64,000 nucleotides of DNA. Origin: Nevskia sp. (GTDB taxonomy: Bacteria; Pseudomonadota; Gammaproteobacteria; Nevskiales; Nevskiaceae). Made by a program: the position numbers and the translations under genes. The notes under the pieces were generated by a model. The model was given only the letters and a program-made list of their open reading frames with translations. It was not told the origin of the DNA and made no database searches. The stretch is from positions 310,001 through 374,000 of the forward strand of contig NZ_JAKFUM010000007.1 in assembly GCF_021732705.1 (NCBI RefSeq), in the 5' to 3' direction. How positions within the stretch are numbered: the first letter of the stretch is position 1; every line of letters starts with the position of its first letter. Positions 1 to 64,000 of the stretch are shown in pieces.

Positions 1-73
1 CGTCGAGAACGGTTGTTGCAACCGCATTCATCAGCGACCATACCGGCCCTTTTCGGGCACCCTCGATCCGCCA

Positions 74-1540
74 ATGAACTCCAAGATCCGCGAATGCCGC
101 CTGGCGATGCGCCACGCCGGAAGCTATGCCAGCTGGCGGGAAGCGGCGCTGGCATTCGATGCGGCCTCGGGCCTGGAGGACTGGAAGCATCAGGACGAGT
201 CGGATGATTACGACTGGCAGCTGATTCGAAGCCGTCTGGCTCAGATCCGCCAGTACCGGCAGACGCAGCAGATCACCAAGCTGGTCCATCACCTGCGGCA
301 GGGGCTGCACTGGAACCTCGGCAACAGCGCCAACCCGGCGCTGTACAGCCACGCCTACTGCGGCAGCAAGCGGCTGGTCGAAACCTACCTGCACGAAGTC
401 TGCGATGCGCTGCGCTGGATCGCCGATCACAGCTTCCCCGAGCTGCCGCTGGAGGCCAAGCGCAAGTTCTTCGGCGAGACCGCGAAGTCCTTCGGCCGCT
501 CGGCGCTGATGCTGTCCGGTGGCGCCACGCTGGGCCTGTTCCACGTCGGCGTGGTCAAGGCGCTGGTACGCGAAGACCTGCTGCCGGACGTCATTTCCGG
601 CTCTAGCGCCGGCTCGATCGTGGCGTCGGTGGTCGGCACGCGAGCGCCGGATGAACTGGAATCGCTGCTCGATCCGGACAACTCTTACTACCACTTCTGG
701 AAGCCGCTGGCGCTGCGCGACATGTGGCGCCATGGCGCGCTGATGGACCAGAACCAGATCGCGCTCGGCATTGCCCGCAACACTCACGACCTGACGTTCG
801 AGGAAAGCTTCGAGCGCTCCGGCCGCATCGTCAACATCACAGTGTCGCCGGCGGGCTTGAACCAGCCGCCGCGCCTGCTGAACTACCTGACGACGCCGTA
901 CCTGTACCTGCGCGAAGCGGTGCTCGCTTCCAGCGCCGTGCCGCTGCTGTTCCCGCCGGTGCAGCTGATGACCCGGGACGAAGACGGCAACCGCCTGCCG
1001 TACATGCCGAGCTTGCGCTGGACCGATGGCTCGCTGAAATCCGACCTGCCCGGCATCCGCTTGCGCCGCCTTCACAACGTCAATCACTTCATCGTCAGCC
1101 AGACCAATCCGCACGTGATCCCGTTCCTGCGCGGCGCGCCGGAGGAAGTGCGGCTCGGCGGCATGCTGCGCAACGTGGCGTACAGCGCGATCCGGGGTGG
1201 TGCCCGTTCGGCCATTGGCGTCGGCCGGCTGGGCCTGCCGCTCGATGGCATCCGCCGCCAGCTCGACAACGCCTCGTCGATCCTCGAGCAGGACTATCGC
1301 GGCAACATCACGATCCTGCCGAAGGTCAGCGTCTGGCGGTACGCGCATGTCACCGCAAACCCGAAGCTGGAAGCGGTGACCCGCTTCATCCTCGAAGGCG
1401 AACGGGCGACCTGGAAGCGCATCGCGATGATCCGCAACCAGTCGATGATCTCGCAGACACTGACCCGCTGCGTGAAGCAGGTGGAAAGCGAATCGCAGCG
1501 CGTGCCGCTGCGCGAGCTGAAGGCTGTGGCCACGCGCTGA
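74..1540 (+). CDS. Patatin-like phospholipase with N-terminal DUF3336 domain
   Basis: A 488-residue protein predicted to hydrolyse acyl esters of phospholipids or neutral lipids with a Ser-Asp dyad. The N-terminal ~140 residues resemble the DUF3336 region found in front of bacterial patatins. The core then shows the glycine-rich oxyanion segment GGATLGLFHVG (about 149-159), the nucleophile elbow GSSAG with Ser178, and the Asp-Gly pair near Asp318 in WTDGS. No signal peptide is visible, so it is probably cytoplasmic or membrane-associated. The first ATG at 74 gives a full-length family member. It stands alone on the plus strand, 91 bp before a DUF2490 gene. Family identity is firm; the lipid substrate is unknown. 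Confidence 0.9.
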   Translation: MNSKIRECRLAMRHAGSYASWREAALAFDAASGLEDWKHQDESDDYDWQLIRSRLAQIRQYRQTQQITKLVHHLRQGLHWNLGNSANPALYSHAYCGSKRLVETYLHEVCDALRWIADHSFPELPLEAKRKFFGETAKSFGRSALMLSGGATLGLFHVGVVKALVREDLLPDVISGSSAGSIVASVVGTRAPDELESLLDPDNSYYHFWKPLALRDMWRHGALMDQNQIALGIARNTHDLTFEESFERSGRIVNITVSPAGLNQPPRLLNYLTTPYLYLREAVLASSAVPLLFPPVQLMTRDEDGNRLPYMPSLRWTDGSLKSDLPGIRLRRLHNVNHFIVSQTNPHVIPFLRGAPEEVRLGGMLRNVAYSAIRGGARSAIGVGRLGLPLDGIRRQLDNASSILEQDYRGNITILPKVSVWRYAHVTANPKLEAVTRFILEGERATWKRIAMIRNQSMISQTLTRCVKQVESESQRVPLRELKAVATR

Positions 1541-1631
1541 TCGCCGCGCGCCGCGCGATGGGCATTCGCACGAAAAAACGACGTCCGGTTTCGTACGATG
1601 GTGGCGTGCCATCCCCCCGAGCCCGCCGCAG

Positions 1632-2345
1632 ATGCTGTCGAACCGAGTCCTGATCCGCCTTGCCCTGCCGCTGCTGACGGTGCCGCTGCTGTCGGTGCGC
1701 GCCGAAAGCCCGATCGTCCAGCAGACCGGCTGGGGCGCATGGTTCAACAACGCGGCGATCAATGAAGACATCGGGATCGTGTCCGATGTCCAGTTGCGCA
1801 GTCAGGATGAATGGGCCGGCCCGCGCACCTTGCTGATTCGACCGGGGCTGTCGTGGTACGTGCAACCCGGTCAGACGCTCAGCGCGGGCTACGCCTACAT
1901 CGGCACCTTCAACCGCGACGCCGAGGATGCCGTCGAACATCGCATCTGGCAGCAGTGGGTCAGCAGCTATCGGCTCCAGCGCGTGAACGTCAGCCAGCGG
2001 CTGCGGCTGGAACAGCGCTTCATCGGTCGGCCCGGCGCGCCGGACGTCTATTCCGATCGCTTCCGCTGGTTTGCGCGCGCCCAGCTGCCGCTCAACGCCG
2101 GCACCGGTGCCTTCACGCAGGGCGCCTTCCTCGCATTCCAGAACGAAGCGATGGTCAACCTCAGCGGCCGCGATGCGCTGAACGCGCCGCTGTTCGACCA
2201 GAACCGCGCCTACGTCGCCTTCGGCTGGCGTCTGAACAGGACCGCCGATGTCGAGATCGGCTACCTGAACCAGTGGATCAACGGCAAGAACCGCGACACC
2301 GTGAACCACGTGCTGCAGGTCGCGCTGTACACGTTCTTCCGCTGA
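1632..2345 (+). CDS. DUF2490 family outer-membrane protein
   Basis: A 237-residue exported protein. Residues 1-24 form a signal peptide (hydrophobic stretch, then SVRA). The mature part begins with a WGAWFNN-like segment and alternates aromatic and polar residues, with an RLEQRF motif, ending in an aromatic residue as outer-membrane beta-barrels do (YTFFR). These are features of DUF2490, a predicted small beta-barrel without a known role. It ends 15 bp from the 3' end of valS, which runs the other way. Confidence 0.8.
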   Translation: MLSNRVLIRLALPLLTVPLLSVRAESPIVQQTGWGAWFNNAAINEDIGIVSDVQLRSQDEWAGPRTLLIRPGLSWYVQPGQTLSAGYAYIGTFNRDAEDAVEHRIWQQWVSSYRLQRVNVSQRLRLEQRFIGRPGAPDVYSDRFRWFARAQLPLNAGTGAFTQGAFLAFQNEAMVNLSGRDALNAPLFDQNRAYVAFGWRLNRTADVEIGYLNQWINGKNRDTVNHVLQVALYTFFR

Positions 2346-2360
2346 GGCCGCTGACGCCGC

Positions 2361-5387
<3,027 letters not shown>

Positions 5388-5533
5388 GGAATCTCTGCTG
5401 TCGGAATGCGGCCACGGCACGCGGAACGCGCGCCGGATCACGGCATCCGGGTGGGGTTTGATGTTAGGGGTGACGCTGGTTTGGGGGCCGCCATTGTAGT
5501 GCGACGCCGTATGCGGGAACGCACCCGCAGGCA

Positions 5534-5944
5534 CTACTCGTAACGCGCGCGGTACGGCGCGCTGCGGTTCGGCGCATCCGGCTGCGTGCAGCTCGGCCCG
5601 CGGGTGACCTCGATGCCGCTGACCACGCCTTCACGCTCGACCACCGTCACCTGATCGCGGTTCAGGCAGGCGAAGCTGACAACCCCCGGACGCTCTTCGC
5701 AGGCGAGAAAGTGCTCGGCGCTGCGGGTGGTGCCGGATTCGTCGAGATAATTGCCGCCGCGGCGGGTGCAGGCAAAGCCGAGGCCGGACAGCTTCGATTC
5801 CGCCGTCACGATCGCCATGCCGTACGGCACGGTGCTGCGAATCTCGTCGCGACGGCCGGCATCCGGGGTCTGACTGAACAGGCTGCAGCCGGCCAACGCG
5901 CTGGCAGCGACGGTCAGAACGGCGATGCGGACGATGGAAGTCAT
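5534..5944 (-). CDS. Small lipoprotein of unknown function
   Basis: About 136 residues. Starting at the ATG at 5944 gives a short basic N-terminus, a hydrophobic helix and the lipobox LAGC at around residue 19, so the protein is predicted to be lipid-anchored. The mature domain has four further cysteines ([26 protein letters not shown]), which suggests two disulfides in the periplasm. An in-frame ATG 12 codons upstream would spoil the signal peptide. It follows holC on the same strand with about 32 bp between them. I do not recognise a named family. Confidence 0.75.
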
Positions 5945-5976
5945 TGGATTCGCTCGGAAAGTCGTGACGGGCCGAT

Positions 5977-6411
5977 TCACAGATCATGCTTCGCGAGCTC
6001 GTAGCCGCGATCGCGATAGAACTTGTAGCGGGTGCGCGATTCGGCGCGCGCGGCCGGATCGGCATCGACGATTTCGAGCACGCGTTCGAAGCGGCTGAAG
6101 AATTCCGGGATGTCGAGGCCCAGGTTGATCATCACGCCGTCGTAGCTTGGCGGCGGCTCGCTGTGGCCGATCAGCACGGCCGGCAGCGGTTCTTCAAGCG
6201 GCTCGCCCTGCTTTTCGTGGGCGATGAACGCACCCTGGCGAAAGGTCCACAGCGCGGCGTCGAGGGCATCGGCAGTGGCGGCGTCCGGCACGTAGGCGAA
6301 CACGCGCTTGCCGCTGGCGGTGGCCTTGTCGCACAGCTTGCAGGCGGTCAGCACGTGGTTGGTGCTGGCGGCGAACTGATCGGACAAAACGTAGAAGTCG
6401 ATGCGGGTCAC
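5977..6411 (-). CDS. holC: DNA polymerase III subunit chi
   Basis: Chi links the replicative clamp loader, through psi, to single-stranded DNA-binding protein. The protein begins TRIDFYVL, typical of chi, and carries the conserved CKLCDKA, VFAYVPD and LWTF segments; total length 144 residues fits the family (about 140-150). The start chosen is the GTG at 6411, immediately before TRIDFY; the frame remains open to 6489 but the extra residues overlap the terminator of the upstream gene. No clear Shine-Dalgarno precedes it. holC often sits next to valS, as here with only the lipoprotein between them. Confidence 0.92.
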   Translation of the reverse strand: MTRIDFYVLSDQFAASTNHVLTACKLCDKATASGKRVFAYVPDAATADALDAALWTFRQGAFIAHEKQGEPLEEPLPAVLIGHSEPPPSYDGVMINLGLDIPEFFSRFERVLEIVDADPAARAESRTRYKFYRDRGYELAKHDL

Positions 6412-6454
6412 GGCGGGCGGCGGTGCGTGCAGGCGCCAAGGATACTGCCCGCCC

Positions 6455-6485
6455 AAAAAAAAGAGCGATCCAGACCTCGGATCGC
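6455..6485 (-). terminator. Rho-independent terminator of the OmpA-family gene
   Basis: Read on the minus strand: 7-bp stem GCGATCC/GGATCGC (6465-6485) with a 7-nt loop, followed almost at once by a run of eight T (complement of the A run at 6455-6462). It lies 70 bp after the stop of the OmpA-family gene. Confidence 0.9.
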
Positions 6486-6554
6486 CCAATTGCTGCCTGC
6501 CTCTGGTCGCGACGCGGCGCTCAGGTACCGCGCCGCGTCACGAGGTTCTGTTGC

Positions 6555-7976
6555 TTACTGGATGATCTTCATCTCGACGCGACGGTTGTCGGCGCGGCCG
6601 GTGTCGTCATCGTTGCTGGCGACCGGATTCGCTTCGCCGTAGCCCTTCGCGGTCAGCACGTTGGCGGCAACGCCGCGGCTGATCAGGTAGGTGCGAACCG
6701 AGTTGGCGCGCGCCTCCGACAGCTTCTGGTTGGCCGCGTCCGAGCCGACGCTGTCGGTGTAGCCCGCGATCTCGATCTGGAATCCCGGCGAATCGATGAT
6801 CGTCTTCGCCGTGGTGTCGAGGACAGTCTTCGAGTCGTTGGTCAGCAGCGCCTTGTTGAACGCGAAATGCACGTTCTTCAGGATCAGCGACTGGTTCACG
6901 GCGCAGCCGTTCGCGGTGACCTTCTTGCCAGCCGGGGTGTTCGGGCACTGGTCGATGCCATCGGCCACGCCGTCACCATCGGTGTCGGCAATCGCTGGCG
7001 CCGGCGGCACGATCGAGCAGCCCTTGGCGTCGACATTGGTGCCCGGCGGCGTGTTCGGGCACTGGTCGGCGTAATCCGGAACCTTGTCGCCGTCGCTGTC
7101 GATCGGGCAGCCCTTCGCGTCCACCGTGGCGCCGGCTGGCGTGTTCGGGCAGAAGTCGAGCTTGTCGTTGACGCCGTCCTTGTCGGTGTCGATCGGGCAG
7201 CCCTTCGCGTCCACCGGGGTACCGGCCGGGGTGTTCGGGCACTGGTCACGCTTGTCCGGCACGCCGTCGCCGTCGAGATCGGACGGCTTGGCTTCGGCGA
7301 TCGTGTAGCGCACCGACAGCAGGGCCGACTGGCCGTTGTAGCCGGAATCAACTCGGCCGCCGACGGCCGGGCTAGCGTCGAAGTGGCCCTTCTCGGTGCC
7401 GACGTAGCGGTAGTCGACCGACGCGGTCAGGCGGCGGGTCAGATCGAAGCCGATGCCGGCACCGGCCTGGTAGGCGAAGACGGTGTCGTGGTCATTGACC
7501 AGCTCGGTGCCGCCGGCACCGAAGTTTTCCTGCCACAGCGAGGTGACACCGCCACCGATGCCGATGTACGGATGCACGGTCTTGAACAGGCCGCTCTCGC
7601 TCTTCAGGTCATACCAGAGGTTGGCGAAGGCGCTGCGGGCGTCCTTGCGGCCATCGGCGTCGGCGGAGCCGAGGCTGCCGAAGATGTTCTTGTAGCGGCT
7701 CTGGCGATAGGCCAGTTCCAGTTCCGGGCGCAAGCCGTTGGCAAAACCATAGCCGGTGGTGACGCCGCCGACCCAGCCGAGCTTGTACTTCTCCGAGAAT
7801 TCGGCCGTCGGACCGCCGAAGCCGCCGAGGGTCAGGGTGTCGTTCGACTGGCGCTGCCAGTCGGCACCGCCTTCGAGGCCGAGATACCAGCCGTCGCCGG
7901 CGGCGGCATTGCCGCAGAAGGTGGCGAGAATCGCGGCCGCGAACGGGGCGCGCAGGGAACGAGTGTTGATGTGCAT
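6555..7976 (-). CDS. OmpA-family outer-membrane protein with thrombospondin type 3 repeats
   Basis: A 473-residue exported protein: signal peptide (1-26, ending NAAA), an N-terminal eight-strand-like beta-barrel to about residue 215, then four calcium-binding thrombospondin type 3 repeats (D-D-D patterns such as DLDGDGVPD and CPNTPAGT, each ending with KGC or NGC), and a C-terminal OmpA-like peptidoglycan-binding domain with the signature TDSVGSDAANQKLSEARA. It would tether the outer membrane to the cell wall as OprF/OmpA proteins do. The start ATG at 7976 has a good AAGGAG ribosome site. A terminator follows at 6455-6485. Confidence 0.93.
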   Translation of the reverse strand: MHINTRSLRAPFAAAILATFCGNAAAGDGWYLGLEGGADWQRQSNDTLTLGGFGGPTAEFSEKYKLGWVGGVTTGYGFANGLRPELELAYRQSRYKNIFGSLGSADADGRKDARSAFANLWYDLKSESGLFKTVHPYIGIGGGVTSLWQENFGAGGTELVNDHDTVFAYQAGAGIGFDLTRRLTASVDYRYVGTEKGHFDASPAVGGRVDSGYNGQSALLSVRYTIAEAKPSDLDGDGVPDKRDQCPNTPAGTPVDAKGCPIDTDKDGVNDKLDFCPNTPAGATVDAKGCPIDSDGDKVPDYADQCPNTPPGTNVDAKGCSIVPPAPAIADTDGDGVADGIDQCPNTPAGKKVTANGCAVNQSLILKNVHFAFNKALLTNDSKTVLDTTAKTIIDSPGFQIEIAGYTDSVGSDAANQKLSEARANSVRTYLISRGVAANVLTAKGYGEANPVASNDDDTGRADNRRVEMKIIQ

Positions 7977-8174
7977 GACAGCTCCTTGCCTTGTTTCAGG
8001 CGATGGGTCTTTTGGTGGATGACGGGTGCCGTTGCCCGGAAATCGGTTGGCGGCGAGCCGCGCAGCGCGTCGGGGGAATGCGCTGCGCGGCCGTTACGAC
8101 GGCTGTCGGATAATCCGGATCAGCCTTGCAGCGGCTTCAATTCAGCGCGGGGATGCGCCGGAACGGGTCGGGTC

Positions 8175-8372
8175 TCAGAGCGAATCCTCGAGTTCCTTGA
8201 TCTGCGCCTCGGCCTTGTCCTTGGTCAGGCCGTACTTCTCCTGCAGCTTGCCGATCAGCACGTCGCGCTTGCCTTCGGCGGCGACGAGATCGTCGTCGGT
8301 GAGTTCGCCCCACTTCGCCTTGACCTTGCCGGTGAGCTGCTTGAGCTTGCCCTTGATGATGTCTTCGTTCAT
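8175..8372 (-). CDS. CsbD-family stress protein
   Basis: A 65-residue, highly charged soluble protein with the CsbD signature: MNEDIIKGKLKQLTGKVK at the start and WGELTDDDL in the middle. CsbD proteins are induced by general stress in many bacteria; their molecular action is unknown. The ATG at 8372 is preceded by AAGGAG at good spacing; a TTG two codons upstream is less likely. It heads a run of small stress-type genes on the minus strand (to 9941). Confidence 0.93.
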   Translation of the reverse strand: MNEDIIKGKLKQLTGKVKAKWGELTDDDLVAAEGKRDVLIGKLQEKYGLTKDKAEAQIKELEDSL

Positions 8373-8410
8373 GTCCAACTCCTTGTGTGAGAAACAATTT
8401 CCTGCATTCG

Positions 8411-8429
8411 CCGGGGACGGTTTCCCCGG
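8411..8429. other. GC-rich stem-loop between the DUF2383-like gene and csbD
   Basis: CCGGGGA / TCCCCGG, 7-bp stem with 5-nt loop, just after the stop of the DUF2383-like gene and within the 5' leader of the CsbD gene. No T-run follows on either strand, so it may be a weak terminator or an RNA-stability element. Confidence 0.45.
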
Positions 8430-8436
8430 TTTGCCA

Positions 8437-8982
8437 CTATCTCGACGACGATGGATTCGGCGTCGTCGATCCGGACCCCACCCGCCACGCCGGCGGCGCG
8501 GTCATGCGCGCGGTCGGGCGGGATCCGGCCTTCTGGCGAGGGTTGGCACCCTCGCCGCACAGCCGCCGCAGGTCGGCATGACAGGCCGAGACCTGCGGCA
8601 GATACCGTTTCAGCGCCAGGCGCAGGGCCGGTGCCGGCTTGCCGGCCAGCCACTGCTCGCAGCGATGCAGCAGGCGGTCTTCGGCCGCGACCAGCGCCGC
8701 GACATCGCCGCCCGTGACCAGCGCCCGACCGGCGGCTGGCCACCAGCGCCGGTACAGCCGATCGCTGCGCCGGCAGCGGCTCGCCGTCGGCACCGTCGGG
8801 TCGATGACGACCCCGAGCTGCGCCGCGATCTGCTGCACGAGTTCCGCCTTGGCCGTCGCCAGCCTGGCGAAGACCTGGCCGGTGGCCGGATCGGCGCTGA
8901 TGCAAGCCAACACTTCGCAGTGCCGGCGCGCATCACCGAGCTGGTCCAGCACCACGGCCAGTCCTTCCGGTCGGCGCTTCAT
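8437..8982 (-). CDS. DUF2383-like (PA2169-type) four-helix-bundle protein, divergent
   Basis: A 181-residue soluble protein. It matches the layout of the DUF2383 family: an N-terminal helix (VVLDQLGDARRH), a helix pair with FARLATAKAELVQQIAAQLG, and a C-terminal pair ending LPQVSACHADLRRLC, a fold related to ferritin-like bundles. The match is by pattern and is weaker than usual; the C-terminal 35-40 residues (rich in Pro, Arg, Ser) look unstructured. The ATG at 8982 is used, with no strong ribosome site. DUF2383, BON, CsbD and DUF1328 proteins are often found together as envelope or osmotic stress genes, which fits this neighbourhood. Confidence 0.6.
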   Translation of the reverse strand: MKRRPEGLAVVLDQLGDARRHCEVLACISADPATGQVFARLATAKAELVQQIAAQLGVVIDPTVPTASRCRRSDRLYRRWWPAAGRALVTGGDVAALVAAEDRLLHRCEQWLAGKPAPALRLALKRYLPQVSACHADLRRLCGEGANPRQKAGSRPTARMTAPPAWRVGSGSTTPNPSSSR

Positions 8983-9026
8983 GACGGGGATCGGCGTTCG
9001 CTGCGTTCAGGCTGCGGCCGCCGCGA

Positions 9027-9674
9027 TCAGCGGCTGGCGACCTTCAGAGCGCCGGCGTCGACCTTGCGGACACCGCTGGTGCGGGTGGCGATCGAGATCG
9101 CCTTCTCGCGCTCCGCGCCGCTGCTGACATCGCCGCTCAGGGTCACGGCGCCATCGCGGGTGGTGACGTTGATCGCCGTGCCCTTGGTCGTTTCATCGGC
9201 GATCAGCGCCGCCTTCAGCTTGGTCGTGATCACCGTGTCGGCAATCGCGTCACCGGTGTTCTCGGCCACCTTGTCGGCTTCCTTGGCGAAGGTATCGAGT
9301 GCGGTCGGCGCCGAGATGCGGTTGTCGACACCCTTCACGTCGCTGGCGGAACGGGCCAGTTCCTCGGCCGCTTCCTTCGCCGCGCTCTTGGTCGCGGTGC
9401 CGCTCAGGGTGACGACGCCGTTGTTGGTCTCGACCGAGATGTCCGAGCCTTCGGTGCGCGAATCGCTGGCGATGCGGCCCTTGATCTGCGCGGTGATCGC
9501 GGTGTCGTCGATGGCCTTGCCGATCGAGCTGCTTTCCTTCGGTGCGGCGGCGGCAGCGCTGTCGGACAGCTGGCCGTCCGTCTTCTTGCAGGCGGCGACG
9601 CCGAAGGCCGTGACGAGCGCGGCGGCGATCAGCAGGTTGCGCGGGGTGTTCGGTGTCTTGTTGCGATTGTTCAT
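9027..9674 (-). CDS. BON-domain lipoprotein, OsmY-like
   Basis: A 215-residue exported protein with two BON domains (about 50-120 and 140-213), each with the GxVxLSGxV-type core (NNGVVTLSGTA, RDGAVTLSGDV). BON proteins such as OsmY bind membranes or chaperone outer-membrane proteins in the periplasm and are induced by osmotic stress. The N-terminus has a hydrophobic segment ending VAAC, a plausible lipobox at about residue 29. The ATG at 9674 has an AGAGG site at proper spacing. It lies downstream of DUF1328 on the same strand. Confidence 0.92.
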   Translation of the reverse strand: MNNRNKTPNTPRNLLIAAALVTAFGVAACKKTDGQLSDSAAAAAPKESSSIGKAIDDTAITAQIKGRIASDSRTEGSDISVETNNGVVTLSGTATKSAAKEAAEELARSASDVKGVDNRISAPTALDTFAKEADKVAENTGDAIADTVITTKLKAALIADETTKGTAINVTTRDGAVTLSGDVSSGAEREKAISIATRTSGVRKVDAGALKVASR

Positions 9675-9735
9675 GGGGTTACCTCTGATTTTCTGGGCAG
9701 GTTTTCGGGCGGGTTTCAGCGTGTTTTCAAGCGAA

Positions 9736-9770
9736 GCGGCAGCAGCGCGGCGGGGGACGCCTGCTGCCGC
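9736..9770 (-). terminator. Stem-loop after the DUF1328 gene
   Basis: Nine-base-pair perfect stem GCGGCAGCA / TGCTGCCGC with a 17-nt GC-rich loop, lying 6 bp after the DUF1328 stop. There is no clean T-run, so termination is probable but not certain. Confidence 0.55.
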
Positions 9771-9776
9771 GGGTCG

Positions 9777-9941
9777 TCAGGCCTTGACCCGGCGGCCGAA
9801 CAGCAGCGACACGACCGCGAGCACGAGGAAGACGAGAAACAGCAACTTGGCGATGCCGACCGCGCTGCCGGCGATGCCGGTAAAGCCGAGGGCGGCCGCG
9901 ATCAGGGCGATGACGAAAAAGACGACGGCGTAATGGAGCAT
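9777..9941 (-). CDS. DUF1328 (UPF0391, YtjA-type) small membrane protein
   Basis: A 54-residue protein, too short for many gene finders. It starts [20 protein letters not shown] and has two hydrophobic helices (about 5-25 and 30-48) separated by [12 protein letters not shown], ending in a basic tail (FGRRVKA). That is the complete DUF1328/UPF0391 signature of inner-membrane proteins seen beside stress genes. The ATG at 9941 has AGGAGA six bases upstream. Function is unknown. Confidence 0.93.
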
Positions 9942-10329
9942 CCGGTTTCTCCTGGTGTGGCCGGAGCCGATGACGACGTTCCCGGCAGTTCGCTGCGGGG
10001 TCGGCCGTCACGACCTTCGGCTTCAAGCGGTGGCGCCGCGAATCGGCTGCCTGTGCCCTTTACATCTCACAAGCCGTGCCAACTATTTTTCCTATATTTT
10101 TCAATAGTTTGTAAGATCGAAAGGAAGCCGCGATCCGGCATCTTGCAAGATGCCGGCATGCAGGTCTTGCAAAATGCAATGCTGACCGACCAAAAACGCG
10201 AACGGTCCGGCCTGATTCGGCACGATTCGGCGGGATCGACGAACATGCAGGCTGATCACGGTGGTTTCGGCACAGGATCACGACCGTTGCGGCCGAACCG
10301 CAGCCCGCGCCATCACGGAGGACCCAGAC
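9942..10329. promoter_or_regulatory. Divergent control region between DUF1328 and algB
   Basis: 388 bp without a gene. It has an AT-rich patch at about 10079-10120 that stands out against the GC-rich surroundings, with inverted AACTATT/AATAGTT arms (10081-10087 and 10113-10119) around TATATT, plus the palindrome and direct repeat listed separately. Promoters for the algB gene and for the stress genes on the other strand should both be here. Confidence 0.7.
10137..10177. promoter_or_regulatory. Perfect 18-bp palindrome plus direct repeat upstream of algB
   Basis: 10137-10154 is an uninterrupted palindrome (GGCATCTTG CAAGATGCC). Its right part, TCTTGCAAGATGC (10141), recurs 24 bp later as TCTTGCAAAATGC (10165) with one mismatch, about two helical turns on the same DNA face. 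This arrangement fits binding of a dimeric regulator such as AlgB itself (a Fis-type HTH protein), but the binder is inferred. Confidence 0.6.
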
Positions 10330-11688
10330 TTGGCTGACAAGAGCGGAGGCCGCGTGCTCGTCGTCGATGACGAAGCCGCGCTGCTGAAGACGTTTCGCTA
10401 CTGCCTCGAGGACGACGGCCACACCGTGGCCACGGCCGCGAGCGGCGAACAGGCGATGGCGCTGATCCACAGTCGCGTGTTCGATGTCTGCTTTCTCGAC
10501 CTGAGCCTTGGCGACACCAATGCGCTGGCGCTGCTGCCGGCGATCAAGACCGCGGCACCGTGGCTGCGCGTGGTCATCGTCACCGCGCATTCGTCGGTCG
10601 ATACCGCGGTGCAGGCGATGCGGCTGGGTGCGATGGATTACCTCGTGAAGCCGTGCTCGCCGGAGCAGCTGCGCATTGCCGCCGCCACCCATCTGCACGC
10701 GCGCCGGCTGGACCTGCGGCTGGAAGAACTGGAGCGCGAGCAGGGCCGGCCCGCCGGCGATGCCCAGCTGGTGAGCCTGGCGCCGGCGATGGCCGCCTTG
10801 CTCGATACTGCGAAGCAAGTCGCTGAAAGCGAAGCGAATATTCTGGTGTTGGGCGAAAGCGGTACCGGCAAGGGCGTGATCGCCAAGGCCATCCACCGCT
10901 GGAGTGCGCGACACGCCGCGCCGTTCGTGACCATCAACAGCCCGGGCCTGTCGGGGGAGCTGTTCGAAAGCGAGCTGTTCGGCCACCGCAAAGGCGCGTT
11001 CACCGGTGCCGTGGCCAACTCGCCGGGCCGGGTGTCGCAGGCCGATGGCGGCACGCTGTTTCTCGACGAAATCGGCGAAGTGCCGATCGGCCTGCAGGCG
11101 AAGCTGCTGCGCTTCCTGCAGGACAAGGCCTACGAAAGCGTCGGCGATCCGGTCACCCGTCAGGCCGATGTGCGGCTGGTGGCCGCGACCAACCGCGACC
11201 TGAACGCGATGGTCCGCGCCGGCACGTTCCGCGAAGACCTGCTGTACCGGCTCGATGTCATCCGCATCCACCTGCCGCCGCTGCGCGAGCGGATCGAGGA
11301 TCTGCCGCAGCTGGCCGCCGGCTTCCTCGACGAATTCATCCGCATCCACCGCGGCCGCGCGCGCGGCTTCAGCGACGACGCCCTCGCGGCACTGGGCCGC
11401 CACCGCTGGCCGGGGAACATTCGCGAGCTGCGCAATGTCATTGAGCGCGCGAGCATTTTGTGTCGCGGCGAGCTGATCGAACCGCGCGATCTCGCGCTGG
11501 GTGAAGCGGGTGCCGGACCTGCCGGCACTGCGTCACGGCAGACCGGCAGCGGCCTGAGCCTGCAGGCACTGGAACGCGAACATATCCTGACCGTGCTCGG
11601 CGAAGCCGAAACGCTGGAAGCGGCGGCCAAGCAGCTCGGCATCGACGCCTCGACGCTTTATCGCAAGCGCAAGCAGTACGGCATCTGA
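10330..11688 (+). CDS. algB: AlgB-type sigma-54-dependent response regulator
   Basis: About 452 residues. Receiver domain with acidic pair Asp13-Asp14, phospho-acceptor Asp57 (CFLDLSLGD) and the switch Lys in YLVKPCSP. AAA+ domain with Walker A GESGTGKG, the sigma-54 loop GAFTGA at 222-227 and Walker B TLFLDEIGE. The C-terminal Fis-type HTH ends LGIDASTLYRKRKQYGI, which like FRYCLEDDGHTVATA strongly recalls AlgB of Pseudomonas, the regulator that works with KinB in alginate and virulence control. The start is a TTG at 10330: it has GGAGG 8 bases upstream and the product begins right before GRVLVVDDE. The KinB-like kinase gene follows 100 bp later, beyond a terminator-like hairpin. Confidence 0.9.
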   Translation: MADKSGGRVLVVDDEAALLKTFRYCLEDDGHTVATAASGEQAMALIHSRVFDVCFLDLSLGDTNALALLPAIKTAAPWLRVVIVTAHSSVDTAVQAMRLGAMDYLVKPCSPEQLRIAAATHLHARRLDLRLEELEREQGRPAGDAQLVSLAPAMAALLDTAKQVAESEANILVLGESGTGKGVIAKAIHRWSARHAAPFVTINSPGLSGELFESELFGHRKGAFTGAVANSPGRVSQADGGTLFLDEIGEVPIGLQAKLLRFLQDKAYESVGDPVTRQADVRLVAATNRDLNAMVRAGTFREDLLYRLDVIRIHLPPLRERIEDLPQLAAGFLDEFIRIHRGRARGFSDDALAALGRHRWPGNIRELRNVIERASILCRGELIEPRDLALGEAGAGPAGTASRQTGSGLSLQALEREHILTVLGEAETLEAAAKQLGIDASTLYRKRKQYGI

Positions 11689-11712
11689 AGGTCACGCCCG
11701 GCGCCGCTTCGT

Positions 11713-11760
11713 GGGTCCGGATCGCTCCGGCCCCTTTTTTCAGGGATCTCCGCGATCCCT
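11713..11760 (+). terminator. Terminator and second hairpin between algB and kinB
   Basis: First a GC-rich stem CCGGA/TCCGG (extended by GGG/CCC across a bulge) followed by six T at 11735-11740: a good rho-independent terminator. Directly after it is a second stem AGGGATC/GATCCCT (11742-11760, 5-nt loop). Either algB transcription mostly stops here and kinB has its own promoter, or the pair acts as an attenuator. Confidence 0.75.
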
Positions 11761-11788
11761 TTCGCTGCACCACGCACTGAACGGACTC

Positions 11789-13201
11789 ATGAAAATCCTG
11801 CATCGCCTGCTGCTGAGCTACGCCGCGCTGGTCGTTTTCGCTTTCGTCGGCGGCGCGCTGATGGCGCTGGCCTGGGCCAAGTTCGCCACCGGCCCGTGGT
11901 ACGAGATCGGGCTGCTCGGCGCCAGCGGCCTGTTCGTCAGCGTGGTCGGCATCCGCTTCGGCATCGCCCAGGCCAAAGCCACCAGCGCGCCGCTGCAGAA
12001 GATCGCCGCCGCGACCAAGGCCGTGGCCGATGGCCGTTTCGACGTGCGGCTGGAGCGCTCGAACCTCGCCGAGGCCACCGCCCTCGCCGAAAGCTTCAAC
12101 GAGATGGCCGCGGCGCTGGAGGCCTACAACTCGACCAGCATCGACCGCCTGCTGGCCGAACAGCGCCGCAACGACGTGGTGCTCGGCTCCATCGACGACG
12201 GCCTGATCATCGTCGACGAGCGCGCCCAGATCGAGCGCCTGAATCCGATCGCCGCGCGCCAGCTCGGCACGACGGTGGAACTAGCGATCGGCCGCACGCT
12301 CGACGACCTGCTCGGCGGCGACCGCTTCGACCAGCGGATCATCGACGACATCGCCAGCCAGCAATTGTCGCAGGACAACGAGCCGGATCTGGTGATCGGC
12401 GAAGGCGTGATGCAGCGAACGCTGGCAGTGGCGCTGACGCCATTCACCGACGAAACCCGGCCCGGCCTCGTCGTGATGATCCGGGACGTCACCGAGGAGC
12501 GCGAGCAGGAAAAGCTCCGGATGGATTTCGTCCTGCGCGCCTCGCACGAGCTGCGCACGCCGGTCTCCGGCCTTCGCATGGCGATGGACCTGCTGGCCGA
12601 GCGCGCGACGTTTGCGCCGGACACGCGCGAGGCCGACCTGTTCGACACCGTGCACACGGAAACCAAGCGTCTGGCCGATCTGGTCAACGACCTGCTCGAC
12701 GTCTCGCGCCTGAGTCATGCCGACACGCCGCTGAAGCTGGAGCCGGTGCAGCTCGCGCAGATCGCCGAGGACGCCCGCGCCCGCTTCGAGCCGATGGCAC
12801 TGGAGCGTCGGCTGAGCATCGTCAGCACCACGGCCGACAACCTGCCGGAACTGCAGCTCGATCCGTCGCAGTTCTCGCGCGTGCTGGACAATCTCGTCGG
12901 CAACGCCATCCGCCACACGCCACCGGGCGGCGAAGTCGGCATCACCGTGGTCGCCGGGTCAGACGCCATCCGTATCGAAGTCCGCGACAGCGGCGAAGGC
13001 ATGACCCGCCGGCAGCTGGCGCGGGTGTTCGATCCGTTCGTGCAGTTCGGCCGCAACAGCGGCGGCGCCGGCCTGGGATTGACCCTGTCGCGCGAGATCG
13101 TCGAACGCCACGGCGGCCGGATCGAGGTCGCCTCGCAGCGCGGTCAGGGCGCGCGCTTCACCGTCAGCCTGCCGTGGCCAAGCGAGGCCGTGGCGGCCTG
13201 A
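11789..13201 (+). CDS. kinB: KinB-like sensor histidine kinase without a periplasmic domain
   Basis: About 470 residues: two membrane helices (about 6-30 and 35-58) joined by a very short loop, a HAMP segment (APLQKIAAATKAVADGRF), a PAS domain (VVLGSIDDGLIIVDE), the dimerisation/phosphotransfer motif FVLRASHELRTPVSG with His253, and an ATPase domain with N (LVGNAIRHTPPGG), G1 (DSGEGM), F (FDPFVQF) and G2 (GGAGLGLTL) boxes. The wording around His is close to Pseudomonas KinB, the kinase/phosphatase of AlgB. Known KinB proteins have a large periplasmic four-helix sensor between the two helices; here only about ten residues remain, so the signal is probably sensed in the membrane or by PAS. Confidence 0.85.
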   Translation: MKILHRLLLSYAALVVFAFVGGALMALAWAKFATGPWYEIGLLGASGLFVSVVGIRFGIAQAKATSAPLQKIAAATKAVADGRFDVRLERSNLAEATALAESFNEMAAALEAYNSTSIDRLLAEQRRNDVVLGSIDDGLIIVDERAQIERLNPIAARQLGTTVELAIGRTLDDLLGGDRFDQRIIDDIASQQLSQDNEPDLVIGEGVMQRTLAVALTPFTDETRPGLVVMIRDVTEEREQEKLRMDFVLRASHELRTPVSGLRMAMDLLAERATFAPDTREADLFDTVHTETKRLADLVNDLLDVSRLSHADTPLKLEPVQLAQIAEDARARFEPMALERRLSIVSTTADNLPELQLDPSQFSRVLDNLVGNAIRHTPPGGEVGITVVAGSDAIRIEVRDSGEGMTRRQLARVFDPFVQFGRNSGGAGLGLTLSREIVERHGGRIEVASQRGQGARFTVSLPWPSEAVAA

Positions 13202-13237
13202 TACCGACTCAAGCACGTCGACGACGAGTTCGACTTG

Positions 13238-13549
13238 CTAGTGGTGCCCATCGCTGAAACTTCCCGTGGCTTCCGACGATGGCTTGCCAAGTTCCTGATG
13301 GAACGAAGCGATAATCGCAGCGGTCGTTTCAGGCGCGAGTTTTCCGTGCTTCTCTTGAAGTCCATTGGCGATGTGCCGAACTGTGTCGGCAAGGAAGACG
13401 CCCCACGCTTTTGCCTCGTCATGGCCGTTCTCTTCCCAGAAGCCAATCTTGATCGTGCAATGTTGGCCACGCTCAGCAATCCACGCGCTCAACATCTGAA
13501 TTGAGTGCTCGTCTCGTTGTGCCGCTGGCGGGATGACTAGTGGCTTCAT
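13238..13549 (-). CDS. DUF5076 domain protein
   Basis: A 103-residue soluble protein. MKPLVIPPAAQRDEHSIQML, followed by AWIAERGQHCTIKIGFWE and a KAWGVFLADTVRHIANGL helix, is the DUF5076 pattern. No function is known for the family. The C-terminus is Ser/His rich. It faces the 3' end of kinB. The base composition here is less GC-rich than in the flanking genes. Confidence 0.8.
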   Translation of the reverse strand: MKPLVIPPAAQRDEHSIQMLSAWIAERGQHCTIKIGFWEENGHDEAKAWGVFLADTVRHIANGLQEKHGKLAPETTAAIIASFHQELGKPSSEATGSFSDGHH

Positions 13550-13669
13550 GGGAGTTTCAACTCGCTCAAGTCAGGTTCCATTTGGTCTAGCGCGGATGCA
13601 GCGTCAATCAACCATCAGCCCGTAACGAACACATGGGTTGCGGGTCGGCTGGAGCAAATTGGTAGGGAC

Positions 13670-13903
13670 TCACTCTTCTGGCTCACCGAAAACCTTCGCG
13701 CGAAGCTCGGGGATCAGCAAAAGAATTGTTTGGCCGACAAATTTTGCGGCCTCCGCACTGCACATTTCTTGCAGCACCGATAGCCGATGTCGAATTGGAA
13801 CGGTGCCTGCAGGCGGATTGAGCTGAGGGTAAATGAGCAGGCATTGTTCCGCTGGGTCGTAGCGGACGGTGAACTCGTTTGTCAGAACGTCTTTCAATTT
13901 CAT
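13670..13903 (-). CDS. Hypothetical 77-residue protein
   Basis: Starts MKLKDVLTNEF at the ATG at 13903 and ends KVFGEPEE. It looks like a folded small protein: an alternating strand segment (TVRYDPAEQCLLIYPQL), a proline turn and an amphipathic helix (RLSVLQEMCSAEAAKFVG). Start and end context and amino-acid composition look like a real gene, although no good ribosome site precedes it. I do not recognise a family. Confidence 0.55.
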   Translation of the reverse strand: MKLKDVLTNEFTVRYDPAEQCLLIYPQLNPPAGTVPIRHRLSVLQEMCSAEAAKFVGQTILLLIPELRAKVFGEPEE

Positions 13904-13937
13904 AACGGGTTCAGTGGGCCCCAACGCGAATTCGGCG

Positions 13938-14912
13938 TCAATCGACCGGCAACTGATGCAGCGTTTCCACCGGCACCCCAACCCGTCGGCAGGCCCGCGC
14001 GCCGATGCCATCGCGCAGTGCGGCGCGGAACACGGGACCGAGCGCGCGCAGCGTGCGTTCGGCGGCGGCGTCCCGCAGCCGTTCGACGCGAGTGCGGCCA
14101 ATGCGCGCGGCAGCCCAGTCCGGCAGCAGCGCCGCACCCGCCCCGAGAAACAGGTGCTTGGACACCCCGCTCATCGGAATCGGCAGGGACATGCCGGCCA
14201 GCACGGCCAGCACTTCACGCGAACGCACCGTGAATGCCAGATCGCCCTGCACGCTCGCGAAGTAGGCTTCGACCTCGGCGACCGATTTCGGCACCTTGCG
14301 CGCACCCAACGCTTCGGCCACGCGGGCGTTCTCGGCGTAGTAGCGATCCTGCAGTGCCAGCGGCAGCTCCGGATTCGCGTACAGCAGATAGCCGCGCAGG
14401 AAGCTCGACACTTCCGTGACATGCACCCAGGTCAGCAGTTTCGGGCTGTTCGCCGCGTAGGGCCGCCCGTCCTCGGTGCGCCCGGTCACTTTCGCGTGGA
14501 TGCGGCGCACGCGGGCAATCAGGCGTTCAGCCTCGCCGGTCGGCGCGTAGCTGGTGCCGGCGACAAACGCGGTGGTCCGGCGCAGGCGGCCGATCAGGTC
14601 GTGCCGGAAGTTCGAGTGATCCCAGACGCCGGCCAACGCGGCCGGGTGCAGCGTCTGCAGCATCAAGGCGCCGATGCCGCCGGCCATCATGCCGGGGAAA
14701 TCCGAGTGGATGCGCCAGGTCACGCTGTCCGGACCGAACAGGCCGGGATCACCGAGCGGTTGGTCGTATTCGATCGCCAACTGCTCGTTGCGCGGGAACA
14801 CGCCGACGACCCAGTCGCGCAGGCGGGTCTGCAGCGGGCCGGTCAGGGTCGGAACCAGTCCGGCAACGGTCCGCGGCAGGCGCGGCCGGTGCAATCGATT
14901 GGAAGAAGTCAT
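13938..14912 (-). CDS. MpaB/DUF2236-family oxygenase-like protein
   Basis: About 324 residues. The family includes fungal MpaB and latex-clearing protein, heme-dependent oxygenases that cleave prenyl chains; most bacterial members are uncharacterised. Typical segments are seen: GIGALMLQTLHPAALAGVWDHSNF, the FVAGTSYAPTGEAERLI region, LLTWVHVTEVSSFLRGY and the C-terminal RTLRALGPVFR helix. The histidines in TLHP, DHSNF and WVHVTE are the likely heme or metal ligands. Start at the ATG at 14912; open frame further upstream overlaps the HipA-family gene and is not coding. It sits 26 bp downstream of that gene on the same strand. Confidence 0.85.
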   Translation of the reverse strand: MTSSNRLHRPRLPRTVAGLVPTLTGPLQTRLRDWVVGVFPRNEQLAIEYDQPLGDPGLFGPDSVTWRIHSDFPGMMAGGIGALMLQTLHPAALAGVWDHSNFRHDLIGRLRRTTAFVAGTSYAPTGEAERLIARVRRIHAKVTGRTEDGRPYAANSPKLLTWVHVTEVSSFLRGYLLYANPELPLALQDRYYAENARVAEALGARKVPKSVAEVEAYFASVQGDLAFTVRSREVLAVLAGMSLPIPMSGVSKHLFLGAGAALLPDWAAARIGRTRVERLRDAAAERTLRALGPVFRAALRDGIGARACRRVGVPVETLHQLPVD

Positions 14913-14938
14913 GCGGCAGTGTACGGACGCAACGGCTT

Positions 14939-16252
14939 TCAGACGCGCAGTGACGCGACCCGCTCGGCATTGAGCGCGGCAACGGCCCGGAATTCCGGCG
15001 TGATGCGGGCATCGTCCGCCAGCCGCTGCCAGTAGCGCACGGCCCACGGCTGCGCCGCCTGCGCCTGCGCCAGATGCCGGGTCAGCGGCGGGCGCGGCAT
15101 GAAGTCCGGTGTACGCACCTCCCCGCGCTGCGGTGCGTACAGCATCGGCAGCATGTCGTAGGCCGGCGCCAGCGACAGCGGCCAGCGGCCGTCGAAGCAC
15201 AGGCTCAAATTGCCGAAATGCATGTCGGTATTGGCGATCAGCCCACCGAAGGCAGATAGCCACGCAATCCGTTCAACCGCATCCAGCGGCAGCTTGCGCA
15301 AGGTGGCGAGCGTCATCGCGGTGGCCAGCCAGTCGCGTCGCTGGCCGACGAACTCGGCATCGATCACGCCGAGCGAGAACAGGCCGCGCCGGCCCTGCGC
15401 GCCGATGCGGTCGAAGCGTTCGACTTCGAGCAACATTCGCCCGCCGCGTTCGATCGCGATGCTCGGCGCTGCGTCGATGCCGGCCTCGCGCAGCACGGCG
15501 CTGGCGTGGCTTTCGGCAATCAGCAGATCGCCCCAGCGCCGGCCGGACGGTGTGGTCAGCGGCTCCGAAAACTTCACCAGCACGTGGCGCGCGCGACCGT
15601 CATCGTCGGCAACGAAGGCCGTGAACTTCGGCTGCTCGCCGCCGGGCGAGGAACCGCCGGCCTCGCCGCTCAGCGCCCGCTCGGCCAGCGCCGGATAGTC
15701 CTCGCGCGACTGCAGCGCGGGCTCGGGCCGCGCCTGAAACCGGCGCAGCGATTCATGGCCGACGATCAGGTTGCCGATCGCATCCTCGCCGCGCTGCACC
15801 AGCCAGACCAGCGCGTGGTCGTTGTTCCAGTCGCCGAGCCGCGGCGGCAGGCCGAGATCCTGCGCCGACTGCGCCAGCGCCCGGCCGACGAAGCCCTGCG
15901 GCCGCATGTCGTCGAGAAACCACGGCAGGTCGTCATAGACCGCCGAGGTGCCGCCCTCGAGCGATTCGTACCAGCCGCCGCCGTGCAGCACGGCAAGCAG
16001 ACCGATCTCGTGCGCGCGGCCGTCGTGGTCGACGCGATAGACCGGCAGATCGCCGCCCAGAACACGGCCGGGGCCGCGAATCTCGCGGCGCAGGCCGTAG
16101 CGCGCGGCCCGGCTGCGGCCCAGCGCCATGACTTCTGGGGCCATGCGTCGCAGCAGGCGCGACACCGTCGGCTGGCTGACGCCGAGGCGCTCGACGATCT
16201 CCGCCGCCGTGCGCGGACCGGCCACCAGGTACGGAATCAGGTCGTTTTCCAT
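14939..16252 (-). CDS. HipA-family kinase-like toxin with fused N-terminal winged HTH (YjjJ/HipH type)
   Basis: 437 residues. Residues 13-55 form a MarR-like winged helix (TAAEIVERLGVSQPTVSRLL); the rest is a HipA-type Ser/Thr kinase fold. Key elements: the ATP-loop motif SSPGGEQPKF (201-210), VLVKF with a catalytic Lys, the catalytic loop NTDMHFGN (341-348) and the metal-binding AYDM (364-367). All look intact, so kinase activity is expected. HipA toxins phosphorylate tRNA synthetases or related targets and are normally held by a separate HipB antitoxin; none is present on either side, and DNA binding is instead fused in, as in E. coli YjjJ. The 105-bp upstream gap holds an AT-rich palindrome, probably its own operator. 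Confidence 0.88.
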   Translation of the reverse strand: MENDLIPYLVAGPRTAAEIVERLGVSQPTVSRLLRRMAPEVMALGRSRAARYGLRREIRGPGRVLGGDLPVYRVDHDGRAHEIGLLAVLHGGGWYESLEGGTSAVYDDLPWFLDDMRPQGFVGRALAQSAQDLGLPPRLGDWNNDHALVWLVQRGEDAIGNLIVGHESLRRFQARPEPALQSREDYPALAERALSGEAGGSSPGGEQPKFTAFVADDDGRARHVLVKFSEPLTTPSGRRWGDLLIAESHASAVLREAGIDAAPSIAIERGGRMLLEVERFDRIGAQGRRGLFSLGVIDAEFVGQRRDWLATAMTLATLRKLPLDAVERIAWLSAFGGLIANTDMHFGNLSLCFDGRWPLSLAPAYDMLPMLYAPQRGEVRTPDFMPRPPLTRHLAQAQAAQPWAVRYWQRLADDARITPEFRAVAALNAERVASLRV

Positions 16253-16284
16253 GCCGAAAGCATAAAGAAATGCATGGATAATGA

Positions 16285-16306
16285 ATAGATAAAATTATTT
16301 ATCTAT
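16285..16306. promoter_or_regulatory. Palindromic AT-rich operator candidate upstream of the HipA-family gene
   Basis: ATAGATAAA and TTTATCTAT form a perfect 9-bp inverted repeat with a 4-bp centre, 33 bp before the start codon of the HipA-family gene. A wider pair GAATAGAT (16284) / ATCTATTC surrounds it. The stretch from about 16260 to 16330 is far richer in AT than its surroundings. Binding by the gene's own winged helix is an inference. Confidence 0.6.
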
Positions 16307-16357
16307 ATGAATTAGCGAATCTATTCACCGATCTTTCTGGCCGCTTGAATACCTGAT

Positions 16358-16756
16358 TCAGCGGCGATCGCCGCCAGCACGCGTCTCACGATGCATCACC
16401 CGACGGGCGTGCCAGAACCGTTCGATCACCGCGCCGACGGCAACACCGACGGCCACACCGACGCCATACGCCGCGAGGTCGAACCACGCAAAGCGCGAGC
16501 CGAGAACGAGGTGGCCCGCCGTGGTGGCCCGAATCGCGTTCAGCAAAGGCACCTGCCAAAGCTGCGAAAACTCGACCAGACCGGCAGTCGCGAACGCCAG
16601 CATCGCCAAGGTCCGTGTCGACGCGGCCGGCCTGACGAAGCCCCAGCCGAAGAAGACCAACAGCGCCCACAGCGCATCGCCCGGGTACTTGCCGAGCGCG
16701 GCCGGAAACAGCGCCGGGTATCCGCGCGATGCCAGTCCCAGCGCGATGACCGTCAT
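16358..16756 (-). CDS. DUF2809 family integral membrane protein
   Basis: 132 residues with about four hydrophobic helices. The pattern ALGLASRGYPALFP, YPGDALWALLVFFGWGF, VEFSQLWQVPLLNAIR and LVLGSRFAWFDLAAYGVG is diagnostic of DUF2809, small inner-membrane proteins without known role. The C-terminal tail is basic. Start at the ATG at 16756; 60 bp separate it from the peptidase gene upstream on the same strand. Confidence 0.87.
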   Translation of the reverse strand: MTVIALGLASRGYPALFPAALGKYPGDALWALLVFFGWGFVRPAASTRTLAMLAFATAGLVEFSQLWQVPLLNAIRATTAGHLVLGSRFAWFDLAAYGVGVAVGVAVGAVIERFWHARRVMHRETRAGGDRR

Positions 16757-16816
16757 GCTGGCGACATCTGCCAGCCCCGACTGAGCCTCATCCCAATCGG
16801 CCCGACCCGGCCTCCC

Positions 16817-18844
16817 TCACGGCTTCGGCAGGTTCTCGATCACCACCGGCTCGATGGCATCGGCCGGCGTGAAGCCGAAGACCTTGCCGTAGAAATATAG
16901 CTCGGCCTCGAGACTGCGCTTGATCGCCGCCGACGCACGGAAACCGTGTCCTTCGCCCGGGAACGGCACATACGCCACCGGCAGGCCGCGGCGCTTTACC
17001 GCATCGAACATCATTTGCGACTGGTTCGGCGGCACCACCTTGTCGTCCAGACCCTGGAACAGGATCAGCGCGCTGTCGATGCGATCCACCGCGTGGATCG
17101 GCGAGCGGGATTCGTACAGCGCCTTCTCGGCCGGATACGGGCCGATCAGGCTGTCGAGGTAGCGCGATTCGAACTTGTGGGTGTCGCGCGCCAGCACTTC
17201 GAGATCACCGACGCCGTAATAGCTGGCACCCGCCTTGAACACGCCCGGCCGGAACGCGAGCGCACCGAGCGTGGTGTAGCCGCCGGCGCTGCCGCCGCGG
17301 ATCGCCAGCCGCTTCTCGTCGGCAAGCCCTTTCGACACCAGATACTTCGCGGCGTTGACCGAGTCATCGATGTCGACGATGCCCCACTGCCCATTCAGGC
17401 GCCGGCGATAGTCCCGGCCGTAGCCGCTGGAGCCGCCATAGTTGACGTCGACCACGCCGATGCCGCGCGAGGTCCAGAACTGGATCGACGGGTTGAACGT
17501 CATCGTCGTCTGGCTGGTCGGGCCGCCGTGGCTCAGCACCACCAGCGGCGGCTTCTCGCCCGGCGGGCCGACGAACGCCGGATTCATTGCCGGGTAGAAG
17601 AACGCGTGCGCCGTCCTGCCTCCGGTGGTCGGGAATTCGATCGCCTGCGGCTTCGACAGCTGGCGGGCATCAAGCTTCAGGCTGCTGCCGCGTCGGAGGA
17701 CTTCGAAACGCTGCGTCTTCAGATCGAGCCGGACCAGCGAGCGGGCTTCGGTATCGGAGCCTCCGAGGAACGCGATGAAGCCGTCGCCGACCTGCAACTC
17801 CTTGATTTCCTTGAACGGGGTCTTGATGTCACGACGGGTGCCGGTTTTCGGATCGATTTCCGTGAGCCGGGCCTCGCCGTTGGCGATGTCGCTGGCGATG
17901 ATCGTGCCGGCCGGCGTGAAGCCGTAGCGGCGCATGCCGAATTCCCACTGCGGCTCGCCGAATTCGGTGGCCGATTTCAGGATCAGCCGGGTCTTGCCGC
18001 CGTGCCAGCCGTACAGGTTCCACCAGCCGCTGCGGTCGGACGCGAACACCAGTTCGCCGCTCGGCGACCATTCGGGCTGGAACACCGACTCGTCGGCACC
18101 ACCGGCAACGGTTTCGATGCCGGTCAGGAAACCATCGGCATCGAAGCTGGCAACGGACAAGGTCGTGCCGTCCCACGGCATGTTCGGGTGCCGCCACGAC
18201 AGCCACGCCAGCCGCCTGCCGTCCGGACTGACTTTCGGCGACGAGTAGAAGTCCGCCCCGGATGCGAGCGTGCGTATCGTGTGCTCGCCTTCCAGATCGA
18301 TCGCCACCAGCGTGTTGACCGCCTCGCCACCATTGGCCGGATGGGCTTCGCGCACGGCGATCATCCGCACCCGCGGCACATCGATCGTGGCATCGGCGAA
18401 GCGCGAGCCGGGCTCGGCGCGGAACGACTGCGGCGGGCCATCCGGCGGCTGCAGGTACAGCGCCTGATCCTTGAAATTCGAGAAGTAGGCGATGTTGCCC
18501 TTCACCACGAAGCCGCCGCCGCCGTACTCGTGCGCGCGAGTGCGCACGTTGTAGTCGCCCGGCGTCAGTTCGTCGAAGGCACCGTCTGCCCGGCGCCGCA
18601 TCAGCACGCCGCGACCGCCCTCCTTCGGCCGGCCTTCGACCCAGTAGATCGCGGCACCATCAATGGCAACCTGCCCGAGCCGCAGGCTGTCGGCGACGAT
18701 GGCATCCGACGTGATCGGCGACGGCCAGCTGCCGTACGGCGCGGCCGTCGGCGTCTTTGCCGCAGCGGCGGCGGGATCGGACGTCAGCATGGCCGTGGCC
18801 GCCGAGACGGCAATGGCGAGGAAACGCGTGCGCAACTCGGGCAT
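16817..18844 (-). CDS. S9 family (prolyl oligopeptidase-type) serine peptidase, exported
   Basis: About 675 residues. Starting at the ATG at 18844 gives a clear signal peptide (FLAIAVSAATAMLTSDPAAAAA), so it is secreted to the periplasm. An N-terminal seven-bladed propeller (TolB-like repeats, for example SPKVSPDGRRLAW, PEWSPSGELVFASDRSG) is followed by the alpha/beta hydrolase domain: nucleophile elbow GGSAGG (Ser519), then the Asp in GLDDKVVPP and the His in GEGHGF, all in family order. It likely trims short peptides, as dipeptidyl- and acylaminoacyl-peptidases do. Single gene; its promoter should be in the 233-bp gap shared with the divergent diguanylate cyclase gene. Confidence 0.93.
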   Translation of the reverse strand: MPELRTRFLAIAVSAATAMLTSDPAAAAAKTPTAAPYGSWPSPITSDAIVADSLRLGQVAIDGAAIYWVEGRPKEGGRGVLMRRRADGAFDELTPGDYNVRTRAHEYGGGGFVVKGNIAYFSNFKDQALYLQPPDGPPQSFRAEPGSRFADATIDVPRVRMIAVREAHPANGGEAVNTLVAIDLEGEHTIRTLASGADFYSSPKVSPDGRRLAWLSWRHPNMPWDGTTLSVASFDADGFLTGIETVAGGADESVFQPEWSPSGELVFASDRSGWWNLYGWHGGKTRLILKSATEFGEPQWEFGMRRYGFTPAGTIIASDIANGEARLTEIDPKTGTRRDIKTPFKEIKELQVGDGFIAFLGGSDTEARSLVRLDLKTQRFEVLRRGSSLKLDARQLSKPQAIEFPTTGGRTAHAFFYPAMNPAFVGPPGEKPPLVVLSHGGPTSQTTMTFNPSIQFWTSRGIGVVDVNYGGSSGYGRDYRRRLNGQWGIVDIDDSVNAAKYLVSKGLADEKRLAIRGGSAGGYTTLGALAFRPGVFKAGASYYGVGDLEVLARDTHKFESRYLDSLIGPYPAEKALYESRSPIHAVDRIDSALILFQGLDDKVVPPNQSQMMFDAVKRRGLPVAYVPFPGEGHGFRASAAIKRSLEAELYFYGKVFGFTPADAIEPVVIENLPKP

Positions 18845-19077
18845 GACAGGACTCGATCGGGCCGCGCGCGCACGAAAAATGCAGACCGGGCACAGTCTGC
18901 GGACGGGTCGACGCGACCATCGGTCGGTCTTGCGTGTTCGATCATCGGTAGGCGGCAGGCAAGGAAAGGAATACCACTGGCTGGCCGGACTATAGCGCGC
19001 AACATCGCGGCGCTGAACTCCGGCCCCGTCGTGGTCGACCGCTCGCAACTATGGGCGCTGAAAAGGAATTTTTCGCA

Positions 19078-21063
19078 ATGTCGTCATCGCAGAAAACAGC
19101 CACCGCCGTGCTCGCCAGCGGTCGCGAGGCGCTGTCGCGCCGGATCACCCGCGGCTACCTGATCGCCCTCGCCGCGATCGCGCTGCTGTCGCTCGGCTCG
19201 CACCTGCTGCTGGTCCATCTGCTCGACACGCAGCGCGGCTACGCGCCGGCCATCAACCTGGCCGGACGCCAGCGCATGCTGTCGCAGCGGGTGTCGCGTT
19301 TCGCCCTCGAATACAGCACCGCGCCGACTGCGGACGACCGCGCCCGCAGCGCCCGGCTGCTCGATGAAACGCTGACCGCGCTGACCACCGCGCACGACAC
19401 CCTGAGCCGCGGCAATCTGCGGCTCGGCATCGCCCCGCCGCACTCGGCCGAGCTGCAGGCGATGTACGACGCGCCACCGGTCGATCTCAACCGCCGGATC
19501 GAGGCCTATACCCGCGCCGCGCGGGACCTGCTGGCGATGCCGAAATCGGCACTCGCCGCGCGTCCGGACGCCTTGCAGCAAGTGCTGGACGCCGCACAGT
19601 CGCCGCTGCTGGCTGCGCTCGACACCGTCACCCGCCGCTACGAGACCGACAGCCAGCAGCAGGTCGATCAGCTGGCGCTGCTGCAGAACGGGCTGCTGGC
19701 CGTGGTGCTGCTGACTCTGCTCGGCGAAGCGCTGCTGATCTTCCGGCCGATGGTCGCTGCCGTGCGCAGCAGCCACGCGAAGATCGACGACGCGCGGCTG
19801 GAGCTGGAATCGGTGTTCGACGGCATCCCGGAATCGGTCTTCGTGCTCGACGATGACCTCGTCATCCGGCGCAGCAACCGCGCCGCGGCTCGGCTGTGGG
19901 ACCGCGACCTCGACGCGCTGCAGGATCAACCGCTGACCGCGCTGGCCGAGGACGCCACCCGCCTGGTGCGCGCCGTGGTGCGCCGGGCAGCGTTCCATCA
20001 GCTGCACGAACTAACCGCCCGGCGTGACGACGGCAGCAGCTTCCCGTTCGAATACCAGCTGGCACCGCACACCGGCGGCACCTATCTGCTGTCCGGCCGC
20101 GATGTCACCGAGCGGCGCGAGCGCGAGCACCGTCTGCGGATGTACGAATCGGCGTTCGTCAATTCGTCGGAGCCGATCGTGATCTTCGAAAGCCTGACGC
20201 CCGGCGGCGCCAGCGATCACCTCGCCTACATCAATCCGGCGTTCACCCAGATCCTCGGATACACGCCGCTGCAGGTGATCGGCCAGCCGATGGACGCCCT
20301 GCTGATGCCGGACCCGGCACCGGACGTGTCCGAACGGATCGCGAAGGGTTTCTCGTCGCGCGTGCCGCAGGTGGTGGAAACGCCGATGCAGCGGCGCGAC
20401 GGCACGCCGCTGTGGTGCGAGCTGACCTTCATGCCGACGCCGGACGCCCGCGGCACCGTCAACCACGTGGTGCTGATCATCCGCGACATCAGCGAACGCC
20501 GCGAACGCGAGCGCAAGGTCTGGGAGCAGGCCAATCTCGACCTGCTGACCGGCCTGCCGAACCGCCGCCTGTTCAACGAACGGCTGCGCGTGACCCTGGA
20601 GGAAGCCGAACGCACCCGGCAGCCGGCAGCGCTGCTGTTCATCGATCTCGACGGCTTCAAGGCAGTCAATGATCGACATGGTCACGACGCGGGCGACGAA
20701 CTGCTGCGTCAGGTGGCGCGGCGGCTGACCGGGACCGTCCGCGGCGAGGATCTCGTGGCCCGCCTTGCCGGCGACGAATTCACCGTGATCTGCCCGAAGT
20801 GCCCGGATCGCACGGAAGCGGCCCGCGTCGCCCAGCGGATCATCGACCGGCTGGCGGAGCCGGTCGAACTGGCCAGCGGGGCCGTCAAGGTCGGCGCCAG
20901 CATCGGCGCAGCGCTGTATCCGGTCGATGCCGCGTCCCCGCTGCAGCTGGTGCGGGCGGCGGATCAGGCGATGTACCGGGCCAAGGCGGCCGGCCGGAAT
21001 ACGGTCCGCCATGCCGGCGACGAGCCGCCGCCGGCGCTGAAATCGGGCAGCGACGCGGCCTGA
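19078..21063 (+). CDS. Membrane diguanylate cyclase with PilJ-type sensor, PAS domains and GGDEF (AGDEF)
   Basis: About 661 residues. Membrane helix 1 at 27-49, a periplasmic part beginning AINLAGRQRMLSQR (type IV pilus methyl-accepting/NIT-like N-domain), membrane helix 2 at about 208-230, two PAS/PAC modules (ESVFDGIPESVFVLDDD; MYESAFVNSSEPIVIFE) and a C-terminal GGDEF domain. The signature reads AGDEF (564-568); Ala at the first Gly is tolerated in some active cyclases. The inhibitory I-site RGED lies at 555-558, five residues upstream, so product feedback by c-di-GMP is expected. The ATG at 19078 has AAGGA upstream; another lies nine codons earlier. Confidence 0.92.
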   Translation: MSSSQKTATAVLASGREALSRRITRGYLIALAAIALLSLGSHLLLVHLLDTQRGYAPAINLAGRQRMLSQRVSRFALEYSTAPTADDRARSARLLDETLTALTTAHDTLSRGNLRLGIAPPHSAELQAMYDAPPVDLNRRIEAYTRAARDLLAMPKSALAARPDALQQVLDAAQSPLLAALDTVTRRYETDSQQQVDQLALLQNGLLAVVLLTLLGEALLIFRPMVAAVRSSHAKIDDARLELESVFDGIPESVFVLDDDLVIRRSNRAAARLWDRDLDALQDQPLTALAEDATRLVRAVVRRAAFHQLHELTARRDDGSSFPFEYQLAPHTGGTYLLSGRDVTERREREHRLRMYESAFVNSSEPIVIFESLTPGGASDHLAYINPAFTQILGYTPLQVIGQPMDALLMPDPAPDVSERIAKGFSSRVPQVVETPMQRRDGTPLWCELTFMPTPDARGTVNHVVLIIRDISERRERERKVWEQANLDLLTGLPNRRLFNERLRVTLEEAERTRQPAALLFIDLDGFKAVNDRHGHDAGDELLRQVARRLTGTVRGEDLVARLAGDEFTVICPKCPDRTEAARVAQRIIDRLAEPVELASGAVKVGASIGAALYPVDAASPLQLVRAADQAMYRAKAAGRNTVRHAGDEPPPALKSGSDAA

Positions 21064-21082
21064 GCGCAGGCCGCGTCGCTGC
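21047..21082. terminator. 16-bp perfect stem-loop between convergent genes
   Basis: GCAGCGACGCGGCCTG and its exact complement, separated by AGCG, spanning the last codons of the cyclase gene and the gap before the convergent serA. There is no T-run, but stem length and position suggest a bidirectional terminator. Confidence 0.65.
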
Positions 21083-21091
21083 CGAGGCGCG

Positions 21092-22327
21092 TCAGTACAG
21101 CAGGCGCGTGCGCAAGGTGCCGGAGATCGCCGCCAGCTGTTCGCGCAGTGCTTCGGCCTGATGATCGGCGGCGGCGATGTCGATCACGACGTAGCCGATG
21201 TTGCCGCTGGTCTGCAGGTACTGGCCTTCGATGTTGACCTCGCCCTTCGAGAACAGGTCGTTGATCCGGGACAGCATGCCCGGCCGGTTCTCGTGGATGT
21301 GCAGCAGGCGATGGCTGTTCGGATGCTCCGGCAGCGACACTTCCGGGAAGTTGACGGCCGACAGGGTCGAGCCGTTGTCGCTGTAGCGCACCAGCTTGGC
21401 CGCGACTTCGACGCCGATGTTCTCCTGCGCTTCCAGGGTCGAACCGCCGATGTGCGGCGTCAGGATGACGTTGTCCATGCCGATCAGCGGCGAGACGAAC
21501 TTGTCGTCGTTGCCCTTCGGCTCGACCGGGAAGACGTCGACCGCCGCGCCGCCGACCTGACCGCTGCGCAGCGCGTCCGCCAGCGCGTCGATGTCGACGA
21601 CGGTGCCGCGCGACGCGTTGATCAGCAGCGCGCCCCGCTTCATCGCATTGATCTCCGGCGTACCGAACATCAGCTTCGTCGCCGGGGTTTCCGGCACGTG
21701 CAGCGACACGATGTCCGAGCGATGCAGCAGGTCGTTCAGGCTCGCCGCCGGCATCGCGTTGCCGAGCGCCAGCTTGGTTTCGATGTCGTGATAGATCACG
21801 CGCATGCCGAGGCTTTCGGCCAGCACGCCGACCTGCGTGCCGATGTGTCCGTAGCCGATCAGCCCGAGCGTCTTGCCGCGGACTTCAAAGCTGCCGACGG
21901 CGGTCTTCGACCAGCCGCCGCGGTGGCATTCGGCGTTCTTTTCCGGAATGCGCCGCATCATCATGATCGCCTCGGCGATCACCAGTTCGGCGACCGAGCG
22001 CGTGTTCGAGTACGGCGCGTTGAACACCGGAATGCCGCGCGCCTGTGCCGCTTCGAGATCGACCTGGTTGGTGCCGATGCAGAAGCAGCCGATGGCGCCG
22101 AGGCGCTTGCCTTCGGCGATGACCTTCGCGGTCAGCTGCGTGCGCGAGCGGATGCCGACCATCCGGGCATCGGCGATCGAGCGGATCAGCTCCGGTTCCG
22201 GCAGCGCCTTTTCATGGAATTCAAGGTTGGTGTAGCCGGCAGCGCGGAAGTGTTCGACGGCGGTCTGGGACACGCCTTCCAGCAGCAGAATCTTGATGTC
22301 CTGCTTCGGAAAAGAGGTTTTTTTCAT
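21092..22327 (-). CDS. serA: D-3-phosphoglycerate dehydrogenase
   Basis: First step of serine synthesis: oxidises 3-phosphoglycerate with NAD. About 411 residues, the size of the E. coli enzyme. Visible: substrate-binding GIRSRTQL and IGCFCIGTNQVD, NAD-binding GLIGYGHIG, the catalytic HIGGS (TPHIGGST), and a C-terminal ACT domain (HENRPGMLSRINDLFS) that gives serine feedback inhibition. The ATG at 22327 with AAGG upstream is preferred over an ATG four codons earlier. Monocistronic. Confidence 0.96.
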   Translation of the reverse strand: MKKTSFPKQDIKILLLEGVSQTAVEHFRAAGYTNLEFHEKALPEPELIRSIADARMVGIRSRTQLTAKVIAEGKRLGAIGCFCIGTNQVDLEAAQARGIPVFNAPYSNTRSVAELVIAEAIMMMRRIPEKNAECHRGGWSKTAVGSFEVRGKTLGLIGYGHIGTQVGVLAESLGMRVIYHDIETKLALGNAMPAASLNDLLHRSDIVSLHVPETPATKLMFGTPEINAMKRGALLINASRGTVVDIDALADALRSGQVGGAAVDVFPVEPKGNDDKFVSPLIGMDNVILTPHIGGSTLEAQENIGVEVAAKLVRYSDNGSTLSAVNFPEVSLPEHPNSHRLLHIHENRPGMLSRINDLFSKGEVNIEGQYLQTSGNIGYVVIDIAAADHQAEALREQLAAISGTLRTRLLY

Positions 22328-22339
22328 GGGGCCTTGCAT

Positions 22340-22572
22340 CCACCGCGGGTTGTGCGGCGCGCAATGATGCCAGCACGAGGCCGCAGGGTCAGCCCGGATC
22401 AGCGGATCGCCAATCCGGAAACCCGGCGATCATCGGCCGGCGGCCGCGCGCTCGACCGCCCGACGCGCGCCTTTCCCGCTGATTTCGCGACGATTTTCGT
22501 CGCCGTTGGACGCGAACGCAGGCACCAGCGTGGCGGCCTGCGTCCGCCCGACGCCGCCGGCGCGCACGCGCT
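22340..22572. other. Intergenic stretch with one hairpin
   Basis: Between the start of serA and the end of the thioesterase gene, both on the minus strand. The only structure seen is GCGACGA/TCGTCGC at 22487-22503 (3-nt loop), a possible weak terminator for the thioesterase gene. No gene is supported. Confidence 0.5.
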
Positions 22573-23364
22573 TCAGCCGAACACGACGACGCTTTGCCGC
22601 GTCAGCGCCACGGGCCGGCCATGCTGGTCGGCCAGCGTCGCCGTCTGTGCGAGGTAGCCGTCGCGGCCGGCGTTGACCTCGGCATCCATCAGCCACGGCG
22701 CCTGCGGCACATCGAGCGGCTGGCCGAGGAACTCGAGGGTCCAGGTCAGCGAACTGGCGACGGTCGGCTTCCTGAACGTCGACAGGGCCGGCGACGGAAT
22801 GGCATCGGCCAGCGCGATCGCCACCGCCTCGGTGATCACCGGTTCGTCGGCGATCGCGACCCAGACCTGCGTCCGCGCCTCGGAACCACCGCAGTACGGC
22901 CAGGCACCCTGCGCCCACGACAGCTTCATGTGCTGCATGAACGCCGGCGCGATGCCGGCAACGTACGGCAGGCGTCGTGCACTTTCGAGCGGCGACGCAG
23001 TGATCGCCGGCAGTTCGATGGCGATGGCCGAAGGCCGCGCCGCACCGAACACCGCGATGACCAGACAGGCCAGCTGTTCGCCGTCGAACAGCCGCGCTTC
23101 GGCGTGGATCGCCGACTTGCCGACGCGCAGCACCCGCGCCTCGACCCGCACGGTTCCGGCCGGCACCGGTGCGATGAACGTGGTCTGCAAGGTGCGTAAC
23201 AGCGGCGCCTCCGGCGCGATCTGCCGGATCGCCTTCACCGCGAGCGCCGCCTGCAGGCCGCCGAACACGCTGCGGCCCTGCAGCCACTCGTCGCCGACGG
23301 TGGCGGTGAAGGTGCCGGCCGCAGCCGCCGGCGTCAGGGTGTCGAGTACGTCCGAAAAGCGCAT
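22573..23364 (-). CDS. Double-hotdog acyl-CoA thioesterase family protein
   Basis: About 263 residues, starting MRFSDVLDTL at the ATG at 23364. The first hotdog half has the GGLQAALAVKAIRQ helix after RSVFGG; the second carries LTWTLEFLGQP and ends with LADQHGRPVALTRQSVVVF, as in TesB-like thioesterases (4HBT_3 type). It should hydrolyse acyl-CoA esters in the cytoplasm; the chain length preferred cannot be read from sequence. Confidence 0.87.
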   Translation of the reverse strand: MRFSDVLDTLTPAAAAGTFTATVGDEWLQGRSVFGGLQAALAVKAIRQIAPEAPLLRTLQTTFIAPVPAGTVRVEARVLRVGKSAIHAEARLFDGEQLACLVIAVFGAARPSAIAIELPAITASPLESARRLPYVAGIAPAFMQHMKLSWAQGAWPYCGGSEARTQVWVAIADEPVITEAVAIALADAIPSPALSTFRKPTVASSLTWTLEFLGQPLDVPQAPWLMDAEVNAGRDGYLAQTATLADQHGRPVALTRQSVVVFG

Positions 23365-23914
23365 GTTGAACAGTCCAGGGTCAGGGAAATCGGGGCCGGC
23401 TCGCCTCGTCCGACGACGGCCGGCATCTCGTGGTCGGCACGCTGCCGCACCGAATGATGCCATCCGGATGGTGACGGGCCGTGACCTGCGACGAACGCCC
23501 GAGCCGCAGCGGGCACCAACCCGACACCGTGATCATCTGGCGCCAGCGACCGCCGGCCGGACGCCGATCGATCCGGAGGCGCAGCGGGGACAACCTGCAG
23601 GCATCGCTAGATTATTGAGCTTGATCACAATTTTTGCGGCCGACGGGCGTTATCATCGGACGCGCACGGCGCAGGGAAGTCCCGGAGTCAGCGGTCGTCG
23701 CGGCTGCTGGAATCCACATGGACGCGCGTCGACGAACGTCGACATCGCATCGATGGCGGAGCCGCACAGCGACAGCATTGACGACGCGTTGGCGGGGATG
23801 AATCGCCGATCAGCGCGGATGTACACTCGTACCGGCAATTTTCAGGGATTTGTGAGCAGGGGACCTTGGCGACGGCGGCCGGGGCATCCCGGATACATCG
23901 ACGAGGATCGCGCA
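23365..23914. other. 550-bp gap between divergent genes
   Basis: No gene is supported. It must carry promoters for the thioesterase gene and the propeller-cyclase gene. An AT-richer patch at about 23610-23640 includes TTGATCACAA, half of a CRP/FNR-like site, but the second half is poor. Confidence 0.5.
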
Positions 23915-26900
23915 TTGAGCTATCGCGGAACGACATCCGGTGCGTCAGCATCGTCGTCGCCGCGCGTCTGCGTGCTCTCGCTGTGGGCGCTGCTGGTGGC
24001 GTTCGCCGCGGTCTTCGCTCGCCCCGCCGCCGCGCTGTCTGCCGACAAGTCGTTCCACAACTTCGTCCGCGACTCCTGGTCGATCGAGCAAGGCCTGCCG
24101 CAGATCGCAGTGCAGGCCATCGCGCAGGATCACGAGGGCTACATCTGGGCCGGCACCCTGAGCGGCCTCGCCCGCTTCGACGGCGTGCGCTTCACCACGT
24201 TCAATCCGGCAATACGCCGGCGCTGCCGAGCAGCACGATCCAGGCGCTGCACACGGACCGCGACGGGCGGCTGTGGATCGCGACGAACAAGGGTGTCGCC
24301 GTCTACCGCGATGGTCGCTTCGTCACCGTGCCGGTCGAGAATCCGGTGGCCAGTGCCGAAATGGACGTGCAGGACATCCTGCCGAGCGCCAGCGGCGAGG
24401 TGCTGGTGGCGACCACGGCCGGCCTGTTCCGGGTGGTCAATGACAAGCTGCAGCAGGACCGTGCCGTGCCGGGGCCGCTGTTCTCGATCATCGAATCCGG
24501 CCAGGACAACCGCTGGATCGGCGGCTGGGGCGGCGTCTACCAGCAGCATGGCAACACCTTCGCGTTCGAGATGCTGCCGGGCCTGAGCCTGCACGACACG
24601 GTGCAGCATCTGGTGATTTCCGGATCGCGGCTGTGGGCAGGCACCAGCACCGGCCTGTTCGTGCGCGAGGGCGGCGTCTGGCAGCGCTACGACCGCCTGC
24701 CGACGCTGGCCTCGTCATCGATCGGCGTGCTGTACGAAGACCGCAGCGGCAATCTGTGGGTCGGCACGTCCAGCGGGCTCGTGCGCATGCGCAACGGCGA
24801 GCTGGTGGAACAGATCGACAACGAGCGCATGGGCACGCGCTGGGAGTACCTGACGGCGTTCGAGGATCGCGAGAACAACCTCTGGCTCGGCAGCCGCACC
24901 CGCGGCCTGACCCGGTTCTGGAACGGCCTGACCACGCGCTACAGCCTGCAGGAAGGGCTGAGTTCGCCGCTGGTCTGGTCGGTGGAGCGCGACAGCTTGA
25001 ACCGGGGCGACAGCCGGCTCTGGGTCGGCACCGACAACGGCCTGAGCGAGCTATCGGGCAACCGTTTCCGGCAGGTGCTGCCGGGCAGCGCCCTGCCCGA
25101 TCCCAGCGTCTACAGCCTGCTGGTCGAAGGCGATGACATCTGGATCGGCACCTCGCATGGTGCCGTGCTGATGCGGCGCGGCGAACTGGTGGCCTTGTCG
25201 GCGTTGAAAGGGCTCGAAGGTCTGCGCATCAACGGCATCCTGCGCGATCGCGCCCGGCGCCTATGGTTCGCGACCTCGAACGGCCTGTTCCGCTACGCCG
25301 GCGGCGCACTGACCCGCTTCGGCGAGAACGAGGGCCTGAGCGACCCGAGCGTCCGGGTGCTGTACCAGACCCGCGATGGCCGACTGCTGCTCGGCACGCA
25401 GTTCGGGCTGGCCGAGTGGCTCAATGGCGAGGTTCAGGCGATCGGCGCTGGCGAAGGCCTGCCGAACGACATCGACGTCACCGCCATCCACGAACTGCCG
25501 GATCGCCGGCTCGTCGTCGGCACCGCCACCGAGCAGCTGTATGTCTACGAGGGCAGCCGCTGGATCGAGTTCAACCACGACCATGGCCTGCCGCAGAACT
25601 CGGCGTTCTTCATCACCAACGACGACAAGGGCTATCTCTGGGTAGCCGGGCTGCGCGGGCTGTACCGGGTTCCGGTCGACGACCTGCGTCTGCCCAAGGA
25701 CGGTGTCCGCCGCCCGGTGCGCAGCGAGCCGTACGGCAACGAGCTGAGCGCGCGCACCACCGGGCCGCGCGGCGAGTGCTGCAACGGTGCGGGCAACAGC
25801 AAGGGGCTGATGGCCGGCGGCGTGCTGTGGCTGCCGACACGCGATGGCGTGCTGTCCGTGCCGACCGACACGCTGGTGCGCAATCCGGTGCCGCCGACGG
25901 TCAAGGTCGAAAGCGTGTCCACCGGCGGCAAGTGGATCAGCGCCAGCGCCTTTCTGGCAGCACCGCTGCCGGCTCGGGCGCGCGACCTGAGCTTCAAGTT
26001 CTCGGCGCTGAGCTACCAGGACCCGTATGCGGTGCAGCTCGAATATCGCCTGCGGGGTTACGACGAGAACTGGCAGCCGGTGAAGGATTCGCTGAGCCGC
26101 TACGCCGACTACACCAATCTGCCACCCGGCGAGTACGTGTTCGAGGTCCGTGGCGCCAACAATGCCGGGGTCTGGAGCGAAACGCCGGCGATGCTGGCGT
26201 TCCGGATCACACCGTTCTTCTACGAGACCATCTGGTTCTACCTGATGATCGCGGTGATCGTCCTGACGCTGGCGTACGGCATCCACCGCTGGCGGCTCGG
26301 TTCGCTGACCCGGCGGCGCGCCGTGCTCGAAACGATCGTCGCGCAGCGTACCGACGCGCTGGCGCTGGCCAACCAGCAGCTCGAGCAGGCCAGCTATACC
26401 GACCCGCTGACCGGCCTGCGCAATCGCCGATACCTGCTGAACCAGTTGCCGCAGGACCTGGCGTTCTACCGGCGCAAGGGCGTCGAGTGCTACGACGAGG
26501 ACACCATCCTTCTGTTCCTGCTGGTCGACATCGATCACTTCAAGCAGATCAACGACAGCCACGGCCATGGCGGCGGCGATCTGGTGCTGCAGCAGTTCAG
26601 TGCGCTGCTGAGCGAATTGGTGCGCGTGGGCGATTACGTGACGCGCTGGGGCGGCGAGGAATTCCTGATCGTGTCGCGGCCGCTGTCGCAGCATCATGCG
26701 ATCAGCTACGCCTCGCGCATCTGCACCGTGATTTCGGCGCATCCGTTCGCGGTCGGCGCGCCGACGCCGCTGCGGCTGACCTGCTCCGTCGGCTTCGCCG
26801 AATACCCGCTGCGCAACACGCCGCCATCGCTCGACTGGCAGGATCTGGTCGAACTCGCAGACCGCGCGCTGTACCACGTCAAGGAAACCGGCCGGAATGG

Positions 26901-27072
26901 CTGGGCTGCGTTCCGGTTCACCGCCAAGACGCCGTTCCAGACCCTGATGCGCCGGTTCAAGGACGACCGCGCCGCACTGCTGGCCGAAAACGACCTGCTG
27001 CTGATCAGCTCGCGCGACCCGCTGCCACCGGACTCGCAGGCCGTGACGCTGGAGTTCAAGGCGCGATCCTGA
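23915..27072 (+). pseudogene. Two-component-type beta-propeller diguanylate cyclase, frameshifted near 24208
   Basis: An exported or membrane sensor of about 1050 residues if repaired: signal anchor (VLSLWALLVAFAAVFA), a Reg_prop beta-propeller of about 12 repeats (FVRDSWSIEQGLPQ, then LWIATNKGV, LWAGTSTGL, LWVGTSSGL), a Y_Y_Y domain (LEYRLRGYDENWQP), a membrane helix (FYLMIAVIVLTLAYGI) and an intact GGDEF domain (YTDPLTGLRNRRYL; RWGGEEF). The first 98 codons read in one frame up to FTTFNP; the sequence then continues correctly as GNTPALPSSTIQALH only in the next frame. One missing G in the CCGG at 24206-24209 explains this. The likely start is the TTG at 23915 with GAGG eight bases upstream. 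It may be an assembly error, a slippage site or a real mutation. Confidence 0.85.
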
Positions 27073-27169
27073 GACGCGCGACGGCCGAGGGGTCGCCAGC
27101 GGACGCGCGACTGCATCCGGCGCGGGACTTCACCGCATCCAACCGGGATACACATTCCGGAGCGGCCCG

Positions 27170-27469
27170 ATGATCGAATCCCTGATCCTGATCCTGCTGG
27201 CCGTGCTCGGCATCGGCGCCGCCGTCTGGCTGTTCTTCACCGTGCTCGGGCTGGTGCTGAACCTGATCGTCTGCCTCGTGCTCGGCGTGCTCGGGATCAT
27301 CGGCGGGGCCTTGCTGCTGGCGCTGCTGTTGCCGCTGGGCGTCGGCGTCGCCCTGATCGCGCTGCCGATCCTGGGTCTGGTGCTGCTGCCGGCACTGCTG
27401 CCGCTGCTGCTGATCGGCGCGCTGCTGTGGTGGTGGCTGAAGCCCGGCACCAGCCAGTGGGCGACCTGA
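27170..27469 (+). CDS. Hypothetical very hydrophobic membrane protein
   Basis: 99 residues, almost all Leu, Ile, Val, Gly and Ala, forming three or four tightly packed membrane helices and ending WWWLKPGTSQWAT. A GGAG ribosome site precedes the ATG. The gene lies 97 bp after the propeller cyclase gene on the same strand. No family is recognised; composition resembles small envelope-stress membrane proteins, but that is only a resemblance. Confidence 0.7.
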   Translation: MIESLILILLAVLGIGAAVWLFFTVLGLVLNLIVCLVLGVLGIIGGALLLALLLPLGVGVALIALPILGLVLLPALLPLLLIGALLWWWLKPGTSQWAT

Positions 27470-27494
27470 CGCCGGCCGTCGATTCAGGACGCGG

Positions 27495-27914
27495 TCACCC
27501 GGGGCGGTTGCGCATCCAGTCGGCGGTCTCGAAGAAGCTGGCCATCAGACGTTCGCGCAGCGCCGGCGGATACGGCTGACGTTCGAGCGCCTGCAGCATG
27601 CAGGTCAGCCACTGGTTGCGCTCCGCTTCGCCGATCGCGTACGGCAGGTGCCGCGCCCGCAGCCTCGGGTGACCGAATCGGCTGATGTAGTGATCCGGCC
27701 CGCCACTCCAGCCGCACAGAAACCAGAAGAACTTGTCACGCGAGCCGTTCAGCATCGGCGGATGCAGTTCGCGGACGGTCTTCGCGGACGGATCCGCGTC
27801 CATGATCGCGTAGAAGTCGTCGACCAGCGCCCGAATGCCGGGCTCGCCGCCCAACAGTTCGAACAAGGTCTCGGCCTCGCTCGCAGGATCGGAATCGGGT
27901 TTCACGTCGGTCAT
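27495..27914 (-). CDS. Group II truncated hemoglobin
   Basis: 139 residues of the 2-on-2 globin fold (YjbI/GlbO class). Seen: Tyr35 at position B10 (DDFYAIMD), the proximal His89 in RARHLPYAI, and Trp102 at position G8 (ERNQWL), the residues defining group II. It binds O2 or NO and helps detoxify nitric oxide or peroxide in related bacteria. The N-terminal 12 residues are an extra polar tail. The gene stands alone, convergent with the small membrane protein. Confidence 0.95.
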   Translation of the reverse strand: MTDVKPDSDPASEAETLFELLGGEPGIRALVDDFYAIMDADPSAKTVRELHPPMLNGSRDKFFWFLCGWSGGPDHYISRFGHPRLRARHLPYAIGEAERNQWLTCMLQALERQPYPPALRERLMASFFETADWMRNRPG

Positions 27915-28090
27915 CGGTTTGTCGGCAGGCGTTTCGGCTGCAATGATAGAGGCCTGCCGGAATCCCGCGAGCGCCGCCCAGACAGCGCCGCCAATCGGAT
28001 CGTCCGGCCTGCTCGTCAGACCGGCGCTGGCAGGCCGGTGTCCCGGAGTACGGTCGGCCCGGCAGCATCACTGACCCAGGAGAGAGAAAC

Positions 28091-29410
28091 GTGTTCGGCT
28101 CAGCCAAGAAAGCAGATTCCAGAAAGGCGCAGGACATGGCATCCCGCGAGCCTGCCGCCGACGTCCTCGTCGTGGCCCCCGAGGCCTACCTCCGCGACCG
28201 CCTGAGCGCCGAAGCGCTGCAGCTTCCGGCCGACCGCCGCGTGCAGACCGTGTCGCTGACCGATCCGCGGGCCACCGGCGGCATCGAAAGTCCTTACGTG
28301 CTGAGCCTGTTCAACAATCCGCTCGATCTCGACGCGCTGGCCGATCAGGTCGTGGCGGCCCGCGGTGCCGGACGCGAGACGGTGCTGATCGTCGCGATCA
28401 ACTCGACCCAGCTGGTTGCCCTGGGTCAGTGGCTGGAGCGCCGCGCGCCGACCGGTCGCCTGCAGGGCACGCGGCTGCTGCTGGCGTCGGATGTCGATGG
28501 CGTGGCGCAGCAGCTGATCCAGCGCCTGCGGCCGGTGACCGAAGACAACGTCATCCGGATGCCGGCGACGACGGAAGTCGACAACACGGCGTTCAAGAAC
28601 TTCTTCGTGTTCAGCCCGGAACTGCAGGCGCTGGTCGCCCGCATCCGCGGCTTCGCCCAGAACGGCGTCAGCCGCGCCTGCCTGCTCGGCGGCCCCGGCA
28701 GCGGCAAGACCACGCTGGCTTATTACTACTTCCTGGTGCGCAGCAAGGGCCGTTTCGTCTCGATCAACCTCGCTGCCGAGAACGTCGGCGACAAGGCGGC
28801 GATCAAGTCGCTGCTGTGCGGCCACGTCTCGGGTGCGTTTCCGGGTGCCGGAGCCCGCACCGGCGCCTTCCAGCACGCGCGCGATGGCGTCTGCTTCCTC
28901 GACGAAAGCCATGAAATCAGCGGTGCCGTGATGGAAGTGCTGATGGAAGCGCTCGACAACGGCCAGTACCTGCCGTACGGCGCATCGGCCAAGCAGCCGC
29001 TCGAATGCGCCGTGCTGTACGCGACCAATCGCAGCTGGACCTTCCTGCAGAACGCCGTCAATCTCGATCAGTTCACGCGGCTGGGGGCTTCGACCCTGCA
29101 GGTGCCGGAGCTGTCGCGCCGCGAGGAAGACATGATCGCCGTCGTCGCCACCTGTCTGAGCCGGCTGGCGTCGAAATGCTCGAACTGGGTGGCGCCGACC
29201 GGCCTCAGCTCCGAAGCCTGGGCCACGATCAAGGACTGCCGCTGGCACGGCAACATCCGCGGCGTGGTCCGCGTGCTCGAATCGGCGTTCGTCGATACCG
29301 CCACGACGCGCGGCGGCGACACCTTGATCCGAGCGCCGGAAATCGAGCAGGGCATCCTGCTGTGGGAGCCGAAGACCCATCACAGCCATCAGATCTATGC
29401 GGCCGCCTGA
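28091..29410 (+). CDS. Enhancer-binding-protein-like AAA+ ATPase with GAFPGA loop and no HTH
   Basis: 439 residues. Residues 20-155 form an alpha/beta domain I do not recognise (VLVVAPEAYLRDRL, VLIVAINSTQ), possibly receiver-derived but without phosphorylation residues. Residues 170-400 are an NtrC-type AAA+ domain: Walker A GPGSGKTT (201-208), a loop reading GAFPGA (248-253) where sigma-54 activators have GAFTGA, Walker B VCFLDE (267-272), sensor I ATNRSW, and sensor II GNIRGVV. The protein ends about 45 residues later with no Fis-type HTH. ATP hydrolysis is expected. Activation of sigma-54 is doubtful, because the loop threonine is critical. The GTG start at 28091 has AGGAGAGAG just upstream. 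Monocistronic, with its own terminator. Confidence 0.82.
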   Translation: MFGSAKKADSRKAQDMASREPAADVLVVAPEAYLRDRLSAEALQLPADRRVQTVSLTDPRATGGIESPYVLSLFNNPLDLDALADQVVAARGAGRETVLIVAINSTQLVALGQWLERRAPTGRLQGTRLLLASDVDGVAQQLIQRLRPVTEDNVIRMPATTEVDNTAFKNFFVFSPELQALVARIRGFAQNGVSRACLLGGPGSGKTTLAYYYFLVRSKGRFVSINLAAENVGDKAAIKSLLCGHVSGAFPGAGARTGAFQHARDGVCFLDESHEISGAVMEVLMEALDNGQYLPYGASAKQPLECAVLYATNRSWTFLQNAVNLDQFTRLGASTLQVPELSRREEDMIAVVATCLSRLASKCSNWVAPTGLSSEAWATIKDCRWHGNIRGVVRVLESAFVDTATTRGGDTLIRAPEIEQGILLWEPKTHHSHQIYAAA

Positions 29411-29433
29411 CGCGACTGCACGGCGGAACCACC

Positions 29434-29461
29434 AGGCGCGAGCAACCCTCGCGCCTTTTTT
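29434..29461 (+). terminator. Rho-independent terminator of the AAA+ gene
   Basis: Nine-base-pair stem AGGCGCGAG/CTCGCGCCT with a CAACC loop, followed by six T. It lies 24 bp after the stop codon. Confidence 0.93.
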
Positions 29462-29560
29462 GTGCTCGCCGCCCGGAGGGCCGCGGCGATCACGGCGATC
29501 GACGCGAGCCAATCCGGACGGGCGATGCCGCGAGCCGCGCGCATCCTCTAAAGTTGCGCC

Positions 29561-30802
29561 ATGACCGACTCCCTCACGAGCGCGCCGCGCCGACGCGCCG
29601 CCCTCGCCTTCATCTTCGTCACCGTCGTGCTCGATGTTCTGGCCTTTGGCGTGATCATTCCGGTGCTGCCGCGGCTGATCGAGCAGTTCCGTGGCGGCAA
29701 TACCGCTTACGCCGCTGAAACCTATGGCATTTTCGCCACGGCCTGGGCCTTGATGCAGTTCCTGTTCTCCCCCGTACTGGGCGCGCTGTCGGATCGCTTT
29801 GGCCGTCGCCCGGTGATCCTGATCTCGTGCTTCGGCCTCGGGCTCGACTACATCGTGATGGCGCTGGCACCGAGCCTTGGCTGGCTCCTCGTCGGGCGCA
29901 TCCTGTCGGGCATCACCGCGTCGAGCTTCTCGGTCTCCGCGGCGTATGTGGCGGACATCACGCCACCGGAAAAGCGCGCCGCCGGCTACGGCATTCTCGG
30001 TGCGGCATTCGGCGTCGGCTTCGTCATTGGCCCGGCGATGGGCGGGGTGCTGGGCAGCATCAGCGAACGCCTGCCGTTCTGGACCGCCGCCGCCCTGGCG
30101 CTGATCAGCGCGACCTACGGCCTGTTCGTGCTGCCGGAATCGCTGCCGCCGGAGCGGCGCTCGCCGTTCCGTTGGGCGCGGGCCAATCCGATCGGCGCGC
30201 TCAAGCTGCTGCGTTCCTATCCGGGCCTGACCGGACTCGCGGCGATCAATCTGCTGTTCCAGATCGCGCGCTACGTGCTGCCGAGCGTCTTCGTGCTGTA
30301 CACGAGCTACCGCTACCACTGGGACGCGCAGACCACCGGGCTGACCCTGACCTTCACCGGGCTGCTGAACGTAGCCGTCGAAGGCGGACTGGTGCGGCCG
30401 TTCGTCGCACGCTTCGGCGAACGCATCTCGATGTTCGCCGGACTGTCGTGCGGGACTGCCGGCTTCCTGTGGATGGCGCTGGCGCCGGACCAGATCTGGT
30501 TCTGGGCCGGCATGCCGATCTTCGCGCTGATGGGCCTGTTCAACCCGGGCCTGCAAAGCCTGATGACGCGCCGCGTGCTGCCCACCGAGCAGGGCCAGCT
30601 GCAGGGTGCGAACACCAGCCTCGTCGGCATCGCCGGCTTGGTCGCGCCGGGTCTGTTCACGGTCAGCTTCGCGTGGTTCATCGGGCCGGGTGCCAGCCTG
30701 CATCTGCCGGGCGCGCCGTTCCTGCTGGCCGCCACGCTGACCTTCAGCGCGCTGCTGCTGACCCGCGTGTTCACGCGCCCGGCGCTGCCGGCGGCCGCAT
30801 GA
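29561..30802 (+). CDS. MFS transporter, TetA-like drug exporter family
   Basis: 413 residues with 12 predicted membrane helices. Motif A between helices 2 and 3 reads GALSDRFGRRPVI, and the N-terminus DVLAFGVIIPVLPRLIEQF is that of the TCR/Tet (DHA1) proton antiporters. It would export small molecules from the inner membrane; substrate unknown. No TetR regulator lies beside it, so a resistance role is not indicated. An 83-residue gene overlaps its stop codon by ATGA. Confidence 0.9.
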   Translation: MTDSLTSAPRRRAALAFIFVTVVLDVLAFGVIIPVLPRLIEQFRGGNTAYAAETYGIFATAWALMQFLFSPVLGALSDRFGRRPVILISCFGLGLDYIVMALAPSLGWLLVGRILSGITASSFSVSAAYVADITPPEKRAAGYGILGAAFGVGFVIGPAMGGVLGSISERLPFWTAAALALISATYGLFVLPESLPPERRSPFRWARANPIGALKLLRSYPGLTGLAAINLLFQIARYVLPSVFVLYTSYRYHWDAQTTGLTLTFTGLLNVAVEGGLVRPFVARFGERISMFAGLSCGTAGFLWMALAPDQIWFWAGMPIFALMGLFNPGLQSLMTRRVLPTEQGQLQGANTSLVGIAGLVAPGLFTVSFAWFIGPGASLHLPGAPFLLAATLTFSALLLTRVFTRPALPAAA

Positions 30803-31050
30803 AGCCGGCGCTGCCACCCGCGCTCGAATCGGCGCTCTCGGCCTGGTTCGACGACGATGACAGCGCCGCGCTCGAACGCGCCTGCGAGCTTGCAAGGACC
30901 CAGGTCCGCGAGATCGACGCGCTGCTGACCTGGGTCCGCGACTACGGCGGCTCGGCGGCGGCCACGGCACTGGCACAACGGCGACTGCGCTTCGCCCTCG
31001 GCCTGCCGGTGATCGCAGGTCCGGTTTGCCGCCGCCCCACGAGCGATTGA
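30799..31050 (+). CDS. Hypothetical 83-residue protein, coupled to the MFS gene
   Basis: Starts at an ATG overlapping the MFS stop codon (ATGA) and ends 12 bp before hslR. The product has an acidic patch (WFDDDDSAALERA), a helix with ARTQVREIDALLTWVRDYGG, and a basic helix (AQRRLRFALGLPV). No signal peptide or membrane segment. No recognised family. Position suggests it is translated together with MFS and hslR as one operon. Confidence 0.65.
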   Translation: MKPALPPALESALSAWFDDDDSAALERACELARTQVREIDALLTWVRDYGGSAAATALAQRRLRFALGLPVIAGPVCRRPTSD

Positions 31051-31062
31051 ACGAGCACATGC

Positions 31063-31533
31063 ATGATCGACGACGATGACCAGGACGACGACCTCGACGA
31101 GGCCGATGACGAGGCCGACGACGGCGAGGCGCCGGCACGCCATCCGAAGCCGGTCGACTCGGTCCGCCTCGACAAGTGGCTGTGGGCGGCCCGCTTCTAC
31201 AAGACGCGCAACATCGCGAAGGAAGCCATCGAAGCTGGTCATGTGCGCTATGACGGCAGCCGGGCCAAGGTCGCGAAGGACGTCGCGATCGGGGCGGAGA
31301 TCAGCATTCGACGTGGCCAGGACGAGATGCAGGTGACGGTCCTCGAGCGCTCCGACCAGCGCCTCGGCGCGCCTTTCGCGCGCCTGCTGTATGCGGAAAC
31401 CGACGCCAGCCTGGCACGACGCGCCCGCGAAGCCGAACTCCGCGCGGCTGCGGACGAGCAGTTCAGCGATCGGCCGAACAAGCTGCAGCGACGATTGATC
31501 CACCGCTTCAAGCGCTCGCTCGGGCGCGGATGA
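31063..31533 (+). CDS. hslR: Heat shock protein 15 homologue, S4 RNA-binding domain
   Basis: 156 residues. Hsp15 binds stalled 50S subunits carrying nascent chains. The S4 domain starts VRLDKWLWAARFYKTRN and continues IEAGHVRYDGSRAK, the family hallmark; the C-terminus has the basic PNKLQRRLIHRFKR tail. The first 30 residues form a very acidic extension (DDDDQDDDLDEADDE) not found in E. coli Hsp15. Overlaps the next gene by ATGA. Confidence 0.94.
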   Translation: MIDDDDQDDDLDEADDEADDGEAPARHPKPVDSVRLDKWLWAARFYKTRNIAKEAIEAGHVRYDGSRAKVAKDVAIGAEISIRRGQDEMQVTVLERSDQRLGAPFARLLYAETDASLARRAREAELRAAADEQFSDRPNKLQRRLIHRFKRSLGRG

Positions 31534-31988
31534 AGCATCTGCTGGTCGTCTTCAGCACCCAGACCGGGCGCACGGCGGCGCTGATCGAAGCCGCCTGTGC
31601 CGGCGCTGCCGACTGGTCGGACGAAGTCGAGACCCGCTGTCAGCCCGCGCTCGCGGCCACGCTGGACGACTTGCTGTGGGCCGATGGCCTGATCATCGGC
31701 AGCCCGGAGAACTTCGGCTATCTCTCCGGCGCCGTGAAGGATTTTCTCGACCGCACCTACTATCCGGCCGAGGGCAAGGTCGACGGCCTGCCCTATCTGA
31801 TGCTGGTCAGCGCCGGCAACGACGGCAGTGGTGCGGTGCGGGCGCTCGAACGGATTGCCGCCGGCTACCGCTGGAAGCGGGTCGCGGAGCCGCTCATTGT
31901 TCGTGCGGATCCCGACGACAACGCACGGGCGCAGGCGCGTGAACGCGGCGCGATGCTGGCGGCAGGGTTGGCGCTCGGCACGCTGTAA
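31530..31988 (+). CDS. Flavodoxin-like NAD(P)H-dependent reductase
   Basis: 152 residues with the FMN phosphate loop near the N-terminus (VVFSTQTGRTAAL), then GLIIGSPENFGYLSGAVKDFLDR, which binds the isoalloxazine ring. It is a small flavodoxin-fold protein of the NADPH-dependent FMN reductase/WrbA-like type; redox partner unknown. Start overlaps the hslR stop codon. Confidence 0.85.
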   Translation: MKHLLVVFSTQTGRTAALIEAACAGAADWSDEVETRCQPALAATLDDLLWADGLIIGSPENFGYLSGAVKDFLDRTYYPAEGKVDGLPYLMLVSAGNDGSGAVRALERIAAGYRWKRVAEPLIVRADPDDNARAQARERGAMLAAGLALGTL

Positions 31989-32021
31989 CGCCCACGCTGC
32001 CGTCGCCCCCCGGCGCGGACC

Positions 32022-32038
32022 GTTCATTCTGAGTTCAG
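32022..32038 (+). promoter_or_regulatory. Direct-repeat box GTTCA-N6-GTTCA in the promoter of the Cys-rich protein gene
   Basis: Two GTTCA units 11 bp apart (32022 and 32033). A TACAGT, a possible -10 element, follows 11 bp after the second TTCAG, so the box would cover the -35 region. A matching arrangement lies at 33629 upstream of another small secreted protein. An 11-bp period is typical of OmpR-family regulator sites. Confidence 0.5.
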
Positions 32039-32093
32039 CGCTTGCGGCCTACAGTCGCGGCACTTTCGGACCATCTTCGACGGACGAACTGCC

Positions 32094-32375
32094 ATGACCT
32101 CATCCCGCAACCTCGCCTGCCTCGTCTTCGTCTCGTGCTGGGCTGTCGCGCTGGCCGCGCCGAACAAGGCGGTGGTCCTCCAGCCCCAAGTTCAGCAACA
32201 GGCCGACACCCGCCCTGAGCTGCAGACCGATGACAGTGCCGCCTGCACCGCGTCCAGCGCTGACCGTTGCGGCGCCTGCCCGGCGTCGTGCTCGACGGGA
32301 CCGTCCGCCCAGTGCGCATCGGGCATCGCTGTCGGCCCGCAGCCGGACGCGTCGTGCATCGCCTCGCCCGAGTGA
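32094..32375 (+). CDS. Small secreted cysteine-rich protein
   Basis: 93 residues. Signal peptide (LACLVFVSCWAVALA, cleavage near residue 22), a Gln/Thr-rich linker, and a C-terminal part with six cysteines in a close pattern (SAACTASSADRCGACPASC, QCASG, SCIA). It could hold disulfides or bind a metal in the periplasm. No family recognised. Its start overlaps no other gene, and its promoter contains the GTTCA repeat box. Confidence 0.6.
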   Translation: MTSSRNLACLVFVSCWAVALAAPNKAVVLQPQVQQQADTRPELQTDDSAACTASSADRCGACPASCSTGPSAQCASGIAVGPQPDASCIASPE

Positions 32376-32469
32376 AGTCGCGGTAAACGCAGGCGTTTGC
32401 CGATCGGTCTCGTTCCGCGGCCTGTGGCGCGGTAGCCTTGCGCTCCATTCTCAGGCCCCTGCCGACGCC

Positions 32470-33591
32470 GTGAAATTCGAGACGCTTGCCATTCATGCGG
32501 GACGCGAGGCGGACATCGCCACCGGTGCCGTCGCCCCGTCACCGATCCTGTCGACCACGTTCGCCCGCGATGTTCACGGCGAATACCCGCACGGTCACGT
32601 CTACACGCGCTCGAGCAATCCGGGTCGCGCGTCGCTCGAGGCGCTGCTCGCCGCGCTCGAAGGCGGTGTCGCCGCGGCGGCATTCGGGTCCGGCTCCGCC
32701 GCATCGCTGTCACTTTTCCAGGGCCTTGCGCCGGGCGATCACGTCATCGCACCGGACGATGTCTACCACGGCACGCGAACCCAGTTGCGCGAGCTTCTGG
32801 CGCGCTGGGGCCTGACCCACTCGCTGATCGATCTCACCCGGCTTGACGCCGTGCGTGCCGCGATTCGTCCGGAAACGCGGCTGATCTGGGCCGAAACGCC
32901 GTCGAATCCGCTGCTGAAGGTCAGCGACATCGCTGCATTGGCCGAGCTTGCGCACGCCAGCGGCGCGCAGCTCGTCGTCGACTCGACATTCGCGACCCCG
33001 GTGCTGCAGCAGCCGCTGCAGCTCGGGGCCGACTACGTCATGCATTCGACCACCAAATATCTCGGCGGCCACAGCGATGTGCTCGGCGGCGCCGTCATCG
33101 CGCGTCGGCAGGACGAGCTGTTCGGCCGTGTTCGCGACTATCAGGGCAAGGGCGGCGCGGTGCCGTCGCCATTCGACTGCTGGCTGCTGCAGCGCTCGAT
33201 CGCGACCCTGCCGCTGCGCGTGCGCGCGCAGGTCGCGAATGCCCAGGCCGTGGCCGAATTTCTCGCCGCCCACCCGGCGGTCAGCGTCGTCCACTATCCG
33301 GGGCTTTCCAGCCACGCTGGCCATGCGCTCGCCAGCGCGCAGATGAAAGGCTACGGCGCAATGCTGTCGTTCCAGCTCCATGGGGGCCGGGAGGCGGCGC
33401 TGGCGGTGGCGGCCAAGGTCGCGCTGTTCACGCGCGCCACCAGCCTGGGCGGCGTCGAAAGCCTGATCGAGCATCGCGCGTCGGTCGAAGGCCCGCACAC
33501 GACGACACCGCAGGACCTGCTGCGGATGTCGGTCGGCCTCGAACATGCCGACGACCTGATCGACGATCTGCGGCAGGCGCTGGCTGCCTGA
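32470..33591 (+). CDS. Trans-sulfuration PLP enzyme (cystathionine gamma-synthase/lyase family)
   Basis: About 373 residues. The Cys/Met metabolism PLP fold is clear: ETLAIHAGREAD at the start, YTRSSNPGRASLEALLAALEGG, cofactor-binding FGSGSAASL, WAETPSNPLLKVSDI, and the PLP Schiff-base Lys in HSTTKYLGGHSD. SLGGVESLIEHRAS and LLRMSVGLE close the protein. Cystathionine gamma-synthase, cystathionine beta/gamma-lyase and O-succinylhomoserine sulfhydrylase cannot be separated by eye. I place the start at the GTG at 32470 because the product then begins KFETLAIHAG, as in the family; the ribosome site is weak. Confidence 0.9.
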   Translation: MKFETLAIHAGREADIATGAVAPSPILSTTFARDVHGEYPHGHVYTRSSNPGRASLEALLAALEGGVAAAAFGSGSAASLSLFQGLAPGDHVIAPDDVYHGTRTQLRELLARWGLTHSLIDLTRLDAVRAAIRPETRLIWAETPSNPLLKVSDIAALAELAHASGAQLVVDSTFATPVLQQPLQLGADYVMHSTTKYLGGHSDVLGGAVIARRQDELFGRVRDYQGKGGAVPSPFDCWLLQRSIATLPLRVRAQVANAQAVAEFLAAHPAVSVVHYPGLSSHAGHALASAQMKGYGAMLSFQLHGGREAALAVAAKVALFTRATSLGGVESLIEHRASVEGPHTTTPQDLLRMSVGLEHADDLIDDLRQALAA

Positions 33592-33628
33592 TCGGCGCGC
33601 CGACACGTTTGCGAAGCTGAACGGAACG

Positions 33629-33676
33629 GTTCAGGGACGATTCAGTGACCCGGTCTTAGCCTCGACGCACTGAATC
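33629..33676 (+). promoter_or_regulatory. Direct repeat and inverted repeat upstream of the Tyr/His-rich secreted protein
   Basis: GTTCA-N6-ATTCA at 33629-33644 repeats the box found at 32022. The second unit is part of a 9-bp inverted repeat, GATTCAGTG (33639-33647) and CACTGAATC (33668-33676), which flanks the presumed -10 region (TTAGCC). A CTGAAC/GTTCAG stem at 33617-33634 also overlaps the first unit. This looks like an operator. Confidence 0.55.
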
Positions 33677-33695
33677 GTCACACCCGGAGCACGCG

Positions 33696-34025
33696 ATGAA
33701 CCTGTCCCTTCCGAAGCTCGCTGCCGTCGCCGGTCTTGCGCTGGCTTCGCTGACCTTGGTGACGCCGATGACGGCCGAGGCTCGCGTCGATGTCGGCATC
33801 AACATCGGCGTGCCGCTGTACGCGCCGCCGCCCGTGTACTACTACCCGCCGCCGCGGGCCTACTACGGCCCGACCGTCGTCTACCGCTCGTATTACGAAC
33901 CGCGCTACTACGGCCCGCGCTACGGCTACTACCCGCGCGCGTACGGATATCGCGAGCACTATCGTCGGGGCCATGACGGCTACCGCGGCGGCCGGCATCA
34001 CGGCGGCCATCACGATCACCACTGA
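33696..34025 (+). CDS. Secreted Tyr/Pro-rich protein with His-rich tail
   Basis: 109 residues: signal peptide to about residue 29 (SLTLVTPMTAEA), then a short strand (VDVGINIGVPLYAP), a repetitive Tyr/Pro/Arg section (PPPVYYYPPP, YYEPRYYGPRYGYY) and a C-terminal run of His and Gly (GRHHGGHHDHH). Such small proteins are common in proteobacterial periplasms; the His tail could bind Ni, Cu or Zn, which is inference. It has its own promoter with repeat boxes. Confidence 0.75.
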   Translation: MNLSLPKLAAVAGLALASLTLVTPMTAEARVDVGINIGVPLYAPPPVYYYPPPRAYYGPTVVYRSYYEPRYYGPRYGYYPRAYGYREHYRRGHDGYRGGRHHGGHHDHH

Positions 34026-34143
34026 TCGCTTCGAGCCGGCATCGACCACGGGCCGGCATTGCACGATCGCCGCAGGCCGGGCCGGCAGCGCGCCGCCCGG
34101 CCTGTGGCATGCTTGAGCGTCTGCCTTGCCTGACTGGATTTCG

Positions 34144-34428
34144 ATGAACGCATTTCGTGCCGTGACCCTCGCCGGCGTGTTCGCCCTCGCCGCCTGCTCA
34201 TCGAAAGTGACGCCGGAGAACTACGACAAGATCGGCCCCGGCATGAGTCGCGCCGAAGTGCACGCGATTCTCGGCAAGCCGGACGACGTCAACGCCGAGG
34301 ACATCGGCGGCCTGCTGAGCCTCAGCAAGGAACGCTGGCACGCCGGCAAGAAGGTGCTGACGGTGACCTACGGCAACGACTCGGTGGCGCTGAAATCGTT
34401 CGAGACTGAATCCGATACCCCGAAGTAA
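34144..34428 (+). CDS. DUF3862/BamE-like small lipoprotein
   Basis: 94 residues. Signal peptide with lipobox LAAC at Cys19, then TPENYDKIGPGMSRAEVHAILGKPDD, which is the BamE/SmpA-OmlA-type fold signature as found in DUF3862 proteins. Members are outer-membrane-attached lipoproteins, mostly of unknown function. The ATG at 34144 gives the correct signal peptide; an upstream in-frame start is not needed. The Nudix-MBL gene follows 12 bp later. Confidence 0.82.
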   Translation: MNAFRAVTLAGVFALAACSSKVTPENYDKIGPGMSRAEVHAILGKPDDVNAEDIGGLLSLSKERWHAGKKVLTVTYGNDSVALKSFETESDTPK

Positions 34429-34440
34429 GGCGGGCTGACG

Positions 34441-35787
34441 ATGAAGATCATCGAGGCCGTGACGGCTGTGCTCGTCTGCAACGGCGAGATTTTCCTGACC
34501 CATCGACAACCGCACCTGACCGCGTTCCCGGGCTTCCAGGCATTCCCGGGCGGCAAGGTCGACAAGGGCGAAGCCGACCACGCGCACGCTCATCCCCTTC
34601 TCGCCCCGTTCACGCCGCGTCACGTCCATGCGCTGGCGCGCGAGCTGCGCGAGGAACTGAGCTTCGATCTCGACGCGGCGCTCGCCGCCGGCGACGTGCT
34701 GGCGATCGACAAGCTGGGCAGCGCGATCTCGCCGCCGATCATCGCGGTGCGCTTCGATACCAGCTTCTTTCGGATCGAGCTGCGCGCGAAGCCCACCTTC
34801 ACGATCGAGATCGGCGAGCTGTCCGGTGGCGCCTGGGCGACTCCTGCCGAGTGGATGGCCCGCTACAACGCAGGCGATCTGCTGGTCGCCCCGCCGACCC
34901 ACGACGTGCTGGTGGCGCTGGCCGCGAACCCGGACAGTCGCCGGGTGACGCAGCTCGGCGATTACAACGAGTTCGTCGGCACACCGCAGATCGAGCCGCT
35001 GCGCGGCGTCTACCAGTGCCCGATTCCATCGAACACCCTGCCGCCGGCCGATCGCACCAACGCCTTCATCCTCGGCGACGACGGCGGCCCGCGGATCATC
35101 GTCGACCCGTCGCCGGCGAACCGGGCGGAGTTCGACAAGCTCTGCACGCATCTGGCCGGCCGCGGCATAACCGCCGTCTTCCTGACCCATCACCACCCGG
35201 ATCATCGGCAGTTCGCGAATGATCTGGCGCGGCACCTCGGCGTGCCGATGCAGCTCAGCGCCGACACCCACCAGCGCATCTCGCGGCTGCAGCCGGCGTG
35301 GTTCGATGGCATCGCCGTCGATCTGAAGGCCGATGGCGATGTCGTCGGCACCTGGCTCGGTCATCCGCTGCGCGTGATCGCCGTGCCCGGCCATGACGAA
35401 GGCCAGCTCGCGCTGATGCCGGACAACCGGGGTTTCTGTCTCGTCGGCGACCTGATCCAGGGTGTCGGCACGGTGGTCATCGCCGCGCCGGAAGGCGACA
35501 TGGCGAAGTACTTCGCGTCGCTCGAGAAGATCATCGCGCTGGCGCCGAAAGTGATCTGGCCGTCGCACGGCGGCGCACTCGGCGGCACGTTCTATCTGGA
35601 GCAGACGCTCAAGCACCGGCGCCTGCGTGAAGCGCAGGTCAAGGCGCTGTTCGAAGCCGGCAAGTCGCTCGACGAGATCCTGAACGAGGTCTATGTCGGG
35701 CTCGATCCGCGCCTCGTGCCGCTGGCGCGGATGAACATCGACAGTCATCTCGCCAAGCTGCGGGCGGAAGGCGCGCTCGCGGCCTGA
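34441..35787 (+). CDS. Nudix - metallo-beta-lactamase fusion hydrolase
   Basis: 448 residues. The N-terminal 190 residues form a Nudix domain: GGKVDKGE (37-44) and REELSF complete the Nudix box, but about 15 extra residues (a His-rich loop) split it. The C-terminal 250 residues form an MBL-fold domain with zinc motif THHHPDH (249-255), later VPGHDEG, GDLIQG and WPSHGG, in the manner of LACTB2-type RNases/hydrolases, and end with the LACTB2-like C-terminal helix domain (LKHRRLREAQVKALFEAGKSLDEIL). It probably hydrolyses a nucleotide or CoA-type ester; substrate unknown. Confidence 0.9.
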   Translation: MKIIEAVTAVLVCNGEIFLTHRQPHLTAFPGFQAFPGGKVDKGEADHAHAHPLLAPFTPRHVHALARELREELSFDLDAALAAGDVLAIDKLGSAISPPIIAVRFDTSFFRIELRAKPTFTIEIGELSGGAWATPAEWMARYNAGDLLVAPPTHDVLVALAANPDSRRVTQLGDYNEFVGTPQIEPLRGVYQCPIPSNTLPPADRTNAFILGDDGGPRIIVDPSPANRAEFDKLCTHLAGRGITAVFLTHHHPDHRQFANDLARHLGVPMQLSADTHQRISRLQPAWFDGIAVDLKADGDVVGTWLGHPLRVIAVPGHDEGQLALMPDNRGFCLVGDLIQGVGTVVIAAPEGDMAKYFASLEKIIALAPKVIWPSHGGALGGTFYLEQTLKHRRLREAQVKALFEAGKSLDEILNEVYVGLDPRLVPLARMNIDSHLAKLRAEGALAA

Positions 35788-35814
35788 GCCGCGAGCGGCG
35801 CGTCGAAGTGCCGC

Positions 35815-36528
35815 CTACTGCTTGAGGTTCAGCAGCACCGTCGGCTTCTTCCCGCTCTTGGTCTCGATCCGCACCGGCATGAAGTCGCGCGACGGTGCCA
35901 GCCAGAAGCGGCCGATCTTGTCCGGATTGTCGATGCGCTCCAGACGGATCGTCTCGAAGCTGCCGGCCGGCGTGCCGATCGTTTCGCGCCCCGCCAGCTT
36001 CAGCTGGTAATGCGTCAGATTCTTGCGATCGACCATGGTGAACTCGGCCAGCGGCGGTTCGGCATCGCTCGCGTGCTTGGCCACCCACAGGCGCACGGCC
36101 TGCTGCAGCGCGAAGCTGTCGACGGCGTCGCCGGGAATCTCGCGCACCAGGCCGTTCTCGTCGGTGACCGTCTTCTTCGCGTAATCGAAATCGAGCACGT
36201 AGCTCTGCTTGTCGTCGTTCTCCAGCACCGACTCATAGCGCTGGGAGCGCACGACGCCATCCTTCACGCAGAAGCGGCTCGACTGGTTCGGCGAGCCGTA
36301 CAGCGCGCGGACGAAGGCATTCGGGCGCGTGACTGTCTCGTAGCGGTAGCAGCCGGCCACCGCATCCGGCTTCAGGCTGATCGTGGCATCACCGGCGCCG
36401 ATGCCGGCGTAGTTGACGCTGTAGACCAGATGGATCGGCGGCAACGGCGCATCGGCGGCCTGCACCAGCAGGCCGACCGACAATGCGCTGGTGGCCAGCA
36501 CGGACTTCCACATCAAGCGGCGGTTCAT
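35815..36528 (-). CDS. DUF3108 periplasmic protein
   Basis: 237 residues with a signal peptide (SVLATSALSVGLLVQAAD). The mature protein has the DUF3108 order: VYSVNYAGIGAGDATISL, RYETVTRP, a central SQRYES region, and the end FWLAPSRDFMPVRIETK. It is the last gene of the purM-purN unit, starting with ATGA overlap on purN, an arrangement common in gammaproteobacteria. Role unknown; a beta-sheet sandwich in the periplasm is predicted. Confidence 0.88.
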   Translation of the reverse strand: MNRRLMWKSVLATSALSVGLLVQAADAPLPPIHLVYSVNYAGIGAGDATISLKPDAVAGCYRYETVTRPNAFVRALYGSPNQSSRFCVKDGVVRSQRYESVLENDDKQSYVLDFDYAKKTVTDENGLVREIPGDAVDSFALQQAVRLWVAKHASDAEPPLAEFTMVDRKNLTHYQLKLAGRETIGTPAGSFETIRLERIDNPDKIGRFWLAPSRDFMPVRIETKSGKKPTVLLNLKQ

Positions 36529-37217
36529 CGGAATCCTTCCTCGAGATCATCGAGCGTCAGCGGCTCCCGCAACGGACGGCCGCGAAAGACGGCGACGCCC
36601 TGCTCGAGCTGCAGCTCGCCTCGCGCCATCCAGGCCACGGCCTGCGGATAGATCTTCCGCTCCACCGTGTCCATCACGCGCTCGGCCAACTGCTGGACAT
36701 CATCATGCGCCGGCACGATGAATCGACCCTGAATCACCGCCGGTCCGCCATCGAGCTGCGGCGAGACGAAATGCACGGTCGCGCCATGTTCGGCATCGCC
36801 TGCGCGCAGCACGGCGGCGTGCGTGTTCAAGCCCTTGTGGCGCGGCAGCAGCGACGGATGCACGTTCAGCATCCGGCCTTCGAACTCGCGCACGAAGCCT
36901 TCGGTGAGGATGCGCATGAAACCGGCCAGCGCGACGATGTCCGGCCGGCAGGCGCGCAAGCACGACGCGAGCGCGGCATCGAACGCGGCGCGATCCGGGA
37001 AGTCGACGTGCGGAATGACCGTCGTCGGCACGCCGGCCGCCGCGGCGATCGCCAGCCCCGGCGCGTCGGCGCGATTGCTGATCACGGCGACCAGATCGGC
37101 CGCGATCCGGCCCTCGCGAATCGCGGCGATCAGCGCTGCGAGGTTGCGGCCGCGCCCGGAGATGACGACGACGAGCCGTGCGCGTGGCGCTCCCGGAATC
37201 GAATCCGCGTCGTTCAA
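36525..37217 (-). CDS. purN: Phosphoribosylglycinamide formyltransferase
   Basis: Third step of purine synthesis: adds a formyl group from 10-formyl-THF to GAR. About 230 residues. Visible: [15 protein letters not shown] (phosphate-binding), the catalytic Asn-His-Asp set in [33 protein letters not shown], and the C-terminal [15 protein letters not shown]. The start is a TTG at 37217 that overlaps the purM stop codon (TTGA), so translation is coupled to purM. N-terminal residues before LVVVISG are slightly longer than in E. coli. Confidence 0.95.
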
Positions 37218-38350
37218 GCGTAGTGAACGTCGTCGGGCTGGCCCTTGACCACTTCGCCCAGCATCCAGGCCTTGATCTTCTGCGCCTTCAGCGCGGCCAG
37301 CGTCTCGTCCGCCTTCAGGCGCGGCACGATGACGACAAAGCCGACGCCGCAGTTGAACACGCGGCGCATCTCGTCTTCCTTGACGTTGCCGGCGGCCTGC
37401 AGCCACTGGAACACGGCCGGACGCTGCCAGCTCGCGAGATCCACCGCCGCCGCCGTGCCGGCCGGAAACATGCGGGTCAGGTTGCCGGTGATGCCGCCGC
37501 CGGTGATGTGGGCCATGCCGCGGATCGGCAGGCCGGCATCGAGCAGCGCCAGGATCGGCTTGACGTAGATCGTGGTCGGCGCCATCAGCGCGTCGATCAA
37601 GGTGCCCTTGTCGAGCGGTGTGGAATGCCTGGCCTTGCTGACCTCGAGAATCTTGCGGATCAGCGAGTAGCCGTTGGAATGCGGGCCGCTCGAAGGCAGC
37701 GCGATGATCACGTCGCCCGGCCTGATCTTGGCGCCGTCGATCAGCTTCTTCTTCTCGGCCACGGCGACACAGAAGCCGGCCAGATCGAAGTCACCTTTCG
37801 CGTACATGCCCGGCATTTCCGCCGTTTCGCCGCCGACCAGTGCGGCACCGGCCAGCTTGCAGCCCTTGGCGATGCCCTTGATCACGGCACCGGCGACGCG
37901 GTTGTCGAGCTTGCCGGTGGCGTAGTAATCGAGGAAGAACAGCGGCTCCGCGCCATTGACCAGCACGTCGTTGACGCACATCGCCACCAGATCCTGACCC
38001 AGCCCTTCGACCCGGCCGCTGTCGATGCCGAGCCGCAGCTTGGTGCCGACGCCATCGGTGCCGGAGACCAGCACCGGCTGCCGGTACTTGGTCGGAATCG
38101 TCACCAGTGCGCCGAAGCCGCCGACGCCGGCCATCACTTCCGGCCGCTGCGTCGACTTGACGATCTTCTTGATGTCATCGACTAGCGCATCGCCGCGGTC
38201 GATGTCGACACCGGCGTCGGCATAGCTCAGCGACTTGCTGGCTGCCGGCTTCGCCATCGACTTACGCGGGGCGGAGCCCCTGGCAGGAGCCTTGACGGGC
38301 GCCGGAGCGGCGGCAGGCTTGGACTTCTTGTTCTTTTCGGCAGCGGTCAT
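37214..38350 (-). CDS. purM: Phosphoribosylformylglycinamidine cyclo-ligase
   Basis: AIR synthetase, fifth step of purine synthesis; closes the imidazole ring with ATP. 378 residues. The core starts [13 protein letters not shown] at about residue 41 and contains [53 protein letters not shown] and [12 protein letters not shown], all family signatures. The first 40 residues are an added Lys/Ala/Pro-rich tail absent from E. coli PurM. The ATG at 38350 is the outermost. purN follows immediately; perM is divergent, only 24-72 bp away. Confidence 0.96.
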
Positions 38351-38374
38351 GAGCGAAGGCAGTCTGGGAACCGT

Positions 38375-39595
38375 ATGATTTTACCCGTTCCCGCGCCCCT
38401 CCCCGCGCCCTGCCCGACCACCATGCCGACTGAGCCTGCTTCGATCCTCCGCGATGCCTCGCCATCGGCGCTGTCGCTGCTGCGCGACCATTGGGGCTGG
38501 TACCTGCTGGTGGCCGCGATCCTTGCGCTGATGATCGCGCTCGGGCCCATCCTCGCGCCGTTCGCGATCGGCGCCACCTTCGCCTACCTCGGCGATCCGA
38601 TCGTCGACCGGCTGGAGCGGTTCAAGCTGTCGCGCACGGCCGGCGTCGCCGTCGTGTTCTTCGTCGTCACCAGCCTCGCGGTGCTGGCGCTGGTGCTGCT
38701 GGTGCCGATCCTGCAGGTGCAGATCCTGTCGCTGATCGACAACTTCCCGGCGATGCTGCAGTGGGTGCAGACCGTTGCGCTGCCGAAGCTGGGCCTGAGC
38801 CTGCCGCGCGGCATCGAGCTGGACGCCGCCGGCCTGCGCAAGTTCGTGGCCTCGCACTGGGATGGCGCCACCGATGTCGCGTTGATCGTGTTCAGCTACG
38901 TCGGCCGGTCGACGCCCGCGCTGCTCGGCTTCGTCGCCAACCTGTTCCTGATTCCGATCGTCACCTTCTACCTGCTGCGCGACTGGGACCGGATGGTGCA
39001 CCAGGTCCGCGACCTGATTCCGCGCCGCGTGTTGCCGCACGCGATCCAGTTCGCCGAAGAAACCAACGACGTGCTGAACGCACTGATCCGCGGGCAGCTG
39101 CTGGTGATGCTGGCACTGGCGTTCATCTACTCGTTCGGGCTGTGGCTGGTCGGGCTGAAGGTCGCGTTGCTGATCGGCATCGTCGCCGGCATGGTCAGCT
39201 TCGTGCCGTATCTCGGCTTCGTCGGCGGCCTGCTGTCGGCCAGCATCGCGATGCTGATCCAGGAGCAGGCGGCGCTGCCGGTGGTCTGGGTGCTGGCCGT
39301 GTTCTCGGTCGGCCAGATGCTCGAAGGCGGCGTGCTGACGCCGATGCTGGTCGGCGACCGCATCGGCCTGCATCCGGTGGCGGTGATCTTCGCGATCCTC
39401 GCCGGCGGGCAGCTGTTCGGCTTCGTCGGGGTGCTGGTGGCCTTGCCGGTGGCGGCGGTGCTCGCGGTGCTGGTGCGCCATGCGCTGCGCCGCTGGGCAC
39501 GCAGCCCGCTGTATATCGATACTCACGAGCCGCCTGCACCGTCAGGGTCGGTCGATCCCGCTTCCCGCGAATCGGAACCATCGGCCATCCCGTGA
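38375..39595 (+). CDS. perM: AI-2E/PerM-family transporter
   Basis: About 406 residues with eight predicted membrane helices, starting with [24 protein letters not shown]. Typical PerM segments: [54 protein letters not shown] and [19 protein letters not shown]. The family includes TqsA-type exporters and uncharacterised permeases. The first ATG is at 38375; one 16 codons downstream (38423) is also possible. TATGAT at 38374-38379 resembles a -10 box, which would favour the second. hda starts within its stop codon. Confidence 0.9.
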
Positions 39596-40314
39596 TCGGC
39601 GAGCAATTGCCGCTGTCGGTGCAGTTGCCGGACAGCGCCAGCTTCGACAACTTCCACGCCGGCCCGAACGCGCAGGCGCTCGCGGCGCTGCGCGAGCTCG
39701 GGCTGGGCGAAGGCGGCACCACGCTGATCCACGGTCCGCACGGCTGCGGCAAGACGCACCTGCTGCAGGCCTGCTCGCGCGATGCGCTGGCCCGGCGCCA
39801 GCGCGCGGCCTATCTGCCGCTCGGCTCGTTCGCGGCCGAGCAGCCCGCCGTCATGCAGGGCTTCGAGCACTATGATCTGGTCTGCCTCGACGACGTCGAC
39901 GCCCCGCTGCAGGACCGCGACTGGGCACAGGGCCTGCTGCGCCTGCTGGACGCGGTGAAGACCCATGGCGGCCGCTGCCTGCTGAGTGCCGCGGTGCCGC
40001 CGGATCGCCTCGCGATCGCGCGCCTGCCCGACCTGCGCACGCGGCTGTCGGCCTGCGCCAGCTTCGCGCTGCGCAAGCTCGATGACGACGAACACGCCGC
40101 GATGCTGAAAGCGCGGGCCCAGCGCCTCGGCCTCGCGCTGCCGCACGAGACCATCCACTGGATGCTGACGCACCTGCCGCGCGACACCTCCAGCCTGCTC
40201 GCCGCGCTGGCCCGGATCGACCGTGCCGCGCTCGCCGCCCGTCGGCGCCCGACCCTGCCGTTCGTGCAGCAGGTGCTGACTGCAAGCGCTCAACCCCAGC
40301 CGGAAACGCGCTAG
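39592..40314 (+). CDS. hda: DnaA regulatory inactivator Hda
   Basis: About 240 residues. Hda with the DNA-loaded sliding clamp stimulates DnaA-ATP hydrolysis and so prevents re-initiation of replication. The N-terminus has the clamp-binding motif QLPLSV (5-10); the AAA+ domain has Walker A GPHGCGKT (48-55), Walker B LVCLDDVDA and box VII/sensor II residues (DLRTRLSACASFAL). The start is a GTG at 39592 overlapping the perM stop (GTGA). The perM-hda order next to purM-purN is conserved in gammaproteobacteria. Confidence 0.95.
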   Translation: MIGEQLPLSVQLPDSASFDNFHAGPNAQALAALRELGLGEGGTTLIHGPHGCGKTHLLQACSRDALARRQRAAYLPLGSFAAEQPAVMQGFEHYDLVCLDDVDAPLQDRDWAQGLLRLLDAVKTHGGRCLLSAAVPPDRLAIARLPDLRTRLSACASFALRKLDDDEHAAMLKARAQRLGLALPHETIHWMLTHLPRDTSSLLAALARIDRAALAARRRPTLPFVQQVLTASAQPQPETR

Positions 40315-40414
40315 CCTCGACCCATGGTCGACAGCCCGCCGACGCAACGCAGTCCAGTCCTCGCTCGCATCCAAATCCCGTGAGCCATATCCAACACTTC
40401 CGAGGCGTTCACTG

Positions 40415-41791
40415 ATGTCGATGAACACGATGCGCCGCCTGTCGAGCGTGCTCGCGGCGGCAGTTCTCGCCGCGCTGGCGGGTGCGGCGCGCGCCGAGCC
40501 GGCGCTGAACATCCCGCCGCTCGACGTCCGCGAACGCGTGCTCGCCAACGGCCTGACCGTGCTGAGCCTCGAAGACCACGCCAGCCCGACGACGGCGATC
40601 CAGGTCTGGTATCGCGTCGGTGCCAAGGACGATCCGCAGGGCCGCAGCGGCTTCGCGCACCTGTTCGAGCACCTGATGTTCAAGCGCACGAAGAACCTCG
40701 TCGACGAGCAGTTCGACCGGATGACCGAGGACGTTGGCGGCGCCAACAATGCCTCGACCGGCGACGACGTCACCAACTACCTGAACGTCGTGCCGTCGAA
40801 CCACCTCGAACGGCTGCTGTGGGCGGAGGCCGAGCGGCTGTCGAACCTGACCGTCGACGAAGGCAACTTCAAGTCCGAACGCGCCGTGGTGCAGGAGGAA
40901 TTCCGCACCAGCGTGCTGACGCCGCCGTACGGCCGCTTCGAATACGCGATGCAGCAGAACTCGTGGGCCGTGCACCCGTACCAGCGCTCGACCATCGGCA
41001 GCATCGAGGATCTCGACGCCGCCACGCTCGATGACGTGCGCGCCTTCCACCGCGACTACTACCGCACCGACAACGCCGCGCTCGTCGTCACCGGCGACTT
41101 CGACCCGCAGCAGCTCGATGCCTGGGTCGACCACTACTTCGGCAAGCTGCCGAAGCCCGCCGGCACGATCAAGCGCGTGACCGCGGTCGAGCCGGAACGC
41201 ATGGCCGATCGCCGCGTCACCGTGCGCGCACCGAACGTGCCGCTGCCGGCGCTCGGCTTCTCGTGGCTCGCACCACCGCCGAACGATGCCGACGTTCCGG
41301 CGCTGAAGCTGGCCGCCAGCCTGCTGTCCGATGGCGAATCGTCGCGGCTGCATCAGGCGCTGGTCTACCGTCTGCAGGTCGCGCAGCAGGTCGATGTCAC
41401 CTACCTCGACAACGTCGACCGCGGGCTGGTGATGGCGTCGGTCGTCGCGGCCTCGGGCCAGCCGCTGGCGAAGATCGAGACGGCCTTCCTCAACGAGATC
41501 GATCGCCTCGCCAATCGCCCGATTCCGGCCGCCGAGCTGGACAAGGCTCGCACCGTGCTGCTGACGCGGCTGCTGACGCAGCGTGAAACGGTCGAGGGCC
41601 GGGCCTACGCCATCGGCGAAGCCTGGCTGCAGGCCGGCAGCGCCAAGGCCGCCAACACCTCGCTGACCGCGCTGCTCGCGGTGACCGCAGCCGATGTCCA
41701 GCGCGTGCTGAAGCAGCAGATCCTCGGCCATCGCCGGCTGACGCTCGAATACCTCGACGAAGCCCCGGCTTCGACCGGAGCCGCGAAATGA
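40415..41791 (+). CDS. M16 family zinc peptidase, catalytic partner
   Basis: 458 residues. Signal peptide (SSVLAAAVLAALAGAARA), then an M16 (pitrilysin/insulinase) domain with the inverted zinc motif HLFEH (His82, Glu85, His86) and the distal Glu in ERAVVQEEF. It is the active half of a pair with the next gene, as in PqqL- and processing-peptidase-like bacterial M16 pairs, acting on peptides in the periplasm. Overlaps the partner by ATGA. Confidence 0.93.
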   Translation: MSMNTMRRLSSVLAAAVLAALAGAARAEPALNIPPLDVRERVLANGLTVLSLEDHASPTTAIQVWYRVGAKDDPQGRSGFAHLFEHLMFKRTKNLVDEQFDRMTEDVGGANNASTGDDVTNYLNVVPSNHLERLLWAEAERLSNLTVDEGNFKSERAVVQEEFRTSVLTPPYGRFEYAMQQNSWAVHPYQRSTIGSIEDLDAATLDDVRAFHRDYYRTDNAALVVTGDFDPQQLDAWVDHYFGKLPKPAGTIKRVTAVEPERMADRRVTVRAPNVPLPALGFSWLAPPPNDADVPALKLAASLLSDGESSRLHQALVYRLQVAQQVDVTYLDNVDRGLVMASVVAASGQPLAKIETAFLNEIDRLANRPIPAAELDKARTVLLTRLLTQRETVEGRAYAIGEAWLQAGSAKAANTSLTALLAVTAADVQRVLKQQILGHRRLTLEYLDEAPASTGAAK

Positions 41792-43350
41792 CGCGCCCTG
41801 ACCTGACGCGGGTGGATGCAGCCACTCGGCCGCTTGCCGTCACCGCCATCGTTCTGGCCGCGCTGGCCCTCGGTGCCTGTCGCCAGAAGACAGCGCCGAA
41901 TGCCGAGGCGGCCACCGCCGCACCCGCCACCGCGCTCGAACAGCCGCCCGCGCCCGGCCCGGCGCGCGAGGCGGTGATTCCGAGCGCGATCGAACAGCGG
42001 CTGGCCAACGGCCTGCGCGTGATCGTGCTGCCGCGCGCCGGGGCCGCCCTCGTCGATGCCGAACTGCTGGTGCTGTCCGGCGGCGAAGTCGATCCGCCGG
42101 ATCGCGCCGGCCTCGCCGATTTCACCGCCTCGCTGCTGACGCAGGGCACCACGACGCAATCCGCGCCGCAGCTGGCGCAGGCGGCGGAGGCGCTCGGCGG
42201 CAGCCTGAAGGCGCAGGCCGGCTGGAACGCGTCGCGCGTCGGCATCACCGTCACCACGCCGAAGCTCGCCGCCGCGCTGGACCTGCTCGGGGACGTCGTG
42301 CGTCGCCCGGCGTTCGCCAAGGCCGAAGTCGAGCGTTACCGCGCGCAGACGCTGGACGCGTTGCGGGTCAGCCTCAGCGATCCGGCCGATCTGACGCCGC
42401 TGGTCGCCGCCCGGCTGATCCACGGCGACGCGCCTTACGGCCACCCGCGCAGCGGCACGCCGGTATCGGTCGCGAAGATCGCGGCCGGCGACCTGCGGGC
42501 GCTGCACAGCCGCCACTACCGTCCGGACAATGTGGTGCTGATCCTGACCGGCGGACTCGACGCCGATACGGGCTTCGCGCTGGCCGGTCAGGTGTTCGGG
42601 GACTGGCCGACGCCGAAGGATCCGCTGCCGACGCTCGCAGCACCCGAATCGGCTGCGGATGCCGCAGCCACTGCGAAGACCGCCCGCGTCGTCGTGATCG
42701 ACCTGCCGGACGCCGGTCAGGCCTCGGTGATGGCAGCGCTGCCGCTGCCGCCGCGCTCGGCCGCCGACTATTACGCCGGTCTGGTCACGCGAAACGTACT
42801 CGGCGGCGGCTATTCCTCGCGCCTGAACAGCGAGATCCGGATCAAGCGCGGCCTTAGCTATGGCGCTGGCGCGCAGTTCGACGTGCAGCGCGATGCCGGC
42901 GCGCTATACGCCAGTGCGCTGACCAAGAATCCGTCGGCGGCCGAGGTCGCCAGCCTGATCCGCGGCGAACTGCAGCGGCTGGCGACCGAGCCGGTCGGCG
43001 ATGCCGAATTGGCTGCGCGCAAGGCCAGCTACCTCGGCGGCTACGCCCGCGGGCTGGAAACCGCGAGCGGGCTCGCCGGGCTGATCGCCCGCAATGTCGC
43101 GCTGGGCGTCGCGCCGGACGAGATCGGCAAGGTCATCGGCCACGTCAATGCCATCACGGCCGCGCAGGTGCAGGCCTACGCCGAAAGCCACCTGAAGCTC
43201 GATGCGATGACCTTGGTCGTCGTCGGCGACGCGAAGCAGTTCGTCGACGGCCTGAAGCAGGCCGGCTTCGAACCGACCGTGATCGCCGCGGACGATCTGG
43301 ACCTCGGCCGCGTCGATCTGAAACGCGCAGCGCCATCAGCGAAGCGCTGA
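41788..43350 (+). CDS. M16 family peptidase-like, non-catalytic partner, lipoprotein
   Basis: 520 residues. The N-terminus has a hydrophobic helix ending LGAC, a lipobox, so it should be lipid-anchored. It has the M16 fold (RLANGLRVIVLPR; LGGGYSSRLNSEIRIKRGLSYGAG), but the zinc motif HxxEH is replaced: GLADFTASLLTQGT stands where GLAHLLEHMLFKGT is expected, so His, Glu and His are Asp, Ala and Ser. It keeps the R/Y site for substrate binding. It likely forms a heterodimer with the upstream gene product. Confidence 0.92.
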   Translation: MTRPDLTRVDAATRPLAVTAIVLAALALGACRQKTAPNAEAATAAPATALEQPPAPGPAREAVIPSAIEQRLANGLRVIVLPRAGAALVDAELLVLSGGEVDPPDRAGLADFTASLLTQGTTTQSAPQLAQAAEALGGSLKAQAGWNASRVGITVTTPKLAAALDLLGDVVRRPAFAKAEVERYRAQTLDALRVSLSDPADLTPLVAARLIHGDAPYGHPRSGTPVSVAKIAAGDLRALHSRHYRPDNVVLILTGGLDADTGFALAGQVFGDWPTPKDPLPTLAAPESAADAAATAKTARVVVIDLPDAGQASVMAALPLPPRSAADYYAGLVTRNVLGGGYSSRLNSEIRIKRGLSYGAGAQFDVQRDAGALYASALTKNPSAAEVASLIRGELQRLATEPVGDAELAARKASYLGGYARGLETASGLAGLIARNVALGVAPDEIGKVIGHVNAITAAQVQAYAESHLKLDAMTLVVVGDAKQFVDGLKQAGFEPTVIAADDLDLGRVDLKRAAPSAKR

Positions 43351-43364
43351 ACGCAGCAACGACG

Positions 43365-43390
43365 GTCGGTCCGGCGTTAGCCGGACCGAC
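43365..43390. terminator. 11-bp perfect stem-loop between convergent genes
   Basis: GTCGGTCCGGC / GCCGGACCGAC with a GTTA loop, in the 73-bp gap between the M16 gene and the convergent DUF2069 gene. No T-run on either strand. Position and strength suggest a bidirectional terminator. Confidence 0.65.
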
Positions 43391-43423
43391 GACACGATTC
43401 CGCAGGCAATCAATCAGTCGGCG

Positions 43424-46345
<2,922 letters not shown>

Positions 46346-46373
46346 CGGACCGCCGCAGCCGCGATCCGCCGCG

Positions 46374-46994
46374 TCAGCGCGACCAGCGCCGCGTCAGGCG
46401 ATCGAGCACCAGATAGGGGTAGTCCGGCTTGCCGATGGAGCCGTTGTAGCGCGCCAAAGCCTTGACGTAGCTGCCCTTTTCCTTGTCCAGATAGAACTTG
46501 AGAATGGTGCAGCCCATGCGCAGATTGGTCGGCGTGTGGAACAGGTTGTCGCCCTTCTGGCCGATCTCCTCGATCCAGAACGGCATGATCTGCATGTAGC
46601 CGAGCGCGCCGACGCTGGACACCGCGAAGCGCTCGAAGCGCGATTCGACATCGATCGTCGCCAGCACCAGTTCCGGCGAGACGCCGGCTCGAGTCGCTTC
46701 CGCATGCAGCAGTCGCAGGAAGCGCAACCGGGTCGCCAGATCGGGCATCGCCTTCGGCACGTAGCGCGCCATGCGGCCCGCCATGTCGGTCAGCCAGATC
46801 TCCGCCAGCTGCGGATCATCGAAGCTCGTGGCCGACTCGATCGCCTGCTTCATCAAGAGCCGCAGTTCGGGCTCGGGTTCGCGGGTCGGTGCTGCGCTTG
46901 CGCTCAGCGCGAACAGGAAAGCCGCTGCGCAGACGACGCAGCGCAGCGGCTTTGCGGGTTTCAACGGCGGCTGGCGAGTGATCGGCGCTGGCAT
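46374..46994 (-). CDS. Lytic transglycosylase (SLT family)
   Basis: 206 residues with signal peptide (CAAAFLFALSASAAP). The transglycosylase domain has the catalytic Glu in IDVESRFERFAVSSVGALGYMQIMPFW, then the NLRMGCTILKFYLDKEKGSYVKALARYNGS region. It cleaves murein glycan strands to 1,6-anhydro ends in the periplasm. It lies 38 bp after proS on the same strand and convergent to the LysM gene. Confidence 0.92.
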   Translation of the reverse strand: MPAPITRQPPLKPAKPLRCVVCAAAFLFALSASAAPTREPEPELRLLMKQAIESATSFDDPQLAEIWLTDMAGRMARYVPKAMPDLATRLRFLRLLHAEATRAGVSPELVLATIDVESRFERFAVSSVGALGYMQIMPFWIEEIGQKGDNLFHTPTNLRMGCTILKFYLDKEKGSYVKALARYNGSIGKPDYPYLVLDRLTRRWSR

Positions 46995-47032
46995 GGTCAG
47001 CCGCTATTCCAGCACGCCGTCGCCCGGCGCGA

Positions 47033-48745
47033 TCAGCCGCCGAGCTTCTCCAGCACGGCGCTGGTCGTCGCGGCGATCATCTCGGCGCCAGCGGCGTCGC
47101 GGCGCTTGTACTCGAACTGCTGCGTGGCCAGACCCTTGGCGCCGACGATGATCCGGTGCGGGATGCCGATCAGGTCGGCGTCCTTGAACATCTCGCCCGG
47201 GCGCAGGCCGCGGTCGTCGATCGCGGTGTCGATGCCGGCAGCAAGCAATTCCGCGTACAGGGTTTCGGCGGCCGCCTTCACGGCCCCGGCGGTATCGGCC
47301 TTGTCGAGCCCGATCGGACAGACGATGACCCGGAACGGCGCGATCGCGTCCGGCCACAGGATGCCATTGGCGTCGTTGCGCTGCTCGATCACCGCGGCGG
47401 CCATGCGGGTCACGCCGATGCCGTAGCAGCCCATTTCCGGGGTCACCGGCTGCTGGTTCTCGTCGAGCACGGTCAGGTTCATCGCCTTCGTGTACTTCTT
47501 GCCGAGCTGGAACACGTGACCGCCTTCGATGCCGCGATACAGCTTGATCGTGCCGACGCCGTCCGGGCTCGGATCGCCTTCGACGATCATCCGCAGGTCG
47601 GCCGTTTCCGGCTCGGCGGCATCGCGGCCCCAATTGGCACCCCTCAGGTGATGGTTGTCCTCGTTGGCGCCGCAAACGAAATCGGCGACCTCGCTGGCCG
47701 CGAAATCGGCGATAACCGGAATCGGGCAAGCGACCGGGCCGAGGTAGCCGACTTCGCAGCCGAACACGGCCTTGACCTCTTCCGGCGTGGCCATCTGGAA
47801 CGGATCGGCGATCTTCGGATGCTTGGCCGCCTTGATCTCGTTGAGCTGGTGATCGCCACGCAGCGCGATGCCGACCAAGCCCCCTTCGGCGCCCTTCACG
47901 ACCAGCAGCTTGACCTTGTGATCGAGCGCCACCTTCATGAATTTCGAGACCTGCTCGCAGGTCTTCTGGCCCGGCGTCGACACCTTCTCGACTGCGGCCG
48001 TGGCGGCCGCACGCGGCGTGCCGCTGGCGCGCGTCTCGGCGGCTTCGACATTGGCCGCGTAATCGCCGGCATCGGACACCGCCAAAAGGTCTTCGCCGGA
48101 CTGGGCCAGGATGTGGAACTCCTCGGAGCGCGAGCCGCCGATGTTGCCGCTGTCGGCCTTGACGATGCGGAAGTCGACGCCGACGCGGGTGAACACCTTG
48201 GCGTAGGCGGCGCGCATGTTGTCGTACTCGGCGGCCAGCGAGCTTTCCGTCATGTGGAAGCTGTAGGCGTCCTTCATGACGAACTCGCGCGAGCGCATCA
48301 CGCCGAAGCGCGGACGGCGCTCGTCGCGGAACTTGGTCTGGATCTGGTAGTAGTTGACCGGCAGCTGACGGTAGCTGCGGATGTCCTGGCGGACGTGGAA
48401 GGTCACCACTTCTTCGGCGGTCGGGCCGAAACAGAACTCGTTCTTGTGGCGGTCCTTGATGCGCAGCATCTCGTCGCCCATCTGCGCCCAGCGACCGGAC
48501 TCCTGCCACAGCTCGGCCGGCTGCACCGTCGGCGTCACGATCTCCATCGCGCCGGCGGCGTTCATTTCCTCGCGGACGATCGCTTCGATCTTGCGCAGCA
48601 CGCGCACGCCGATCGGCATCCACGAATACAGACCCGAGCCCAACTGGCGAATGAAGCCGCCACGCAGCATCAGCTGATGGCTGACGACGGCGGCATCGGC
48701 CGGGGTTTCCTTCGAAGTCGACAGCGGAAAGCGGGACAGGCGCAT
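47033..48745 (-). CDS. proS: Proline--tRNA ligase
   Basis: Class II synthetase charging tRNA-Pro; about 570 residues, the E. coli type with the INS editing domain inserted between motifs 2 and 3. Motif 1 (GAMEIVTPTVQPAELWQESGR), motif 2 (QIQTKFRDERRPRFGVMRSREFVMKDAYSFH), and motif 3 (GCYGIGVTRMAAAVIEQ) are all clear; the C-terminal anticodon-binding domain follows. Start at the ATG at 48745; open frame further upstream overlaps the repeat block. Confidence 0.97.
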   Translation of the reverse strand: MRLSRFPLSTSKETPADAAVVSHQLMLRGGFIRQLGSGLYSWMPIGVRVLRKIEAIVREEMNAAGAMEIVTPTVQPAELWQESGRWAQMGDEMLRIKDRHKNEFCFGPTAEEVVTFHVRQDIRSYRQLPVNYYQIQTKFRDERRPRFGVMRSREFVMKDAYSFHMTESSLAAEYDNMRAAYAKVFTRVGVDFRIVKADSGNIGGSRSEEFHILAQSGEDLLAVSDAGDYAANVEAAETRASGTPRAAATAAVEKVSTPGQKTCEQVSKFMKVALDHKVKLLVVKGAEGGLVGIALRGDHQLNEIKAAKHPKIADPFQMATPEEVKAVFGCEVGYLGPVACPIPVIADFAASEVADFVCGANEDNHHLRGANWGRDAAEPETADLRMIVEGDPSPDGVGTIKLYRGIEGGHVFQLGKKYTKAMNLTVLDENQQPVTPEMGCYGIGVTRMAAAVIEQRNDANGILWPDAIAPFRVIVCPIGLDKADTAGAVKAAAETLYAELLAAGIDTAIDDRGLRPGEMFKDADLIGIPHRIIVGAKGLATQQFEYKRRDAAGAEMIAATTSAVLEKLGG

Positions 48746-48892
48746 GGGGGCTGGTGTGCGGTGATAGACCGGCGCGGATTGTAACGTTCGCGCGCCGGTG
48801 CCGCCCCGTGTCTGCGGGTGCGAGGTCTGCTCGCGTTGCCACGCGCAACGATGGGCGGGGCGTCGTGCTTGCGTGGCGCGCGCCCCTGTCTG

Positions 48893-49310
48893 GCCAGCGC
48901 CGGCCTCGCCTTCCATGGCCGGGCGCGGTGATCCGCCCGCGAGCAGGGCTCGCGCACCCCAGTCGATGTGCCGCGTCATGCCATCCATGGCGAGGCCATG
49001 TCCTTGTTCGGCGGGCCCCGGCCCGGCCATCCCTGGCCGGGCGCGCTGATCCGCGCGCGAGCAGGGTTCATGCTCGCCAGTCGATGCGCCGCGTCATGCC
49101 ATCCATGGCGGGGCGATGTCCTTGTTCGGGGGGCCCCGGCCCGGCCGTCCTTGGCCGGGCGCGCTGATCCGCGCGCGAGCAGGGCTCGCGCACCTCAGTC
49201 GATGTGTCGCGTCATGCCATCCATGGCGAGGCCATGTCCTCTTCCCGCTGGCCCCGGCCCGGCCATCCCTGGCCGGGCGCGCTGATCCGCGCGCGAGCAG
49301 GGCTCGCGCA
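48893..49310. repeat. 118-bp structured tandem repeat, about 3.4 copies
   Basis: Three near-identical units begin at GATCC at 48930, 49048 and 49166, with a fourth partial unit at 49284-49310 and a degenerate half copy before the first. The period is exactly 118 bp. Each unit contains several palindromes: GCGCGAG/CTCGCGC (unit 2 has GCGAGCA/TGCTCGC instead), GCCATCCATGGC, and CCCGGCC/GGCCGGG. The spacing is not a multiple of 3, and no coding function is supported. It lies between proS and the enoyl-CoA hydratase gene, both on the minus strand. Confidence 0.92.
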
Positions 49311-49320
49311 AGATTGCGGA

Positions 49321-50124
49321 TCAGCGCCCGGTGAACTTCGCCGGCCGACGCTCGACGAACGACGCCACGCCTTCCTTGACGTCATCGCTGCCCATGATCG
49401 GCGCGAGATCGCGCACCAGCCGCTCGATCGCGACCTGATCGCCGTGCTCGATGGCGATGCGCGACGACTTCAGCGATGCATAAACACCGAGCGGCGCCTG
49501 CGCGGCGACGCGCTCGGCAATCGCCAGCCCACGCTCGAACTGCTGGCCGACGGGCACCACTTCCTGCACGAGGCCGATGCGCAGCGCTTCGGCGGCGTTG
49601 AACTCGTCACCGGTCAGCAGGTACTTCTGGGCGTTGCCCCAGCCGAATTCCTGAACCATGCGCACCGTCGCGCCACCGACCGCGTAGATGCCGCGCTTCA
49701 CTTCGATCTGCCCGAAGCGGCAGTCTTCTGCGGCCACACGGATATCGGCGGCCAGCGCCAGTTCGATCGCCACCGTGAAGCAGATGCCGTGCATCGCGAA
49801 GATGATCGGCTTCGAGACGCGCTTTTCCGGGATCAGGCCGAACGGGTCGCGCTCGTGCTCGGCAAGATCCGGCCACTTGCCGGAGGCGAACGCCGGCGTC
49901 CATTGGGTCAGTTCCAGGCCGGCGGTGAATGCCTTGCCGTTGGCCGAGACCAGCGCGCAGCGCAGTTCCGGATCCGTATCGAGCAGGCCGTAAGCGGCGG
50001 CGAGCTGGTGGTGCATCTCCAGGTCGAAGGCGTTGTACTTTTCCGGCCGGTTGAAGGTGATCAGCAGCACATGGCCGCGGCGTTCGGTCAGGATCTTCGG
50101 GGCGGCGGCGGCGACTTCGGTCAT
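49321..50124 (-). CDS. Enoyl-CoA hydratase/isomerase family protein (crotonase fold)
   Basis: About 267 residues. Crotonase fold: FNRPEKYNAFDLEMHHQL, oxyanion-hole segments ANGKAFTAGLEL and GICFTVAIELALAADIRVA, and the helix EDCRFGQIEVKRGIYAVGGA. The Glu pair typical of classic hydratases is not obvious, so exact chemistry (hydratase, isomerase or other) is open. The ATG at 50124 has AGGAG upstream. It ends 10 bp after the repeat block. Confidence 0.9.
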   Translation of the reverse strand: MTEVAAAAPKILTERRGHVLLITFNRPEKYNAFDLEMHHQLAAAYGLLDTDPELRCALVSANGKAFTAGLELTQWTPAFASGKWPDLAEHERDPFGLIPEKRVSKPIIFAMHGICFTVAIELALAADIRVAAEDCRFGQIEVKRGIYAVGGATVRMVQEFGWGNAQKYLLTGDEFNAAEALRIGLVQEVVPVGQQFERGLAIAERVAAQAPLGVYASLKSSRIAIEHGDQVAIERLVRDLAPIMGSDDVKEGVASFVERRPAKFTGR

Positions 50125-50232
50125 GACGGCTCCTCTCGGTGGTCTTGTCGTTGTGAACAATCGTTTCGATATTCTGCCAGCCCGGCGCAGTGGCGGGCGG
50201 CTGATCGCAGCGAGGAATGGTGGGCCGCGACG

Positions 50233-50619
50233 TCAGGCTTCGACGTCGAGTTCCTGTTCGACGATCGCGCCGTCGATCGACCACCAGCCGCGCAGCTGCA
50301 GCACACCCTTGATTGCCAGCGAGGCGGTCAGGCGCAGCAGTTCCGGGTGATCGGCGAAATCCTCAGCCAGTGGCGGATTCGGCAGCTCCGGCCGGTGCCG
50401 GTACAGCGCCCAGACGCGCTTGCCATGCTGGCGCAGCATCGCCTGCATCTCGGCCACCGAGGCACCTTCGACGATCGGCATCCAGCCATTCGGCACGCTG
50501 CCGCCCGCTTCGTCGGCAACCACCGCACTCAGGAACGGCGTGGTGGCGATCTGCGCTTCATGCAGCAGGCGGATCGCGAACCGGCGCGGAATCAGGATCG
50601 GGATGGTCGGAGTCGGCAT
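50233..50619 (-). CDS. Probable degenerate JAB/MPN-domain protein
   Basis: 128 residues, last gene of the hemA-side operon, 5 bp after moeB. Its layout follows JAB/MPN (M67) metallopeptidases: IPRRFAIRLLHEAQ at the start, then RVWALYRHRPELPNPPLAEDFADHPEL where the zinc motif HSHP...PS..D stands in active members. Here the two His ligands and Ser are not kept (RHRP, PLAED), so it looks like a pseudoenzyme. JAB genes are often paired with MoeB/ThiF genes, which supports the call. The alignment is by eye and needs a profile search. Confidence 0.5.
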   Translation of the reverse strand: MPTPTIPILIPRRFAIRLLHEAQIATTPFLSAVVADEAGGSVPNGWMPIVEGASVAEMQAMLRQHGKRVWALYRHRPELPNPPLAEDFADHPELLRLTASLAIKGVLQLRGWWSIDGAIVEQELDVEA

Positions 50620-50624
50620 CGTAT

Positions 50625-51356
50625 TCAGTCGTAAATGCCGCAGACGCGGCAGTGGGGGTCACGCGCCACAGTCAGGCTGCGCCACGACAGTTTGCCCGCA
50701 TCCCACAGATGCAGTCGCGCGCTGTCGTCGCCGATGCCGAGCAGGACCTTGATTGCCAGCAGCGCCTGCATGGCGCCGATCACGCCGACCACCGGGCCGA
50801 GGATGCCGGCCTCCTCGCAGGTTTCCGCCGCTTCCCCGCCCTCGCCGAACAGGCAGGCGTAGCAAGGGCCGCCGGGCACGAACAGCGCGATCTGGCCTTC
50901 GAAGCGGATTGCCGCACCGGAGACCAGCGGCTTGCGGGCGGCGACACAGGCGCGATTGATCGCGAAACGGGCCGGGAAATTGTCGGTGCAGTCGAGCACG
51001 ACATCAGCGTCGCGGACGGCGGCCAGCAGCGCGTCATCATCGAGCGGCCCCGGCCGGGTTTCGATCCGGCAGTCCGGGTTCAGGGCCCGCAGGTTGTCGG
51101 CTGCGGCGTCGAGCTTGGCTCGACCCAGATCAGCATTCCGGTAGACGATCTGCCGTTGCAGGTTCGAACGCTCGACGTGGTCGCGGTCGCTCAGGATCAG
51201 GCGGCCGAGTCCGGCGCCGGCCAGATACAGGCTGGCCGGTGCGCCCAGGCCACCGAGGCCGACGATCAGCGCGGTGGAATCGCGCAGCACGCTCTGGCCG
51301 TTGACCCCGACCTGGCGCAGGATGATCTGGCGGCTGTAGCGGGCGTAATCGCTCAT
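50625..51356 (-). CDS. moeB: MoeB/ThiF-family adenylyltransferase (E1-like)
   Basis: 243 residues. It adenylates the C-terminal Gly-Gly of a ubiquitin-like sulfur carrier (MoaD or ThiS). Features: RYSRQIILRQVGVNGQ, ATP loop VGLGGLGAP, DRDHVERSNLQRQIVY, VLDCTDNFPARF, the catalytic-Cys region AETCEEAGILGPVVGVIG, and zinc-binding CYAC and CRVC pairs. It overlaps prmC by ATGA and precedes the JAB-like gene by 5 bp. Confidence 0.92.
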   Translation of the reverse strand: MSDYARYSRQIILRQVGVNGQSVLRDSTALIVGLGGLGAPASLYLAGAGLGRLILSDRDHVERSNLQRQIVYRNADLGRAKLDAAADNLRALNPDCRIETRPGPLDDDALLAAVRDADVVLDCTDNFPARFAINRACVAARKPLVSGAAIRFEGQIALFVPGGPCYACLFGEGGEAAETCEEAGILGPVVGVIGAMQALLAIKVLLGIGDDSARLHLWDAGKLSWRSLTVARDPHCRVCGIYD

Positions 51357-52279
51357 GGCTTCCCGCCGCCGGTCACGCGGTCGTTGCCACCGAAATCCCG
51401 GCGGGTTTCGACGTTCCCGAAACCTGCTTCCGTCAGAAGCGCGCGCACCGCAGCGCCCTGATCATGACCGTGTTCGAGCAGCAGCCAGCCGCCTGATGTC
51501 AGATGCGCCGGTGCCTCGCGAACGATCTCGCGGATCGCGTCGAGGCCGTCGATGCCCGAGGTCAGCGCCAGCCGCGGCTCGTAGCGAAGCGCGGCGAGAT
51601 GGATATCGCCTTCGGCGATGTACGGCGGATTGGACAGGATCAGATCGAACGGCGCGGCCTCGGCCGGCAGCGCCGCCAGCCAGGCACCGCAGGCAAAGGA
51701 AAGGTTGCTGACGCCGTTCCGCCGCGCGTTCTCGCGTGCGATGTCGAGGGCGGCCTCGGAGAGATCGGTCGCCAGCACCGACACCGCCGGCCGCTCGCTG
51801 GCAACGGCCAGCGCGATCGCGCCGCTGCCGGTCCCGAGGTCGAGCACCCGGGCCGAGCTTCCGGCCGGCAGCAGGCTCAGCGCCCACTCGACCAGCGTTT
51901 CGGTATCCGGACGCGGAATCAGCACTGCGGTGTCGACGACCAGATCCAGTGTCCAGAAGCCCTGTCGGCCGACGATGTAGGCCACCGGCTCGCCGAGCTT
52001 GCGCCGTTCGATCCAGCTGGCGTAGCGCAGCACCGTTGCGGCTTCGATCGCCTCGTCGTGGCGCAGGCGCAGCGCGGCGCGTTCGGAATCGAGCAAGGCC
52101 GCGAGCAGGATTTCGGCATCGACGCGGGCGCTGTCGGACGCTGCGTCCAGCTCGGACGTGCCCCAGCGCAGCCAGTCGGCAATGACGCCGGGTGCGAGCC
52201 CCTGCACGGCCGGCACCGGACGCGGCGTGGCATCGCTCGGCAGGACCGCGGGCGGCGACGGCGACGGCGCCTCGCTCAT
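51353..52279 (-). CDS. prmC: Peptide chain release factor glutamine methyltransferase
   Basis: About 308 residues. Methylates the glutamine of the GGQ motif in RF1/RF2. The AdoMet-binding [14 protein letters not shown] and the catalytic NPPY (217-220) are present, with the N-terminal PrmC domain ([34 protein letters not shown]). Its start overlaps the prfA stop codon (ATGA), the classical prfA-prmC coupling; an additional proline-rich N-terminus is included. Confidence 0.95.
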
Positions 52280-53364
52280 CCCTGATCGCCGAGGCTGGCC
52301 ATCAGCTCGGCCTGATGCTCGGCCAGCAGCGGCTTGATCACGCCATCGAGTTCGCCGGCGATGACCCGATCGAGCTGGTACAGGGTCAGGTTGATGCGGT
52401 GATCGGTGACCCGGCCCTGCGGGAAGTTGTACGTGCGGATGCGCTCGGAACGGTCGCCGCTGCCGACCAGCTTCTTGCGGGTGGCGGCCATTTCGCTGTC
52501 CTGCTTGCTGCGTTCGGCGTCGAGCAGGCGCGACGCGAGCAGGCTCATCGCCTTCGCGCGGTTCTTGTGCTGGCTGCGCTCTTCCTGGCATTCGACGACG
52601 ACACCGCTCGGAATGTGCGTGATGCGGATCGCCGACTCGGTCTTGTTGACGTGCTGGCCGCCGGCGCCGGACGAGCGATAGGTGTCGATCTTCAGGTCGG
52701 CCGGGTTGATGTCGATCGCCTGCGCTTCCTCGATCTCCGGCAGCACGGCGACGGTCGCGGCCGACGTGTGGATGCGGCCCTGGGCCTCGGTTTCCGGCAC
52801 CCGCTGCACGCGATGCGCGCCGCTTTCGAACTTCAGCCGCGAGTAGGCGCCGAAGCCGGCGATCCGGGAAATGATTTCCTTGTAGCCGCCGTGCTCGCCC
52901 TCGTTCTCGGACAGCACTTCCAGCGCCCAGCCCTGCGCTTCCGCGTACTTCTGGTACATGCGGAACAGGTCGCCGGCGAAGATCGCGGCCTCGTCACCAC
53001 CGGTGCCGGCGCGAATTTCGAGAAAGACGTTGTTGTTGTCGAGCGGATCCTTCGGAACCAGATAGCTTTCCAGCTCCGCCTGCAGCGCCTCGGCGCGCGC
53101 CTTCAGCGCCGGCAGGTCGGCCTCGGCCAGTGCGCGCATTTCGGCATCGGCATCGTTGCGCAGCAGTTCCAGACTTTCGATCTCGTCCAGCGCGGCGCGG
53201 TAGCCGTCAAAGGCGTCGACCACCGGGCCGAGTGCCGCGTATTCCTGCGACAGGCGCCGGAACTTGTCGGAGTCCCCGAGCACTTCCGGCGATGACAGCT
53301 CGCCAGCGATGTCGGCTCGGCGCTCGGCGAGCGTCTCGATCTTGCGGAGGAGGCTGGGTTTCAT
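52276..53364 (-). CDS. prfA: Peptide chain release factor 1
   Basis: 362 residues. Reads UAA and UAG stops: the tripeptide selectivity motif is PET ([14 protein letters not shown]), of the PxT type of RF1; the peptidyl-tRNA hydrolysis motif GGQ is at 235-237 in [17 protein letters not shown]. Standard length. Part of a hemA-prfA-prmC-moeB run; hemA is 117 bp upstream. Confidence 0.97.
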
Positions 53365-53481
53365 GGGCGTGCAGGGATCAGGCGTGCAGCAGGAGACGGC
53401 AAACAGCGAAGCAGCGGGCCGAAGCTCGCTAAGCCTGGTCGCTTGTGCGCCTCATTCCACTCGCCGGATGCCTCGCCACGA

Positions 53482-54744
53482 TCACGCGTCGACCGGCGGC
53501 AGGTCGAACAGCTTTTCCGCCGCATCCATCAATTGCGACTGCTCGACGGCATCGCCCGAGCGCAGCGCCTTGGACGGCGCGTGCAGCAGCTTGTTGGTCA
53601 AGGTGTCGGCGACGAAGGCCATCACCGCTTCGGCCGATTCGCCGTTGGCGAGCTTGCGCCGCGCCTTCTCCAGCACGTCGTCCCGGCTGACGCGAGCATG
53701 GTCGCGCAGGCGGCGGATGGTGACGCCGGCATCGCGGCTTTCGAGCCACTTCTCGAAGTGGACGGCCTGATCCTCGACCAGCACTTCCGCCTGCTTCGCG
53801 GCGTTCTCGCGGTGCTTCATGTTGCCGGCGATCACGGCCTTCAGATCGTCCAGCGTGTACAGGTAAACGTCTTCGAGCCCGGAAATCGCGGGGTCGAGAT
53901 CGCGCGGAATCGCGAGATCGATCATCAGCACCGGCTTGCGCCGGCGGCGCGAGATCGCGTTCGCGACCGGCTCCTTGCCGAGGATGAAGCCGCGCGCGGC
54001 CGTGCACGAGATCACGACATCGGCTTCCGGCAGGTGCGTCGGCAGTTCGGCAAGGCCGATCGCGTAGCCGCCGAGCGTGGTCGCCAGTGCCTGCGCCTTC
54101 TCCAGGCTGCGGTTGGCGACGACCATGCGGCCGACACCGTGCGTTTTCAGATGCCGCGCCAGCAACTGGATCGTCTCGCCGGCGCCGATCAGCAGCACCG
54201 ACTGGTTGCGCAGGTCCGAAAAGATATGGTTCGCCATCTGCACCGCGGCATACGCGATCGACACCGGATGGGCACCGATCTCGGTCTCGCTGCGCACCAG
54301 CTTGGCCACCGAAAACGAATGCTGGAACAGCCGCGACAGCACCGGCCCGAGCGCGCGCACGCCTTGCGCCTGTGCAAACGCGGTCTTCATCTGGCCGAGG
54401 ATCTGCGGCTCGCCGAGCACCATGGAATCCAGCCCCGACGCCACCCGCAGCGAGTGGCGGACGGTGCCGCGATCGCGCAGCACGTAGGCATGCTTTTCAA
54501 CCGTGCCGGCCGGCGCCTGCCGCTCGCGCTGCCACCAGTCCAGCAGGCGGCCTTCTTCCTCGGGTGCCGCCACCGCGAAGATTTCGGTGCGGTTGCAGGT
54601 CGACAGGATGGCGGCTTCGGAGACTCCGGGCAGCGCTCGCAGACGCGTCAGCGCGTCCGGGATCTCCGCGGCCGTGAACGCCAGTCTCTCGCGCGTTTCG
54701 ACCGGCGCGGAGTGGTGGCTGAGTCCCAGTGTCAAAAGGGCCAT
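53482..54744 (-). CDS. hemA: Glutamyl-tRNA reductase
   Basis: First committed step of tetrapyrrole synthesis by the C5 route: reduces glutamyl-tRNA to glutamate-1-semialdehyde with NADPH. 420 residues. The nucleophile Cys50 is in STCNRTE; SRLFQHSFSVAKLVRSET, the NADPH site VLLIGAGETIQLLARHL and the C-terminal dimerisation helices are seen. Start at the ATG at 54744. Divergent from the TPR-lolB unit, with about 200 bp between. Confidence 0.96.
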   Translation of the reverse strand: MALLTLGLSHHSAPVETRERLAFTAAEIPDALTRLRALPGVSEAAILSTCNRTEIFAVAAPEEEGRLLDWWQRERQAPAGTVEKHAYVLRDRGTVRHSLRVASGLDSMVLGEPQILGQMKTAFAQAQGVRALGPVLSRLFQHSFSVAKLVRSETEIGAHPVSIAYAAVQMANHIFSDLRNQSVLLIGAGETIQLLARHLKTHGVGRMVVANRSLEKAQALATTLGGYAIGLAELPTHLPEADVVISCTAARGFILGKEPVANAISRRRRKPVLMIDLAIPRDLDPAISGLEDVYLYTLDDLKAVIAGNMKHRENAAKQAEVLVEDQAVHFEKWLESRDAGVTIRRLRDHARVSRDDVLEKARRKLANGESAEAVMAFVADTLTNKLLHAPSKALRSGDAVEQSQLMDAAEKLFDLPPVDA

Positions 54745-54946
54745 TGGCTACGAGTGTCCAGTTCTCTTGATTTTCCAACTTTCAAGCGCGCGTGACAAGT
54801 TGGCACCGGCGCGCGCATCTGCGCAGCATTTTGCAAGACCTGCGCCGCTGCTGTCGCGGCTACTGCCGGTCGTGATCGGACCGACGGCGCACCGTCGGTG
54901 CAGGCGCTACACTATTTCCGATATCTCCCGCCGAGCCAGCCCTCAC

Positions 54947-56653
54947 GTGCACGTCTCCCGTCAGTCGTTGCAGCCCTCGTTGAGCGTCGTGCTGTCTGTC
55001 GTCGGGGCCTGTGTGCTGAGCACCGCTGCCGCCGCCGCGGACGTTTCCGGGCGGGGCTCGTCGGGTTCCGGCGCAGCCGAGGCGCAGTACCACATCCTTG
55101 CGGGCGAAGTGGCGGCCGGCCGCAATCAGCCACTGGTCGCGGCCGAGGAGTTCCTGAAGGCGCTCGAATTCGCGCCCGATGCGGCGCTTGCCGCGCGCGC
55201 CACGTCGCTGGCATTGGCTTCGAACAACGCGACGCTCGCGCTGAGCACGGCGCGCAAGTGGCTGACCATCGAGCCGACCAGCCTCGAAGCACGCGAAGTC
55301 ATCACCCGCCTGTCTCTGCGCGCCGGGCTGACCGATCAGGCGTACGAACAGTGCGTGGCGATCGTCAAGGATCACCCGGGCGGTCTCGACGATGGCCTGC
55401 GCCACGTCTCGCTGCTGCTCGCACAGGAAGAACAGCAGGGCCCGGCGGCGCTGGCGCTGATAGCGAAGCTGGTGGCGCAGTACCCGAAGCGGGCTGGCGC
55501 TTGGCAGGCGCAGGGTCTGCTGGCGCTGCGCTTCGGCGACATCGAACAAGCCGAGAAGTCGGCTCGCGAATCGCTGCGGCTCGATCCATCGTCGAAGGAA
55601 GCGCCGCTGCTGCTGACCGGCGCGCTGGTCCGCAAGGGCGACATCGCCGGTGCCGACCAGATCATCGACGGCCAGACTCGCAACAATCCGATCGCGTCGG
55701 ACATCCGGCTCGGCTACGCCCGGCTGCTGATCGAATCGAACCAGCGCGAGCATGCGCGCCTGCAGCTGACGCGCGTGCTGAAGGGCACGGGCGACAACAC
55801 CGATGCGCTGTATCTGCTCGGTCTGATCAACCTCGACGAAGGCAATGTCGACGAGGCCGAGCCGCAGTTCCGCACCTTGGTCAAGACCAAGGATCGGGCC
55901 AACGAGGCGCACTACTACCTCGGCCGGATTGCCGAGCAGCGTGGGCGCTGGGCCGATGCGCTGAGCGAATACACGCAGGTCAACGCCGGCAATCAGGTGC
56001 TCGATGCCTCGGTGCGCCGCGCCGAGATGCTGTACCGCACCGGCAAGCTGGACGAAGCGCGCGTCACGCTCGAGCAGTTGCGGCGGCAGTATCCGCCGCT
56101 GTCGCCGCGCTTCTACCTCGCCGAAGGTCAGCTGCTGAACGATGCCGGCACGCCCGACGAAGCGCTGCTGCTGTACTCGCGGGCGCTCGAGGAACACAAG
56201 AACGAGCCGGATCTGTTGTACGCCCGCTCGCTGGTGTTCGAGCGTCTGAAGCGCCTCGACGAAGCCGAGGCCGATCTGCGCACGGTGCTGACGGCGTCGC
56301 CGGCCGATGCCCGCGCACTGAACGCGCTCGGCTTCATGCTCGTGGTCCACAGCAGCCGCCTCGACGAAGCCGAGAAGCTGATCGCCAAGGCGCTGGAAAT
56401 CACGCCGGAAGAGCCGGCGGTGATCGACAGCATGGGCTGGCTGCGCTTCCGTCAGGGCCGGCAGTCGGAGGCGCTGTTGCTGCTCGCCCGCGCCTATGAA
56501 GTGTTCCCGGATCCGGAAGTCGCCGCGCACTTCGGCGAAGCGCTGTGGGTCGGCGGCGATCGCGGCAAGGCCCAGGCGGTGTGGGACCGAGCGCTGCAGG
56601 CATCGCCGAACAACGGCGTGCTGCGCGAAACGATCAAGCGGCTGATGCCGTGA
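54947..56653 (+). CDS. Tetratricopeptide repeat lipoprotein/periplasmic protein upstream of lolB
   Basis: About 568 residues. The N-terminus has a signal sequence (SLSVVLSVVGACVLSTAAAAA; VGAC could be a lipobox). The rest is an array of about 14 TPR units (for example HILAGEVAAGRNQPLVAAEEFLKALEFAP; DALYLLGLINLDEGNVDEAEPQF; ALNALGFMLV; VIDSMGWLRFRQGRQSEALLLLARAYEVFPDPEVAAHFGEALW). Such genes precede lolB in several gammaproteobacteria, pointing to outer-membrane lipoprotein or envelope assembly. The start used is a GTG at 54947; its ribosome site is weak and the exact start is uncertain. Overlaps lolB by GTGA. Confidence 0.85.
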   Translation: MHVSRQSLQPSLSVVLSVVGACVLSTAAAAADVSGRGSSGSGAAEAQYHILAGEVAAGRNQPLVAAEEFLKALEFAPDAALAARATSLALASNNATLALSTARKWLTIEPTSLEAREVITRLSLRAGLTDQAYEQCVAIVKDHPGGLDDGLRHVSLLLAQEEQQGPAALALIAKLVAQYPKRAGAWQAQGLLALRFGDIEQAEKSARESLRLDPSSKEAPLLLTGALVRKGDIAGADQIIDGQTRNNPIASDIRLGYARLLIESNQREHARLQLTRVLKGTGDNTDALYLLGLINLDEGNVDEAEPQFRTLVKTKDRANEAHYYLGRIAEQRGRWADALSEYTQVNAGNQVLDASVRRAEMLYRTGKLDEARVTLEQLRRQYPPLSPRFYLAEGQLLNDAGTPDEALLLYSRALEEHKNEPDLLYARSLVFERLKRLDEAEADLRTVLTASPADARALNALGFMLVVHSSRLDEAEKLIAKALEITPEEPAVIDSMGWLRFRQGRQSEALLLLARAYEVFPDPEVAAHFGEALWVGGDRGKAQAVWDRALQASPNNGVLRETIKRLMP

Positions 56654-57315
56654 CGATTTGCATGGCGTCTCGCGCAGGCGGTTCGCTGCCGCGCCTGCCG
56701 CTGCGCGCCGTCGCGGCGACGCTGGCGATGGCCATTGCGATGGGCATGAGCGGCTGCAGTTCGGTGCCGGTCAAGCCGTTCAATACCGACTTTTCTGAGC
56801 GCAATTGGGGCATCCGGCAGGCCAACATTTCCGGGGTCCAGAGCTTTGCGCTTAAGGGCCGCCTGGCCGAAGCCGGCATCGCGGGCGCCCGCGGTGATCT
56901 GGACTGGACCCAGAGCGGTGAACGCTTCGATTTCCGCGTTTCCGGGCCGCTGGGCGTCGGTGCGCTGGCCATCAGCGGCGATCCGAAAGGGGTCGAGATT
57001 CGCAGCAAGAACGGTGTCATCGTCACGGGCGAGCCCGAGGCCTACATGCAGGAAAAGCTCGGCTGGAGCCTGCCGCTGAGCTTGCTTCGCTACTGGGCGC
57101 TTGGCGTGCCGGCCCCGATGCGGGAGCTGCCGAAGCCGATGATGGTGAAGCTCGACGACGCCGGACGCGCGCTGACGCTGAAGCAGTCGGGCTGGCAGAT
57201 CGACTATCTCGAATACCAGCCGGTGAACTCGCTGGTGCTGCCGCGCAAGCTCACGCTGAACAACGGCAGCCGCAGCTTCCGCATCGTCATCGACGAGTGG
57301 TCCGGCACGCCGTGA
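56650..57315 (+). CDS. lolB: Outer-membrane lipoprotein LolB
   Basis: About 221 residues. LolB receives lipoproteins from LolA and inserts them into the outer membrane. Signal peptide with lipobox MSGC, then WGIRQANISGVQSFALKGRLA, RGDLDWTQSGERFDFRVSGPLGVGALAISGD, and the C-terminal LVLPRKLTLNN typical of the family. The GTG at 56650 overlaps the TPR stop; an ATG four codons later is equally good. In E. coli ispE follows; here it does not. Confidence 0.9.
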   Translation: MTICMASRAGGSLPRLPLRAVAATLAMAIAMGMSGCSSVPVKPFNTDFSERNWGIRQANISGVQSFALKGRLAEAGIAGARGDLDWTQSGERFDFRVSGPLGVGALAISGDPKGVEIRSKNGVIVTGEPEAYMQEKLGWSLPLSLLRYWALGVPAPMRELPKPMMVKLDDAGRALTLKQSGWQIDYLEYQPVNSLVLPRKLTLNNGSRSFRIVIDEWSGTP

Positions 57316-57391
57316 CCACCGTCGCCGCGCCGGTCTGATGCAGCGCGGCAAAAAATACCTGCAATCGGTCGAAGCGGCCCGGCGCCGCAGC

Positions 57392-57397
57392 TATAAT
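57392..57397 (+). promoter_or_regulatory. -10 box of the tRNA-Gln promoter
   Basis: A perfect TATAAT 12 bp before the tRNA 5' end, followed by a GC-rich stretch (CCGCCGC), typical of stable-RNA promoters under stringent control. The -35 element is poor. Confidence 0.65.
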
Positions 57398-57409
57398 CCG
57401 CCGCACAAT

Positions 57410-57484
57410 TGGGGCGTCGCCAAGTGGTAAGGCAGGAGGTTTTGATCCTCCCATTCGGTGGTTCGAGTCCATCCGCCCCAGCCA
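57410..57484 (+). tRNA. tRNA-Gln (anticodon TTG)
   Basis: Seven-bp acceptor stem TGGGGCG / CGCCCCA with discriminator G and encoded CCA. The anticodon stem GGAGG/CCTCC (57435-57451) encloses loop TTTTGAT, giving anticodon TTG at 57442-57444. The T-arm shows GGTTCGAGTCC. All arms fold. Located between lolB and prs, where tRNA genes occur in other gammaproteobacteria. Confidence 0.96.
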
Positions 57485-57485
57485 A

Positions 57486-57524
57486 TTTCCCTATGCAGCC
57501 AAAGTCTTCGGCTGCATAGGGAAA
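57486..57524. terminator. 15-bp perfect stem-loop between tRNA-Gln and prs
   Basis: TTTCCCTATGCAGCC pairs exactly with GGCTGCATAGGGAAA around a 9-nt loop, starting 2 bp after the tRNA CCA. There is no T-run; it may end tRNA transcription, guide 3' processing or act in the prs leader. Confidence 0.6.
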
Positions 57525-57594
57525 CTGCTCCGGCGAATACCGGAGCCCCGCCGATTCCCGCAAGCCACGCAGCTTCACACCACTTTCGAGCCCC

Positions 57595-58554
57595 ATGCCT
57601 GACAGTTCAGCCCAGTTGATGTTGTTCAGCGGCAGTGCCAATCCCGCACTCGCGCAGGACATCGCGAACTATCTGCACCTCCCGCTCGGCAAGATGGCGC
57701 TCGGCCGGTTCTCCGACGGCGAAGTCCAGATCGAGATCCTCGAAAACGTCCGCGGCAAGGATGTCTTCGTGATCCAGCCGACGCATGCCCCGACCGATCA
57801 GCACATCATGGAACTGCTGATGATGCTCGACGCGTTCAAGCGCGCCTCGGCCGGCCGCATCACGGCCGTGGTCCCGTATTTCGGCTATGCTCGTCAGGAT
57901 CGTCGCCCGCGTTCAGCACGCGTGCCGATCAGCGCCAAGGTCGTGGCCGACATGATCGGCGAATGCGGCGCGCACCGCGTGCTGACGGTCGACCTGCATG
58001 CCGACCAGATCCAGGGCTTCTTCGACATTCCGGTCGACAACGTCTACGCCAGCCCGGTGCTGCTCGGCGACATCTGGCGCCAGAAGTACGAGAACCTGAT
58101 CGTGGTGTCGCCGGACGTCGGCGGCGTGGTCCGCGCCCGTGCGCTGGCCAAGCAGCTCGACGAAGCCGACCTCGCGATCATCGACAAGCGCCGCCCGCGC
58201 GCCAACGAATCGCAGGTGATGAACATCATCGGCGACGTCAGCGGCAAGACCTGCGTGCTGATCGATGACCTCGTCGACACTGCCGGCACGCTCGGCAAGG
58301 CCGCCGCGGCGCTGAAGGAACATGGCGCGATCAAGGTCGTCGCGTATGTCACGCATCCGGTGCTGTCCGGCCCGGCGATTTCCAACATCCAGAACTCGCA
58401 GCTCGATTCGATGGTCTGTACCGACACCATCGTGCTGACGCCGGAAGCGAAGGCCTGCCCGAAGATTCGCCAGCTGTCGATTGCCGGCCTGCTGGCCGAA
58501 ACCATTCGCCGCGTCAGCGCCGAGGAATCGGTCAGCTCGCTGTACGTCGACTGA
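57595..58554 (+). CDS. prs: Ribose-phosphate pyrophosphokinase
   Basis: PRPP synthetase, supplies PRPP for purines, pyrimidines, His, Trp and NAD. 319 residues. Class I features: [58 protein letters not shown] (ATP loop), [18 protein letters not shown], the flexible loop [10 protein letters not shown], and the PRPP-binding [17 protein letters not shown]. The Lys-Arg of the catalytic flexible loop are kept. Confidence 0.97.
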
Positions 58555-58580
58555 CGCCCTGCCCCACTCGGAGTTTTCGG

Positions 58581-59087
58581 ATGCCGACACCTGCGCAGAT
58601 CTTCGCAAAGCTGTCGAAGCAACCGATGGGCCGCCGCCTGTTCACTTGGGCGGTGTGCCGCAAGGCGCCGTATTTCGCCAGCATTCAGCCGCTGGTGCAG
58701 GATCTGAAGATCGGCCGCTGCGAAGTGCGGATGGCCAAGCGCCGCGCGGTGCAGAACCACATCGGCACGGTGCACGCGATCGCCATGTGCAACCTCTGCG
58801 AGATGGCTGGCGGGCTGATGATCGATTCCAGTCTGCCGAAGGCCTTGCGCTTGATTCCGAAGGGCATGACCGTTCGCTACTTGCGCAAGGCCGAGACCGA
58901 TCTCGTGGCCGTGGCCGAGTGGACGCCCGACCTCGGCGATGACTACAGCGGCGACGTCGTGCTGCCCGTGCGTGTGCGCGACACCGCCGGCACCGTGGTG
59001 ATGGAAGCCGACATCAGCATGTACGTGTCGCCGAAGCCGGCCGCCGCGCGTTCCACCGCGTCCAAGGTCGCTTCCATCAACGGTTAG
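58581..59087 (+). CDS. DUF4442 hotdog-fold protein
   Basis: 168 residues. The hotdog pattern of DUF4442 thioesterase-like proteins is visible: YFASIQPLVQDLKIGRCEVRMAKRRAVQNHIGTVHAIAMCNLCEMAGGLM. It probably hydrolyses a small acyl-CoA thioester. A GGAG site lies eight bases before the ATG. It sits 26 bp after prs and is followed by an enoyl-CoA hydratase family gene and a TetR gene, so a small fatty-acid module is likely. Confidence 0.88.
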   Translation: MPTPAQIFAKLSKQPMGRRLFTWAVCRKAPYFASIQPLVQDLKIGRCEVRMAKRRAVQNHIGTVHAIAMCNLCEMAGGLMIDSSLPKALRLIPKGMTVRYLRKAETDLVAVAEWTPDLGDDYSGDVVLPVRVRDTAGTVVMEADISMYVSPKPAAARSTASKVASING

Positions 59088-59162
59088 CCACATTACCGAA
59101 TGACGCCTCGTGCAACGCTGAGGCATTATTCGGATTCGATATTTTCGTTACCGGAGCTTCGA

Positions 59163-59945
59163 ATGACCCAGCCCCAGAACCCGCTAGTCCTGACCGACGT
59201 CAAGGATCGCGTGATGACCATCCGGCTCAACCGGGCGGACAAGAAGAACGCCCTGACGCAGGACATGTACGTGGCGATGAAGGAAGCACTCGACGATGCC
59301 GCGTCGAACGCCGAGGTTCGCGTGGTCCTGTTCACCGGTGCGCCCAGCGCGTTTTCCAGCGGCAACGACCTCCAGGATTTCCTGAAGCTCGACCACAAGA
59401 TCGGCGACAACCCGGTCGCCCGCTTCATGAACACGCTGGCGACGTTCGCCAAGCCGGTGGTCGCCGCCGTCAACGGCCCGGCGATCGGCATCGGCGCCAC
59501 CCTGCTGCTGCATTGCGACCTGGTCTACGTCGGAAGCTCGGCGCGCCTGCAGTTCCCGTTCGTCAACATCGGCATCTGTGCCGAGTTCGCGTCCACTTTC
59601 CTGATGCCGCGCTTCATGGGCCACGTGAAGGCGGCGGAACTGCTGCTGCTGGGCGAACCGTTCAGCGCGCAGGTTGCCGTCGACGGGGGCATCGCGAATG
59701 CAGTGCTGGCGGACGATCAGGTCGAAGCCCATGCGCTCGAGCGCGCGCTGAAACTCGCCGGGCAGCCGCCGAATGCGCTGCGCGTGACCAAGATGCTGAT
59801 GAAGCGCTGGTCCGACAAGGAAGTGACCGATGCCATCAAGCTCGAAGCCGATCACTTCATTCCGATGCTGCGGATGCCGGAAGCGGTGGAAGCGATGACG
59901 GCCTTCATCAGCAAGCGCAAACCGGATTTCTCGAAGTTCCAGTAA
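59163..59945 (+). CDS. Enoyl-CoA hydratase/isomerase family protein
   Basis: About 260 residues of the crotonase fold: IRLNRADKKNALTQDMYVAM, oxyanion segments GAPSAFSSGNDLQDF and GPAIGIGATLLLHCDLVYVG, and the region FVNIGICAEFASTFLMPRFMG resembling delta3-delta2-enoyl-CoA isomerases (ECI type). Start at the ATG at 59163. Its product probably acts in unsaturated fatty acid beta-oxidation. Confidence 0.9.
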   Translation: MTQPQNPLVLTDVKDRVMTIRLNRADKKNALTQDMYVAMKEALDDAASNAEVRVVLFTGAPSAFSSGNDLQDFLKLDHKIGDNPVARFMNTLATFAKPVVAAVNGPAIGIGATLLLHCDLVYVGSSARLQFPFVNIGICAEFASTFLMPRFMGHVKAAELLLLGEPFSAQVAVDGGIANAVLADDQVEAHALERALKLAGQPPNALRVTKMLMKRWSDKEVTDAIKLEADHFIPMLRMPEAVEAMTAFISKRKPDFSKFQ

Positions 59946-59960
59946 GCCGGCGCGCGCTTC

Positions 59961-60638
59961 ATGGGCACGCCACTGCCGGCCGCGCTGCGCGACAACAAGC
60001 GCGAGAACAACAAGCAGGCCAATCGCTCGACGCTGATCGCGGCGGCGCGAAGCTGCTTCATCAGCATGGGCTTCGATGCCGTGACCGTGCGCGACATCGT
60101 TCGCGAAAGCGGTCTGTCGCAGGGCACGTTCTACAACTACTTCCCGGACAAGGAAACCCTGTTCCGGGAAATTCTCGAAGAGCGGATCAGCGAAATCACC
60201 GAGCGCATGCACCAGTTGCGCGAGTCGGCGACGACGCTCGAACAGTTCGTCTTCGGCGCCTTCCGCACCCTGTTCGCCAAGATCGTCGAAGAGCCGTGCT
60301 TCTTCGAACTGATCCTGCGCAACGAGCACACGGTGCGCGGCCTGTTCAAGGAAACCGTTGTCGGCATTCCGCTGTCGACGCTGAAGGATGACCTGCGCAA
60401 CGCGATGATGCGCGGCCTGTTTCCGGAGCTCGATGTCGATCTGCTGGCGGCGGCGCTGTACGGCATCGGCTTCGAGATCGGACGCGTGATCTGCGAACAG
60501 GGCCGCAGCGATCCCGATCAGGCCGCGCAGTTCGCCACACGCCTGCTGACCGAAGGCATCCAGACCTTCGGCCTCAGCGGCGTGCGCTCGCGCATGGGCC
60601 CGGGCATCGCGCCCGGCATGACGGTGGTCCAGACCTGA
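59961..60638 (+). CDS. TetR/AcrR family transcriptional regulator
   Basis: 225 residues. The N-terminal HTH is clear: STLIAAARSCFISMGFDAVTVRDIVRESGLSQGTFYNYFPDKETLF. The C-terminal ligand domain is not similar to a named subfamily by eye. It starts 15 bp after the enoyl-CoA hydratase gene and probably controls this fatty-acid-related unit, with an acyl-CoA as possible ligand. A Lys/Asn-rich N-terminal arm (NKRENNKQANR) precedes the HTH. Confidence 0.93.
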   Translation: MGTPLPAALRDNKRENNKQANRSTLIAAARSCFISMGFDAVTVRDIVRESGLSQGTFYNYFPDKETLFREILEERISEITERMHQLRESATTLEQFVFGAFRTLFAKIVEEPCFFELILRNEHTVRGLFKETVVGIPLSTLKDDLRNAMMRGLFPELDVDLLAAALYGIGFEIGRVICEQGRSDPDQAAQFATRLLTEGIQTFGLSGVRSRMGPGIAPGMTVVQT

Positions 60639-60665
60639 GCCACGGACCGCCCGCTGTCTGAGCGC

Positions 60666-61814
60666 TCAAGCGCTGCGTTCCAGCAGCACGATGACCTCGT
60701 AGTGGCGCGTCTGCGGAAACATGTCGAGCACGCGTGCGCGACGCGCCGTGAATGACGGCATCGCTGCCAGGTCACGCGCCAGCGACTCCGCGTTGCAGCT
60801 CGAATACAGCACGTGGCGCGTGTCGCTTGCATGCTCCAGCAGGTCCGCAAGCACCGGGCCGATGCCGCGTCGCGGCGGATTGACGATCACCAGCGGCGCC
60901 GTCGTCGCTTGTGCCGACGCCCAGACTGCAGCATCGGCACAGACGAACGACAGCGACGCAGCGCCTGCATGTCCGGCCTGCGCGGCGGCTTGCCGCCCCA
61001 GCTCGGCGCTTGCGATGGCTTCGGCTTCGATCTCGATGCCGGTCACGCGTCGGCCTGCACGCGCCGCGTGCAGCGCGAAGCCACCAACACCGCAGTACAG
61101 GTCCCAGACCGCCGCCGGCTGCAGTTCGTCGATCCAGTCGCGCGCCTGCCGGTACAGGGCAGCCGCCACCGCCGTGTTGGTCTGAAAGAAGCTCTGCGGA
61201 CGAAGATGCAGCAGCACCTCGTTGACCGGCAGCAGCAGCCGCGGCTGCGCGCTCAGCAGGATTTCGCGCGGGCCCTCAAGCACCGCCTTGTGCTCCGGCT
61301 GCAGGTTGGCCGATACCACCTGCAACTGCGGCAAGTCCTCGTGCAGCGACAGCAGATGCTTGCGAATGCGGGCGATGGCCGCTTCCGAACGCAGGACGAA
61401 GCGCAGCATCAGGCCACCATCCGGGGCCTCGGTCAGCAGCACGAACTTCAGCTCGCCGCGGCGCGTCTGGAGATCGTAAGGATCCAGCGCTGCCCGGCTG
61501 ATGAACGCCCGGATCGCCGGAAAGCACTGCTGCAACGACGCCGGATACAGCGGACAGTCGCCCAGATCCACACCGTGACCGGCGGCATCGCGAATGCCGA
61601 GGATCGGTGCGACGGCCGATCCGCTGACCACCATCTTGGCCTTGTTGCGAAAGCCCGACGCCACGCTCGCCACCGGTGGTAGCCAGTCGATCGAAGCATG
61701 CGATGCCAGCAGCGCGCGGCAGTGTTCGAGCTTGCCGGCAAGTTGCATCGCATACGGCTGCGCAAGCTCGGTGCACGAGCGGCAGCGGCCGGCGCGGAAG
61801 TGTTCGCAGTTCAT
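60666..61814 (-). CDS. rlmC: 23S rRNA (uracil(747)-C(5))-methyltransferase
   Basis: About 382 residues of the TrmA/RlmD family. It methylates U747 of 23S rRNA with AdoMet. The [4Fe-4S] cysteines are in CEHFRAGRCRSC and GDCPLYP; substrate and AdoMet segments are QSFFQTNTAVA, WDLYCGVGGFALHAA and VNPPRRGIGP; the catalytic Cys is in YSSCNAESLARD. The short N-terminus without TRAM domain marks RlmC rather than RlmD. The ATG at 61814 begins MNCEHF. Confidence 0.94.
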   Translation of the reverse strand: MNCEHFRAGRCRSCTELAQPYAMQLAGKLEHCRALLASHASIDWLPPVASVASGFRNKAKMVVSGSAVAPILGIRDAAGHGVDLGDCPLYPASLQQCFPAIRAFISRAALDPYDLQTRRGELKFVLLTEAPDGGLMLRFVLRSEAAIARIRKHLLSLHEDLPQLQVVSANLQPEHKAVLEGPREILLSAQPRLLLPVNEVLLHLRPQSFFQTNTAVAAALYRQARDWIDELQPAAVWDLYCGVGGFALHAARAGRRVTGIEIEAEAIASAELGRQAAAQAGHAGAASLSFVCADAAVWASAQATTAPLVIVNPPRRGIGPVLADLLEHASDTRHVLYSSCNAESLARDLAAMPSFTARRARVLDMFPQTRHYEVIVLLERSA

Positions 61815-61932
61815 CAGCGCTACAGCATGCCAGCGCCGCGATGGCACGGCTCGGCGCGCAACGCGCCGACACCGTTCAGCCGGCGCCGCGCTGCGACGTC
61901 AGCAGACCCGACGGCGTGCGACGGCCGCAGGA

Positions 61933-63060
61933 TCAGCGGGCCAGGGCTGCCTTGGTCGGCGGCGCACCGCTCGCCGAGAACGTCGAGGTCGATACCGACT
62001 TCGGTTGCAGCGCTTCCAGTTCCAGCCGGCGCCGGACGCGGGCGGCGTCGGCGTACCGGGTCAGCGTGCCGTCGGAATCGAGGAAGATCATCGCCAGTCG
62101 GCGGCTGGCCAGCGTGACCTGCATCACCAGACAACGGCCGGCTTCGTTGGTGAAACCGGTCTTCTGCAGTTCGATGTTCCAGTTGCCTTCGCTCCGCACC
62201 AGACGATTGGTATTGCCGAAGGTCGTGGCGCGGCCACGAACGGCAACCGTCGTTTCGAGATGGGTGCTGAAGTTGCGGATCATCGGCTGCGCGTAGGCCG
62301 CGCTGACCAGACGGCTCAGGTCGCGCGCGGTCGACACGCTTTGGCTCGACAGGCCAGCGGGATCGGCGAACCGGGTCGAGCTCATGCCCAACGCCTTTGC
62401 CTTGTCATTCATCGCCGCGATGAATGCCGGACGGCCGCCCGGATAGTGCCGACTGAGCGCCGAAGCGGCACGATTCTCCGACGCCATCAGCGCCAGCAGC
62501 AGCATTTCCTCGCGCTTGAGCTTGGTGCCGACGGCAAGCCGCGAGTGCGTGCGCTTCTCGGTGTCGACATCGTCCTGCGTGACTTCGAGCAGTTCATCCA
62601 GCGGCGCATTCGACTCGACCACGACCAGACTCGTCATCAGCTTGGTCAGCGAGGCGATCGGCAGCACGGTGTCCGGATTCTTCGCGACGACCGCCTCGCC
62701 CGTGTCCTGATCGACCACGAACGCCGCGTTCGACTTCAGCGCGAGGTCCTTGTCGAGATTGGCCGGAACGAGTGTCGCCTGCGTGCTCGGCTTGCGCGCA
62801 CGACGGCTTTTGCCGCGGCTCTTGCCTTTGGACGCCGACGCGCGAGGCTTGGCGGCGGTCCGTTTCGACGTCGAACGCACGGAGGTCGCCTTGCGCGACG
62901 ATCCCGGCGCAGCTGACGTCGTCGCCTTGGTCGACGTCGCGGCGACGGACGCGGCTTCAGCCACCGGCGCGGCACTGATCGCGACGAGCATGAAGGCGGC
63001 CGAGGTCAGCGACCGGGACAGCAGGCGAATCAGTCGCCGAGCGGAAGATTGAGCAATCAC
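61933..63060 (-). CDS. pbpG: PbpG-type D-alanyl-D-alanine endopeptidase (PBP7 family)
   Basis: 375 residues. Serine peptidase of the low-molecular-weight PBP class that cuts cross-links in peptidoglycan. Motifs: SLTK with Ser137 and Lys140, SEN at 194-196, and KTG at 300-302 (LQKTGFTNEAGR). A signal peptide is followed by a ~60-residue Ser/Lys/Arg-rich disordered segment (KATSVRSTSKRTAAK), an unusual addition that could bind teichoic-like or nucleic acid polymers or simply span. The start is a GTG at 63060. Confidence 0.9.
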   Translation of the reverse strand: MIAQSSARRLIRLLSRSLTSAAFMLVAISAAPVAEAASVAATSTKATTSAAPGSSRKATSVRSTSKRTAAKPRASASKGKSRGKSRRARKPSTQATLVPANLDKDLALKSNAAFVVDQDTGEAVVAKNPDTVLPIASLTKLMTSLVVVESNAPLDELLEVTQDDVDTEKRTHSRLAVGTKLKREEMLLLALMASENRAASALSRHYPGGRPAFIAAMNDKAKALGMSSTRFADPAGLSSQSVSTARDLSRLVSAAYAQPMIRNFSTHLETTVAVRGRATTFGNTNRLVRSEGNWNIELQKTGFTNEAGRCLVMQVTLASRRLAMIFLDSDGTLTRYADAARVRRRLELEALQPKSVSTSTFSASGAPPTKAALAR

Positions 63061-63318
63061 GGCGGATTCGGTTCGGGCGGTTGATCGATGGGCTCAATCG
63101 AAACTTTAGCAAGTTGAGCGCCAGAATGTACGAACTGTCACCTCCGTACATCGCCTGCCCGATCAGATAGTTGCGGAAGGATGTTGGAGCAGCTTCGAAT
63201 TCCGGCGTCCGATTCCCGATTCCAAACCTGCACCGCCACGAAAAAGCCCCCGCATCCTGCGATGCGGGGGCCGTTCGAAGCCGTCACGGCGGCGGGCATC
63301 GCGCCCGCCGCCCGGGCA
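63061..63318. other. Intergenic region upstream of pbpG
   Basis: 258 bp holding the pbpG promoter region and the terminator of the thiolase gene (63241-63271). GTAC repeats (GTACGAACTG ... CCGTAC, around 63128-63147) form a weak inverted repeat. No gene supported. Confidence 0.5.
63241..63271 (-). terminator. Rho-independent terminator of the thiolase gene
   Basis: Minus-strand reading: 11-bp stem GCCCCCGCATC/GATGCGGGGGC with a 4-nt loop, then five T (complement of A at 63241-63245). It lies about 50 bp beyond the thiolase stop codon. Confidence 0.95.

Positions 63319-64000
<682 letters not shown>

Follow-up and report, generated by a model that had tools for sequence, protein, structure and literature searches.

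The gene at 28091..29410 on the plus strand of the window (the whole stretch of 64,000 nucleotides of Nevskia sp. DNA that was analysed) encodes an AAA+ protein of a single-copy family of one bacterial order, which resembles the sigma-54 activators (bEBPs) and carries a GAFPGA L1 loop. With a probability of about one half, the protein would form a bEBP-type AAA+ ring under a pseudo-receiver, and its client would differ from the usual sigma-54 contact; this reading has been drawn from comparisons of sequences and of predicted structures.

The gene and its flanks

The open reading frame is real: from its GTG start to its stop codon, which is included in the coordinates above, it encodes 439 residues, and in the alignment both the start position and the M-F opening of the protein are common to most orthologs. 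A ribosome-binding site region (AGGAGAGA, 28078..28090, plus strand) is found just 5' of the GTG, and purine-rich stretches precede the start in many orthologs too. No sigma-70 consensus promoter was found upstream of the gene. The gap between the GTG and a divergent globin-like gene (27495-27914, minus strand) is 176 bases, or 221 if one takes the start at 28136 that a simple gene caller had placed in the window. On the other side, 150 bases separate the gene from the next one (29561, plus strand), and between the two lies an intrinsic-terminator-like stem-loop followed by TTTTT (29434..29456, plus strand), with a stem of nine pairs that starts 24 bases past the stop; shuffles of the region contain on average 0.8 such sites, and the support that it gives is weak if taken alone. 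Thus, of the preliminary description, according to which the gene stands alone with its own ribosome site and terminator, the solitary position in the window and the ribosome site were found again, and the terminator is the part that stands less firmly. The upstream gap ranges in the orthologs from about 20 to several hundred bases. Co-transcription is possible in the fumarase setting described below, where simple gene calling often places both flanking genes on the strand of this gene.

A diverged AAA+ domain

The resemblance to sigma-54 activators that had been described from the sequence was borne out by a profile search, which revealed a diverged AAA+ core of the PF00158 type at residues 175-330 (28613..29080, plus strand; 7.1e-20, 71.8 bits for a cut-off of 20.2). 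Generic AAA matches of Pfam also fall in this core, and PF00158 matches all 40 aligned members of the family. It is followed by an AAA lid (AAA_lid_14, residues 343-401, 29117..29293, plus strand) with an E-value of 7.5e-5 and a score of 22.9 bits, below its cut-off of 27, which harbors the sensor II arginine R390. The Pfam scan of the window protein gave nothing at residues 1-174 or beyond residue 401. Ten ordinary activators encoded in the same genome score 212-246 bits with PF00158, versus 72 for the window protein. Its AAA+ domain is thus recognisable, yet far outside the range of ordinary activators.

The Walker A (GGPGSGKT), Walker B (DESH), sensor I (TNR) and sensor II (WHGNIR) motifs, reported earlier to be intact, are indeed present in the window protein and conserved across the family. 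In the 40 aligned members, the Walker A lysine K206, the switch asparagine N226, the Walker B pair D271 and E272, the second arginine finger R330 and the sensor II arginine R390 are invariant. The family rows were compared with 40 control activators, 10 of them from the same genome and 30 from elsewhere in the class. These 30 were the top matches of an RtcR model, and the motif patterns by which their frames were picked count the loop among their four features; they represent a yardstick rather than an unbiased survey. The arginine-finger region (29060..29080, plus strand), which corresponds to FRxDLxxRL, sets the two groups apart. While the second finger is Arg in 40/40 members and in 40/40 controls, the first is Asn (N324) in all the members and Arg in all the controls. 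Other family-specific residues are T207 after the P-loop lysine (40/40; Glu or Gly in the controls, which mostly read GKE), C243 (40/40; Phe or Leu), W316 (40/40; Leu, Val or Pro) and H274 (39/40; Gly, Ala or Thr). In PspF, the first arginine finger, R162, touches the glutamate switch of the neighbouring subunit (PMC4132715). As the equivalent of R162 is lost, the way in which a neighbouring subunit controls the loop has probably been rebuilt in this family, and hydrolysis could be weak or uncoupled because of this loss.

The L1 loop

The loop reads GAFPGA (residues 248-253, 28832..28849, plus strand), as noted at the outset, and it is conserved in the family. Counted over all 44 orthologous loci, it is GAFPGA in 39, GAFAGS in two, and GSFPGA, GAFAGA and GAFVNA in one each. 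Position 4 is therefore Pro in 40, Ala in three and Val in one, whereas the controls, whose loop was among the features by which the 30 outside ones were picked, have Thr in 39 cases and Ser in one. Two findings had been set beforehand as speaking against the preliminary description, namely homologues that all have GAFTGA and an HTH, and an obvious known family for the N-terminal domain. Neither came up: Thr or Ser is found at position 4 in 0/44 loci, and the searches described below gave no HTH and no sequence family for the N-terminal domain. The loop phenylalanine (F250) and the first glycine are invariant in 40/40 members. In the model of the protein, the loop region (residues 241-260) has low confidence, with a pLDDT of about 63.

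GAFPGA as such has already been noted in the literature. A change of T to P in the loop of NifA from B. japonicum is cited as inactivating, and DVU2960 of Desulfovibrio vulgaris is mentioned as a natural GAFPGA protein whose function was noted as unclear (PMC4641369). A survey of 2011 counted around 110 homologues with minor deviations from GAFTGA, among which Thr/Ser to Pro was preferred (PMC3162934). In a literature search that was thin on subscription papers, no whole family combining a near-fixed GAFPGA with the lack of an HTH was found in print, and none of the publications found joined Nevskia with sigma-54.

The C-terminal end

The protein ends without an HTH, as first described, and this holds for the family: at E <= 0.1, Pfam gave no HTH match in the window protein or in any of the 40 aligned members, versus HTH_8 in 10/10 ordinary activators of the same genome. 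The C-terminal end is instead a conserved tail (WEPKTHHSHQIYAAA, residues 425-439, 29363..29407, plus strand) with the pattern WEPxxHHSHxxY, in which W425, E426, P427, H433 and Y436 are invariant in 40/40 members, and H430 (39/40), H431 (36/40) and S432 (38/40) nearly so. A comparison of this tail with known motifs gave no match, and one might guess at a role in docking or metal binding.

A predicted receiver-like N-terminal domain

Residues 19-161 (28145..28573, plus strand) are predicted to form a receiver-like alpha/beta domain, to judge from models, fold matches and a residue table. The whole-protein model has a mean pLDDT of 82.8, and residues 21-160 reach 83-97 in blocks of ten; the domain modelled alone has a pLDDT of 82.9. 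In a Foldseek search with the whole protein, the first ten matches are receiver-AAA+ proteins, led by NtrC4, NtrC1, NtrX and LuxO, the superposition of the two domains on these structures being poor (rmsd 10-21); VpsR is also among the structural matches. With the N-terminal domain alone, Foldseek gave no match at E <= 0.001, the best being at 1.2e-3. In a second structural comparison, all but about eight of 50 rows are receivers or receiver-like by title, with Z values of 7.7-8.6 over 105-118 residues and rmsd values of 3.1-4.5 for the receiver rows; two designed Rossmann folds score above them, and GTPases are mixed in.

At the level of sequence, the claim that the N-terminal 150 residues match no known domain stands, as no family was found for them in Pfam, with the window protein or with the members, in NCBIfam or among PDB sequences; it is structure prediction that modifies the claim, by proposing a receiver-like fold. 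A profile of the domain had 0 matches among PDB sequences up to E 10, and PF00072 matches neither the window protein nor the 40 members. Stray Pfam matches with E-values of 0.01-0.08 (SnoaL, DUF2267 and others) occur in a few single members and are unshared by the rest. The receiver signature used for comparison consists of a phospho-acceptor after strand 3 and a lysine that ends strand 5. The former place (residue 74) is occupied by F, L, Y, H or M, with no acidic residue in 40/40 members, a proline follows three residues later in 37/40, and the end of strand 5 is without Lys in the members (residue 132). The conserved positions R91, G112, W114, R118, G126, R128, R145, N153 and R156 cluster in helix 3, helix 4, strand 5 and the linker. 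The side formed by helix 3, helix 4 and strand 5 is often used by receivers for pairing. The domain is therefore best described as a predicted receiver-like fold rather than as a proven receiver.

Distribution, selection and phylogeny

Profile searches detected the family in 52 of the 85 genomes of the order, which we take to be the Nevskiales, and in 47 of the 72 that are of good quality, with one match per genome except for a split copy in genome G004; there is no match in the remaining 33/85 (25/72). Samples of the class (369 genomes) and of the phylum (398, overlapping) were searched by scoring the four best candidates of each genome, and nothing but the source genome matched at E <= 1e-40. 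Similarly, the N-terminal profile run against 274 genomes retrieved only the source genome at E <= 0.001. A scan of 84,980 named species, each represented by one genome, used two peptide patterns, which could have missed distant members, and found 48 loci, of which 44 are orthologs (43-79% identity) and four are generic AAA+ proteins (25-28%; L089-L092) that were excluded from the ortholog count. The alignment left out five loci (L051, L066, L074, L083 and L087) that were nearly identical to others, had a cut or shifted end, or showed a broken or misparsed frame.

The hosts include Nevskia, Stenotrophobium, Solimonas, Hydrocarboniphaga, Panacagrimonas, Fontimonas, Stagnimonas, Sinimarinibacterium, Algiphilus, Salinisphaera and uncultured relatives. 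Three records titled Verrucomicrobia, Rhodospirillales and Endozoicomonas (L049, L067 and L085, respectively) also hold the gene, with 47-65% identity, and their titles may be wrong. Among viral contigs, none of 600 pattern-matching stretches encodes a relative. A plasmid search gave 1031 records at E 1e-10, every one with less than 60% identity and none with 80% query coverage.

Thirteen pairs with more than 82% identity gave dN/dS ratios of 0.02-0.31. In a tree with the 40 controls, a branch with a support of 100/100 and a stem of ~9 changes per column separates the 40 family rows from the rest; with so long a stem, only the separateness of the family is claimed from the tree, the branching order among bEBPs being untrustworthy. 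These sequence data suggest a long divergence that was followed by constraint. A few copies are broken: the split one of G004 (C93:5828-7142) contains one TAG, and that of G058 (C73:31996-33141) has one in-frame TAG. Only shortened open frames were found in Nevskia sp. HOG36 (L083) and Salinisphaera halophila (L087).

Neighbourhood and sigma-54

The names of the neighbouring genes (purB, fumC, fumA, dsbB, rraA, globin, MFS, GGDEF and GspE/PilB) were assigned by eye, with no family search. Most commonly, the gene is found near purB-, fumC-, dsbB- and rraA-like genes, each present in 18-19 of 45 neighbourhoods, and near a fumA-like gene in 15 of 45. In the window's own group, a globin-like gene flanks it on one side and, in most members, an MFS-like gene on the other. 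Neither of these two main settings hints at a partner. Near the globin-like gene, the window also encodes a long propeller-like protein with a GGDEF-like end (23866-27072, by eye), which is kept in 5/45 neighbourhoods, those of the closest relatives. No other bEBP is found within about 10 kb of the gene in 44 ortholog neighbourhoods. The nearest one in the window, an ordinary receiver-AAA+-HTH sigma-54 activator with GAFTGA (L010, about 10354-11688, plus strand), precedes the gene by 17.7 kb.

All 61 relatives tested, with or without the family, have sigma-54 (PF04552). Among the 35 relatives with the family, 11 have one RpoN match, 14 have two and 10 have three; among the 26 without it, the corresponding numbers are 12, 10 and 4. 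No association was seen between the number of matches and the presence of the family. The source genome has three, all outside the window (C1:508863, C8:184290 and C6:148669). Likewise, the family is associated neither with flagellin (42/52 genomes with the family, 25/33 without; Fisher P 0.60) nor with a GspE/PilB-like neighbour of three loci (32/52 versus 19/33, P 0.82), these co-occurrence tests being rough, with 85 genomes that are related and in part incomplete.

In the 250 bases upstream of 40 orthologs, sigma-54 promoter-like sites with scores of 8 or more out of 10 were found in 7/40 cases. The expectation is about 2 with mononucleotide shuffles and 2.7 on average with a first-order Markov model, for which 7 was reached in 3 of 300 simulations. 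This excess indicates a possible link of the gene to sigma-54. No case is built on the sites, as they are scattered (-28 to -179) and one ortholog (L061), almost identical to another (L063), is without one.

Possible functions

Modulation of ordinary sigma-54 activators, either in mixed rings with a canonical bEBP or by sitting on it, in a FleT-like or dominant negative manner, appears rather unlikely. It has precedents, as FleT of Cereibacter sphaeroides has no DNA-binding domain, is inactive alone and forms hetero-oligomers with FleQ (PMC11999139), and mixed PspF subunits including T86A were insufficient for activation (PMC4132715); besides, sigma-54 is found in all 35 sampled relatives that carry the family. 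It is opposed by a subunit interface that differs through the loss of the first arginine finger, by the length of the stem that separates the family from ordinary bEBPs, and by neighbourhoods with no bEBP nearby, the single one in the window being distant. The flagellar setting of FleQ and FleT is unmatched as well, as the distribution of flagellin shows. If the protein were an inhibitor of sigma-54 activators, it would be a naturally occurring counterpart of the PspF T86A subunit. Alternatively, it could be a true sigma-54 activator that works from solution, like the HTH-less group 5 proteins FlgR and CtcC, with region I of sigma-54, or one RpoN copy, adapted to the proline. A receiver-like domain followed by AAA+ with no HTH is indeed the architecture of group 5 (PMC7175178), the other loop residues are kept, and many relatives have two or three RpoN matches. 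We nevertheless hold this to be unlikely, as the T to P change is cited as inactivating in NifA (PMC4641369), the proline is not required, since Ala and Val occur, an extra RpoN is unneeded, judging from the relatives that have the family and a single match, and the phospho-acceptor is absent.

A role as a transcription regulator acting with sigma-70 RNA polymerase, of the kind that TyrR, DhaR and HupR play once GAFTGA has been lost, is improbable for the protein. Regulators of this type bind DNA through an HTH, for which there is no match in 40/40 members. The idea draws on the relatives of bEBPs with defective GAFTGA motifs, which include sigma-70-dependent regulators and, among about 110 cases, show a preference for Thr/Ser to Pro (PMC3162934), and on the presence of VpsR among the structural matches. 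Decay of a sigma-54 activator on its way to loss, which the broken copies in G004 and G058 and the 33/85 genomes of the order (25/72 of good quality) with no family match might evoke, is very improbable: the catalytic residues, and parts of the tail as well, do not vary even in members that share as little as 43% identity with the window protein. On the grounds of this conservation and of dN/dS values of 0.02-0.31, the proposal of a decayed copy was rejected for the whole family.

The preferred reading remains that of a bEBP-type ring with a changed client. The family would descend from, or share an ancestor with, sigma-54 activators, and have been repurposed. Its members would assemble into a ring that uses ATP and its aromatic L1 loops to pull on or remodel a protein client that is not a sigma-54 promoter complex; the pseudo-receiver might control assembly by binding a partner or a ligand, and the HHSH tail might dock the client or the partner. 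The broader proposal, that a bEBP-type lineage left transcription and gave rise to an order-specific remodelling ATPase, with its GAFPGA tip on a new client, control by a pseudo-receiver and a His-rich docking tail, is put forward more tentatively. Restriction to one order, loops with neither Thr nor Ser at position 4, the absence of an HTH, fixed ATPase residues, low dN/dS ratios and a separate branch all argue for repurposing, as do the lack of a bEBP within about 10 kb and the inactivation of NifA attributed to T to P; the excess of sigma-54-like sites, the low confidence of the L1 model and the lost first arginine finger count against it. The repurposed remodelling ATPase suggested in the preliminary description would fit these findings, to which the loss of one of the two arginine fingers has to be added.

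A changed client looks odd in that the rest of the L1 motif is kept, including the Phe essential for sigma-54 activation. Independence from sigma-54 cannot be deduced from the distribution of the family, because all 61 relatives have sigma-54. The roles of modulator and of odd group 5 activator keep some probability because the loop is otherwise intact and sigma-54 always present. Proteins related to sigma-54 activators but devoid of GAFTGA are usually classed as defective or as sigma-70 regulators. Here, selection has kept a family across an order with its ATPase site intact, without an HTH and with Pro almost always in place of Thr, and nature thereby provides a test of what L1 can do apart from engaging sigma-54. 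It also serves as a warning, as PF00158 alone would yield the annotation "sigma-54-dependent regulator".

Comparison with known systems

In NCBIfam and PADLOC, the AAA+ domain scores highest with RtcR (CARF-AAA-HTH), the N-terminal part of which is of similar length. The NCBIfam match reaches 101 of 650 bits over residues 174-397, far below the cut-off, and the matches of the RtcR-type profiles of PADLOC cover residues 150-404, 171-412 and 176-393 only. Kinship with RtcR and its CARF domain was rejected, as the same PADLOC model gives ordinary bEBPs about 380-400 bits versus 118 here and the N-terminal domain falls outside the match; the C-terminal HTH of RtcR is also absent from the family.

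With the homologues that have a defective GAFTGA (TyrR, DhaR, HupR, VpsR and YplP), the family shares the loss of the loop residue for sigma-54 (PMC3162934), and DVU2960 has the same GAFPGA (PMC4641369), a likeness that is based on the description of its loop. Unlike these regulators, the family has no HTH match, and the loop change runs through all of it. FleT of Cereibacter (Rhodobacter) sphaeroides is similarly a bEBP-like AAA+ protein without a DNA-binding domain (PMC11999139). It is described as also lacking a regulatory domain (PMC7175178), whereas the family studied here has a predicted pseudo-receiver, and it acts in the flagellar FleQ complex, whereas the family is not associated with flagellin.

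With the group 5 bEBPs FlgR and CtcC, the family has in common a central AAA+ domain, the lack of a C-terminal HTH and, by prediction, an N-terminal domain of receiver type, as judged from the published architecture of group 5 (PMC7175178). The family is restricted to one order and has no association with flagellin. It also differs from group 5 by the missing phospho-acceptor, the Pro, Ala or Val in the loop, the lost first arginine finger, the GKT P-loop and the WEPxxHHSHxxY tail.
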